Source: Polytrichum commune
Taxonomy: Eukaryota > Streptophyta > Polytrichopsida > Polytrichales > Polytrichaceae
Assembly (NCBI GenBank): GCA_950295325.1
Contig: OX485804.1
Location: forward strand, 50,530,001-50,594,000
Length of the DNA: 64,000 nucleotides
Direction of reading: 5' to 3'
Positions 1 through 64,000 of the stretch are shown here, in pieces. Each line of letters begins with the position of its first letter. The first letter of the stretch is position 1. The notes under the pieces are model-generated. The model made no database searches, was not told where the DNA came from, and worked only from the letters and a program-made list of their open reading frames with translations. Made by a program: the position numbers and the translations under genes.

Positions 1-2408
1 AGAAGAAATTAATCTGAATTTAATATTTGATGCATATTCAAAGCCAAAACCACTAGCTAGCTTCCTTAAACCAATCCATAAGCCCCATGTATGACGAGCT
101 CGCATATGATGAGGACCCCCACCTTCATTGCCTAGAACCAACACAATGTAGTTGGACACTAGAACCAAGCTAGATCAAAGCCCAGCTAGTGCAGTGTGCA
201 AAGCCACATGGTCACCTCCATGATCCCACCCAATTCACTTGCAAAACGGTCATCTTGCATCCCGGGAACTAACCCCCTTTATGCCTAGTACTAATCCCCT
301 TTGTGCTTTGTAAATAGAATGGCTAGAATAGGCATTGACAAGCCATCCTAAACTCACCTTGAACCAATCCGAGAGAGAGTGGAGCCTATTACTTACCCTA
401 CATGGAGGTAGTGGAGGCCGGTATGAAGTTGCGTGCCACTAATGACACCTAAAATTGTCACTCAATGAGTTGGGACACTCCTACACGATGGGGAACAATT
501 CAAGGTAGTAGAGTATTAGCAATTGGGAGACGTTTATAAGTGTTGATTTTAAGTGGGGTGTTGGTTTTAGCACCCTCTATCTTAGACACTAAGCAGTCAT
601 TGGATAGTCATTTTGGTGGGAGGATGACCACTACAGTGTATTTTTGGAGTGCAGTTATTGTGGGATGGTAGCAATCACCATGGAGGGTAGCAATTACCAT
701 AAAACATAACGCATATGGAACTTTAAACCCTAAAACTTGAACGACATTGCCATCATTTATCTCCCTCCCTTCTTCCCTTGCTACACACAGTGTTGGTGCT
801 CTTGGTCGTAGTATTAGTCAAGGTGGCCATCTTCAAGGCAACTTCTTTTTATTTGTATTTTTTCTTTGAATTTGAATTGGAGGTGACATGTGTGATGTTG
901 TTTGATTTTTGATACATATTTTGAACCCCAGGTGCTATGTTTGGGCGGATTATTGTTTTTCAAAGGTGTAAGAGATCAAATGTATGTTGATTTTGATTTT
1001 TTTAATGCATCTTTTGTAGCCCAAGTGTTATTTTTTCTGTCGGTTTTGATTTTTTGAAGGTATAGCAAGTCCCAAGAGAGTACGTAAGTTTGCCATTTGT
1101 TCTTTGTTTTTCATTAGTTCTTTTTTTGTTGGATTTTGAAATCATTCAACATGTTTGTTTCAATAATGAGTGCTGACCATTTCAAATATTTGTTTCTAAG
1201 AAAATGAGAAATGCGATGCCCCCTCCCACTTGCATAATTCTCCCTTTACACACAAAGATAGTCACAAAGGTTATGGCTGCAACCTCATACCATCTATAAT
1301 ATATGTTTTGGATAAAACAAAACTCATAGAGACACTTAAGGTGTCTCAAATAAGTTTTATTAAGACAATTTTAGGCTCGTTTAAGGTTATTTAGGATTTT
1401 TGGTTGATAATACATTTAGGAATAAGGATTTAAATATCTCTCAGTCATAATACATACATTTTGGTGTAGACATTTAATCTCACAGTATTTGCCCATGCAA
1501 TAGCATGGCTGTGAATTCATTATAATTGGATCCTACGTGGTGCACAATCATAAGCATAACTATTGTCAATAGTCTTGCACAAAATATCTCATTTTTGTCT
1601 CTCTACCAAAGCCAGGGGTATTTTGGTGTAGTCAATAATATGAAGTTAATTATCCTTTTCAGTCTAACTTGAATTGGCAATGCAGTCACCCTTGCAGGGC
1701 TCTCATTTTTCCTTAATTGATTCTTAATTTAATTACAATGTCAAGCATTTGTTTTTACCGCATCACCGACCACACATTACTAGGTATGATGAATGCATTT
1801 TAAATAAAGCTAGGATGATTTAGATTGGATGAAGAGTAGTTTTGTGAGGGATGAAATGATGAACTTAAGATGAATTTAGGTGGTTTACATGGATGAATGT
1901 GATGCATTTGGATGATTATAAGAGATAGAAGGTCACTACTTAGAAGCACTAAAATAATCCACCCATCCAACCAATCTTGTAAGTTATTACTTCGATTAAA
2001 ATGGCAATTGTCACCACAACACTCATATGTGATAACCCCTCTCTTTGCGATGAAGTAACTTCCAAGAGGATTTCATCCACCATTCTTCATCGTACCAAGG
2101 TTCTCAAGTCTCCGTGACACACCACCTCATCTACTCATCCACAGGACCATGTCATCCACCCCACGTTTTCATCCATCCGTCCATCCATTTCTGTAGTGCA
2201 AGTGAGTGCGCAAGCCAGGCAGGTAAGAGGGAAGGAAGCCGGCAAACTGCAAGCGGTCGCAAAGTCTGAGACACTCGCTCCTCTGCCATCGCAGCTTCGT
2301 CTCTCACAGCGAAGAGAATCGGAATTTGCAAGAAAAACTTTAAGCTAGGTTGAAGGAGGGAGCTCGCTCGCTCCTCGAGGTTTTTTTCGTTAAGTTAGGG
2401 CGGTGGCG
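1..2408. other. Intergenic DNA and probable promoter/leader of the SKIP16-like gene
   Basis: AT-rich DNA with no supportable coding region and no transposon ends that I could resolve. GC content rises over roughly the last 250 bases (from about 2155), ending just before the ATG at 2409, as is common for a plant core promoter and 5' leader. I see no clear TATA box at a position that would fix the transcription start. Confidence 0.5.
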
Positions 2409-5400
2409 ATGGAGCAGCTGCCGAGCGTGCTACTTCAAGTGGTGCTGTCGAAAGTGTCCGCACCAGACTGCGCAAGAGCTGCCTGCGTGGCCCGCCTCTG
2501 GCACTTGGTAGCGCACCAGGAGCTTCAGTGGAAGTCATACTGCCAATCCGACTTCCAGCTCTCCAGCCTCGTGGACCCCTTCGGTCGCCCGTGCGCTTCT
2601 TGGAAGGTTTAGTTAGGCCCAATCTCCTCACTCTTTCTTGGGGTCATAGGCTGAAGGAGAGATTTTTGGATGTATTGATGTGTATAATTGAAGAGGGATG
2701 GGCGGGTGGATGGGGAGGAATACTTGTCTAGGTAACTGGATGAGTATCGGGTTATGTAGCAGAATTTTCACCATGGTTGGCTTTCCTGGATTGAATTCGG
2801 ATAATTGATGCAACCATTACCATGCCTTTTGGTTCACTGTAATCGTGAACGCAATTTGGTAGAGTTGGAGAATTGCATGGGCGTGAATTGAGTTCGCTAC
2901 CATCTATTTTGAAAGAGGTTGTACATTGGTGATTGTCAACACTGGGGTTTAGGTTTTCAGGTAAGACCCCTTCGATTACCCCTGTGCTTTTTGGAAGGTT
3001 TAGGGCGAACCTCCTCATTCTTTTGGGGTAATGTGCTGAAGGAGAAGTAATGGTAGTATTGATGTCTGTAAGGAGGTATGGATGGGTGGATGGAGAGTAA
3101 TGTTTTTCTTGGTAGTTGGATGAGTATCAGGTTTATGTAGTAGAACTTTCAACGCTGGTAGGCTTTCCTGGATTGATTTGGGATAATTGTTGCAACCATT
3201 ACCATGCTTACCATGCCTTTGGGGTCGATGTATTTGTGAACACAATTTGGTAGGGTTGGAGATTCACGTGGGCATGAACTGTGTTCCGTTTTAAATTCTC
3301 GCAACCAGCTATTTTGAAGAGGGTGTTCATTGTGATTGTCAATACTGGGGACTAGGTTTTCAGGAAGCCCCCTTTGATCGCCCCTGTGCTTTTTGGAAGG
3401 TTTAGGCCCAATCTCCTTTTTCTTGGGGTAATGTGCTGAAGGAGACATAAATGATGTATTGATGCATGGAGAGATGGATGGTGATTAATGCTTGCGTGGG
3501 TAATTGGTTGCGATTGTTAACACTGGGGTTTAGGTTTCCAGGTAAGTCCTTTTCAGGAATCAGCACATCTAATTGACGTGAGCTCACCACCAGCATTGAT
3601 GTTGAGTCGATGCTTACTCTACTCAAATGGGCGTTGTTCCATGTTTGTGATGATTCGCAGTGAAGTGCCTCAGTTGGTTGGATTGCTTGTCACGGAGTAG
3701 TCAATGCTTCTATTTGTGTTTGCTGGAATAACTTTGTTTCCTGTTGAACGTGGTGTTGATGGGCTATCTTGTCAAGGGTATTTGAACTACAAATTAGGGA
3801 ATAGAGATTTTCAACGGTGGCATTTTTTATGAGTATCAGGAATGACTGTAGGGATCAAATTGACCTGCAATTTAGTAACATGTACAGTTGCATTTAGTCA
3901 ATGCATAAAGAGGATTTTTTTTCATTGATTGCAATTACTTTACGAAAGCCACCTCATGAGTCTTCTCAGACTTTCACTTGTGTAAAGTTTGTTGTCACTT
4001 GGTTCTTTTTATCTTAAACATGAGTGGTGACAGACCTTTGGGTCAATGGCTCTGCTCTTGTTTGATGTTTATGGCTGTGTGCTTATTTGGGCAGGCAACA
4101 TATGAATCATGGAAAAGATCAACCTTAGTTGAACGCAGTCGGAACTGCTGGGCAACCTTGCAGAGTTGGCTGCAAGAAAACTTTCGGGAGGCAGCGAAGT
4201 CACTAGCACCAGGTATTTTGATCAGTTCTGTTGATCCTTTTGATGCACCCAACTTTGCACATCATAAGGTTCTAAATACAAAATGAGTTAGCATCATCTA
4301 CTCTTGATGGTATTTTATGATGAGTTCATCTGGACATCTGGACTGGCTATTGAACCCTGGGTTGATCTTACAAGGATTTAATGCAAAGGGATTTATATGT
4401 ATCTGAGATGAGTTTGGGAAATGAAATAATTAAAAGTCTGGATGTTTTGTGCTCAGCAAGGATGGCAAATAATTATGAAGTTATCGGAAATGTTTGCTAA
4501 CGCAATTCAGTGCAATATTCTTCTTGTGTTGAAGATTCTGCATGTTATGGTGAAATGTCCTGTCAGGTGCCTCTTCGCAGGAGATTGATGAAGCTGAGGA
4601 GGCTCTAGGGTGCCGGTTTCCTCTTGCAGCACGTTTGCTATATCGTCTTTGTAATGGCCAGGAAATTCCTGAAGATGATGATGAGCATTCAGATGATGAA
4701 CATCAAAATGAAGCACATTACGTGGGCCTCATAGGAGGCTACAACTTTATACACCATTTTGTTAACGTACACTTATTGTCTTTGCGACAGGTGTGATATT
4801 TTCTTCTCAGTCCATACTGACAGCACTTGCAGATTTGGCATGCTAGGGAAGCAAGGCATCTTGGGTGTGTTATTTATGCTGATTTTTCCTGAGGAAATAT
4901 TTAACCTGTTGTGTGTGTGTGTCAAGATTAATAACTCAGAAAATATGTACTGGGCAGGTGGTGGATCTTACAAGGCGCATTGTTCCTGGCCTTCGATTAC
5001 CTTCACATTATGGGAAACGTGTCATTATTGCTGCCTCAAGCAATTTAAATAAGTTCTTCTTCTTAGATTGTGATGATGGCAATGTATATGTGGGGACCAG
5101 GAATTTACTGGTAGATGGAGAGATGATGGTCTGTGTACCAGAACAAACCAGTAGAATAAAGGAAGAGGCACAGGATGGCATGCTTCGGTGGCTGGAGTGG
5201 TATGCACATTGCTTGCAGTTGGGCATGTTCCATGTTCGAACAGAGGAAGGCAGTCGTAGCATCAGCCTCTATCCTGAAATAGAGCCTCACTGCACAACAG
5301 CTGTTACACGTGGTGTTCAGGTTTGTTCGAAATTCTTGATTTGTTGTTACTTCAACTCATGTATTTGCACAGCTCTGTAACTATTTGTCTTGCCAATAGA

Positions 5401-7370
5401 CTTATTTCTAACTCAACATGACTTTTGGTCAGGAGTTGGTTGATTTGCATACAACAACACCTTCCATGGCAGGTGAGTTTGTGGTGCATGCTTGAAGGTT
5501 GTATGGCGGTTTGGACAAAGAACATCGAATAGTGGTTCATTGAGGATCAAATTCAGTTTGGCATGCCAAGAGGTACTAAATTGAGTTTGGTCCTCAATGA
5601 ACCAAAATAGGTTGCTCTTCATTCAAATTCAAATACTACCTCAAGCATGCACCACAAGTGGAAAGAAATTCTTAATATTGTATGCTAAACAACCAACGGA
5701 AAGTCACAGGGTACCAACTCCCAACAAAGAGTGGCATTGAGTTAAAAGGATAACTCTAATATCATAGAGTTTCAAGTTGCTTCAAGATGTCTGCATTCTT
5801 TTATCCAACTGCTATCTTCTGTTTAGTGACCAACAACATTCATTCTATAGAGTTCATAGTATATTTCTATCTGGAAAATTCTTGATTTGAACCCTTTCTT
5901 TCTGAGTACCTCTAGGGAGCAGTTCATCTACAGATAAAATCTGTTCTCCAGAAAAAGTGAGATTTAAATCTTCTGTACTGTCTAGTGAAGACCTCACCTT
6001 AAACTAATGAACCTGTCTTTCCTGTATATTTTTAAGGACTGTATGATCTCCTTGGTGATCTAATTGGAGAAAGAAAAAAAATTTAAATGCTATGATTTGC
6101 AATGTCACATGACTACAAGTTGATGTTGAACAGGTTCGTTGCTCAGGAGTGTTTGTACCAGAACTGTCACGCGTAGAGGCTGAGGACGATAGTTACTGGT
6201 TTTCATATTCTGTACGCATGCGCCTCTTGAATCCAACACCTGGTCAGACAGATGCTCTCCGCACATGTCAGCTTTCTGACAGGCACTGGATCATCCGTGC
6301 CCACGACACTATAATTGCAGAAGTGCGGGGGCATGCTGTTATTGGATTGGTAATGTCTTAGCATTTTACCATTTGCTCTGGATGATACCTATGTACTTAC
6401 GGTATGATACTTGACTTGTTAAGAGCAAGCCCACCCGTTGCTGTCTCCACATAACTAATCCTTCCTCATCGATCAACTTTTTATCTTTGCCAGTGTGGAT
6501 ATGGTGCATTCTCTCACTGGTTGCCATATTTACAGCTGCGTTGCAGGAAAAACTTTATTGATTTCCAGTTGTCTTTGCAAGAAGACATAATAAAGAGCTC
6601 ATCAATGAATGCATCCTAGACTATATTAGGTTATTGGAGGGGAAATAAGGTTATTAATTGCTCTTCTTGTTATGTTTGTTGAGAGTTTCTGGTGGCTCAT
6701 TTAGTTGGAAAAAAGTGGTTGTCCACATCCACTTTCCACATGCATTTGCAAATATGGCAATGGGTGGGAGCCGTTGCCACAAATTTCCAACATAATATGC
6801 ACTTTTCATCCATATAGATTGTTATTTGTGTGGATATGGCAATGGGTGGGAGCCGTGGGCTTGTCCTTAATATCAGTATAGAACGTTGTGCTAAAGTTTG
6901 TTTCTGGTTGTTTCAGCACCCCTTGCTTGTGCTAGGAGGCGACGAGTTTGTATATGAAAGCTGTACAGGACTTAGTTCGAAGAGCGGCTCACTTGTTGGA
7001 GATTTCACATTTGTCCCCGGAAGGTGGGTGGTTTAGATTCTTCATTCATTAATTGATGATATTTAGGTTTTGAGATTCTGCTGAAGTTAGGTTTGAATTA
7101 ATGCTGAAAAGAGGAGATTGTTAACCTGCTGAATTGTTAACCTACACTTGAGATGACTGGAGAGGAATGACCATGGACACGAATGTGCAGAGGAAGAAAA
7201 TAAATGCAAATGTATTGGAGAGTGATTTTTGGTGACTTCTTGAATGTAGACCCTTAAGTGCTGATGTCATGGTCTTGTTTGTGGTTTGCAGCCACTCTAA
7301 GGAAGAAGGACCACAATTTAGTGTGTCTGTGGCTAGATTCCCACTGGAGGTTCCTGAATACATCTACTGA
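2409..7370 (+). CDS. SKIP16: SKIP16-like F-box protein with SMI1/KNR4-like and ApaG domains
   Basis: Probable substrate receptor of an SCF (Skp1-cullin-F-box) ubiquitin ligase. Exons: 2409-2606, 4095-4212, 4567-4790, 4958-5320, 6134-6349, 6917-7023, 7292-7370. All junctions are GT-AG, phases agree, and they join to 434 codons, close to the length I recall for Arabidopsis SKIP16. The F-box is at residues ~2-45 (EQLPSVLLQVVLSKV, then ARLWHLV). A SMI1/KNR4-like region spans ~110-185 (IDEAEEALGCRFPLAARLLY). The ApaG (DUF525) domain fills ~300-434; its typical strands are visible (YWFSYSVRMRLL, then LSDRHWIIRAHD, then GHAVIG, then GEFVYESCTG-like), and the protein ends EVPEYIY. The start is the ATG at 2409; a GTG two codons upstream is not needed. 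Family knowledge: SKIP16 was named as a SKP1-interacting partner, and ApaG folds are thought to mediate protein contacts. Intron 1 carries a tandem triplication and intron 4 a MITE. Confidence 0.92.
2571..3560 (+). repeat. Tandem triplication spanning the exon 1/intron 1 border of the SKIP16-like gene
   Basis: Three diverged tandem units of about 391 and 402 bp, plus a short fourth fragment near 3510-3560. Each unit begins with a copy of the last ~37 bases of exon 1 followed by the donor (CTTGGAAG then GTTTAG). The true donor is at 2607 and the copies are at 2998 and 3400. Unit ends contain TTTTCAGGTAAG-like sequence, an acceptor abutting a donor. Only the first unit is in the predicted coding sequence. 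Confidence 0.85.
5396..5760. mobile_element. MITE in SKIP16-like intron 4 (family shared with two other introns)
   Basis: About 365-bp element with long imperfect terminal inverted repeats. An outer pair reads TTTCTAACTCAAC at the left and GTTAAAAGGATAACTC at the right. An inner pair is GTGGTGCATGCTTGAAGGT and CCTCAAGCATGCACCAC. Related copies lie at about 49670-50024 and 57981-58353, inside introns of the other two host genes. The target duplication is not resolvable. Confidence 0.8.
6757..6860 (+). repeat. Short direct repeat in SKIP16-like intron 5
   Basis: The 20-mer TGGCAATGGGTGGGAGCCGT occurs at about 6757 and again at about 6836, just before exon 6. It looks like a small local duplication with no element ends. 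Confidence 0.6.
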
Positions 7371-8630
7371 TCATCAGGAAGGCAGGTGTAATGGGTTGTG
7401 CATTTTGTAAATAAGTCTGATGGAATAACAGTGCAGCACAATTTGCTGGGCTTTTTTTGAGTGTAATTCTTTTCAACCAAGGCACCGATTCTATGATCGA
7501 TTTTGCCCTACTGCACATTTGGAATATGCCTGACAAGCCATATTGTCTTTCTTTGCTTTCACATAAAGGTACACATCATCATTTTAGGAGATGATCTTTA
7601 TTTTTGTTGGTACACATTATGCTCATTTTAGGGATTGGGTAGAGACTGCAAACATCAGACCTTGCAGACCTTGTGAGCAACTGTCTGAATTTCCTGCCAT
7701 TGGACTTTCCCCTTGTAACTTTTTGCAAATATGTCAAACTGATCCATTCTTATTTCCAGATGCCAGGCTCAGTCATGGTTTAAATCACTTACTGTAGTTC
7801 AACCTCTGAAGCATTTGACAATTTGTTCTGCCTGCTGAATATGTTCTCATTAACATCAAATTTTGAGTTCAAATTTGATCGTGTCATCTACTATGAGCAA
7901 TATCTTACAGTTATCATGTAATATTGGAACCTTCTAGGTGATTTGAAATGAACGGTGATCTAAGATATGATCATCATTGGGAGGAATGCTAAAATCGCAC
8001 TCAAGTTTGTTTATTGAACATCCTCTGAAGACTTTCTGTGGTGACACAGTTGGCACTCTCATCCACTGCTCCCCACTCTTGGAAGCCTTCTTGCAAGCAG
8101 AAATCTGTAGGTCTTGTTACAAATACCTACGTGAACCGGTAAAACATAATTTATCAATTGTAGACATTAAAAAATTAATAGTTTAAACTGATTAGAACAT
8201 ACTGAATGCTTTGGATTTTTGCCATAGTTTCATCAATTAAGACTTCCATGCGTCGAGTTTCTTGAGGACACTTTAACATGTACACTAATTCCATGAAGTT
8301 TACTGGGTTTAAGAGTAGTTTGGAGAACCACTTGCAGAATCAAGATGCATTACAATATTGCATGTGTTCCACAACCTACATCTCGTGGCTGTCCATGTGT
8401 CGTGAGATTTTCATAAGCTTGAGTGAGACATACTGACCTTCAAATTTTTGAGGTTACACAAGGTTATTGAAATCCAATTAATAATCTAGATTGAAGATGG
8501 ACTCTGATTTTAATAGCGCATGCGCACGCACACACACACAGTTGCTATAAGAGTGTCCATCATCTTCATTAAGGGAGTGAAAAGCATACATGCTCTGCAC
8601 CTCTGGTGTGAGATATAGGGGTCTGAGGGT
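7371..8630. other. 3' flank of the SKIP16-like gene
   Basis: Non-coding AT-rich DNA after the stop at 7370, including the presumed 3' UTR. Nothing else is recognisable except a short CA-rich tract near 8525-8540. Confidence 0.4.
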
Positions 8631-8654
8631 GGCTTAAATCCAAGGCCTCAACCT

Positions 8655-8730
8655 AAATCCCATAAGAACTTCAAGGTTAAGTTGCCTAAGGCTGGAATAG
8701 TACTAAGATGAGTGGCTTCCTAGCACTTGA
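8655..8730 (+). repeat. 5S-rRNA-derived sequence (Cassandra TRIM-like or 5S pseudogene)
   Basis: The stretch aligns by eye with the 3' two-thirds of plant 5S rRNA: ATCCCATAAGAACTTC, then an A-box-like GGTTAAGTTGCCTAAG, then a C-box-like AATAGTACTAAGATGAGTGG. It is too diverged to be a functional 5S gene. Family knowledge: Cassandra terminal-repeat retrotransposons carry a 5S sequence, with its pol III promoter, in their LTRs. A second diverged copy lies at 63399-63456. Confidence 0.72.
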
Positions 8731-9575
8731 TTTCTAGTGCACCTACCACCTATGATCCACTTAATCATAGTGGGGGTATCTTGGTGAGTCACTTTATTTT
8801 CCATTTCCAATCAAGCCATTGCCTCGATAGCCTTAAATGTATTTGGATATTAATAATTCAAAGATATAGTCTATAGTTTCATTGGGGTGTCATTCCAAAA
8901 CTAGTAATAATTTTTATTTGGAATATATTTTCAGATATTTTTAGCATTTGAAATCATCATTGTTGTTGTTGCAAAACATCACAATGTTCTCATATTCTCT
9001 AACTAGGTTCAGCTTGCTCTCTTTAAATAATCTTGAAAATTATAGAGCTTGACACCATGTTAGTTTATATGTTTGCTGATCATTATTTGCCTCATAGCTA
9101 CTTGTGTTTCCTTTTGATTTAAATGCAATTTTCCAACAAATGTGCGTTTCCCGCTCATTTTATTGATTCATTCATTTTCAACGTCACGATTCACTATGAC
9201 TTTGCGGTTTTTAACAAGACTCGGCAATATTGTTTGAGGAGATTGCAGCCTTATATGACAAAATGACCAACAAGATTCATCACTTGAAGATAAAGGTTTA
9301 CATGCACCCGACTTTGTAGCAATCATGAGAGTGTTTATTACAAGATACAAAAATGTTTCCAAAAATACAATGCAACCCTCATAAGATCTGAAAATTATGT
9401 GAGCAACTGACAAATTTCATAAAATGAAGCATTGTTGAGTACTATGATACATATGTGAATGTTATATATCGTAGTGTTTATTTAGTGCATATTACTTGAC
9501 TTACACATAATGCAAAACAACTGGCATCTGTGCAATGTGACATGTCTTAGAAAAACCTCATGCCTCTTCATACTT

Positions 9576-9860
9576 AGGCCCAATTCAGACGAGCACATGG
9601 ACAAAAGATTGTCAAAGATCATTGGCTAAAATAACATCTTTATCATGTGCATTGTTCAAATCTGAAGTGGCTCCAGACTTCTCCGATGGAGGAACACTCT
9701 TTCTCCTTCGGTTAGGGTTGTTGGCATGTTTGAAGCCGCATATGATGAGTTGGACGACACACACAACATCCTGATGATGTGGAAGTACTTTGTGGGGACG
9801 AAAGATTGGTCAGGTTGTCACTATTCACGCTTTGTATGGGCGCCTGTCTGAACTGGGCCT
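9576..9860. mobile_element. Candidate MITE, possibly Harbinger/Tourist-like
   Basis: Inverted ends are AGGCCCAATTCAGACGAGC at the left and the complement of AGGCCCAGTTCAGACAGGC at the right, enclosing about 285 bp. If the element starts at GGCCC, the flanking trinucleotides are TTA and TCA, which could be a decayed TWA-type target duplication. The family assignment is tentative. Confidence 0.5.
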
Positions 9861-11360
9861 CATCACATTGTCATCACACTTAGCTTTGTAATGTGGGACA
9901 TCACTCCCAATGGATGCCAAAAATGTTTGTTCCACTATTGCGAGGTTGTAGGCCTCCCCTTCAAAATTACCTCCCTACTATCCAATGATATTATAAACAA
10001 TTGCACATTGTCATTCTTCATGTTCTATATTACTATTCATAGGTAAAAAGTGAAACATTAATTGACAAAGCTCAACAATTATCCTCACTTACCATCCCCT
10101 TTTAATACTCCCGCAATGGACCATCCATGGTCCTTCCCACTTCCATATGAATCACACAAGCAAATTGTTGTTGAGGATGAAGTTCATAATATAAAAAAGG
10201 AAAAAAAACACACTTGAAAATGTGATGATTGATCAAGAGAATTTCAAAATATCTATAGAAAATGAACATATAAATAAAAACCATATAAAATTTATCTTCA
10301 ATTACAAATATGAAAACTAAAACATACCCAACATTGGTTGGATTCAACTATATGAAGCACTACTTTGTGTGCATATATGCTTGATTTTGGCTTCACAAAT
10401 TTCCTGTTTATATTGAATATTTTATTTAGTTGTTGGTCATAGAGAGTTCCTTTAGTTCATCAGAGTGGCAAATACATTGAATCTACAATAAAAATTCCTA
10501 ATCCTTACGTTACTCCACACAATAAAATGATTTAACACTCAAAGTTATCTCTTAATATTCAATACATGAACCATATTTTGATTGATTTTAATTTAAAGAA
10601 TTTATGCTTTTAGTTTAGCAAAATTTAACTTGCATAAAAATATTGTTTGGTGTGATTTTTCACATGGACTATAGACTTCACTAATGACCCGAAACAATTG
10701 AAGCATCTCACTCTCACATAATTGGTCTAGAAGTGGGATTCAATTCCACGGCCACTCTCATTATGACCCCCTTCCATCATAAATACCAACAGTGAAATCC
10801 ATGTGCAGTGTCAACTTTGTATGTGCATATGAGTACACATTCCACACCATTTTAAACGATTGAGGTTCAAGCTTAGATGTTCAAGACCAAGTATGTATGT
10901 TAAGAAACCCCTTGTGTTGATGCTTGGTGTACATTGTGTGTCAATGCTTTAAGGTTCGTTATATATATATATATATATATAGTCCTCAATTCATTTGGTC
11001 CTAGTTGAGGTAGACAACCTTTTTCTGTTACTTTTCTTTAAGACATCTATATTTGAGTGGTATGTGGTTTGGTGCAGCTCCAAGCACGGTCATGTGTTTA
11101 AAATAGATTGGATTATGAGCTCAAAATATGATAACCATTATAAGTTCAATAGTCAACATAATTAGGAGGACCTATATGACCATTTTATGAGTACGAAATA
11201 TTCACCTTAATATTAAAGAAGATATGCAAATGATCTCTACAAATTATGAGGAAAGTGGTTACAGCTTCGATTTGGATTCGCTGACCATCTTGTACTAATC
11301 TTGTGCTTCATATCCTAGGAGAAGTGGATTGTTTAGAAAAAGTAATCATGTAACACCCAC
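9861..11360. other. Intergenic AT-rich DNA
   Basis: No gene visible. A (TA)n run sits at 10959-10980. Around 11135-11235 there is a diverged fragment of one arm of the foldback family described at 60911-61476 (AGTCAACATAATTAGGAGGACC). Confidence 0.4.
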
Positions 11361-11365
11361 CTACC

Positions 11366-11440
11366 CTAAGGCCACTTCACACACGACCTAGTGACCATGA
11401 CCATGTAATTGTGAGGCCCTTGACTCTCATCCAAAGGCCG
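11366..11440. mobile_element. Terminal fragment of the GGCCACTTCACACACGA-ended MITE family
   Basis: CCTAAGGCCACTTCACACACGA followed by GTGACC motifs matches the terminus of the element at 32290-32932. A mirror-image terminus lies at about 18455-18477. Whether these are two orphan ends or the two ends of one much larger element is unresolved. Confidence 0.5.
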
Positions 11441-11513
11441 CATCGGATGTTAACTGACATGGCATGCCAGAATTTGTGTCATGCTTGACTCTAATTCTTG
11501 CATATCATGAAAC

Positions 11514-12009
11514 CCCAGGGAGTGCACTGTTCAAGTATTGTATTTATACACGTGGGTGCACAAAAGGGGTATTATTTAAAACAAGCATGTACAAAATGTA
11601 CGTACAAGAGACATATTGCTATTAAGCAAGAAGTAGATATACATGAGGCTATAGAAAAATATATGTAAAGTACGCATTTACGCGTTTACGCGTTCAAGTC
11701 AAACCTGGACCAAGAATCATGTGTTTTTTCATCCACTAAGTAACGACTTTATAACTAAAAATCTATGATTTGATATTATACATATAATAGGGCCATATTT
11801 TTGCATTTCCAAACATTTGTACACATGTTATATACAATTTCTGTATTTGTTTTTGGACCCTTGTGTATGTATGGAAATGTATTTTGAAGCAATGAGATTT
11901 GTAAGTATATTGCTTGATTTTAGCAAAAATAAAATGTATACAGGGGTATTTTAATAAGGGGCATGCACGCACGTGATGCTTGGTTTTAATGAATAGTGCA
12001 CTCCCTGGG
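11514..12009. mobile_element. hAT-type MITE with perfect 8-bp target duplication
   Basis: A 496-bp non-autonomous element. The ends are the inverted repeat CCCAGGGAGTGCACT followed by (G/A)TTCA. It is flanked on both sides by CATGAAAC (11506-11513 and 12010-12017), an exact 8-bp direct repeat, as expected for hAT superfamily insertions. The interior has no coding capacity. Confidence 0.88.
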
Positions 12010-12017
12010 CATGAAAC

Positions 12018-12995
12018 ATTACACATAGTTTGCCATATAGGAACCAGCCTTTTTTTTAGGGGCTAAATATAGCCAGAAGACTACAAAAAAAAAGGCATGC
12101 GAAAAAACCTTGTTGATGGAACCCTGTTTACATTGGCCATGGTGCCAAAACGTCCACCTCATAAGGTGGGCGGGTGCCACTTAGCCCCATTATGCACATG
12201 GGCATGGCCGAGGTGTCGCCCTCCATGTCCTATCTTAGCGATGGTGACCTACTGGGCGGCGCCCCATTGCGAAGTGGACCCCGCCATCATGATTTCTTGT
12301 CGCCGGCCTTCATCGTCCCCAACGACCATTTCTTGTGCTCTGTGAATGGTTTTCGCCCATTGCGCGCCTTCATCCTTGCTTCATCGCCAATTTGAGCTAC
12401 AGAGCTCCAGGGTCTCATCGCCTTGGATGTGTCTTCGTTGGGAATCGCCTCTCCAGTCTCTAGCAGCTCGCCTCCTTTCTCCATTTGCCCGCAGCCCACT
12501 CCTCCTCCTTTCTTGAGCAATGATACCAATGTGAATGTTGTACGCATGTTGTTAGTGGGGTAGTGGGGTAGTGGGGTTGATGGAGGAATGAAGGCTTGCA
12601 CTGTTGTAGCTGTTGAATTGCGACCTTGAGTTTTGAATACGGCTTGATCAGCAAAATGCGGACCATCGACGACATGCTCACAAAATGGCCATTGCCTCCC
12701 TCACCTTCCATCCTCCTGCTGGCTCTCATTGTTTCTTGTTGTTTGTGCAATGCAATTGAATTTATTCAATTTGGTTTTCTGCAATTGTGGGAGAATTCTA
12801 ACTTACTCAGAATTGGTTGTGGCTGAAGGGTGTTGGCCTTTGGGTGATTGGGAAGTTGGGATCTGAAGGGCTTGAGGGCTAGGCAGATTCCTTGGTGCTC
12901 GCTTTTGGTGGCTTCGCTGGGCGAGGCAGATCTCCTGCATTTTCGCCGTGGCCGCCCTCTTTGTCATTGTTGTTGGTCGCCCTCTTGCCGCCTTC
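12018..12995 (+). other. GC-richer leader region upstream of the hAT transposase
   Basis: Base composition shifts to GC-richer DNA from about 12120, continuing to the transposase start. Its open frames overlap on both strands and resemble no family, so I treat it as the 5' non-coding part of the hAT element. The element's true left terminus was not found. Confidence 0.4.
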
Positions 12996-13195
12996 TTGTG
13001 CATCTTGTGCATCTTGTGCTTCTTGTGCATCTTGTGCTTCTTGTGCATCTTGTGCATCTTGTGCATCTTGTGCTTCTTGTGCATCTTGTGCATCTTGTGC
13101 TTCTTGTGCATCTTGTGCATCTTGTGCATCTTGTGCTTCTTGTGCATCTTGTGCATCTTGTGCATCTTGTGCTTCTTGTGCATCTTGTGCATCTC
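12996..13195 (+). repeat. 9-bp minisatellite (CATCTTGTG/CTTCTTGTG)
   Basis: Roughly 22 tandem copies of a 9-mer alternating CATCTTGTG and CTTCTTGTG. Because the period is a multiple of three, all six frames stay open and produce spurious low-complexity peptides. It lies about 140 bp upstream of the transposase ATG and is probably transcribed leader or promoter-proximal DNA. Confidence 0.9.
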
Positions 13196-13196
13196 C

Positions 13197-13330
13197 CTGT
13201 TCGATCCCGTAGCCGCAACATTAACCAGCAACCTGTTCGATCCTGTAGCCGCAACATTAACCAGCAACATTAACCAGCAACCTGTTCGATCCCTTCTTGT
13301 GCACTCGCCGCCCTGTTCGATCCTGTAGCC
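13197..13330 (+). repeat. ~36-bp repeats containing the 13-mer in reverse orientation
   Basis: Repeated CCTGTTCGATCCYGTAGCCG followed by CAACATTAACCAGCAA. The 13-mer ATTAACCAGCAAC occurs three times (13220-13232, 13256-13268, 13269-13281). It is the exact reverse complement of GTTGCTGGTTAAT, the unit of the arrays in transposase intron 2 and downstream of the gene. Confidence 0.85.
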
Positions 13331-13333
13331 GCA

Positions 13334-16300
13334 ATGTCGGCGGCCTCCTCCACCCCATTGTCGAAGGCTCTCAAGGCCAGGAGGGCCACCGTCCTTGAGA
13401 GCTATTTCATTAGCTCGCGGAATTCTGCCAACTCTGGCCCTATCATTATGCTTGATCCATCCCCTCGGAAGCGCGCAAAAGTCGATTCATCTGCCTCTTC
13501 ATCTGGCAACAAAAGTCAGGAGGATTGCCACACCCCCGCAAGAGCTAATGTGGCCGTTAAGCTCATCTGCCCTGGTGGCCTACCATCCAACCCAAATCCC
13601 GGTTCCTCCTCCTTATGTGTCGAGTTTGAGTCTGATCTTGTGGAGGTGATCAATGGGGTTGACTCTGAGGTACCTGTAGCCAAGAAAAAACAGAAAAAAT
13701 GTAAAGGTAAGGAATCTGCTAGTCGTAGGTGTCAAGATAATTGGGCTCTTGCCCATCCATGGGCAGAAATGTTGCGGGCTGGGAAAGGATCTGAAGTGGA
13801 CAGGGTTCAATGCATTGTGTGCACGTCTGTGAAAGGCAGACCTGTCGTGATGGGTGCTAAATCCGATACCCTTGAAAAACACGCTGGAAAAAGACAGGCA
13901 AAGGTTGATCTTCCACACTTGAATGTGAAAAAAGACGAATACTACATCAACCCTAAGTGTGGCCATCTCAAGGCTGTTCCTATCTACAATGCCCAATCCT
14001 TGAATCGGCCAACTATTCTCCAGCAAGTAAGTGTCTTCCACCTTAGCCATGTTTTCTCTTTTCATATTTTCTTATATGCCTTTCTTGTGTGTATCTAAGA
14101 TCTAACTTGCACATTGCTTCATTGTAGGTGCAAAAAGAGTTCAAAGGAGATAAAGCGCGGAAGATTGCACAATTTGCAACGGTGTTTCATATGCTCCAGC
14201 ATGGCCGCCCCATGCTGGAGTATGAATCCATGCGAGAGTTGTTCACTTTTTTGAAGATGCCCCACTTGAGCAAGAAACATTGGGGAGACAACTCCGGATG
14301 GTTGATGGCTGAATATCTCTATGCCCAAGTTATGCAAAAGGCAAGAGAGGTTATTCATGGAGGTAAATTTCTTAGTATAAGTGTGGATGAGGTTACTACT
14401 GTAGACAATCAGGCTTGGATAAGTATCCATGCCTACGTTGTCCAAGATTTCTACCGCACTCCTATATTGGTGTCGGTGGAACGTCTCACGGAAGGGGCCA
14501 CTGCTCCAAAGCTCGCTGAGGTGATTGTTGATGCGTTGTTTGTTCACGGGGGTCTAACCTCCCAGCATCTCCTATCCAAATTCGTATCATTTGGGGCGGA
14601 TGGCGCTTCAGTTTTCCAGGTAAGTTTTTTTCGCCTTCTTCCCTTAGTTGTTGGTTAATGTTGTTGGTTAATTTTGTTGGTTAATGATGTTGTTTAGATT
14701 GCTGGTTAGTTGGAGGTGGCAGTTGCTGGTGCCTGATGTTGTTTAGTAATGCTGGTTAGTTGCTGGTTAGTGTTGCTGGTTGATGTTGTTGGTTAATGAT
14801 GTTGTTTAGTATTGCTGGTTTATGTTGCTGGTTAATGTTGCTGGATGATGATGTTCGTTAATGATGTATGGTAGAATTGCTGGTTAATATTGCTGGTTAA
14901 TGTTGCTGGTTAAAGTTGTTGATTAGTTGTTGGTTAATGTTGTTGATTAGTTGCTGGTTAATGTTGTTGATTAGTTGCTGGTTAATGTTGTTGGTTACTG
15001 TTGCTAGTTAATGTTGCTGGTTAATATTGCTGGTGGATATTGCTCGTTAAAGTTGCTGGTTAATGTTGTTGGTTACTGTTGCTAGTTAATGTTGCTAGTT
15101 AATGTTGCTAGTTAATATTGCTGGTGGATATTGCTCGTTAAAGTTGTTGGTTAATGTTGTTGGTTACTGTTGTTGGTTAATGTTGTTGGTTACTGTTGCT
15201 GGTTAATGTTGCTGGTTAATATTGCTGGTGGATATTGCTGGTTAATGTTGCCGATTAGTTGCTGGTCAATGAATCAATTTGTGGATGTGGTCTAATGTTC
15301 AATGTTGGAGGTGGCAGGGTGCAAGGTCAGGTGTGACCAGGCTCTTACAAGATACGATTAGCCCCCACATGCATGGGGTTCATTGTGTCAGCCATCGCAC
15401 CAACCTTGCGATCAAGGAGCTCTCGTATTTGCCGGTCATCGACAAGATCGAGAACCTCTTGCATAACTTGCACAAATACTTTGCAAGGTCTCCCAAGAGA
15501 CACATCGAATTTACGAGGCTCTCAGAGGTAATGCAAACCAAAGGTCTAAAGATCATAAGGAACATCAAAACGAGGTGGTTGTCCATGTTATCACCCTTGA
15601 AGAGGGTGATGTCTGAGTATCGAACCTTGGTTCATAAGATGCACCAAGATGGGCTCGATGGAACATCAACATCAGCGGCAAGGGAGGTAGCAATTGGTAA
15701 CTACAACTTCCTTGTAGACATCTCTATCCCTATTGCCTTGGCCGGTTTTTTACCATTGCTTGAAACAGTTCACTATCTTGTGAAATTCAGCCAACAACAA
15801 GACATCTTCATATGCGACTATCTTGCCGCGGTGAAGGTCTGTCAAGGTCAACTCTACGAGCTCTATTGTGATCCAGTTTCCTCTTTCAGAAGTGATTCAT
15901 TTCGTGAGTTCACAGATTTGATTAGTGGCCGTCATGACAGCATGTCTCTGTCATGGGTGCCCGGAGCCTTGGATGTGAATGAAGCCGCATGTGAGTATGT
16001 TGTCTTCAAGTGTGGGCCTTTCACCCATTCAGCCACTATGCCTAACGGAGATGGCGGCACCCAAACAGTGTCAAGGGAGGCATTCAAAGACATTGTGGAC
16101 AATGTCAAAGGCTCTTGCACAGGTATGGCCATGTTTGTGCAATTCTGGTCCTTGTGTAATTGTTTTTGTGGTATATGTTGCTATGCAATATTGGGGATTA
16201 TGTGGCTAACCATGAAGTTGGGTGTTGTGGTGGATGTGGTAGGGGCCGCAGATCGGTTGATCAAGGAACTTTCAAGCCGCTTTCCGGCCTTGAACTTGAT

Positions 16301-16820
16301 GGATTCTCTGGGGGTTGTCTACCCCCAGTATTGGCTCCAACCTAATGTTGATGAGCTATTTGAGGCACACTTCAAATGCTTGAAGGACCACTATTGCTAC
16401 GAGAAGAAAGTTGGTGAAGTGTACTCACCACCCATGCTGGAGATGGCAGCCTTGAACCACGAGGCAGGTTTGTTCAAAGGGGCAATGAAAGCAAACGCAG
16501 CTGATGCCATGCGTAAGCCCATTACTATCAACCCCCTAACCAAGCTTTGGCGGAATCTAAGTATGTCACAAGTGTTGAGGAGCAGCTTTGGCGAATGGTT
16601 TAAGGTGGCTGAATTGGCAGCTGTGCAAGTGCTTGGGTCCGTTGAGGACGAGCGCACATTCTCAAATGTGGCATTCACAAAGTCCAAATTACGTAACCGT
16701 TTGAGTGAGCACTTGGCAGCCTGTGTAGGCATATTTAGCCAAAAATTTTACAAGTTGGAAAACTTTCCTTTTGAGAAGGTTTATGAGATATGGCATGCGA
16801 ATCACAAACGAGATTGCTAG
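13334..16820 (+). CDS. hAT superfamily transposase, apparently intact
   Basis: Cut-and-paste DNA transposase of the hAT superfamily. Exons: 13334-14026, 14128-14619, 15318-16122 and 16252-16820, all phase-compatible, giving about 852 residues. A BED-like zinc finger lies near the N-terminus (CIVC, then TLEKHAGK). Candidate catalytic acidic residues are the D of SISVDEVTT, the D of FGADGAS and the E of VEDERTFS. A hAT-type CVSHRTNLA (CxxH) motif and TRWLSM follow the second D. The C-terminus carries the dimerisation segment (ERTFSNVAFTKSKLRNRL). Introns 1 and 2 are clear. The third (16123-16251, 129 nt) keeps the frame if retained, but would insert a hydrophobic stretch unlike transposase, so I favour splicing. 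There are no internal stops outside introns. Terminal inverted repeats and target duplication were not identified, so autonomy is unproven. Confidence 0.87.
14640..15275 (+). repeat. 13-bp minisatellite in transposase intron 2
   Basis: Long degenerate array of GTTGCTGGTTAAT / GTTGTTGGTTAAT units filling most of the intron 14620-15317. Variants include GGTGGATATT and GTTACTGTT blocks arranged in higher-order repeats, suggesting recent local amplification. Confidence 0.9.
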
Positions 16821-17094
16821 CTCGTTGCAATCTAATATGTAGTTGGTTCCAGGGTACAAGAAATTATGTACGAGTTTCAATATTCCTCAGTGATGACAAT
16901 CGTGGCTCTATGATGCTGGGTATACTTGGAATTCCACCTCCATGAGTGTTTTTTTGGGGGGGGGGGGATTTATGATTGCAACTTGAGTATGTGCTTTACA
17001 TGTATGCTTGGCAACTTGAGTAGGATTTCATTTGGAGTGAATGTAGTTATGGTGGAGAATCTGGAGATCATGTTGAATGATAAGTTAGCTAGAT

Positions 17095-17345
17095 TTGAAG
17101 TTGATGTTGCTGGAATGTTGCTGGAATGTTGTTGGTTAATGATGTTGTTTAGTTGCTTTAGTATAGCTGGTTAGTTGCTGGTGGAATGTTGTTGGTTAGT
17201 ATTGCTGGTTAGTTGCTGGTGGAATGTTGCTGGTTAATGTTGTTGGTGAATGTTGTTGGTTAATGATGTTGTTTAGTTGCTTTAGTATTGCTGGTTAGTT
17301 GCTGGTTAATGTTGTTGGTTAATGATGTTGTTTAGTATTGTTGGG
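17095..17345 (+). repeat. 13-bp minisatellite downstream of the transposase
   Basis: More copies of the GTTGCTGGTTAAT family interleaved with GTTGTTTAG and GCTGGTGGAAT variants, 275 bp after the transposase stop. The orientation is the same as intron 2 and opposite to the three copies 5' of the gene. Confidence 0.88.
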
Positions 17346-18420
17346 TATCCTTGCTTGTTGGGCAGAGGGCATTGGGTTTCCTTGCTGAGTGTTTTGCAGT
17401 TTGTTTGAGCTCAAACTTGAAAATGTAGAGTCCCAGACTCCAAGCCTGTTGGTTTGCTCATCCGTCACAGTTTTGTGTCATGGTTTTGTAATTGGCAATT
17501 TTGTAAATAAGGTTTTTGATGTTTTTGGAAGTCACCATTGGAGTCTGGTTTCTGGAGGTGGAGGCTCCTTGTATACAACAGCCGAGGCCTCGTCTGAGAG
17601 GGCTTTTTTTTTATTCATTAGAATTTAAATTTTAGAGGACATATATGATAGAAGTTTCAATGAAAATTTTGTAGCAATTGGTTTTAAGTACTCGCCAATG
17701 TGCACAATGGATTTGAAGGGTTGTTGCCAATTTAATGACATTTTTTTAAGCATTATCGCCTAAATGAGCAATGAATCCTATTTGCCTATCGCCCTATTTG
17801 TACTATTGTGATTTATGTCATGTAGCCAAACGGTGAAAAATGAAACATATAATTCTAAAAACATAACTACTTAAAAAAAACATGCATTAGCCACTACAAC
17901 GAACTTCATCCACGCTTCTGTGCCACCCGTCCGAAATTTAAAAAATGCCAAAAAAATGGCTGATAGGAACCCATGTAGACTTTTCATCCATGATAATTTC
18001 TTAAGACCTTCACTTGAACTACAATAATGATTCTCCCAATCAATGAGGGAGGGCTAATAGTGAGTGTGGGAAATTAGTGAAGGTGATACTAAATTTCTTT
18101 ACACTATGAAATCCGTGCCGCCAAAAGATCTAGGAAACATGGATCATCCCAACACTATTCATAACAACATTTTGCACTGTTCACTCACAAGCATGTGGCA
18201 CACACTAATCACAAGCACACACTAATTTTCTTGAAATCTTTGGTAAATGAACATGTATTCCTAAATTTAGTGTCACTCATTAAAACAAATTCAGCCCTCA
18301 ATAACTTTGAGATTTTGCTAAACAATGTGTGGTTCATAAATTTGTACCACCCTCACTAATTGAGATATTCAGTGTAGTGTGAAGTGAACTTGGACGATCT
18401 CGACCGTTTCAACAAAAGAG
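17346..18420. other. DNA downstream of the hAT gene; right end of the element not located
   Basis: No coding region is visible. I searched by eye for inverted repeats matching the DNA at 12.0-12.1 kb and found none, so the right border of the hAT element is undefined. Confidence 0.3.
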
Positions 18421-18439
18421 AGATTTTAGAATGCAATGG

Positions 18440-18477
18440 TCACATGCCTTCACTCTCGTGTGTGAAGTGGCCCTTAG
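18440..18477. mobile_element. Terminus of the GGCCACTTCACACACGA MITE family
   Basis: TCTCGTGTGTGAAGTGGCCC is the right-end form of the terminus seen at 32932. Upstream DNA near 17960-17990 (CCCATGTAGACTTTTCATCC) also resembles 32765-32790 in the intact copy, so this is probably the right half of a family member whose left end is lost. Confidence 0.55.
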
Positions 18478-18479
18478 GA

Positions 18480-20720
18480 GGCCTTACTTGGAGAATGCAA
18501 TGAAGCATTGGAGAGCATAAGCCCACATAGCCACATTGGATGTAGGTACTAACTTTTAACTTGCAATAATACACTATGCTAGCATTCTCCAGGTTAACAA
18601 ATGGAGTTTGATCAGGTGGCCTTTTCAAATTCATGGTGATCACGTCATAAATGGGTCGGCAACTTGGCTGTCATGGGAATCAGTGTTCAAGATTGAAGTC
18701 TTCAATGTCTTTCAAACGCGATTTGGCCCTTCAAAATATATCTCTCTCAAAACATCCCTTCAAAACGCAACTCCAAATTGAAAATGAAGACATCATTTGA
18801 AGTCCTCAATGTAATCTGCATGCCACAAGAACCAACAAGCGTAGGGCATTGTCACTACAAGAAGTGGAGTTAGATGGTTGATTCTTAGTTCTTCATATTG
18901 TACTGCAAACATGTACCATATAATGCATGCACAAGTTTAATATGAGTTTTGTATTTTGTGTCTATACTCTTGGATTGACGTCTTGGATTTGAACCAACCG
19001 TTTAACTGAAGGGCTGAAATTTGAGAGCCGTTCAAAATGAAACTCATATGAGAGCTTCAATCTTGAACACTAGTGGGAATCACCGGCCATCTTGTAAAGG
19101 TTACTTGAATTTGTTTTGTTCACCAATCATGTGCAACCATCTCAAACTTGATCTTCAGTGTATTTCTTAAGCGTGCCCTTGCTCAATATTATGTTGCATT
19201 TAGGTGTTCCTGTAAAGGGAAAGAAAAAGAAACGATGTGTCATTTGGCACCGGCATGAATGCGAGTTTGTTATCCTAATATTGATCATGGTTGACCAAGA
19301 TGTAGTAAAAGGAGTTGTGTCTTCCGTTTGGTGTTCGTGTAAGTACCAAATGGACCAAGGCACCATAAACGATCCAAGTTTGCCAAGCCGTTATGGTCAT
19401 TGATATGTTTCTACAACTAATAATAGTAATATTCTCAAGGATTCAAAGTATTGGAGTGTTGATTATAACAATGATCCATATAGTCGGAGGTCCAATTCCA
19501 TAATTACCTATCAAAATAGTCAAATTTCGAGAATCAATAAATACAAAATGTTCTCTCTGTCTTCAGAAAACAATATACTAAAATTTAGGGTTTACAAAGT
19601 GCAAAAATGAAATGGTTGGGGGCTGGAAAGAGAGTTTAAAAACCAATATCTTAGCCCTTATATGCCCATGTGACGATAAATTGGTTGATTTATGGTCAAA
19701 GGGCCTAAACATCGATTTCCAAAAGCTATGTGGGAGATACAACTTTCACAAGATGTTTGAGTTAGATTACAATGCATCATGTGACCGTTGGGATTGAGTA
19801 AAAAAAAACTAATTGGTGGATTCTATGTCGTTGACAATATTGAAATTTGAGTGCCCAAAATGCAAACCGAATTCTAAGGATGCTTCAATCATCTGCCTCT
19901 TGGAACTTTCTCCTTTGCAACTTGTTACCTACAAATGAGTACATACAATTTCCACCACAAAATGAAAAATTGGATGTAATTGATGCTTTGTAGAATATTT
20001 CTTTACAATTTTATCTTTTTGCATGCAAAAAAATCATAATTAATCAAAATATGATGGAATTCTTGAAATTTTGGTTATAGGTTGAATATACATTTTTATA
20101 CTCATGTAGGATTTTACTCTAATATTTGTGCTCCTTCAAGTAAAACAAAGATTACTCATATGCACATGCTAGTTAAAGTCTAAGATCTTCCCATACTCAT
20201 TTATGATTCCAAAAATATGTTTTACAATAATAGTCTACTAGATTGATATGATGTGGCCTTAGTATGATGTGAGCTCCAAAATTAAAGGGACAAGTACAAA
20301 GGGACACATGATTGGCCTACTTATGGCTTCACACAATTTCCTCCCGAACTTTGAGTCTCATTGCTCATGATGACTCCACACGCACCGATTAGATACCATG
20401 TGTTGAGTACACCTCGAGGCCACAATCCAATACTAATTGAGAGGTAGCTTCGGTAACCAAATCCAAACCTATCTCATCATTCTAGAATAATTCAAGTGGT
20501 TGAAGATTCTTGGAATTAACCTTGAATCCCTAAGAACATTCCATATAAGCTCAACAATTCTTGTTCAAAGTTTTTGTTCATTTCCTTTTGTGATGTCCGT
20601 GCGGTAAGATTCTAGTTCTTGAGCTCAATCTAGTTTTCATAAGCCTTCTCATCCTTGAAATCATTTGTGGTTGTTCCTAAGTCTTGGTTTCTCCAAGACC
20701 TATAAATAACTTTCTTGTCT
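18480..20720. other. Intergenic AT-rich DNA
   Basis: No gene, RNA gene or complete element is recognisable. Only short unconserved open frames are present. Confidence 0.35.
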
Positions 20721-20724
20721 TCTA

Positions 20725-21045
20725 CATTTAAGTGACTTTTGAGTTCAAGTCTTCTTTTGAAGTTTCGCTAATTTCTAAATTACCAAGTATCTTTTGAAGT
20801 CAAGTAGCATTTTTAGTTTCCCTAACTTCTACTCTTGGAAATTGAGTAACCTTTTAACATTTCCCTAGGTTCTACTTTTCAAGTATCTTTTGAAGTCAAG
20901 TAACTTTTAGAGTTTCCCTGACTTCTAAATTTCCGAGTATCTTACGAAGTCAAGTAACCTTTCAAGTTTCCCTAACTTCTACTTTGGAATTTGACTAACC
21001 TTTTTTAGTTCTCCTAGCTCTACTTTTGGAGTCCAAGTGTTTTGA
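20725..21045 (+). repeat. Degenerate ~55-60-bp tandem repeats
   Basis: Five to six diverged units with the core AGTATCTTTTGAAGTCAAGT followed by AACTTT and AGTTTCCCTAACTTCTA. They are best seen at about 20788, 20880 and 20935. No coding sense. Confidence 0.75.
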
Positions 21046-22705
21046 TGTTTACATCTTCTAAGTTTTGTTTTCTAAATATCTCGGTTTTCAAAGGTCAGTC
21101 ATACGCAACCTCTAGGGGGTCTTTGAAAGCTCTTCGAGGGTGGTCTTCAAAAGTCCTCGGAAGTCTTTACAAGAATAAGCTCTTGATAAGTCTTCGCGAT
21201 GCTCACGTGAGATGTGAGATGTCGAATGAGGTGCTTTAGCTGTCCTATGTGCCTCCTTTATATAGTCTTTAATATCTAGGTATTTCGAGCTTTTCCCAAA
21301 ATTAGCATGTTAGATTTTTTAGTCATAATGTATCATACATATTATATATTTAGATATACATGAAACCCCGAACCTATTACAAAACTAGATACCTATTGGT
21401 GTACTTTCCCAATGGTTGTTGGACATTCATCTATTCTATTGTCCTAAGGAATTCTTGCTCCTTTCATCCGCTAGGGTCCTATGACATCCATCTACAATTT
21501 CATCCACAAATACTCATACGAAGGCCTCTTGGTCATCCATACTTATTCATCCTTTGTTCCATTCCCCAATAGTCTTCGTTCCCACGGCTCCCACAACATT
21601 CCCATGGGCGTTGCCTCATTCCTCAAGCTCCCCATGGCGTTCCCTAGGCATTGGGAACCATATCTCTCTCATGTGGCTTCTTGGCAACTCCTCGCTCCTC
21701 CACACATCTCAATTCCTAGTTCCTTTTGAAGCTCTACATCCTACACATTTGTGGTTATTGCATCCAAATCACATTCCACCACCTCTCTCAATATGAGGAC
21801 ATTGAAACTAATTTTGGTATCAAATCAAATTTTTAAACCAATTTCAACATGCATATCATTTCACATGTGCTTGTTGAAAGAAACATCCACATACACTATT
21901 TAGTAATACAATCACGGTAAAAATCGTGTTTCCTCCCTCATTGTAGACTAGAAATTCCCATTGACCGTCTAGCATCTACCCATGTTGATTCCAACATCTA
22001 CAAATATCTACCCAACATGATTCCCCATAAAACAAGCAAAAGTGATGTTGTTGAACACGGTTATATATGAGAGACGTAGGCTCATATGCAATAATTCCCT
22101 CTTGGCTCGAGTGTGTGACCTAGATATTGACCTATGTTCTCTACACTTGGAATTATTGTGGCCCACATTCATTCGGTGTATTCGGTGTAGCTTTGACTGC
22201 CTCAAGCTTTAGACAAGAGGAGGAGGTGCCACATACTTTACCTTTATAAGTAGTCAAGTTTGGTGTTACATGGTGTTGGGATCTTGCGGGTTAGTTATTG
22301 GGGAGGTCTTTGCAGGTCTTTGGCAAGGAAGGCTTTGTCACCATTTTTGGGGGTGAATATGTACCCATCTTAAACTAGAGTACCCGGGATTTAATACCAT
22401 CCCTACTTTCCATGATGAAACAACGTGACATGTAAGGTAAGTGTGTCTAAACTAGACACTGCTAGCATTCCAACATATGTAGGGGTTTGAAAATCCAAGA
22501 AAACTTACATGAACACATCAGCAAATCCAAACGTGGAACGTGAGAGTTGGTCATTCTGTTTTTGGAATGTAAGTGAATATCTTATGAATTCTTGAAGTGT
22601 TATTCATGGGTTTTCTTAAATGTTTTTCTTTCATATATGTACATTTCATACTTGAGTATGTACTTATATGCCAGAAGGAAAAAAATTAAAATCACATATT
22701 GGTTT
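21046..22705. other. Intergenic DNA
   Basis: Overlapping open frames at 21360-21800 have no family-like composition and I do not regard them as genes. No element ends resolved. Confidence 0.3.
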
Positions 22706-22708
22706 AGG

Positions 22709-22932
22709 ACTATATTGTTTTGTCTATGTTGTGGGTTACCATTTGGAGTCACACATTGCTATATAACATTATGCTGAGAGTATCATTTTTTATCCAAATA
22801 ACATAAGTAGTTAGTATGCACACTGAAAGATATGATATAACTTAGTTGGTAAAAAATGATACTCTCAATAAAATGTTATAACAATGCATAATTCCAAATA
22901 GTAACCCACGATAACTAGACAAAATAATCTAC
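22709..22932. mobile_element. MITE with long inverted repeats (ATTCCAAATAGTAA family)
   Basis: The two halves are near-complementary over about 85 bp each: GTGGGTTACCATTTGGAGTC pairs with ATTCCAAATAGTAACCCACG, and TGAGAGTATCATTTTTT with AAAAAATGATACTCTCA. Shares the subterminal GCATAATTCCAAATAGTAA with 59883-60076, and with fragments near 29290 and 31795. Confidence 0.8.
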
Positions 22933-22934
22933 AT

Positions 22935-24900
22935 ACCTTATGTTAGTTTCACTCTTGGCCTTGGTTGAAAACAATTGTTTGCTTTGAAGAGAGTTGGCAC
23001 ATGTGAGATTCTATGAAAATTCTTAGTGGCAATTCCAAAAGCGAAATGCAGGAAGGGATTGTTGAAGTGGGTTCATGAAATTACTAAGGGGCTCCTCATG
23101 TGCTCAACTTGCCCCATTCTCCGAGAGTGGGTCACTCTTTGGAAAAGCAAAGAGTGGCGTTGCACCCTTGTATGCGCTCACCCATTTTCCTAGTTAGTAA
23201 TTTTATTTATTTTTAAAGGAATGTTTCATTATTATATCTTAATTTTAAATTACAAAGGGAGCATATTGAACACTATTTTGATAATCATACATAAAGTAAG
23301 AAAATTAGGTTTGCAATGTGTATGTGATGCCTTGATTGCAATTTTAGTCACTTAGACTCTCCCACATGTGGTAAAGAGTGTGTGAGTCCCAAGACCAATT
23401 ACTGATAGTGGTTATTATTAAGAGGGGTGGGGTGACTGGAGTTTCATTCATGATCCAAGAATATTTTGGCAACTCTTATTAGAATAAGGGTCGCATTGCC
23501 TCCAAAAGCATGTGTAGGTGCATATGTTGGCCCGCAAAGATGGGTGGAGAGGCCCTAAGAGCCCCCATGGGACTCTCTACTAAACTCACATGGGGCAAGG
23601 GGGGGGGGGGGGGGGCAATGAGTGTTGCTGGGCCTTTAATTCCAGCCGATGTGTCCATAACACACACACACACGGAAAAATTGGCGGAAATTGATCCTGG
23701 AAAGACTTGAGCATTCAATTGGTGCCACCTGCCCAGTAAAGACAATGAAATTAGTAAAAATTTGTGTATTTATATACCCTAGGTATTGGGTCCGGCCGTC
23801 AGTTATCTCTTTTAGAACGAACATTACTTAGGTTGTACTCTTCATTTTGCAAAGATGACCCAACATAAGCTAAGAAGTATCCTCATGAAATCGTCAATAT
23901 TCACAACACTAGGGATGAGTAATGTTAAGTTCATAATGAATGAGGACACCTAGGTTTAAAGTAATGTTCAATGCAATGGCAAGTTCATACAAGTAGTATG
24001 TTATCCAACTTAAGTGTGGGTTTATAGTAAGGTCTATGTCTCAAAAACTCGGGGTCCAAAACATCCCTTAGTGGACTTCCTGTTATATCCAATGTTAGTC
24101 CCAAGCTCGTGAAATTGGTTTCTCAATTAGAAGCAATATTTTCTTACGTTGGGGAAAACTATATTTGGCTAGAACGGGGTGCCATATTTAATGTCACTTC
24201 ATTATGTCACATTAAAGACTCAAAGTCTATTGTAAAGGGTCCTTAATCTTGCTCTTGATCATTTAAGAATGCTTGACTTCATAGTATATTTGGACTTAGA
24301 CCCTAGTGTAAACCCACCCACAAGGCGTTTTTGCACCAAATTGTTGTTCTTGTGGTTGAAGGTTGTAGTTCCTTTCTTTGGTTTTATAATGTTAAGGACA
24401 AGGAGGGAAAAGACGTAGTTATGGGAATCACAATCACAACCAATTTTACTTGTCCAAATACAATAAAAGTGGTAATTGGGCATGGTTGCAAAGGTTAAGG
24501 TTTACTTTCTTTGGTTTCATGTACTTACTAGTGGGCATTTGGAGAGAATTCCCAAGCCAAATTGTGGGAGGATATTTGTAGCAAAAACTTGATTGTAATT
24601 TTTTTTATCATCACTCCACATATTGCGCCAATAAGATGTAAAAAATTATCCTTCAATTACAAGTACATCTTGCACGTAAATGAAAAAAACTGCAATTTTG
24701 GTTTGAAGTGGGCTCAAACCACAACCACAACCTTTATAATACACTAGACATTTGGCATTAAAAAAGGTGTGTCGTGTTAATTGGAGTGGTCTTCATGACT
24801 TGTCACATAGCATCAAATGTGATATGACACATTATCTAAGGTAGACATGCATTCCTTTATGCACCCACTTCTTTTCCAAATATGAAATACACACTTAATG
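22935..24900. other. Intergenic DNA
   Basis: No gene seen. It contains a 17-base poly-G run (23599-23615) and a short CA repeat near 23660-23673. Confidence 0.35.
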
Positions 24901-24905
24901 CAAGG

Positions 24906-25145
24906 TGATTAGCAAATCCAAATTGTGACATATTTAGACTCATGTGAATACATGGTTCATTATCAAACTGAAGATTCTCGTGCTCGTGAAATGATCATAT
25001 AGGTCCCCCCCCCCAAATAAATAAATTATATATAGAGAGAGAGTGTTGACTATTGAACCTAGAATATTTAGCATATTTTGAACACGTAGTCTAGTCTCTT
25101 TCAAACACACATCTTTTTTTGGTGCAAGTGCATGTCTTCTTAGAT
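24906..25145. mobile_element. Arm of the foldback MITE family of 60911-61476
   Basis: GATTAGCAAATCCAAATTGTG, then CATATAGGTCC, GTTGACTATTGAACCTAGAA and CGTAGTCTAGTCTCTTTCAA follow the order seen in the DNAAF4 intron element. It is interrupted by a poly-C run (25005-25014) and a GA repeat. The opposite arm is not present nearby. Confidence 0.6.
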
Positions 25146-25499
25146 CCGCACTAAACTCGATGTTTAGTGCACCTAGATGCGCGTAGTATACGCCACTTTG
25201 GTAATTAAACCCACCCAATTCACAAAATGACCAATATAATTAATGGATCGGACACCACCGAGTCATCCCGATTGCATGCTTGATGACCAAAAAGTGTCGA
25301 AGTTAAAAAAGTACAACAGCCGAACTCGGGCGCGTTGAGTGGGAAACGGAGCAAAAGACGCATAATAAAGTCACATAGAGCGAAATGAATAAACAAAAGG
25401 GGAGTGGTGGAGCGCGCTAAACTTAGCAACCGACCCCAACATCCTTCCCATCTCCAATATAGAAAACGCCAACAAATGGTAGGGTAGGGTGTATGGCCG

Positions 25500-26590
25500 C
25501 TACACTATATGGTACCTCGCTAGTACATACTAGTGGCAGCGCGAGGGAAGGGGGGGTGGCTTGCAAGGGAGGTGCCAACTGCAGTGAAGGCGATGATGAT
25601 GATGATGATGATGATGATGGGCCCCGGGCTAGATCACATCTGCCCAGGGCTGGGCACGCCTCCTTCACTGCCAGGATGAAGTCCATGCTCCCTGCCCGCT
25701 CCGTCCAACTTCAAAAACTAAAATTATCCTTGCATTCTTGAAGTCCGTTTGTCCATATAACCCGTATTGAGTGCACTTCATCTTCAAGGTCCAAAATCCA
25801 ATCTACATGTTCACTTTCATTAAGGAAAAAAATAAGCGATTGATTGGGATTTCGTTTTCGAAGTGGAACCGTCAATAAAGCATGTCGTTAACTTGGAAGT
25901 CAAAAATATTACAAAACCCTCATTAGCACCGATGTTGTAATTCTTGTGACTTGCCATTGAACGGGTCTTTCTCATTCACATTGAGTGTGATTTCTCAATG
26001 AAAGTGAACATGTAGATTGGATTTTGGACCTTGAAGATGAAGTGCACTCAATATGGGTTATATGAACAAGAAAACGGTAAAACCGTGAGGCTTTGTCCTT
26101 TATTATGAAAGACTACAATTGTAGTTGTCCACTTTGCTCATGCCAATTCATGGCTATTCAATATACCAAACCTTTGTTGGATTTTGTGCACCTTCTTCTC
26201 AAATACGGATCAAGGATTGAAGCTACTCATTTATCACCCGGAATTTTTAAAATAAATAATCAAGAACTGCTAAAATAACTATAGTTAACTAGATTTCTTT
26301 CAATGCATTTTAGGGAGCACTTGTATATATATATATAAACTATAGTTAACATCCACATTACATAAAGTGGATCAAAAATAACAAGAACAAGAAACGTCCA
26401 AGTGTGAACACAAAATGGTTAGGAAATTTGCTTTTGAAACGAAGAAGTTGATGCATAGTCTCTGTCCTACAAACAGAGCCAACAAACGGCCTTCAAGAAT
26501 GCAAGGACAATTCTAGTTTTCGAAGTCGGGCAAAGCGGGTAGGGAGCTTCATCCGGGCAGTGAAGGAGGCGTGCCCGGGGCGACGAGGAC
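25500..26590. mobile_element. Large inverted-repeat element with nested arms
   Basis: Outer arms at about 25636-25745 and 26480-26582 are complementary (CACGCCTCCTTCACTGCC versus GGCAGTGAAGGAGGCGTG). Inner arms at about 25751-25820 and 25985-26062 share the complement of TGAAAGTGAACATGTAGATT. A (GAT)n tract lies at about 25590-25620. A diverged relative of one arm is at about 40500-40720 (GACTCAATATGGGTT). No coding capacity; probably a foldback-type non-autonomous element. Confidence 0.65.
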
Positions 26591-28660
26591 GCAGAAGTGA
26601 AGTGAAGTTATATCTAGCAAGTAGCCTTGCGAGTGTAGAGGAGGTCACAATTGAAAGGGAGAGTGGAGCTGGGGAAGGCGGGGCTGGACGGGGCAGGGCG
26701 GGCCTGGGTACGGTTGCTTTTGTAGTGCACACTACGGCAGGATAATTAAGCTTGCCGTTGCTTCCTCCCTTTGCTTTTTGTGTGAGTGAGTGAGTGAGTG
26801 AGTGAGTGGGAGGAGTGGAAGGGAGGCCACCCACATTCTTCGAAAACGCCGGTTTCAAAACGGAGTTCGGTAAGAGCCGAGGTCAAAGGATTTCAGCCTT
26901 CACGTGCGCCTGATTTCAAGGAACTCGATTTCAAGGTTGGTCCCTCTTTCATTGGTTATAAATCGGTTTCGTTTTCTTTCCTTTTTAATGTCATTTGGGT
27001 ATCTTTGTACAGAGGGTGGTTTCACACTTTTTGACACTAGTAGGGTGTGGTTGTTTGACGATATTTTTGGTACCATCGTGGATGTTGATTATTGATACCG
27101 TGCATTCACATGTACACCGGTGTAACGTTGGTATAAGTGTCCGTTTTTAACTCTGATCCAAGACAACGGGTTTGCTAGGCTTAAAATGTTCGTTTCGGAC
27201 GTTTTCAAATATGTGTGGGCTCCACACGAGAGTGGGAGAGAGGGGGTTATTGTATATGAGTGTACCTCTCCTCCATCCAATGCCAAAACTTGATCCCTAT
27301 AGGTTTGTTGCCGATTCATCTCCAATGATCCTTGAGTTGACTGATTTGGGGTCTTTCAAGCTGATTCCGGTGTCAAATCAACTTTAAAAGGCAACCTTTA
27401 AGTTACATAGTATTTCATGTTTTAAATTTTGTTTATGTTGGGTGAATGAGAGGTACAATGATACCCTTTCTTTGTGAGAGTGATGGTGTACGCCTTCTTG
27501 TGGGAAGGGCTTTCACCTACAAGTTGATGGCATGTATGAAGTGGTTGTGTACCATGTTGCCAAGGGTGGCTCAAACTCAAGGCCTAAAATAAAAACACCA
27601 AAGTTGAACCATAAAGGTTGAAACAAAATCGTTAAAAATCGTTAAAAACATCTTAGTTGAGTGTAGAAGCTTATCAAAGAATGCCGGCACTTCTTGTGGT
27701 AGGTATGACTGTATGGATCGAAGATTTGTAAAGTTGGGATTGTTCGCATGCCCAAAATCATAAGATTATAACGTATACATGTATGTTGGTGTTTTCAGGG
27801 GTTTAAAGGCACGAGGGTTTAAATTATCACAATCTTAAGTTGTGTGAAAACCCACCCATTTGCATCTTATTTCCATATCCATCGAACTCACGAATTTGGC
27901 TTAGTAAAAGCCTGGAGCATGCCAAACACATGGTTGGAGTTGGCACTCTAAGCTGAAGGATGGCATGTCATTCATTGTATTTGGTAGGTCATTCAATTTA
28001 CTACGACGCTCTTTTTATCCAATTTGAAGATCTATTTTGTGGTTAATTATGCACTTTTCATTCATGAGACACTTAATTATTTTAACCAAACCATGTGGAA
28101 ACCTAGGGAAATTCTTGCATGCTATGTACCTCTAATCTATCCACCAAAAACATTTTGAAATACTATGTAGCCCGAAAATTAATCTACAAGTTGATTAATG
28201 ATTTATAAGCAACATGAAAGACCCCACATTAGTCCCATGAGTCACATTTGAGATGAACTCACCACAAATCTAGTAGAGTCACGTGCATACTATGGATAAA
28301 TGAAAGTAAGCATTGTATGCAACAAATTCCCTCTCGGCATCCTTCACTACCATGCAATCGACCCACTTGGATTGCCAACTCTCACTATTTCACCTCATCC
28401 CAATTTGAATTTGGGGTAACCTTTGTGTGGCAAAGAAGTATTGTTGCATATGAAAGTACCTCTTATGTGTGCCTATTAAAAAAATGCCCAAATTAAGTTT
28501 GTGGTTAATTTTTCTCAAGTGCGCCCTTGCAAACTAAGTTGAGGTCTTTTAAAATAATTTGGATGTCAAATCAACTAAACAAAGTAACAGCTACAATACA
28601 TATTATTTTAGAGCCTTTAGTTATACCGAGGAAGGTTTAGGGTGTGGACACCATGTCGCT
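26591..28660. other. Intergenic DNA
   Basis: GC-richer to about 26850 with a GTGA repeat (about 26780-26805), then ordinary AT-rich DNA. No gene is recognisable. Confidence 0.35.
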
Positions 28661-28664
28661 GAGG

Positions 28665-28724
28665 TGTTGTGAATGGAGGGTGTGTGGTTGTGGGCAAACC
28701 ACATCCAAGCCATCCATTCACAAC
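28665..28724. repeat. 60-bp imperfect hairpin
   Basis: GTTGTGAATGGAGGGTGTGT pairs with the complement of its right arm, CATCCAAGCCATCCATTCAC, around a short loop. No element ends or promoter visible. Confidence 0.6.
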
Positions 28725-29845
28725 GCCCCATCCTACGGTTTATGAAATTGCTCATGCAACCTGGAGAAATTTATGGTGGATGAAATTTTAGCATATAAAA
28801 AATAAATGTTTGCAAGATGAAGGTGTTGATTCTTCATCCCATCACATGAGAGCATTTGTGTGGGATTTTGAAGTTTTGCAAGCTCTACCCGAGGGGAAGA
28901 GAAGCCAAAAGTTGGGGTAGCATAAGAACCTTTAGACGTGTCAGATCACAATCGATGGCCGAGATCTTCCTGGCCCACAACCACACGGGAGGCGTTCACA
29001 ATGCCTCAGTGACGCGGGTGCGGACATGTTGGTTGCACAACCTCAACCTTGGCATTGTGAAAGGGGTTTGTGGAGTGAGAGGGAATTATTGGATGCAAGT
29101 GTAGTTCCCATTCGTCCAGATGAAAATGTCTAATATGCAACAAATCCCTTCTTGCCACGACGCCTCGATCCAAGTGGGCCTTTCACTTGTATGCAACACT
29201 CAAAGCCAAGAGACATTATATGTTCTACACTGTCCAAACAACCAATTTGACCTTTGTTGTCAAAAAAATGAGATATACAGTGGACAATTATAGCATTGCG
29301 TAATTCCAAATAGTAAGTGACACTACATACAATATTTAGTGTAGTTCCAATGTCAAACCAACTAAAAGCTACTAGTAACCCTCCGGACTACATAGTATGC
29401 CAAGACGTGCATATGTATTGGGATGAATAAGGAGTTCACTCGCATGCGACAATTCCCTCCCTCACCCCATGGCCAAGCCCCAATGACAAGCCCGAGGTCG
29501 GCGTGTTGGGTGCGGTAACTTAAGCCAAATGATGTTTCCGAGTGGGGATTCCAAGTGGGCAATTGGGAATTGGGAATTGGGGCTCGAGGGAAGAGCCTAG
29601 GGTTAGAGGTGACACGTGTTTGGACGCATAGGCTTGGTGTAAGGCCAAGTACAAATAGTACCCTCATCAAGTACTACGATCTCGAGTATTAAATTGCAAA
29701 AGCTTTGCGGGGGCCAATGAGTGCTCGTTGAGGAGGTGGCCTTCTCAACCTCAAGCTCAACCACGTCCCCTACTTTCAAATCCCGAGCTATTTAATTCCA
29801 CTTGACTTATTAGCTCAAAGCATCTCCCATCCAACAAACAGGGAG
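28725..29845. other. Intergenic DNA with a MITE fragment
   Basis: No gene seen. Near 29285-29320 is a fragment of the ATTCCAAATAGTAA MITE family (GTAATTCCAAATAGTAAGTG then ACACTACATAC). Confidence 0.4.
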
Positions 29846-29849
29846 AGCC

Positions 29850-30060
29850 GACTGCTAGTTACAAATGAACCGGTAAAGTTTGAGAAATAAGCGGTTGAAG
29901 TTTTGGATGGTAGGAGGATTATTGATCGTTTGTGAGGGATCTATGGTAGAATATACCTATGGTTGATGAAGAAAACCCAAAAGGACTTGACATGTGAAGT
30001 GGTTGGACTTGGAGAGACTAAGATCGCAATGGATTATACCCAAAAATCTCCCCGGGCACG
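29850..30060 (+). repeat. Dispersed repeat, copy A
   Basis: About 200 bp resembling 32075-32280 throughout: AGTTACAAATGAACCGGTAA, GTTTGAGAAATAAGCGG, and the shared end CCCAAAAATCTCCCC. No ORF or termini; probably a decayed transposon fragment. Confidence 0.65.
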
Positions 30061-32074
30061 GCTCCAATGGACCCTCCCCAATTCAACACGTGGAAGTGGT
30101 TGGTGGAGGTGGATTTAGCAGGCGAAGTGGTGGTAGAGCCCATTATGAAACGGTCGAATGAGAAAGCGAATCTTCACCTTCATTAAGTCATTCCAATGAG
30201 CTTCAACATTGACGAGGTAAATGGTTACTGGCACAATTTGAATTTGTTAATCATATTGCATTGATTGTGTGTCTTTATATCCTATGAGAAGTGGGTGTAG
30301 AGTTGAAAGTGTTTGGAGGATGTTGGTAAACAAAGTTTTAGACCTAGGGTCTTGGGAAGGGGACAAGGATATTTGTAAACGTGGAAAAAAAAACTTGTCC
30401 AAAATCAATAATACATTTGAAGGTAATCTAGTGCGCCATCAAAACATGCATATTGCAAAAATAAAAAATAAAAAATAAAAAATGGAGGAAGATACCAAAG
30501 AACATGACAAACCCTAATCATGCATAAGTCTATATTTACTTAAACCCCGTTTAGGGTATGTGTAGGGCAAATGAGGCTAATGTGGACGCCTCCAACTATG
30601 TGGAATCATTTAGCTAATGAATTTGAGAATGAGAAGCTTGAGCATGTTAGCAATTGCAAATCATGACCAAAGAATTTGAAATTGGTGAAATCGGAGGTGA
30701 GGAAGGTGATGATCTAGGCTCCAAAATCAAAGATTCTATGCTTCCCAATTTGGTGTTATAGGGGGAACTCTTTCATTGTTCAATATTGTGTAAGTGGATG
30801 ACATCATTGGCAAATTCTACATGGGCCATTTGCAAGTGAAACCAAGCTCAATGCCAATATTGGTTGTGTCGTGTCTCTAAAGTGGTCACGAGTAAGATAA
30901 AATGTTGTCAAATTGGCTTTTCATCATAGAATACCTACAACACAAAGTTAATTGGCACCTCACAACCACATGCCACCTCCTAATTTGCCCAACTTGCACA
31001 CAAAAATCAAGCGTGTCATATCTCGATGGATAGTATTTCTAATTATGGAGGATGTTGGGTGTAGTTTGATTTTTGCAATGGCGACTAACCGAAACATCAT
31101 CATGGTGGCAACTAAATCACCATATATTACTCACCCACCAAATTAGAGCGATTGTACCGCCAACTAGGAGCCAGAATCAGCTTAGATGAGCCTCATCTGA
31201 CTTAGTCGGTCAAGATCTTAGTGTTTCCAAATCCAACCGGTTGCACATTGACATCTTTTGGTTGTTATTCATTGATGTGAGGAATATTATACAAAATTGT
31301 CTAAAATGATCAATCATTGTTCATAAAGTTTTGAACTTGAACTAGTACTTTTTAAACTCAACCAATTCATCTGTAACAAGTGGTTGGTTCTCCCTGTTGA
31401 TTGTGGCATCTCAAGGAAGGGAGATAATTGGCATGATACCGATGGAGCTCCCTTGACACCCTCACCATTGAGTCCTTCGTTTCACATTTGGGCGAACTAA
31501 TCCATACACTCATTCCTTGTTGGATGCTTAAACCCTTGCCTCCAAGGAACCAATGTATGGGTTATCTTGCCCCAACCTCATTTCAACAACTTACAATCAG
31601 CCTTTGATACTACACCAATCATCCCAAATTGCGTGTTAAGTACTAGGTATTTGGAGTTACGTAAAGCATTAACTATTTAACAAGAATCTATCATTTAACC
31701 ACACGAAGTGATTCATAACCTATAATGTCCGAACAACCTATTGAACTCTCGTTAGTAAAAATTGAACTCCCGAGTAAGACATTATTGGCACTGCATGACT
31801 CCAAATAGTAACATGCACTTAATTGTGATAATCACTGTACTGTACTTGGTACTGAAAGATGTTTACCATTTTGTGAATCAATTTCTCTTAATTTTAGAAT
31901 GAAAGTGTATCAAAATCAAGGAAGGAGCATTGACTTGCAAGCCAGGGTGGGACCCTTGCCTATGTTGGGGTTGCATGGTCATCCCCAGAAATGGGTTAAC
32001 ACTTTTCGTTCCCAAACTAACAATGACAGAGGACTTGGTACAGTAAATATGATATTTAGGGCCTATGATCGGGG
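30061..32074. other. Intergenic DNA with an 84-bp palindromic MITE
   Basis: No gene seen. At 31490-31573 lies a copy of the small palindromic element described at 42028-42113 (GGGCGAACTAATCCATACAC at the left). An ATTCCAAATAGTAA-family fragment occurs near 31795. Confidence 0.45.
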
Positions 32075-32285
32075 AGAACCGGCAGTTAGTTACAAATGAA
32101 CCGGTTAAGTTTGAGAAATAATTGGTTGAAGTTCACGACTGCAAGAAAATTACCGATCATTTTAGAGGAATTTATAGAATATACCCCAATTTAATAAAGG
32201 AAAACCGAAGGATGTCAACATGTAATCGGTTGGACTTGCAAACACTAGGGTCTCAACTGATTATGCCCAAAAATCTCCCCAATCG
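32075..32285 (+). repeat. Dispersed repeat, copy B, cut by a MITE
   Basis: Counterpart of 29850-30060. The similarity stops at CCCAAAAATCTCCCC, just before the left terminus of the MITE at 32290. Confidence 0.65.
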
Positions 32286-32289
32286 TTGT

Positions 32290-32932
32290 TTAGGGCCACT
32301 TTGCACATGAGCCAAGAGCCGTGACCGTGAAGTTGTGAGAGCCCAAGAGAAAGTGTGCAAAGGCCGTCTCAAGACACCTCCAAAATCATGTAGTGCGGTG
32401 GTTACGGACCCTCAAGTGTAGTGTAAAGTCATATGGGATCAGAACCTCAACCCAATGCTATTTCAATGAGTTTCTATTCATGCGGTCCTCACACATGATA
32501 GAATAGAATAGAATAAGTCAATGGTGGTTACGGACCCTCAAGTGTAGTGTAAAGTCATATGTGATCAGAACCTCAACCCAATGCTATTTCAACGAGTTTC
32601 TATTCATGCGGTCCTCACACATGATAGAATAGAATAGAATAAGTCAATGGTCGTGAGCATTCAGAGTGCCATGGTCTCCCAATTTTGTGTTAGGCCTACC
32701 TCCAAGAGGTGGTTTTTTAAAATAATCCAAGTGACCATGAAACATGATCCATTTGATGCCATGTAAGGAATCCATGTAGACTTTACATCCATCTTGCATT
32801 CACATACTCCGTCGGTCCCTCGAGCGTAGTGTGAAGCAGCGAACTTACACTGGCTCTGCCTTTTCCACCAATGAGAGTGCTTGAAGTGTACTGGTCACGG
32901 GCTCTCAGTCTCGTGTGTGAAGTGGCCCCTAG
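32290..32932. mobile_element. ~640-bp MITE with GGCCACTTCACACACGA-type ends
   Basis: The left end TTAGGGCCACTTTGCACATG, followed by GAGCCGTGACCGTGAAG, is inverted at the right end (GGTCACGGGCTCTCAG then GTGTGTGAAGTGGCCCCTAG). It encloses a tandem 126-bp duplication. No target duplication could be recognised. Fragments of the family lie at 11366 and 18477. Confidence 0.75.
32397..32648 (+). repeat. 126-bp tandem duplication
   Basis: Two nearly identical consecutive copies (32397-32522 and 32523-32648) starting GGTGGTTACGGACCCTCAAG and ending with GAATAGAATAGAATAAGTCA. The very low divergence implies a recent event inside an older MITE. Confidence 0.92.
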
Positions 32933-33529
32933 TGTCATATGGTATTCAATATCACTATGGTAGCTTTTCGGATGACACTTCTTATTAATGAGTGAACAAA
33001 TATTGTCATGGATGATGGGTGAGTTCACCCATTGGCCAAAACCCTACCTTCTCTTGTCACCAACTTGTGATGAAATAGTGTCATGGATGATTGAGTTTTG
33101 GATGAAAAATCACTTGGTACGTGACAGTAATTACAACACTGTAAATCTATAATCCCCCAAAAAAATTTACAAAGAATGACAAATAATGTTGAGTTAAAAT
33201 TGTAGTGTTGGGGACACTACACCGAGGTTTACAATTGGTATTGAGCAAGACAATTAGAATTGGTGACACTACACTATCATATTTAGTGTAGTATATTGTT
33301 GGGAACTTGGTAATATGTACTTGTAACTTATCCGGGCATCACACGCCGTAGGTCTCATCCAATACCTATAGGCCATGAGCCTGAAGTGGGGAGTATAGTA
33401 GAGTACAGCCTAGCCTCAACTACACTTTATCTTTGTACAATATATTAGCTTGGAGCATCCGTGCACATGAATTATGAACCGTGAAGGACCGAAGGTTGCA
33501 AGGTCAATCGATTTTTTTATATATATATA

Positions 33530-33671
33530 CTTCCTCTGTCCCAAAATGATTGTCCTACACCCTGGAGTTTTCTATCCCAAAATGTTTGTCCTACAAACAT
33601 TTTAGGATAATTTGGGACATAAAATTATGGGGGGGGGGGGGGGTAAGACAATCATGTTGGGACGGAGGGAG
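33530..33671. mobile_element. Stowaway-type MITE (Tc1/mariner) flanked by TA
   Basis: A 142-bp element with ends CTTCCTCTGTCCCAAAATGA and the complement of CTCCCTCCGTCCCAACATGA, with about 23 of 27 terminal positions matching. It is flanked by TA on both sides (33528-33529, 33672-33673). The terminus is the classical plant Stowaway consensus. The interior has a second inverted pair (CCCAAAATGTTTGTCCTA / TAGGATAATTTGGG) and a 15-base poly-G run. Confidence 0.9.
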
Positions 33672-33673
33672 TA

Positions 33674-34785
33674 TTTGTCTTCCTTTTTTTTCTCATTCAT
33701 CCCCTTGCCCAATTCCCCCACATTTGGAATAGGGTCTAGCCTTGTTTATGTCTCGTCTTCGTTTTATGCATTGGTCCTAGCGTGCACAGATTGGCTTGAT
33801 AAGTACAATAATAAGGTTGGAACATGTGAGGTACATGGCCCTATCGTGGGCATTTCCAACTCCACAAGTATATTTAGCCATTAGATTGAGGCATGAAATG
33901 TCTCCATCGTGTTAGCAATTGCACATCATGAACATTGCCCTTCTTGAGTTTGTCATGAATCGGAGTTGAGATGCCACATTGAAGATTCTTTGCCTCCTTG
34001 AACGATCACATATTAGACCCTCTCATTTGTGTTATTCATTGAACTTAGTACAAATGGGTATGTTTTGAGCATATAGTCCAATCTCATCTTACTACTTCTA
34101 TATAAAGCACCCCTTTGAGCACGTGAGATCTTTAACATGCACGATGATTTAAAACGATTGGTTGAAATAAAGTTCTACCTCGAGAAGTGGTCCTATAAAA
34201 CACCAACATGACCAAAATAAATAAATAATACAATCGAGTTTATGGAATCCCAACTTTGTGTAATTCAAAAACTCTGGATGAAAGTCAAGGCCCTTTGCAA
34301 TCTAGAATGGTTACATAGCATCCCCCAAAACTACAAGTTTGAGCATTGATTTCTTAGTCTCTCTGAACATTAATCATAACATTAAGTAGTAATGCTAGCA
34401 GGGTACCCTTTGAGTACTTGCAATATTACCTCAACAAGAATGAAAAGCTTGCAAAGGAATGGTGAATATACGGGGAATTAATAAAAAAGATAATAGCTTT
34501 GAAAAGGTGTTGAAAAAATTTCCAATGCGGGTATCAGATGACATTTCCAAAAAGTACAACTACATTTTTGACATCCCCGACCTTTCCCATTGTTTTATAG
34601 TTATTTAGATTTGTTTAGATTCTAATTTAGCCTAGATTAGAACATGTATCGTCACTTGGCATTTGTTTTATCCTAGTAACCGAGATAATTAATTCTAAGT
34701 AGTGAAAGTAACTACCCAAATAGTTTAAAATAACACTATTTCGATATGTGAGGTACTATTTGATTCGTCACTCTCAAACATGTTG
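33674..34785. other. Intergenic DNA
   Basis: No gene recognisable; AT-rich with short open frames only. Confidence 0.35.
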
Positions 34786-34930
34786 CATAACATTATTCAA
34801 ATCCATCACAGTGTTCTGTGGGACTGACAACATTCTATGGAATATTCCCATGTTTGAATTGAATATGGGAATATTCCATAAATTACTGTCAGTTCCACAA
34901 AACATTGTGATGAATTTGAATAATGTTATG
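34786..34930. mobile_element. 145-bp near-perfect palindrome (MITE or hairpin RNA locus)
   Basis: Arms 34786-34853 and 34863-34930 are almost perfect inverted copies (CATAACATTATTCAAATCCA to TGGAATATTCCCAT, mirrored to AATAATGTTATG), separated by a loop of about nine bases. Few differences between arms imply a young or constrained structure. Target duplication unclear. A transcript would fold into a long stem of the sort cut by Dicer-like enzymes. Confidence 0.8.
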
Positions 34931-35329
34931 TGTCCACTTTGGCATTATAATATTATATGTCATAATTGATAAATTCATGTGATATGGCTTGTGAAGAAGT
35001 TAGACACTAGGTTATTTATGGTTCACACTGCAACCAATGGTGGGATTCAAAGGGGGGGGGGGGCAAAGTTATCGTAATCGAGGTTAAATTAACACCTTAG
35101 GTAAGTGGCTCTAATTTGATCACATAAAAACCATTAATTAATAAGTAACATGCAAATAACTTTTGCTATATTGACATGGAAATTAATTTTTAAAACCCCA
35201 AATTAGTATAGGAGAATTTATTTGAGATGAGTTGGCCACAAACCCCGAGGGATTCAAGGTTTATAATGGATGGATGAGAGATACACTCATGTGTGATCTC
35301 CTCTCACCCACATTGGGCTGCTTCCGTGA

Positions 35330-35386
35330 GTCCACATAGGTTTCCGATGAGCCAAAACATAAAGGAAGTTAGATGAGCAACACAAG
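35330..35386 (+). repeat. Fragment of the ~215-bp satellite, split by a hAT insertion
   Basis: GGAAGTTAGATGAGCAACAC matches satellite units at 41.5-42.3 kb. The unit resumes after the hAT element at 36569 (CATAACTAGACTAGATCG). Confidence 0.6.
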
Positions 35387-35460
35387 CAGGGCTGTTTTTT
35401 CACAAAGTTTTTACCCGTCCACGTCCCAAAACCTCGAATTGAAATGCGAAAAAAATTGGA

Positions 35461-35584
35461 ACCCGTCCCAAAACCGGTAATTTCAAAACCAACCCGTCCA
35501 TGGAAAGGTTGAAGAAAAAACAACCCGTCCCAAAACCGGTAATTTCTAAACCAACCCGTCCATGAAAAGGTTAAAGGAAAAAAC
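35461..35584 (+). repeat. 62-bp subterminal duplication in the hAT element
   Basis: Two consecutive units (35461-35522, 35523-35584), each with ACCCGTCCCAAAACCGGTAA and later AACCCGTCCATG. The same motifs recur near the right end (36430-36495). Confidence 0.88.
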
Positions 35585-35820
35585 AAATCGATAAAGATAA
35601 CCCGAAAGATGTCGGCATGTGATTGGTGCACTTGTCACTTGGAAACAATAGTATCTTACTATCTTCGTTCATTTCTGCTTTTTCTATTATAATTACCAAT
35701 TTGCCAACCTGCCACTGCCCCATTTTGTCTGTTTGTCCACAGACTAGTTTAGAGAAACTGAACTAGACTCAGTCATTCAAACTCAACCGGTTCATTTGAA
35801 ACTAACTCGAATTCAAGAAG

Positions 35821-36144
35821 TTGGAGAGTGCCATTGGAACAATCTCTTCCTGCAATCTTGAACTTCAACATGTGTTTTCTCCAGAGTGGTCAATCAATTG
35901 GTCTGGTTTGAGTAACTTGTGGAGGAGAGTTATGGTGATTCCAGTGAGCACTGCAATATGTGAGAGGGGTTTTTCTAAACAAAACCTAATCAAAAGTCAT
36001 CTACGTACCTGCTTGAAGTTGGAAACTTTGGATGCTTTGATGCGCATTTCATGTGCAAATATTCTAGTTGAAAACATCGATTGGAATGCAGTGATGCTTG
36101 TTTGGAGAAACATGAAGGATAGGAGAATTCATCCACTTCTTTGA
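35821..36144 (+). pseudogene. C-terminal remnant of a hAT transposase
   Basis: The open frame to 36144 encodes a hAT dimerisation region: VSTAICERGFSKQNLIKSHL, then LDALMRIS. This resembles the animal-type ZMYM/ZBED-like hAT branch rather than the larger hAT gene at 13.3-16.8 kb, whose equivalent segment reads EDERTFSNVAFTKSKL. There is no ATG at the beginning of the frame and no DNA-binding or catalytic core upstream, so the element is non-autonomous. A GTAAGT donor at 36149 and a TATGCAG acceptor near 36291 suggest the ancestral gene's last intron is preserved in the 3' UTR. Confidence 0.83.
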
Positions 36145-36568
36145 AGGGTAAGTAGCTCTTTATTTTGAAACTTTTTAACATGTTTATATATACTAATTCT
36201 TATTCAATTACTAAGTTTACCTTCAATTGTAATCTTTGACATTATGTTAAAAAGGTTCTAAATTTTGTGGTTGATGAATTAATGTATGCAGGTGAATCAA
36301 GCACTTCAAGATTGATAGTTTGATTGGGTATTAGTGGTTTGATTGCATTATGCTTATATTCACATGTCATATATGACATAACGTAATTGATATTTGTACC
36401 ATTTTTTTTAATTAAAAAATGTTATTTTTAGAACCCGTCCAAAGTGAATTTGACACGTCCCAAAACCGGTTCATTTTCTAAGAACCCGTCCACTGGAAAT
36501 GTTTTTTTTTTATGAACATGTCCCTAGACATGTTAGGGACCTTGTGAAAAAACACCCCTGAACACAAG

Positions 36569-37185
36569 TGCCATAACTAGACTAGATCGTTTGGTTTGTC
36601 ATCGTCTCTTGTCAATAGTGGAAACAACCTAGTGAAGAAGCAACATACCCACATACCTTATTGTTGAGCTTTGACTATTTGTGTCTCTCTCAACCAACAA
36701 TGATATATATATATATATATATATAATCTTCATAACATTATAACATTATTGTTAGCATTCATTTAGAATCCTTAACTTCTATCTTATAGAGGAGTTGTGT
36801 GCTCTATGGCCATTGTTTAATGTGAATTTTAGAGTGTTTTTTTCCCTCCTAATAGATCATATAGTGCATTTTGTCCATTTGATTTTCAAGGATTATAGTT
36901 TTATGAGATTGGAGACGCGAATGTTAAAAGCGAGAAAGAAAACACATGGTAGAAAATGATGTGATAGAAGTAGGTGTAGAAGAGCTTAAATAAAATTTGC
37001 AATAATGACAACTAAAGGAAAATGTGAAGATGGAGACGAAGTGTTGGGATCAAGCTTCAATGGAAGGATAGTGATGTCGAGACATTAATCGTTTTGCACA
37101 TGGAGATGGAACCAAAGTTTGTAAATAATGGTGAAAAACAAGATAAGTTGTAATTTTTTTGCAAAATGTCAAGTTCACATTGAGG
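36569..37185. other. Intergenic DNA
   Basis: Continuation of the disrupted satellite fragment, then AT-rich DNA with a (TA)n run at about 36703-36724. No gene seen. Confidence 0.4.
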
Positions 37186-37189
37186 TCAA

Positions 37190-37332
37190 TTGGGTCTTTT
37201 TAAAGGTCTTGCCCTTTGCTCTTGTCTTGGGGCCCCCTTTCCTCCTATGAGGAGGGCAAGGCTCTTTGAGGAGGATGGAATCGGAACCCTAGTCTCCTCC
37301 ACCACAATATGTATTTTTACCATTGGACAACT
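37190..37332 (-). mobile_element. Candidate tRNA-derived SINE
   Basis: Read on the minus strand, the 5' end GTTGTCCAATGGTAAAAAT resembles a pol III A box. About 40 bases on, GGGTTCCGATTCC is a B box (GGTTCGATTCC) with one extra C. No cloverleaf is apparent and the rest is not tRNA-like, as in plant SINEs. The 3' end and target duplication were not found. Confidence 0.5.
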
Positions 37333-37334
37333 TT

Positions 37335-40300
37335 TCATTTATTCCACTTTATATTTTTCCATTTTTACCATTTTATGCTCACATCTTCATTCATTTAATT
37401 GTAGGAATTCATATATGGTTGTGTCTTCCTGCAAAAAATGTTTGCTTTAGTTGTTGGATTTTCAAGATCTAGTGTAACTTGCAAGAAGAAATTTTCTACA
37501 TTTTTTAAGCAATACAAAGAGAACAAATTGGCCAATGGGGTCTCAAATAATGATTGACATAAATGAAAATTTTATGAATCTATGAACCAACAGTGGCATC
37601 AAACAAGTTAAGTCATTCAATATTTAACTGTATCAATAAATGAAGTATAGTTATCATCAAATCATAGACAAAATACTTGTTCTCAAGAGGAGCCCAACAT
37701 ACAACAATCAAATACTCTTTCAACCTAAAAATATATATATATCATGAACATATCATTGTTAATTTTGAGAATATGGTAAAAGTCAGTGTTGTCATGATGA
37801 ATTAATCAAAAAATCAAATACATTGCTCAAAATAGTAGACTATCAGATGAATAGACTTATAAAACAAATTGTAGTATCTTTCACTACTCATAATATGAGG
37901 ATCCCTCAAAGTATTGTTGATACTCTATCTAATTTGGCGTTGTAAAAGTTTATGGCTAATATCATATATGTATGAGTTGCTATAGTAGTCCCGCACCACT
38001 GATATTATCTCCAATGGACATAATACCAAGGGTGGGTCGAATGAGCATTTCAATCATGTTGATCCCAATGAGGTCAACGTTTGTACTCTCTTCTCTCTCT
38101 ATGAGTTGCTTCTTCATGTAGCATTTTGTTTTGTTTTGTTTTGTTTTTGTTTTCTAGTGTCTTCCTCTTCGTGTTGATTTCCAATCTCCACCTCCTCAAG
38201 GCCATTCTATCCCTTTTCAACAAATTTATCTTGCACAACTTCTCTTTGTAATGCTCGCATCTCTTTGATTGTTGATTTTGTAATATGTAACATATTTATA
38301 TTATGAAAATCTTATAGTACAAAATTTGCATCACTTTGAAATTTTATTTTTGCTTCTTTCTTCTATGTCATACCAAAACCATCTCCACAAATTATGCACA
38401 AATTATTAAAAAAAAGTATGTAACAATACTTTCATGAACCTTTTATAAAGGTTATTTTCAACAATATTCTCCACCTTCTTTTCAATATGCCAAATGCTCG
38501 TTCAACTAACATATATGTGTGCTTGATTGAATGAAAATTTAATGTGCTTTCCTATGTAATAATTATTCTTTCTCACTTTTGAAAGGTGAGTAAAACCAAG
38601 GTCACATAGAATAAATTGCAACTATGAACTTAAATGGTAGAACTATTTTTTTCATGGTATTCTTTCCGATTTCTATTTATTCTAATAAATCCCAATCATG
38701 TATACTACCAACCCACTCAATATTGTAATCCCAAATTTTGCATTTTGCATGTACACCCCTTAAAGCAATGTTGAAAAAGAAAAATTACAATAACATGAAG
38801 CGGAATCTCGAGAAGTGAAATGATGGTAATATAATTCCCATTAATTGTTTCCAACACATGTAAAATTTTATGAAACTCTTCAAAAGTAGAGGCAATTTTT
38901 AATTTTTTTAATTTTTAAATATGAGCTATTGTTGGTTTCTCAAAAATCAAAAGCATCACACAATTTTAATAACTTGACAACATTCTCTTAAAATATTGAA
39001 GCAATACCATGTGTTACCATTTATAGATTAGCATACATAATTAACATATAACCACTTTCTAATCATGTTAATTTTAAAGCAACTTTAGTATGTATGAGAT
39101 AACATTTTTTCATGTTCGTATCATTTTTTTTCATAAAAATGCTTAATAACTGTGCATGAATATCTAAATGCGGGGTTGTTCACTTATATACGCTTTTCGA
39201 ACATATTTTCCAAAAAAAAAGCTCAAATTTGTTTACTCTGGATATCTACCTAACCTCTCATATTTTCATAAAGACCTTGGAGTATCATTCAACCTTCTTT
39301 GATAATGCAAATGGCCATTGACATCATTTCAACATTTCGTTCATATATAATAATTTGTTGAAATGTCAAGAATGTGACAATCACATGCTTTATAACGATG
39401 AAGAGAGTAAAGACGAAAAGAATGTGTTGTCTTCATTCCTCCATGGCTATAGAATTTGAAAAGAAGGTTAACACAAAATTCTATGATGATAGAAGTACCC
39501 AAGACATCCCTTGGGACTTTGCATTGAAGATGGAACTTGGGACTTGTACATGGGACTTTGCACTTTACACGGACAAGTCCCAAGTCCCAGGTCCCATGTA
39601 AATCATATCTTAATGGCCTCTTGAGGCTCAAAAATTGGGACTTTGCCTCCGAGTTAGGATTTGTTCACATGGGTGGGACTTGAAACTTGGGACCCTATGT
39701 GAATTGGCCCTAAGAAACTTTGGTTGGAGGGCATAACCTCTACCTAGTGCAACTTACATACGTCTTTGGGTTGGTCATGGATATGAAGGAATGTAAAAGG
39801 CAATGTAAATTGAAGCTAGATGAGCAACTCAAATAATAGATTAGGAAGAGATTGTGCTCATCGTTAGAATTTTGCACACAAATTGTTTAAATTGAGGTAC
39901 CAAGGTTTCAAAGTGACACTTTAAGAAAAAATTCTATTTCAGGCAAGTTAAATAGCTTGGAAATTTTCAAAAAATTTCATAGATGAGCGAATCTATATAG
40001 AGTCTATGAAATATCAATATATAACATGCAACCTACATAAAGTTGCAAAGTCACTTTAAGAAATAGCCTTTTACTTTGTACTGTGGGGGGTCATTGATGT
40101 TGGATTGCTAGGTGAGAATCACCACAAAATTAACCTTATTGCGGGTCAGGATCTCATATGAAATGAAGGTGTTGTTCCCTTTTGTAGATTACTTCTTACA
40201 CTGCTTTGTTAAGCGGATAGGTCCCCGAATAGCCATTGTGATTGGCCAAAGTTGGTGTTCTTCTAATAGTGTGCTTGCATCCTTCTTACAACACGTTTAA

Positions 40301-40560
40301 GGGTTTAGTATCTAAAATTTAATTTCAGATACTTGTGAAAGGAGAAGACATTAATCAAATTACCTAAAAGTAGGATAATATTTTAAGCTCCATTTTAAAA
40401 TGACAAAGGTCTTTCCAATGGTAAGTCACAAAATATTATCACCTCAATGCTAATGAGGAATTTGTCATATCTTTAACTTCCAAGTTAATTACACACTTTG
40501 TTGACTGTTTCACTTCAACAATGAAATCCCAATCAATTGCTTATGTACCAAGTAGAAGTG

Positions 40561-40601
<41 letters not shown>

Positions 40602-41325
40602 TATTTTTGGCCTTGAAGTTGAGGTGGACTCAATATGGGTTTTATGGACTTGGCAACCTTCGAGAATGCAAGGACAACTTTTCTTGGGAAGTTGGGCGGG
40701 GTGGGCAACGTGTTTTGGTCGGACTCATAAAAGTTTGTATGGGGTTGCCCAAGGGTTGTGGGTTGCGGGCCCCGACCCTTGTCCTATCAAAGGACCCCTT
40801 AAATTTTTTGTTGGGGGTGCTTTAGTGTATGGCGTTGCACTCATTTGTTGACAACTTAAGAATTAAAAATAGGTATCACCAAAAGGAAGGTGTTACTTTA
40901 AAGCCTCAACACCTCATAAGACATCTTATGATTGAAATACACGTGCTTGAATGTGTGGTTCACCCTAAGAATTTTTAAATTAATAAAATTATTAATTATT
41001 AATCTTGACCCACGGAATGTAGGTTCACATAATGCTACCATCTCAAGTTCATACAAGTGTCATGTCCTCATTGGACATGAACAGAATGAATACAAATCAT
41101 AATGGATTGCTCATAGAGGTTTATTAGAACTTGTCACAATTTTGCATCCACAAAGGCTTGGCATCATCCATAAATCCCATATTTTGTTCACGAGTTGACC
41201 ATATATGACTAATAACCAACTTCGAGTACATGGATGACTCACTACTCACGTGGCTCTTCATCCACCATCCTCTCATTGGTTATATAGTTTGTAGCAAATG
41301 ATCCTCTTGATATGTTTGTAGTCCG
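37335..41325. other. Long AT-rich intergenic stretch
   Basis: No gene recognisable. Contents: a perfect 13-bp inverted pair ACTTGGGACTTGT / ACAAGTCCCAAGT at 39535-39585 among repeated GGGACTTG words; a stray satellite-like unit near 39770-39850; a relative of the 25.6-kb inverted-repeat element at about 40500-40720; and a (CA)n tract at about 40563-40598. Confidence 0.45.
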
Positions 41326-41329
41326 CTTA

Positions 41330-42480
41330 ATATTGTAACTTGTCATTGTGCTACACTTGTTGATCCTGGAAGTTGATACGTAGCACAAAGATGCGTTGTT
41401 TTAGCCCGAAGCATGGCTCCTCACATATAATATGTGTTGCTCACATTGAACTAGTCATGGGTTTCCAAGGTTAGTAAAAGGCAATGTAAATGAAGTTAAT
41501 TGAACAAATGAGTGAGATGTACAAATTATATCATCATCAATTGGCATGCTTGTCGTCATCCCAACTTTATCTCATTGCTCCCGCAACTTGGTAAGTAGCA
41601 CAAATACGTCTTAAAACAACCCGTAACAAGGCTCTTTGCATATAATATCTACTTTCTACATTCCACCGGTCATGGGCTTCCAAAGAAAGTAAAAGGTAGT
41701 GCAACAAAAGCTAGATGAGCAATTGAACTAGATGTATAGATTAGATCATCACGTTCCACTAGACTTGCCACTCTCTCAACTTTGTCTTGTCATTCCTGCA
41801 ACTTAATAGGTAGCACAAAGACACCTCGTTACAACTATAGTAGGGCTCCTTGCATACAATATATAATACTTACATTAGGTTGATCACTTTAAGATTCCAA
41901 GGAAATTAAAAAATAAGAATGTATATGAAGTTAGATGAGAAATTGAACTCACCGAATAGATTAGATCATTATGACCATCCAACATGCTTGTCATCGTTGC
42001 AACTTTGTATCGTCGCTCCCACAAGGCTGGGGCGAAACAACCCGTACACTGGTTCCTTGAAGGCAAGGGTTTAGACATCCAACAAGGAACGAGTGTATGG
42101 GTTGGTTCGCCCAGATCCTCCCAGGCTTATTACAAAGACAATACCCATGCCCAAGCTCCCACAACTTGGTCGGCAACACAAAGACAACCTTATTACATCC
42201 CATAGCGAAACTCCTCGCATACAATATATGTAGCACTCCCATTGGACTGGTCACGACGTGTTTCCAAGAAAGGTAGAAAGAACAATGCAATTGAAGCTAG
42301 ATGAGCATGCAGCTGAGCTTGACAAATAGATTAGATCGTCATCCAACATACTTGTCATTGTCTCCACTTTGTCTCGAATACATCTCATTACATCCTGTAA
42401 CAAAATTCCTGGCATACGATATAAATAGTATGCATACTTACGGAGGAGGGGAGTTTCCAGGGAAGGCAAAAAGGGAAGGG
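41330..42480 (+). repeat. ~215-bp tandem satellite-like array
   Basis: About five diverged units recurring every 212-222 bp, each with GTAGCACAAA, CTCATGGGCTTCCAAG-like and AGCTAGATGAGCAATTGAAC motifs (about 41497, 41719, 41931, 42293). The wider last interval is explained by the small MITE at 42028-42113 and adjoining DNA. The array ends about 830 bp before the start codon of the RING gene. Confidence 0.8.
42028..42113. mobile_element. 86-bp palindromic MITE inside the satellite array
   Basis: The left end GGGGCGAAACAACCCGTACA then CTGGTTCCTTG is mirrored by CAAGGAACGAGTGTATGGGT then TGGTTCGCCC. A second copy is at 31490-31573. The two share both ends and the middle (AAGGGTTTA words). Confidence 0.72.
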
Positions 42481-43316
42481 AAGGGCAGGGCAGGGCAGGT
42501 GCAGTGAGATGAGGTAGACAAGCTCCAGACTTTACTTGGATTAGTAGGAGAAGATCATCGCCATCCGGCAGTCCCGGCAGCTTGTCAATGATCGTCTTCA
42601 GCTACTAACTAAAGCTACTTAAGTTAATTCTTCCCACCCGGGGCCTGCCTCCTGTCGCCTGCACTTCTTGGACTGAAGTAGAATAGCGTAGCTGCAGCCT
42701 AGACGAGCTCGAAGGTCGGGGAGAATGTGAGGGAGGTAGACTTGGGCGTGTTGCGGCCTCCCCAGCACTCTCCCTGCCAGCTCTCTCCCAGCTCCCCCTC
42801 CTCCGACCTCCTCTCTCAACCCACAACACTCGCAATGACAACATCCGCATCATCGTCTTGCTCATTCCATGCTCCTCGACCCGCATCACATCAACACCAA
42901 CCTCCTCAACAACAACCTCTTGCTGCGCAATCCCCCAACAGCAACAAGAAGATCAAGCACAGCAAGTGCAGGCCACAGACACGACTACTGCCGGAGGAGG
43001 ATGATCAACAGCATCAGCAATATCACCAGCCTTTGGTCCTTGGGAGGTTGAGTGCTCGTGCGGCTTCCTCTTCTTCTTCTTCATTCCCATCTGCTCAGCT
43101 TTGTGTAGCGTCAAACTCTCATCTTGAGGTGTGTTGGGGGAAGCTCAAATGCAGGGAGCAGAAACTGGAGGAGTGGGTTGGGGGTCAACAGATGAGGTGG
43201 AGGTTGGCAGGGGGATGTGAAGAGGTTGAGGCTGTCGGCAGGGTAAGGGTCAAGGGTAAGGGAAAGGGGAAGGAGAGGGTGGGGGATCTGGTAAAGGAGG
43301 GTCGGCACCGGAGGTT
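42481..43316 (+). promoter_or_regulatory. Promoter/5' leader region of the RING-H2 gene with a long upstream ORF
   Basis: GC-richer DNA preceding the predicted start. An open frame of 197 codons (42727-43320, internal ATG at 42835) is Ser/Gln/Pro/His-rich and has no family signature. It ends in the overlapping ATGA at 43317-43320, so its stop overlaps the main start codon. If in the mRNA it would be a long upstream ORF in another frame. It could instead be chance. The main frame is closed by a TAA at 43257 with no other ATG before 43317. Confidence 0.45.
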
Positions 43317-46300
43317 ATGAAACGGAGAGTGAGGGAGGAGCCTGCTCCGTTGTTGTTACTGCTGTGGCCTCATGGTGATGATGGTGTGAGGAGGACGACT
43401 TGCAGGTCGCCCTTTTCTAATGGCTGCTCCTGCACCTGGCTGCTCGTGCTCCTTTGCTGTTTCTTCTTCTTGGGTATGTTTGCAATCTCACACTCTGGGT
43501 AGAGAGGGAGAGATGTCTGATCATTCCTCGCGGATCAGACAAAGTGATCTGGTGAGGAGTGTGTGAAGGGAATGTGTGTCTATGCGTGTGAGTAAGTTGT
43601 GTCTGAGATGCGTGGAAATTTGCAGCAGGAAGAGATTATTTTATCCGCCCCAAGTGAAGTGAAGTGACGTAAAGTTTCTTAGGCCGAACCACACATTCAG
43701 AAAATGATGTAATACACCGATTGTTGACAAAGTTCTTTGTTTATTTCCATCGGGAAGTGATATGCCCTCCACCCTGAGTGGCTGGAGATTCCTTGGGTGA
43801 ACCTCACATTCAAACACATCGACCTCATTCAGAAAATGATGTCATATGGTGTCACGGATTTGTTACAAAGTTCATCATTGATTATGATTTCTATTGGGAA
43901 GAGATTATGCGCTTTACCCGGTGGACGTGAAGTTTCTTAAGGTAAACCTTACATTCTAACACATTCAACTCATTTAGAAAATGATGTCATATGGTCCAAT
44001 TTTACAAATTGTTGACAAAGTTCTTAATCGATTTCTCATTGAGAAGAAGTTATGCCCTTCATCCCAAATGAAGGTTCCTTGGGTGAACCTCACATTTAAA
44101 TATATCCACCTCATTTTCTGGACCAGGGTAGAGATTGTGGGCAGAGTTCTTCATTGGTTTTGAAATACATTGGGAAGAGGTTATGCCCTCCACCCGGTGG
44201 GAGTGAAGTTTCTTATGGTGAACCTTACGTCTAAACAAATCCACCTCATTGAGAAAACGATGTCATATGGTTTAACAAATTGGCTACAAATTTCTTCATT
44301 GATGTGCATAATCTCTTCCTGATGGACATGACGTGAGACTTATGGCCGTTGGGTGCATCTGCCTGAGCGGGCTGGTGGCCATGCGTTGGGTCCACCCACT
44401 GGACATTATCTAATTCTTTAAAGCTCGTGCATTAGGGTAAACCTCGTGCCAAGAACAAACCCAGAGTCTGCGAGTAATGTCTCCCTTGGGAAGCTGCAAT
44501 TTGAATGCCGGACGAGGTAGCAGCGGGGAGCTTGGTTGTGCATGTCTATTGGGCCATGACCTAAAACCTCGAGTTAATCCCCTTTAATCTAGAGCTCAAG
44601 TTGAGAGCTCCAACTTGTGATTTGGGAAGCTTTCATCCAAACATCTATCTATTGAGAACTTGACCAATTTTCAGGTTCTCAATAGTTCAAGCAAGGTAAA
44701 AGTGGCCATGCTCAAAGTGAAATATTGAGGGGGAATGGTTGTAAACAAAGGAGAATCCATGACAAACCAAAGCCCATTGGCTTGGGATACGAGAGCTCAA
44801 AATTCACGACATTCCTTAGGAACCTCTATGAGGTCGGAGCTTACGATTTTGACTGAGAGCTTGTTGGATTTGTCACACATGTCAAGGCACCATCTTAGCA
44901 TTGTAAGCCCGGTAAAAAGTTCAAGCTCTCGAGATTTCAATGGTAAAGTGGACTCGAGTGAACGAGCAGGAGCAAGAGGCTCCTCATAAATGAGAAGGCT
45001 CCTCTCTTCAAGCTCTCAGCCTTCAAGCTCTCAAGGGTGTAAAGGGCCTGATTGGAACTTTGAGTCCACTTCATACAACTTGCCCAGTTTCGTTCTAGTA
45101 ACCCTAAGTCTGGCTGTGCAAATTGACTTTCTGGCAAGTTTCACTATGAACCGTGAATCACTTAGCGGAATGAAACTTTAGACTTCTCAAATGAGTTGAA
45201 GGTCATTCTGAAAATGGTGCTTTGCTGAAATGTTGGGTGGAGTTTTGCAGGTTGCCGTGCTGGTCAACCTCTAAGGTCCCTTTTGGAGGACTCTAAAGCT
45301 AAGCTAAACATCACTGTGAAGGCAGACAATGTATGCTTGAGGGATGCTGTACCAGAAGGAAAATTCAATTACTATGCACTAGACATTTCGGGTTGTTTTG
45401 AGGACCCCACAAACAGCTACTTGGCTGTGGAAGCGCGGGTTTACCCTGCTGATCCTGGATGCGAGAAGTGCCAGGAATGGTCGATGCTTGTAAACACGGA
45501 AGGAGAGCTGCCGACTTACGACGATTTATCGGATGCAGATAGTGGGACCTTCTTTGATTTTGTAGGTAAGTTCCGTTTGAAAAGGTTAGGATGTAGTTGG
45601 GGCTTGAAAAGGAGTTTGTGTATTTGTGATCTTACACACAAGCAAGTACATAGTTCCTTGTATTTTTCTCAACACCTGAAAACTAAATGCCCGTGAAGAA
45701 AATAATATATATTTGTTGAGGTCAGGGATAGAGGAGGAATGGAAATCAACAGAATTTAGTCGCTAAAACTATCAACAAGATTCCTTTTGGCTGGGATTAG
45801 CTTCATTGTGATCTGTGGCGGTAGTTAGAAGTATCATCCTGGGCAATTAAAGATCATCATATGTGATTCCAATTGGGAATTAGAGCATAGGCAATTGAAA
45901 ATGCTTGTTGTAGAGGAGCAATGCAAGGTGGATCTGTCTATTGGAATCTACACCCTGCCTACTATTCAACTTCAAGTAGTAGTCCCTTCCCTTCAACGAT
46001 ACCCTAATTTTTTTCTTTTATGGTTGATTGAGTATGACCTATCTCTTGCAACAACACACGTCCATTATGATATTTAAAGAATCTGCAAATGTGGTAATCT
46101 AAAGGATTGGCGTTGCTGTTTCAGACGCGGAACATCTCCGCCAATATATGCGCTTGGATCTTGCCCTGGGGTTGAACCAGTCAAATTCATGGGTTGTTGG
46201 TATACACAGCTCCAGCAGTGAAGTAAATTACACTTTGAAAGCCTGGTGCTCTGGTACGAAAGCCTTTCCAATTTGTCCCTCTCCATTAATTATCTGTGGA

Positions 46301-49300
46301 CCTTGACAGTCACAATTTTAATGTTCCATCCATCAACATATTTGATGACAAATGTGATGTTCTTTGACGCAGTATCAAAAGGGTGTAATTTGAGCTGCAG
46401 TGATCCGGACAGTGGTCCTTGTGTCAGTCAAGAGACCTGTCGATGTATCAGGGAAACAAATCAAGAAACTTGTGAAATAGGTCAGTTACCTGTCACTACA
46501 CTTTTATAGAAATCTGTCCAGGGTAGTTGCTTGCAATTGCTTGACATATACCTTCTTATTCCTCTTTAAGATTTCTAGGCACGATTGTGATATATCTACA
46601 TTGAAGTTGTTAGGATGTTCTGTAATCTTACACATCTGCCGTACTTGTCTTATTGGCTTCTTTAAGACGTTCTCTCTTTTGGATGCAGATGTTGATCTGC
46701 TTCCAGATGGAGACGACAGTGTGGCTAGAAATGGACTGTCAATTTTTCATGAGAATGAGGTGCTGGAGTACAGTGAATGGAAATACTTCAAATTTGAGGT
46801 ATTGCTCTCTACTTTCCTCTCTACAGTTTCAACAAGCTTGCTTCTAGTGACAGAGATTGCTTGTGTACGTTGTGTGGAATAGTTGTTAAGGTTTTTTGAG
46901 CATAAGATGGATGGGACACCTGCAACATGTGAGAGGTGAGACAATTCAATGCCTGTTATGGCCATCTTTTGTGGCGGTAGTAGTTACCCCTCCAAATTGC
47001 ATAATAGTGACGCACCATCAATTTATGTGGTGGTGCAGAGGCCAGGGTAAGAAAACAGCACCTAGAAACAGCAGAATACTGTAAGCTCAGGTCCAATAGG
47101 CATGTCTCTGCCTAATTTTAATTTCCATGTCAACTTTTAAGATTTTCCAACCAATCACATGATGACGTCTGACACCTCATTTGGTTCAATCACGATTTAC
47201 GCCTAATCTGATCTAAATGTAGGGAACATTTTTCCTTCCTGCTCAAAATTTAACTAAGATCGGTAATAAAAAGTTTGTGAAGTTGCCCTGGTGACAAGGT
47301 CTTTGGCCTAGATCCATGATGCCTAGGAAGTGACTCATGACTCTTGTATTCCTACAACTCAAGCTTTCAACGTTCAGACTTCTGTAGTTCCATGTACCTC
47401 CTCCATTGTGCAGTATTCCTTGATCTTCCAGAAAAAGAGAACTAGTTATCATTTTTATTATTATATTGAAGGTGCAGTTGAGAGTACTGATGTGGTGTTG
47501 TTCTGCAGGTGGCAAATAATGAGAGTCGCACACTTGTACAGTTGGCTAGAGCAAGAGGGGATGTTATTCTGTATGTCAAGCCTTATGATGGGGAAGATGA
47601 AGCAGGCTCACTGCCAATTGAAGGTGATACCCAGTATTCAGACCTTGCAAGTTTCCAGAATCGGCTTAGCCATCACAATGTTTTTGTCAACGGGGCTGGA
47701 ACATTCTACATCGGAGTCTACAACATGGACCATTGTGTGAAAGAGAATACAACCTTCAATCTTACGATCACCATTGCTACTCCAGAGTATCCCATGAGTT
47801 TATGTCCCTTGAATTGCTCCTATCCCCAGGGTGTGTGTGTAAGAGACAATGCTTGTGAATGTGAACCTGGCTACGGTGGAAACTTCTGCGCTGGCTGTAA
47901 GTTTCCGAAACTGTTCCTTCCATATAAGTTTATGACACTGTAGCTCCATATATGGATATATTAGGGTTTTTGAAGTGTCTTCACTTTTAAGGTTGAATAT
48001 TGGTTTTGTCACACCATGTAAAGGTTGTGTGTAGTTTTAGGCCACTTTATCTGACATATAGACAGGTCTTAGATGGTGACATTGTCTGATTAGCCCACTT
48101 CTCTTAGGATTTTAAACACTTGGTTAGTATGAAGGGATTAGCAAATCTATATGGAGGCCATAGCCATTTTCTTCATAAATTTTGGAGCTCATATGAAAAT
48201 CTTATTCATTGTCAAATAAAAGATTCTCTTTCTTCTCACCTGTTTATAAAGGTCCTCCCAATGATATTGACTATTGAACCTAGAATAGTTAACTAATTCT
48301 GAGTATGTAGTCCAATCTCTTTAAACACACGACTTTTTGTTGTCTGTTCTTGGATCCACACTTAAATCACAAAGCATCCCAATATAGCTGTCTGATCAAG
48401 GTAAGGCATTGAATTAGGCCCACTTACCTTAGAATGTGAAGTATGAAGTTGTTATTTAAGTGTGTAGATTTCAAAGTTGCTGACATGCCCATATTTGTGT
48501 CCAAATACAGCTCTATGGCCTGCAGCACCTTGGAAATCATACAGTGGTCAATTGCTGCCTGGTGAATGGGCCTATGTGAACTTGATGGCCAGTGAGCTTA
48601 AAGACTCTGGGAATGTCTCAGTGAAATTCACATCGATCGGGGGTCATTGTATACTGATGGCACAGCGAAGTGGTTACCCTACACTTAAGGATTATTACTT
48701 GAAGTTCTCAGATGAGCGATTAACTGCTACAATTTCCGACACTTACTACATCAACAGGGATTCCTTAGATGATGGGAATGTTATACTCGCTGTCTTCAAT
48801 GTCGACTATGACCAGCAAGGAGTATCAAATTTTGAAATTGCTATTCTAGGTAAGTCATTGTTCATATAGTTGTAATGACACTTTTGGTCATTTTCTAGGC
48901 TTACATAGGAGTTTCTATTACTTAATTACAAAATGTCAAAGTCTCCAACTCCTTTCCCTATTGCCACAATAGTATCACAACTTCCCAAATGTCATTTGCA
49001 AATTTCAGTGGATGTGGAACAAAGGTCATTATTATTGGTTGAGAAAATCTAAAGAGGAGGATGATTCTAGAGTTTTAAATGTGTTCATCATACAGCAAGT
49101 CAGTCTTTATTGAATGTTTTGGAGTATGTCTTGTGCTTCTGCAGGTGCTATAAAAGGTTTAAGCATATGGATTATTCTCTCAGCGGCCTTAGGAAGCTCA
49201 GTAGTTGTTTTAGTTGCAATGGGAACATTTAGATATATCATGCAGGAAAGGGGTCTGGAGGGAATGGATTCAGATGGTTTAGATTTTGAGGCAACACCGC

Positions 49301-50604
49301 ATGATATGGTATGTCTCCTCCAGGCATGTATACTGATCCTCGTGAAGCTGGTTATGTGATTGGCTTAAGACCACATTGGAATCTTGTTGCTTCAAACTCA
49401 TGCTTCTGAATTTCAACGTATCCATGTCTTGGTCTGATGTTTCTTGTGATATGGCAGGAAATGGTGGAAATGCGTTCTCTTGACAGAGTGGTTGTTAGTA
49501 CGTTCCCATTGTTGGCATATCAGGAAGGATTGTTTTCAAAAGAGGAGGCTGGGTATGTGACAAACTGTCTTAAGGATGATGGGAGATAGATATTTTGTTA
49601 TGGAGGTTTTCAGTGATATACTAAGCATTGGGTTGTATTTGATGTATCCTGTTCCGTTGCAGTTGGTGGGGAGGAAGGAAGGTATCAGAGTTGGGAATTT
49701 TCGTTGGGAGTTTGTCCCCTTAAATTTCCAATTGGTTGTTTTGCACTCAAACCAATAATTTCATTCCGCTTGTGGTGCATGCATGGAGCAAGTGCTTGAA
49801 TAAAGGGCAATCTATTTTGGTTCTTTGAGGGCCAAACTCATTTTTAGCACCTCCTAGCAAGCCAAAATGAGTTTGACTCTCAATGAACAAATATAGAATG
49901 TTCTTTGTCCAAACCTCCACTCTACCTCCAAGCATGCACCAATAACTTACCTAGCATGGATGGTCTTGTAAGCAAAACAATGAACTCCCGACCAAAATTC
50001 ATGATGGGTTAGAAAATAACTCTATTGTCAGATCACCTTGTCAACTTGGCCATTACTGTATTCCTCTCTTTGCTGGTTATCCATCAGATTTATACACATC
50101 TCTCATCTGTAATTTGTGATTATTTGCAGATGTGCTATATGCCTCAACAATTACCACATTGCCGAGATTTTGTGTAGAATACCTGCCTGCAAGCATGCGT
50201 TTCATGTGAAATGCATTGATAAGTGGTTTCAAAAAGACCCCAGTTGCCCACTCTGTCGAGGCTCTTTACAGGATATTCAGTCGAGTCGACATTCTTTGGG
50301 TGCCAATGTGGCGCCTGAGTGGTGGCCACCGGAATCCATGTCATCAAGCAGCACTTGTGACAACAAATTGGTGGTGGAGGGCTCGTCTTCAGGGGACGAC
50401 GCGTCCTCAAGTCATAGCCAGGACAATTTTCCTCAGGACAACCCAGCACCCCTCACTGCCAAGGACTACCAACCACTTCTTGTCAAAAAAGACTCCACTA
50501 GTTTAGGAAGCTCCTCTAGGTCAGCAGATTGTGATTCTACATCATTGAGTGTACAATGGCCGCGAAAGAGTGCTGCCAAAGTATCAATGCCACAATTTAG
50601 GTAA
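43317..50604 (+). CDS. Membrane-anchored RING-H2 E3 ligase with EGF-like ectodomain
   Basis: Likely transmembrane ubiquitin ligase with a lumenal or extracellular sensor region. Exons: 43317-43473, 45251-45565, 46125-46253, 46373-46480, 46689-46798, 47509-47896, 48511-48849, 49145-49308, 49458-49552, 50130-50604; all GT-AG with compatible phases, 759 residues. A hydrophobic signal sequence covers ~36-55 (WLLVLLCCFFFLGCRAG). The ectodomain has three ~100-residue modules with shared words (EWKYFKFE / EWAYVNL; FYIGVYN / ILAVFNV), separated by two EGF-like Cys clusters (~203-236 and ~372-402; CECEPGYGGNFC) and rich in N-glycosylation sequons. The transmembrane helix is ~520-545. The RING-H2 at ~603-645 fits C-x2-C-x15-C-x-H-x2-H-x2-C-x10-C-x2-C with the E2-contact W (CIDKWF). 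The tail is Ser-rich. The first exon rests on splice phase and signal sequence only. PA-TM-RING proteins are the nearest known layout, but no PA domain is seen. Confidence 0.87.
43640..44310 (+). repeat. ~140-bp tandem repeats in RING gene intron 1
   Basis: About five diverged units spaced 132-145 bp, each with CAGAAAATGATGTCATATGG, TTGACAAAGTTCTTCATTGA-like and GGGAAGAGATTATGCCCTCC-like words (units near 43698, 43830, 43975, 44114, 44251). Confidence 0.85.
44700..45190 (+). mobile_element. Possible solo LTR in RING gene intron 1
   Basis: AATATTGAGGGGGAA, resembling a polypurine tract at a retrotransposon 3' end, is followed by TGGTTGTAAAC, a plausible LTR start. AGCTCTCA-type words repeat in the following 400 bp. 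No coding region or second LTR, and no target duplication, was found. Confidence 0.25.
48135..48400. mobile_element. Arm of the foldback MITE family in RING gene intron 6
   Basis: GGATTAGCAAATCTATATGG, AATATCTTATTCATTGTCAA-like, TATTGACTATTGAACCTAGA and GTAGTCCAATCTCTTTAAAC occur in the same order as in the complete element at 60911-61476. The opposite arm is not evident. Confidence 0.65.
49670..50024. mobile_element. MITE in RING gene intron 9
   Basis: Second member of the three-copy intronic family. TTGTGGTGCATGCATGGAGC on the left and CTACCTCCAAGCATGCACCA on the right pair as inverted repeats, and TTCCAATTGGTTGTTTTGCA and GAAAATAACTCTATTG mark outer parts. The left limit is uncertain by about 20 bp. 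Confidence 0.75.
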
Positions 50605-51985
50605 AAAAAGCTGTCGGGTATGTTTGTGGGGAGGGTGTTGTTGGTTGCTCTTTTGTTCTTTCACCGTTGATTGGCTGGTGTCTATGCAATATTGGGTTGA
50701 GCACATTCATTGTTTTTTATATACTAAAGGGTACAAGAGAAAAGGGCTTCAAACCTATTCTTGGACCCAATTTTTGGACTCTCTCCTTGCTAGTGTTGGT
50801 TGGCACTGTCATCACCTGTAGAACTTGCGTTTTCTGGTATAACTGACTATTGTTTTGCCCTTGACGAAAACAACCACTTTAGACCTGTAGACAAGGTAGA
50901 AGCACCTACTAACAGACACTTTGAGCAATTCAAAGAATTAGCACATTCATAAGGATGTTAATGCAAATGAGTTTATAAAATTTGGACATTGTGTGCTTTA
51001 GATATGATTAATAATAGTGCAGGTTTCTGTAAGTGTTAAAAGTGGTTACATAGTCTCCCCCAAAGCTGATAGTGTTGTGACAACTTTTTGTCTCTTAACC
51101 AAAGAGCTATGATGTCTTAAACATTTGAAGAATACTAATTTCATATAAATAGATGCTCAGTTGAGGGCAAAAATAGGTGATATACAGAAGTGGGTGCTTC
51201 TGCCTTACAGTGAGTGTTTCCAGTAACCAAGCTGTATAGCAAGATTGGTTTTCATATCGGTTTTGCCTTCAATGGTTGGTTTACAATTAATGATGAGTGT
51301 ATTGTCATTGAATATTTCCTTCCAAAAATGTGCCAGATAAAATACTGCATGAGCATCATCATTCTCAGACTCTACTGTGATGTTGGATCCAATTCCTATC
51401 TCTCGGCTCAGTTCCTTGCTTCTATAGCCCTCAAATAAGGATCGGCATGCAAAATGTGCTTGTGTTCGATTCAGTAAGGACGAGTGCCTGCAACACCAAG
51501 GCAAATTGGATTCACCCAGTACAAAAAGTTTACACTTCGTTGTGAGTATGCCATGTAGGTTTCTTATCTTTGAATGTGTGGTGATATAGATTTGCAACTT
51601 GTGACCAGTTTTGCTCTCACGAATCGCTGCCCTACGACTGACTCAGTCTTGTTGTTTTGCTTTGCTTATAAAAGATGAATTCGACATAGGAATTCGAAGG
51701 AGGTTTAGTTGAGGATGTGATTTATCTCACTTCATCTTATGCTGGCTAGAATCTACATATAATGAAACAATTAACACATATGATTTGAGGCCCCCGTTGC
51801 CACCAGTCAACACTCTTCTTTAGAGAAAATCATCTTCACAAAGGTCTTTAGAGCAATACTCTAATACATGTTGCTCCAATGACTTGTATAGATGAATAAC
51901 ATGTATTGTTCAAGTGTTTGCCCTATATGTTGAAAACCCACTCAATATCAGGAATTGGCTATGATTTCATGTTTTTTTGAAATAA
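50605..51985. other. 3' flank of the RING gene
   Basis: Presumed 3' UTR, then AT-rich DNA. No second gene is recognisable and overlapping short open frames look random. Confidence 0.4.
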
Positions 51986-51992
51986 ATTTCAG

Positions 51993-52123
51993 GTATGAAA
52001 GGAAATGAGATTGATATCAAAGTCCGGGAAGTCAAAAGGCTTATGGAACTAAAAGTGCATCAGGAATGTGTCAAACCAATTGATTCCCTAGAGTGGCAAA
52101 GTGTGGTAGCCTTTGTGAGACAT
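51993..52123 (+). CDS. Orphan exon-like segment of unknown gene
   Basis: An open segment bounded by a good acceptor (AATAAATTTCAG) and a donor (AGACATAG then GTTAGT). It encodes a balanced, charged peptide beginning MKGNEIDIKVREVKRLMELK and continuing through DSLEWQSVVAFVRHR, unlike the low-complexity frames around it. I do not recognise the family and found no partner exons nearby. It may be an alternative last exon of the RING gene, a captured exon in a transposon, or chance. Confidence 0.35.
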
Positions 52124-55100
52124 AGGTTAGTATCGACTTGGATACTTGGCGGTACGGATTCATCATGCTTCTGCAGACGACATGGATTTTTTTTCCATAT
52201 TTTAAGTCCTCCCAATGTGAAGCACTTTTTGGAAGTGTCATTTACACACATGGGTGTTTTGCAAAATTGCCATTGTTATTAGGGGCATTTTCTCTTGTAT
52301 TGAATGTCGAGATGTTGTATGAGGCACTTGAAGTGGAAAAAAAACAATCTTGTGTTGATTATTTTTTTATTTAACCATGTGAACCACATGGAGGACGTGT
52401 CACTTGTAGGTGAACTTGATACAACATCTAGATGGTTGTTTGTAGTGAGTATGGAAAATGGCTTCCAAGTAGGTTAGTCACTGCTACTCTTACATGCTTG
52501 GAAAATGAAAGGCAATTGTGTCCATTCATATAAGAAAGCAACCTTCTTTAAGAGAATTTCTCCTTTGCAATAAGATATGTGGATGTTATTTGCTTTTAAT
52601 GGATACCTATATTTGTATGGAGTGATGTTTGGTATGGATCTAAGAACAAACATCACAAAGATACTTCTTTAAAAAAGATTGAACTACATCTTTAATTTGT
52701 TTTGACAATTCTATAATTCATAGTCAACACAATTGGAGGACCCATGTAATCTTGTAAAGAATCAACACACGTGCACTTTCAATATCATAATTAAATAAGG
52801 GGAAGTCCAATCTTCAAGTCGATTTTTGCTGATATTTGACGGACATAAATTTCAAATGCAAATTTGAAGTTTTAATATCCAATCAATAGAAGATGAAGAA
52901 CAAGACAAAACTAACCAAACAACACCCATGTATCCCAATGCATAACCACAAATTTGCACCTCATTTGCACTTGAGCCATGTGATCAACAAACTTGGTATT
53001 GCACTAGAGGAAAAGTTCTTTTGAAGAAGGTTGAGCTCTTATATGTGTGCACATAATCACATCATGCATTCAAGTGTGGTGGTCACTAACCAACTTGACA
53101 ATCATCTTTCATTCCAAAAGCATTCAAGTGTTGTGGTGATTACCTAGTTGGAGCCTTCCTTGTTATAAACAACTATCCACAAATGGATGATGGTGGGGTT
53201 TAACACCGACGGGCCACCTTGCAGGCTGGAAACCTAAATACAAGATCACTATCGGGAAATAGCTAGTCTAGTGCCGGGGGGGGGGCACTAGCGGTATTTT
53301 AAAAATGATGTGCGATAAAATATAGGGTATTTAATATTCATTCAAGGTAGAAATTTGAAGAATTCTATATAAAATATAAGGGTGAATTAGTGTTGGGAAC
53401 CAATTATAAAAAAAATATCATGCAATATAACATGTGTAAGGGACCACATTTTGCTTCATCAAAGAAGATGAAGGGCTCAATTTTATTCCATGAAGGTTTC
53501 TCTTCATTAAGGATACTTTGAACTTCATTATGTTTAAACAATGACACAAAGGGGTATATTTGAGACAATATTTGATGTTTGAAATTCTTTTGCAAATGTT
53601 ATAGAACTCTTGCTATTCTGCGAATGTTGGATAGTTGTGTTTCTTAACACACTAAATTTTAAGGTTGTACTCTACTTGCATTCCCCATTACAATCTTGTT
53701 GGTGTAAAAAAAGTATATTATGTTTTCTTCTTGCCATACCACAACAATGCAATCCCGTTGTTAAAATGCCAATTCACAATGCACCCCCCCCTCGGCTAAA
53801 AATTAAAGGCTATCAAGAATTTGTAAGAAAATAAGGGTATTTAATATTTAATGCATTCTAGATTTCTAATCACCAATAGGATAATAGAATTTTCATCTCA
53901 ATAAAAAATTTTCTACTTTAAGGACTCCTAATATTCTAATTCTTAAAGATAATTACCCCCCCCCTTGAAAATAAGTGGTTATTGCAGGTGTCTCCAAAAA
54001 TTTACTATGAGTGCCCCCCTTGTGGGTCTGGTACACTTGTGTCAAATATTCATTTGTCTAAAGGCGGTCCAACAATCCATAATAATAATAATAATAATAA
54101 TAATCCAACATTTTTTTGATATTTTATCAATTTCAACTTGTTCACCAATAACCAATCAATAAGTGATAGGTTTACACATTGCATATTAACTCAATCATAT
54201 GATTTGGGAGAAAGTTCATTTTTTGTATGTTATACACATTGAGTGGGAGTAGTGTCCATAATACATGTGGGATGTGTTAACTTGAGAGGTGAAGCTCCGA
54301 TAATCCTCTTGTATGATGTTTTTGTAATTTTTGTATAACAACTTCAAATCAAACAAATCTTGTTGGAGGTGGTAATAAGTTTGATTGTATAAGTTATCTT
54401 AGTTGAACACAACTCAAAGAAAATTAGTATGCTTTACACAACCAAGCTTCTAAAATTTGGTCTTAACTTATTCTCTCTTCAAGCCTCCTACCTTTGAGAA
54501 AGTTTGCTAAAATTTGTTCATATCTTTTGCATAACATCTTCAAATCACAAATTATTTTTTTAGAGATGGTATTATGTGTAATTGTCTAAGTTTTCTCAGT
54601 CGAGCACAACTCCAAAACAAATGTTTTTCTTTGCATAATCAAACTTTGGAAACATGTTTATTGCACATTTTCTCTTTAAAGCTCATACACCTCTTGAAGA
54701 TGCTTGCTGAAATCTTTGCATGTATTTTGCAAAAAAGAAAAATTGAATCACAATTTTTTTTTGAAGGTGGTACTTTTTTTGAATTGAAAACTTCTCTTAG
54801 TTCAACACAATTCCAAATATGTTCATCTTCTATGTCAAATAAAGGTCCAAAAATTTGTTGAGGACATAGACTAAGTTCTCAATACATATTCTTGCGATTC
54901 CTTGTTAATTTACACTCTTTACAATGAGTTAGAATGACCTTGAATATTAAGATGAACCTCTTCTTTTTGTAATATATTGTAATGAACTAGCAAGATTGTG
55001 TAATCCTATGTTATCCAAAATAAATTTGCATTTATTTAAGACTTATTTAGTGTTAACCTACTTATTTGCACACAATAAAATTGCAGCCATGTACTTGGTG

Positions 55101-56800
55101 GGCTTTGATTCAATGTTGTAGTTTGAGGTTTGAATCAATGCAAAGTCATTTTAGATATATAAATTTCTAGGTTTGTGCTATTGCATGCATGGAGGTTGTA
55201 AGCAATGCGAAGCATTTGCTTTTAATCTTTTGTTGTATGATAGGATGTGGCCACCAACTGTGATATGATAGTTTTAATTAAGTAACCATTGATCTTGAAT
55301 ATGTATGGTCATACATTTTAGTGGAGACCACTTCCAACAAATCCCATGTGTTTTCATCCACAACTTCTAGATTTTGTGCATGAACAAACTTTAATTCCTC
55401 ATAAATGGCTTGAGTAAGTGGATGTCTCATTGCTATCATAGTTCATCATTATTTATGCTCTCAACTAGTTATGTTGTCTATAGAAGATGTTGTGGTTCAT
55501 GGAAGTTGAGATAACCCCAAAGATGGTGCAACTAACATATCATGTTCATGAAAGAGAAGCTAGAACACGAGCAAACCAAGAGATAACCTTTACAAACTAT
55601 TATGAACTATATTTGCAAAGACTTATAATAATTACACCCCAATGTGACCCTTATCCAAAAGCAACCCTTGGATATGTTTGCCAAAAATGAACATTGTATG
55701 AATAAGAAAGCTCAAATATTTTTTTTGAACACACCTATACATGACCAACACCTTGATTAGTCCTAGCTTATGGATATGGTGTCTATAAACTACGTATTTA
55801 GATGTATTAAAATTCTATTTCAATTACAGACAAGATCAAGACACTCCAAGGTGGTCCTTATTTTTATTGTTAGCTTGTAATAATCCAAGCAATTGGCACA
55901 CCATTGTGCCAACCATAAAACACCAATACGGAAAATAATAAGAATTTGGGTTTACATGTCTCATGTGTTGCATCCATAAAGATTGCTTCATTGTTGTTAA
56001 TACTCAACAACATTTTTTTGCCATGAGGTTTGAATGTCTAATGTAAATAACAAATCAATTTGTTATTTATGCTTTTGAAAAAAAGAGTATATCATTTGAA
56101 TGTTCTGATATTCATATTCTCACACTAAGTAGGTCATTTTCGTTACGGTATCATATATCCATTTGTGAGCAATGGACATAGTAGCGGATATGCCTCAAAT
56201 CTAGAAAACATCTTTGACCATCAATTTTCCACTCTTCATATTTTCTAGCCACACTTTCTTGTGTGTTGCATATATTTGTCTTGTTATATATCCCGGGAAC
56301 ACCTTATCCAAGGTCCAAGTCTTAAGTGCTTTAATTATTCAAGATGCATATTATTATTATTATTTTCTTTTATAATCATGATCATTTGGCTATGGGTTGC
56401 ACTTCCATCTTCTCTTGTATGATCAACATGATAGTAAGAAATATTTGCAATACGTGGATGTATAAACAAACGCTTGGTTGAAATTTAGCAATGTAACATT
56501 TTTTTTGAACTTGGGATGAAGGAGGCAAACGGATTACTAAATATAACTAGACTAGATGAGATTCGAATTTTGACAGTCCATATTTTTGGGTTGTATGCAA
56601 TACGTCAAAACATGTATTATAGAATTTTTCTTGCAAAAAAATTCAGAATGCCCGCAAATGGGACATTCATCCATCGGGTACCAATGTATTGGTCAACCTC
56701 CCCTAGCCCACAGGTCTTGACACCTCCTCCACTTCCTCTGAACAATAACTTAAACATTATTAAACCATGTGCGTTCGTTCATGTGGCCCCTGAGAATATA
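52124..56800. other. Long AT-rich intergenic stretch
   Basis: No gene recognisable. It includes the right-arm form of the foldback family at about 52650-52830 (AAAGATTGAACTACATC, AATTGGAGGACCCATGTAA), an inverted pair around a 10-base poly-G run at 53270-53292 (CTAGTGCC / GGCACTAG), poly-C runs at 53784-53791 and 53956-53964, and an (AAT)n tract at about 54079-54102. Confidence 0.45.
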
Positions 56801-56802
56801 AT

Positions 56803-56876
56803 CATGGAATGCCCCAACCTAGTGCACATTCAAACTTAGTTTGAGTCTCCTTGCACTAGGTTGGGGCATCCCATGG
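56803..56876. repeat. Hairpin upstream of the DNAAF4-like gene
   Basis: CATGGAATGCCCCAACCTAG followed by TGCA pairs with TGCACTAGGTTGGGGCATCC followed by CATG, giving a stem of about 24 bp with one bulge. A second small stem (TTCAAACT / AGTTTGAG) sits in the loop. It lies about 245 bp before the start codon. Confidence 0.75.
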
Positions 56877-57120
56877 TTACAGGTATAGGTAATAGGCAAT
56901 CCTTTGAGTGCAAAATATTTCCCTTTCAACAATTCTGAGACCCACTTCCCAAGTAAGCTGCGGTTAGGCAAACTGGAGATGATAATAAGAAGAAGAACTG
57001 TTGTTGGCTGCTCCTAGGATGTGTATGTTGTTGAACATGAACAAAATGAGAAAAGGAAGGCACAGGTAGGAGAAAAGGATTGTTTTCTTGTTTTGTTTCT
57101 TGGTAAACCTCGAAGCCAGA

Positions 57121-60100
57121 ATGCCTATATCTCCAGACTTCAAGTGGCAGGAGAGTGAAAGTTGGGTGAAAATTGATGTAGTGCTGCGTAATGTGAATGC
57201 ATTGACAGCAGACATCACCAGTAAGTTGTGCTTTAAACTCGCACCATCTCTTTCCCACCTGTTTCGAGACCGATTTAGGGTTTGTTGATTTGAAATTAAC
57301 CCCTTAAAGGACCAAGGAGTTCAGTGTACTACCTACACACACAATTTCTACAAGCCCCAGCAAGTCTAAAAATCATAATTCTTATAGTTATCCGAGGTTG
57401 GAAACTTTACTTCATACATTATCTTATGTCAAGGGAGAAAACAGAACTATAATCATGTGGGACATTGAATCGATGATCAAAGTATTATGCATGTACTTGA
57501 ATCGCTGCTGTGTATGTGAACCGTAATCCTCAATTACACTACGGTATTCAACTGACTTAATCGAAAGCGCACTTGAAGAATGAGTTGATTTTAGATAAGT
57601 TAGGGTCACTTTTGACATAATTAGCTTATAATGAAGGATGTAGCTCAAATATACGGTTTCTGTGCAAATAGAGGCCCAGATTGCAGGGTAACCCTTCACG
57701 GTAGACAAGCATCATAATATCAGGAACCAAATTCCTTCAATGGGGACATATATGGACATTTTTGTTGTTATTTTCTTGCAGCAACGGAGTGCTTTGTGAA
57801 GGTCAACAGTTACCCTTTTTTGTTTCAAGTGGACTTGGCTGGGGAGATTGACACCAAAGAAAGCTCGGGTGTGGTGAACCAAAATGGCGTGCACTTCTTC
57901 TTAGTCAAGGTTCGGCTTCTGATTAGTACGATTATGTATATCATGTCAAGTTCATTTGCAGAAGAAATTTGTACTAGTCATTAGAGTTATCCTTTTAACA
58001 CAACATGACTTTTGGTTGATAGTGGAATGTTTTGCATAGATCAATACCTTCACATGTTGAGTAGGTTTTTGGTGCATGCTTGGAGGTGGTAGTGTGGAGG
58101 TTTGAACAAATAACGTTTTTCATTGGTTTATTGAGGGTCCAAAATCCATTTTGGCATGTCAAGAGGTGCTAAAATGAGTTTGGCCCTCGATGAACCTCAC
58201 AAAATAGGTTACTCTTCATTTAAATTCTCACACTACCTCTGAGCATGCACCACAAATGGGAAGAAATGAATGACTTTGTATGCTAAACAACCAATGGAAT
58301 TATACAGGATGAACTTGCAAAAAGAAGTCCCATTGAGCTAAGGGATTATTGTCTTTTTTCTGCATGGAGTGGACAGTTACTGTGGGGTCAGGGTTTGGTG
58401 TGCGTGTTTTTGCAGTTTGAGAAAGGAAAAAATTAAAAGGATGCTAGTTTTTCTTCCTTTTTCTTCTTCTTTTGTGCAGAAGGAAGAGGGACTTTGGACT
58501 AGATTGGCAGCTGTTGGAGACAAGAAGGATCTTATGGCGCAACGTGAAAGGTCTCTTCAGAATGTTAGAGAACTCTCCCAAGAGGTACTCAGAAACTCTT
58601 ATTAGTTGCACAAAAAACTGGGCGGTGATTGGTGTTTTAGACTATCTGTGGTTTATCAATCCAAATTCAGAGTGGTTGGAACAATTTTTTCTTTTGCTTC
58701 TGGATGTGACTTCAAAGTCTTCACTTTACCCAACCTTAATAATGGGTTTTTTTCTAAAAAAAATTAAAAAAAATTAATGCAAGCAGGAGAAGAAACAGAT
58801 GCCTGCGAAGAAATCAAAGATTGACCGCATTGCAGTAGGAAAGCAAATGGACCTTGATGAGGTCAGTTGTGCTTTCATTCCTTGGCCTTTATTCGTTTCC
58901 AACAAAATTCTGTTAATGACCTTGCAATTCAAAATGTGAACGTTGAAAAATTGTCAGACGAATTCTAACAATGAGATCCTCCATAACAATAGACCTATTT
59001 TGAGATTTGTTAATCATCAGCGAATGTGGAGGATTTGCCAGTCCAACTTGGAGAAATTGTGCTAAAGGATTTTAGGGTTTATGGGTTGAAGTTTTCTACA
59101 AAATTCCGATTGTGGTTTCTAACATGCAGGCATGGTCTTTGTTGGCATATCATATTTGAAGTTCAAGCGCAAGGCTATTGCGACAAGAAAAGCAGCTGAA
59201 TTGCTGGCTGAAAATGTGAGTCCCGGAATGGAGAATGTAAAGTGGAGTCCAAACATTAGAAATCAGATACCTACAATGTAAAGAATATTGAACTAAAATA
59301 TTTGGAACCCTATGTAAGGGAGAATGACTTCAGTTCCTGGCAATTGGTTCATGCATATTAAAAAACCTCATCATGACCACTATGACCAGGCAGAGATTAC
59401 TGACTGGAAGGACCAACTCTCAAAGGGCCCTGAAAAAATCCCCACAGAAGTTGAAGCTGGAAAATTGTCAATGAAAAATCGTCAAGTATATGCCCAACAT
59501 TCCGACACTTGGAAATCTATACAAGAGCTGTCCACAGACACACAAGATTCTTACGATAAACCTTGTAAGAAGGAAAGAGTTTTGTTTTCAGACGAGCTGT
59601 CAAACAAAACTGCTGATGCTTGCATGTACAGAGAGGAGGGTGAAGCACTTTTTGAGCAAAAGGGTGCAACAAAGTGTGATGATCACTTAAAAGGTGCAGA
59701 AAATGGGTCAAACTTCAAGTCCAACAATAATGCATGGGTTGGTGATGAGTACTTGCAACCAGTGGTGCCTGCACCACGAAAAACTGCGCGTGTGTCAATT
59801 ACATTTAGCCCCAAAGCACTACCTGACCACTTACCAGCTCGTGAAAGCCGAGGTAATTTATTTTCTTAGAATAGATTACATTGTTTATGGTATTTAGTGT
59901 CACTTACTATTCGGAGTTATGCAATGTTATAATGTTTCACTTAGAATGAAAGTTTTCACTAGGTTGAGTCGTTCATGTTCAATAATTTGGAAAGAACCTT
60001 TTTGATATGAATTTTATACAAAAAAGTTATAGCATTGCATAATTCCAAATAGTAAGTAACACTAAATACCATAAACGGTGTAGGTCACATCCCTTTCACT

Positions 60101-62723
60101 ATGTTATGTCGTAACTTGATCTGCTTTCCATCTTGAATTAGGGCTATTCCACATGATTCTGCGCAAACTTGTGGAATATACATCATCTAATGACCATGTT
60201 GTGACAATCATCTCTACTTTATCAATCTATGATTGTGTCCTGATATTACTGCAAAATCCTCAACATCTTCCCTGTGCATTTTTGCTATAACTGCTAATCC
60301 CTTAGTGAGCAAGTGAGAAGTGGCATTTTTTTGCTCAATTCTGTTTGGTTGGTTAGAAACAAAGGTGGAACTGAAGGACCGCACCCAACAGGTCTCTGAT
60401 ACCAATGATGTTTCTGAGAGGTATATATGTGTTTTGTTCCATCAAATTTTCTAGCAGTGACATTGAATTGGTGGTTGATATATGGATGTGCTTAATTAAT
60501 CATCTTATATGACCAATTTTGTTGAGGAGCTGTCACTGATTACAGTGTTTTGTTGCTTACAGAGAGCCATTGTTTCTTCAAGACAAAGGTGACAAGTTCT
60601 TCAAGTAAAACTCCAAACCCTCAACCTTACATCATAGTAATCATGACATTTTTTACATGCAGTTGAGCCACATACAAAGAAATGGAAAGCTGAAAATCAG
60701 AGAGTTGTGTGTGTGTGTGTTTTAAGTCAAGCAGCTCTGATGATTCTCAAAAAGTGTCAATGTTGCACGCAGGGCGGGAGATTACAGAAGTGCAACAAAC
60801 GCATATTCAGATGCTATCTCAAAGGATGCTGCTATGCTGTTGTATCCACTTTAAATGTGTTTTATTTTGGACACATTTCTTGTAGGATATGAAACGCAGA
60901 ATTAGTGTGAGATGATTAGCAAATCCAAATCGCGCCTGTAGCCATTACCTCATAATTTTTGAAGCTCCTATGAATATCTTATTCATTAATGAAGATTTTT
61001 GTGCTTATTCAATGGTCATATAGGTCCTCCAACTATGTTGACTAGTTGAGCTTAGAATGGTTAGCAAATCTCTAGTACATAGTCCAGTCTCTTTTAAGCC
61101 TATCAATTTTTGGTGTCCACTTTTAGATCCACACCTAACCACACGCTACTCAAATATAGGAGTCCAGATTATTGCTATGCTGGATTGACACCTCAAAGGT
61201 ATGCGGATGTTAATTGGTTACTTTTTTTTTTGGGACCCCTATATTTGATTGGTGTGTAGCTAGGTGAATATCAAAGTTCAAACACCACAAAGACACATGT
61301 TTAGAAGAGATTGGACTACGTCCTAAAATTTCATTAACTACTCCACATTCAATAATGAATACAATTGGGAGGATCTATGTATTCAGTTAAGGAATCAACA
61401 ACACTTCCAATAATCATAACTAAGTGAGGGGAGGTCTGATTTTTGTTGATGTGTCATTGTAGATTTGCTAATGCAACCTAATGGTTTTTTGTTTATATCT
61501 AATTGGTAGAAGTTGGACAACATGAAAAACAAACCAAATAACACCCACATTAGAACCTGAATAGACATCCTTGACATGAGACTTTGGTAGCTGCTACGCA
61601 AATCGTGCAGCATGTAGATTGTATCTTAAGCAAGCTCAGGCTTGCATAGACGACTGTACAGCTGCCATTCATCTGCTCAAATCCGATGATGACATTTTCG
61701 ACTTGCAATGTGACATAATGAATGCTATGTGTTCGCAATATGTGAAAAGATATCGGGAGGACCCATCTGAAGGACTTGGGCTACTCTCATGTTTGACCCG
61801 ACAGCGAACACAGGGTAACGATCTTCGGACATTGAAAAACTCTGTAATGGCGCGAGTACTCACAAGGAAAGGAACGGCACATTGTATGCTTGGAGACCTG
61901 CAGAATGCTGTGGATGACTTTTCTCTGGTAAGAAGAAAAGAAGCACTTGAGTTAATTTTGCATAATTAATGAAACATAATATCACAGGCGTTGATGGTAT
62001 CTTACAGCCTCCTTAATGCTGCTTGACTAGATAAATTTCATGTACAAGATAAATTTGGCTCTACAAGATAATTTCTTGTAGAGCCAAATTCAGATACCAT
62101 CTGGCATTTCTGTACAGTCTCTCGCTTTTGTAATAGCAGAAGGGTTATGTGGAAACGACTACACTAAATAGTCTTATTAGTGTGGGCCACATTAGTTTTT
62201 TTCTTATGAAATTAACGTGGGTGCCTACTTTATTTTATGCTATTTTTGTCCTTTAATTAATACTCAAGGTGTTGATTGGAAGACTCCAAGAAGATCCAGG
62301 GTCTTGTCCACATATTTCCATCTTGATTACACAATTGGTGTGGCCCACATTAATTTTCAACCGTGCCAAATCTCTAGTTTTAGTTGAGTGTTGGCCACAT
62401 TGGTTTTTTTCCTAGGAAATTGATGTGGGTGTCTACTTTATTTTATGGTAGTTTTGTCCTTCAACTAATACTTAATATGTTGGTCTCCAAGACAACATGG
62501 GGTCTTCTGCTCACATTATCTCCACCCTGATTATAAAATTAGTGTGCCCCACATTAATTTTCCACTTACACTAATAGGACTATTTAGTGCTACCTTGCAA
62601 CTTTTATGTGGGTGGGATCCATGTCAACCTTAACTTTTGCAATGGCAGGCTCTCAAGCTGTTTCCTAAAAACCAAGCAGTAGAGGGCAGCTTGAAGGAGA
62701 TGCAAGAAAGGTTGCTCCCATGA
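57121..62723 (+). CDS. DNAAF4: DNAAF4/DYX1C1 homologue, dynein axonemal assembly factor
   Basis: Cytoplasmic co-chaperone-like factor that helps pre-assemble axonemal dynein arms; in a plant this points to flagellate sperm. Exons: 57121-57220, 57782-57909, 58480-58584, 58787-58861, ~59162-59215, 59390-59852, 60357-60420, 60563-60604, 60773-60838, 61591-61927, 62649-62723; about 502 residues (human ~420). An N-terminal CS domain covers ~1-80 (FKWQESESWVKIDVVL; VNSYPFLFQVDLAGEID; FFLVKKEEGLW). A charged linker follows, then the family's pre-TPR motif (PAPRKTARVSITFSPKALP) and TPRs (LQDKGDKFFKAGDYRSATNA; CYANRAACRLYLKQAQACID; RKGTAHCMLGDLQNAVDDFS). The last codons encode ALKLFPKN followed by a short helix and TGA. 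Exon 5 is uncertain: the first acceptor (59130) in the expected phase hits a stop after nine codons, so a later acceptor or a shifted donor is needed. Introns carry several MITEs. Confidence 0.88.
57981..58353. mobile_element. MITE in DNAAF4-like intron 2
   Basis: Third member of the intronic family: TTAGAGTTATCCTTTTAACA on the left, the inner pair GGTGCATGCTTGGAGGTGGT / CTACCTCTGAGCATGCACCA, and the decayed right end GAGCTAAGGGATTATTGT. It is oriented as the copy at 5396-5760 (shared ACATGACTTTTGGT on the left and GTATGCTAAACAACCAA on the right). Confidence 0.8.
59883..60076. mobile_element. 194-bp MITE in DNAAF4-like intron 6
   Basis: The left end GTTTATGGTATTTAGTGTCA continues to GTTATGCAATGTTATAA. 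It is inverted at the right as TTATAGCATTGCATAATTCC to CACTAAATACCATAAAC, about 45 bp of terminal inverted repeat. Related to 22709-22932 and fragments at 29290 and 31795. The flanking direct repeat is not clear because the ends themselves are palindromic. Confidence 0.85.
60911..61476. mobile_element. ~566-bp foldback MITE in DNAAF4-like intron 9
   Basis: The left arm runs GATTAGCAAATCC, CATATAGGTCCTCCAA, GTACATAGTCCAGTCTCTTT, ACTCAAATATAGGAGTCC. The right arm carries the complements in mirror order (GGGACCCCTATATTTGATTG, AGAGATTGGACTACGTCC, TTGGGAGGATCTATG, GATTTGCTAATGC). Single arms of the family occur at 11135, 24906, 48135 and 52650. Confidence 0.8.
62052..62090. repeat. Perfect 17-bp hairpin in DNAAF4-like intron 10
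   Basis: AATTTGGCTCTACAAGA (62052-62068) and its exact complement TCTTGTAGAGCCAAATT (62074-62090) are separated by TAATT. It is not associated with recognisable element ends. Confidence 0.85.
62162..62589. mobile_element. 428-bp CACTA-type MITE with 3-bp target duplication
   Basis: Begins CACTAAATAGTCTTATTAGT and ends with the complement of CACTAAATAGTCCTATTAGT. It is flanked by CTA on both sides (62159-62161, 62590-62592). The terminal CACTA and 3-bp duplication are diagnostic for the CACTA (En/Spm) superfamily. The interior is itself a diverged direct duplication (62190-62330 resembles 62390-62560). It sits just before the last exon of the DNAAF4-like gene. Confidence 0.9.
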
Positions 62724-63398
62724 CAAGGTTCATCACCATACTCTGTCTCGGTCTAAATGATAACCATACTAAAACCTTTAAATAAATTATTGCACACGAA
62801 ATTGCATGTATAGGATGTTTTCCTCTATCACATGAAAGACCCACTTATTTCAATCTTGAGCAGGTTTTCATGTACTTAGAAGTCTGAATTTCATATACTA
62901 GTTCTGAATTCTGATGGTTTTCAATCAGATAACTGCTTCCTAAACACTCCCAACACACACGAGTGCTTGAAGCCGTCTACTGAAACCCCAATTTATTTTC
63001 ATTTTCAAAAATACACATGGTTGCTGAGAATGTGAATTTCTTTTTGAGCAGATGGCAGTGATCCAATTTCTTTTTAGTGCTTGGATATGTGGTCTTTCAG
63101 AGTCCAAAGAATGCAGTGATTTCAGGTGTGAACAGAAGTTTGTCACCGTACAGTGAAGGATGAAATAAAGACTCAGTTGTGATAATTAGCCCATTGTGCA
63201 AGCAGCTAATGATTGTAAGAAGGAGAAAAAAAAAACAAAAAAAGCAATGATTATTTTGCCATTTGTCATTAATTGTGAAGAGGACTGGAAAGATTTGATA
63301 TATGGTGCCTCCCTATTTTGTACATAATGTTAGGAGTTTGATAGAGAATCTATATTCCTAATGAACTCCAAATGGCTTAAACCCAAAGCCTTTAACAT
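62724..63398. other. 3' flank of the DNAAF4-like gene
   Basis: Presumed 3' UTR and AT-rich DNA, with an A-rich tract near 63225-63245. No gene recognisable. Confidence 0.4.
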
Positions 63399-63456
63399 GG
63401 ATCCCATGTGAACTTTGAGGTTAAATTGTCTTTGGCCGGAATAGTACTATGATTGT
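63399..63456 (+). repeat. Second 5S-rRNA-derived sequence
   Basis: GGATCCCATGTGAACTTTGA, GGTTAAATTGTCTTTGGCC and GGAATAGTACTATGATTG match the conserved middle and C-box of 5S rRNA, in the same order as 8655-8730. The upstream flanks of both copies also agree (GGCTTAAAYCCAA), so both derive from one repeat family rather than from independent 5S pseudogenes. Confidence 0.7.
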
Positions 63457-64000
63457 TCAAGGTCTTCACCTTTGCAAAGAGCCACTAGTCTCCAATGACC
63501 TAATTCTCGAGATGCCCATTTCAGGGTTACATTTTGATTTGGACCAACTCAAAGTTGAACCACCTCCATATTTCACATCAGTGTCAATATTGGAGTGTTC
63601 TTTCTTCCTTTCTCCTAATGAACACTAAACAAAGGGCAAGGAGCAATGATTCTTCACCACCTTGTCATGTTGACACATCTGAATGTAGTAGAGAACACTA
63701 TTACATAATATCGGATTCTTTAAGTGCATATTGGCATTAAGTGGATCATGTCCTATGTGACTTTTAAGTGGTGTTTGATCCTTATTAAACCGAAATGAAC
63801 CCAAAAATCGGTGTCTCGAAGTCACATATGACACGTTTCATCTGATGGAGCTGCACTTTGGAATCCCACATTTTGTAGTAGTGGATGCATCCACTAGTCC
63901 TTTCAGATATCATTGATTATATTTGCACGGATGCTTCATGTGAATTGCAAAACCCATATGTGTTTCACAACACCTTGAGGATTATCCTAGATCTCCACTT
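63457..64000. other. Right-hand intergenic DNA
   Basis: No gene or resolvable element seen to the end of the window. Confidence 0.35.

Follow-up and report, generated by a model that had tools for sequence, protein, structure and literature searches.

Does the gene at positions 43317-50604 of the moss DNA analysed here (the window, 64 kb in all) encode a single membrane-bound ubiquitin ligase, and what would its large outer part be? Ten exons on the forward strand splice into one open frame of 759 codons, running from ATG 43317 to a TAA ending at 50604, with GT-AG borders in all nine introns (Table 1). Exon 1 contains no Met other than the one at ATG 43317, which is the earliest in-frame ATG past an upstream stop at 43257. 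The predicted protein consists, in order, of a hydrophobic leader, module A, EGF-like unit 1, module B, EGF-like unit 2, module C, a transmembrane (TM) helix, a RING-H2 domain and a Ser-rich tail. The gene appears well-formed and plant-like, and the coordinates and layout proposed in a first-pass annotation are borne out as a gene model. From its sequence, the exon 1 leader could be either a signal peptide or an uncleaved signal anchor. No paralogue was found elsewhere in the window (best match outside the gene, E = 0.56), and Rfam and tRNA scans across it returned no matches.

Table 1 Exons of the predicted gene and the protein parts they encode.
Feature	Position	Strand	Content
Exon 1	43317..43473	+	Start codon, long n-region, hydrophobic leader (about residues 40-52)
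Exon 2	45251..45565	+	Bulk of module A, residues 53-158
Exon 3	46125..46253	+	End of module A, residues 158-201
Exon 4	46373..46480	+	EGF-like unit 1 (C205-C234); one symmetric phase 1-1 exon
Exon 5	46689..46798	+	Start of module B, residues 237-273
Exon 6	47509..47896	+	Remainder of module B, weakly like PPC, then EGF-like unit 2 (C372-C400, 47803-47889)
Exon 7	48511..48849	+	Module C, residues 403-516; one symmetric phase 1-1 exon
Exon 8	49145..49308	+	TM helix (about residues 520-544), then first part of cytosolic linker
Exon 9	49458..49552	+	Linker, including the GLD-like motif SLDRVVVSTFPLLAY at residues 577-591
Exon 10	50130..50604	+	RING-H2 (residues 603-644, 50131-50256), Ser-rich tail, stop codon

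Exon 7 closes with a GTAAGT donor whose phase fits the exon 8 acceptor, and unspliced read-through would add six residues and then stop, leaving no membrane anchor; the exon 7-exon 8 join is predicted from splice signals and phase. Two ATGs in intron 7, at 49114 and 49126, open in frame into exon 8, which reduces our confidence in a full-length ligase. An in-frame ATG at this place can be chance, since such ATGs precede three of the nine later exons (4, 8 and 9).

The inner half of the predicted protein is readily recognised. Its RING-H2 domain is firm in a whole-protein Pfam scan (zf-RING_2, E = 8.7e-12, scoring 45.6 bits where the cutoff is 27.3), and the pattern CxxC-13-PxCxHxxHxxCxxxW-6-CxxC is matched exactly and only once, at residue 603, over 42 residues; PxC precedes the third zinc ligand and IDxW follows the sixth. 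The strongest 19-residue hydropathy window begins at residue 523, within the TM helix, and about 61 residues of linker separate this helix from the RING. The linker motif is GLD-like in that LD is retained, with S in place of G. Ser makes up 27 of the 114 tail residues, compared with 10.5% protein-wide. When linker and RING were searched against PDB, the top match was AtRMR1 (7bvw, E = 8e-14), in an alignment that begins at residue 578, includes the LD...P linker and runs across the exon 9/10 junction, which supports that join. The RING alone scores 43.7 bits with AtRMR1 and 40.4 bits with EL5, a rice RING-H2 protein, and Ile605 corresponds in position to Ile234 of AtRMR1, which contacts the E2.

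With ATL ligases the predicted protein shares the eight-ligand RING-H2 spacing, its 42-residue length, PxC, IDxW, and a TM helix N-terminal to the RING; the motif between these two resembles GLD, of which it keeps LD. Six residues separate the Trp from the next Cys, as in EL5, which we take to be an ATL member. The ATL motif printed in the available part of PMC5133618 has seven residues at this place. According to PMC3161093, the ATL domain is 42 residues long, the GLD motif is present in about 82% of ATLs, and R-x-LP, set one residue ahead of the third ligand, is frequent but not required; here the GLD-like motif begins with S, and the sequence at the R-x-LP place, CRIPAC, does not retain that pattern. 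The predicted gene also has nine introns, whereas grapevine ATL genes are mostly intronless (PMC5133618, in part). The two differ further in their outer parts: more than 460 ectodomain residues here (about 519 before the TM helix), compared with an ATL amino-terminal region of none to several tens of residues, a description of size and not a rule of membership (PMC3161093, in part). Among 96 grapevine ATLs, one carries GUB_WAK_bind and two carry PA (PMC5133618, in part), whereas the moss protein has EGF-like units and no GUB_WAK match in Pfam.

Plant RING-H2 proteins with an outer domain include the RMRs, which carry PA; the RINGs of AtRMR1-4 act as E3 ligases, and when tested in an AtRMR1 C-terminal construct and in AtRMR2, the I234Y change, which inactivates the RING, kept the RMR in the Golgi (PMC12552968, available portion). 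The order of lumenal part, one TM helix, linker, RING-H2 and Ser-rich tail is that of the type I proteins AtRMR1-6, the cytosolic side being predicted here, and a large Ser-rich domain past the RING is described for non-angiosperm plant RMRs (PMC5085694, available portion). Besides the AtRMR1 match with its aligned linker, the E2-contacting Ile is retained. Unlike the RMRs, the predicted moss protein has a bigger ectodomain with EGF-like units, RING gaps of 15/10 (ATL-like) against 14/11 counted from AtRMR1 residue numbers (PMC12552968, in part), and a linker of about 61 residues against about 23 in AtRMRs (PMC5085694, in part). PA, the cargo-binding part of RMRs, is absent from the Pfam matches of the whole protein and the modules at E up to 10, a search in which HMMER filtering removes most of those weaker than about E = 0.1 and which a strongly diverged PA could escape. 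The first-pass annotation had set the protein apart from ATL and PA-TM-RING ligases, but its inner half is of precisely that kind, given the ATL spacing, the GLD-like motif, the AtRMR1 match and the Ser-rich tail. In the gene model this inner half, of a known plant kind, is joined to an unusually large ectodomain.

Two further groups of membrane ligases resemble the prediction in layout. In animals, ZNRF3 and RNF43 are single-pass surface E3 ligases of the Wnt pathway in which the ectodomain selects a receptor for removal; the RING is similar (ZNRF3, 9ozx, E = 1.1e-9 in the PDB search) and the single-pass layout is shared, but their ectodomain is PA-like and lacks EGF units. The APD (ABERRANT POLLEN DEVELOPMENT) RING ligases likewise run from a hydrophobic N terminus through a large lumenal part and a TM helix to a C-terminal RING. 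No APD domain, under the Pfam names familiar to us, is among the 14 Pfam matches of the whole protein. APD ligases are coded FHC11 in the available part of PMC6118397, which we take to mean RING-HC, unlike the RING-H2 here.

The predicted ectodomain spans about residues 54-516 and is rich in cysteine and N-glycosylation sequons. Its 463 residues agree with the roughly 460 expected from the first pass. All nine N-glycosylation sequons of the protein lie within residues 72-437 and none beyond the TM helix. Two EGF-like units, C205-C234 and C372-C400, fit the pattern C-x3-C-x5..8-C-x5-C-x-C-x8-C, of which not one match arose when the 463 residues were shuffled 20,000 times, a result flattered by the pattern having been composed after inspection of the sequence. 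Pfam gives the EGF identity partial backing. Unit 2 alone matches EGF_2 (E = 8.6e-4; 20.1 bits, under the cutoff of 22.1) and unit 1 alone matches no EGF model; the best EGF match has E = 0.013 in the whole ectodomain and E = 8.8 in the whole protein, both below cutoff. By hhalign the two units match each other at E = 0.0088, with a probability of only 2%. For unit 1, metallothionein and albumin I were discarded as weak, sub-cutoff Pfam matches. Each of the supposed EGF-like clusters is one single six-cysteine module.

Of the alternating modules that had been described, three are present but no kinship among them was detected: their BLOSUM62 local scores were equalled by 649, 763 and 204 of 1,000 shuffles, and the closest case for copies, B-C with BLOSUM45, by 64 of 1,000. 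Module B is weakly like the PPC jelly-roll (E = 0.017 scanned alone, 16.4 bits against a cutoff of 25.9; E = 0.064 for this region in the ectodomain scan and 0.33 in the whole-protein scan). Modules A and C had no credible Pfam match: A gave weak, unrelated, sub-cutoff matches (best E = 0.17), among them G3P pilus-binding and TssC, which were rejected, and C gave none at E up to 10. AlphaFold models of single exons were of low confidence (pLDDT 45 and 53, the latter for exon 7, module C), and Foldseek with the exon 7 model found no match at E <= 0.001; its rows mixed jelly-roll, GOLD, cupin, viral capsid and other folds, with TM-scores of at most 0.52 among the matches listed, and were set aside. 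Against PDB sequences the ectodomain gave five matches, all discarded (best E = 0.27), and against NCBIfam none. On these comparisons we would assign the ectodomain with confidence to no named domain family.

In viral contigs, exons 6, 10 and 7 produced 4, 9 and 6 pattern matches, with none confirmed, in a scan that detects close relatives only. Exon 7 produced 91 pattern matches in genome contigs, with one confirmed, in a Hymenobacter contig (28 residues at 50%); this we regard as chance, as its basis is an exact seed of eight residues within a 165-codon frame opposite a 1475-codon open reading frame. Viral and genome contigs, PDB, Pfam and NCBIfam yielded no relative sharing this ectodomain, and neither a published protein with such an ectodomain-RING combination nor a plant EGF-plus-RING membrane protein was found in titles and abstract openings of the open-access literature.

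We suggest, with moderate confidence, that the gene encodes a type I receptor-like membrane E3 whose ubiquitination of itself, or of a partner it has bound, would serve endosomal or vacuolar sorting. The gene model gives the receptor-like RING-H2 ligase with an EGF-containing ectodomain that the first pass had seen, though not one standing apart from ATL and PA-TM-RING kinds. In the lumen or apoplast, the ectodomain would bind a ligand, either secreted or from the wall, or else a cargo protein or a receptor beside it. The RING would recruit an E2 through Ile605 and place ubiquitin on its own protein or on the bound partner, and this ubiquitin could then bring about endocytosis or, after the Golgi, sorting to the vacuole. 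A regulatory role, with phosphorylation, is likely for the Ser-rich tail. The ectodomain would thus decide what is moved or removed, after the manner of plant RMR receptors and animal ZNRF3/RNF43.

A rather less probable reading is that of a sorting receptor proper, in which the outer modules carry soluble Golgi cargo to the vacuole and the RING serves the receptor's own traffic, as in RMRs. AtRMR1 as top match of linker and RING, and the order of parts common to RMRs, speak for it, and EGF-like repeats occur also in vacuolar sorting receptors; the absence of PA from the Pfam matches, the ATL-like RING gaps and the longer linker speak against it. The first-pass reading as a cell-surface sensor, whose ectodomain would bind either a peptide or a polymer of the wall, with the ligand switching the RING into ubiquitin signalling, seems to us unlikely. 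A large EGF-containing outer part with nine sequons would suit such a role, as would the outer GUB_WAK_bind of one grapevine ATL in 96 (PMC5133618, in part), but Pfam recognises no known carbohydrate- or peptide-binding domain, no ligand is named by the sequence and nothing in it signals ligand-dependent switching. Least probable is a false join of an ectodomain protein to a separate ATL-type gene or one read from an alternative promoter: from ATG 49114 or 49126, exons 8-10 would give TM helix, GLD-like motif, RING-H2 and tail, a plain ATL layout of 254 residues that from 49114 fits the ATL amino-terminal size (PMC3161093, in part) in a family mostly intronless in grapevine (PMC5133618, in part), and the linkage of ectodomain and RING exons is predicted here from genomic sequence, but the exon 7 donor fits exon 8 in phase, the unspliced ectodomain would end six residues further unanchored, the exon 8 ATG is unremarkable beside those before exons 4 and 9, and the short gene would still carry two introns.

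Plants read the outside mostly through receptor kinases. Our favoured receptor-like E3, if true, would be a membrane E3 whose ectodomain is large and of ligand type, linking what binds outside directly to the removal of proteins. We tentatively raise the possibility, itself somewhat doubtful, of an undescribed class of plant receptor E3, in which an ATL-type RING-H2 engine is combined with a beta-sandwich/EGF ectodomain and the membrane protein to be ubiquitinated is set directly by a ligand or partner on the outside, as a plant counterpart of ZNRF3/RNF43 arrived at independently. The same locus may additionally make a short, ectodomain-less ATL form from the intron 7 ATG, uncoupling the ligase from its sensor. 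If limited to one species, the architecture would be a modest domain shuffle; conservation among plant lineages would make it an extension of the ATL/RMR kind and provide a testable surface-sensing ubiquitin ligase.

The predicted ligase gene is a ten-exon model that reads in a single frame from ATG to stop across nine GT-AG introns and yields 759 residues. The limits proposed in the first-pass annotation proved exact, and the RING-H2 ligase described there is confirmed at the level of the gene model. The start codon is the first in-frame ATG past an upstream stop at 43257 and supplies the sole methionine of exon 1, while G+C content is 46.1% in the spliced exons versus 34.2-43.3% across the nine introns. 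Exon 4, holding only the first EGF-like unit, and exon 7, holding only module C (A, B and C being the three non-EGF parts of the ectodomain), are symmetric 1-1 phase exons, which are common for shuffled extracellular modules.

An upstream open reading frame (uORF) of 161 codons, low-complexity by eye, ends in a TGA that overlaps the start codon of the gene (ATGA, 43317-43320). A Pfam scan of the open frame enclosing it gave nothing at E <= 0.01. If transcribed, the uORF could regulate translation of the ligase.

The inner half of the protein consists of a hydrophobic stretch (residues ~520-544), a linker of ~61 residues, the RING-H2 domain and a tail with 27 serines in 114 residues. The RING-H2 assignment is firm (Pfam zf-RING_2, E = 8.7e-12) and fits the layout defined for ATLs, the small plant membrane RING-H2 ligases (PMC5133618, PMC3161093), with 13 residues ahead of PxC, a tryptophan after the sixth ligand and 42 residues in total. 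Of the residues described as conserved in PMC3161093, this RING keeps the Leu that follows the second ligand, the Phe that precedes the fifth and the Pro beside the seventh; it lacks the R-x-LP pattern that the same source gives as frequent in ATLs. Ahead of the RING, SLDRVVVSTFPLLAY resembles the ATL GLD motif with S replacing G. Among solved structures, the linker and RING together match the RMR-type sorting receptor AtRMR1 best (7bvw, E = 8e-14), followed by RNF38 (1.2e-11), with EL5 (1iym) at E = 3e-9 for a 55-residue construct that excludes most of the linker. For the RING alone, AtRMR1 (43.7 bits) and EL5 (40.4 bits) score so closely that the score does not pick the family. Unlike AtRMR1, whose variable RING gaps are 14 and 11 by the residue numbers in PMC12552968, the present RING has gaps of 15 and 10, as in ATLs, and this predicted zinc-ligand spacing favours ATL over RMR.

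A short ATL-type protein might instead start within intron 7, as a separate gene or from an alternative start, since the reading frame of exon 8 extends upstream, uninterrupted, to ATGs at 49114 and 49126; read from the former, exons 8-10 encode 254 residues of plain ATL layout (helix, GLD-like motif, RING-H2, tail). Yet the exon 7 donor is GTAAGT and phase-compatible with exon 8, and an unspliced ectodomain would stop six residues further, unanchored. In addition, exons 4 and 9 have in-frame ATGs ahead of them, making three of the nine later exons with one. We consider the short form very improbable and put the full ten-exon model ahead of it at about even chances, the intron-7 ATGs having slightly lowered our estimates both for this model and for a novel receptor class and raised that for the short form.

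The ectodomain contains 20 cysteines (residues 54-516) and, within residues 72-437, all nine N-glycosylation sequons of the protein. C205-C234 and C372-C400 fit the EGF-like spacing C-x3-C-x5..8-C-x5-C-x-C-x8-C. None of 20,000 ectodomain shuffles held even one such stretch, a result that somewhat overstates the case because the pattern was set after sight of the sequence. Pfam support for an EGF-like identity is partial: the second unit alone falls just below the EGF_2 cutoff (20.1 versus 22.1 bits, E = 8.6e-4), no EGF model matched the first alone, and the best EGF match has E = 0.013 in the whole ectodomain and 8.8 in the whole protein.

Among the non-EGF modules, B weakly resembles the PPC jelly-roll (E = 0.017 when scanned by itself, 0.064 within the ectodomain and 0.33 within the whole protein, all below the Pfam cutoff). 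Module A gave unrelated weak Pfam matches only and module C none. Single-exon AlphaFold models, chiefly strands, had low confidence (mean pLDDT 45.2 for exon 6, with most of B and the second EGF-like unit, and 53.2 for exon 7), and we draw no fold for either exon. Local alignment detected no mutual likeness among the modules: under BLOSUM62, 649, 763 and 204 of 1000 shuffles scored at least as high as the A-B, A-C and B-C pairs, and under BLOSUM45 706, 950 and 64 did. We do not claim the modules as one repeated domain.

Elsewhere in the window, the probable transposase-like gene, which by eye we take to be hAT-like, has no Pfam match above cutoff (4HBT_3 alone, E = 0.0059, below it).

Coordinates of the ligase gene model and other features in the window
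Feature	Coordinates	Strand	Remarks
Ligase gene model	43317-50604	+	ten exons
uORF	42835-43320		ATG at 42835
Open frame enclosing uORF	42703-43317
Repeats in intron 1	43666-44306		four to five diverged tandem copies, unit ~140 bases
Open frame from intron 7 through exon 8	49114-49308
Region with the probable transposase-like gene	12994-16820		open frames 14128-14658 and 15273-16820
9-base-unit array	12994-13194		22 copies
13-base-unit array	14647-15271		625 bases, ~49 copies, between the two transposase-like frames
126-base tandem pair	32397-32651		two copies, 98% matching; apparently a recent duplication
Open frame with tetratricopeptide repeat	61580-61969		TPR_1 E = 2e-6, 27.8 bits (= cutoff); likely one exon of a TPR gene

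Membrane RING-H2 proteins with outer domains have already been described. One of 96 grapevine ATLs carries GUB_WAK_bind and two a PA outer domain (PMC5133618), and RMRs have an outer PA domain (PMC12552968) and, in those outside angiosperms, a large Ser-rich domain after the RING (PMC5085694). For 1815 ATLs of 24 species, none to several tens of residues are given ahead of the helix and no recognisable extra domain (PMC3161093), and the term EGF is absent from the main text of PMC6118397. The open-access literature, mostly titles and abstract openings, yielded no plant protein combining EGF and RING. This speaks weakly for a true absence, and plant databases may well contain a homologous family that lacks annotation. 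The first-pass annotation recognised no characterised homologue; the contrast it drew with small ATLs and PA-TM-RING proteins holds for the outer part, unusual in its length and make-up, but not for the inner half, which is of just that kind, and the gene product would be a variant within the ATL/RMR group of membrane RING-H2 ligases.

The RINGs of AtRMR1-4 are E3 ligases; modelling placed Ile234 of AtRMR1 at the E2 contact, and a Tyr in its stead disrupted E2 binding, reduced activity and kept an AtRMR1 C-terminal construct and AtRMR2 in the Golgi (PMC12552968). Ile605 occupies the same place here. In the likeliest scheme, an outward-facing ectodomain would select what is bound, be it ligand, cargo or neighbour, and ubiquitination by the RING of its own protein or of the partner would direct sorting to endosomes or the vacuole. 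Without cleavage of the N-terminal hydrophobic stretch, the ectodomain would still be lumenal, tethered by two helices. The first interpretation is partly supported: a RING-H2 ligase with an EGF-like ectodomain stands in the gene model, while the ligand- or wall-sensing signalling proposed for it is rather improbable, and the sequence points to no particular ligand. Tentatively, and on balance improbably, the gene could represent an undescribed class of plant receptor E3s, in which an ATL-type RING-H2 is joined to a beta-sandwich/EGF ectodomain that chooses the target of ubiquitination.
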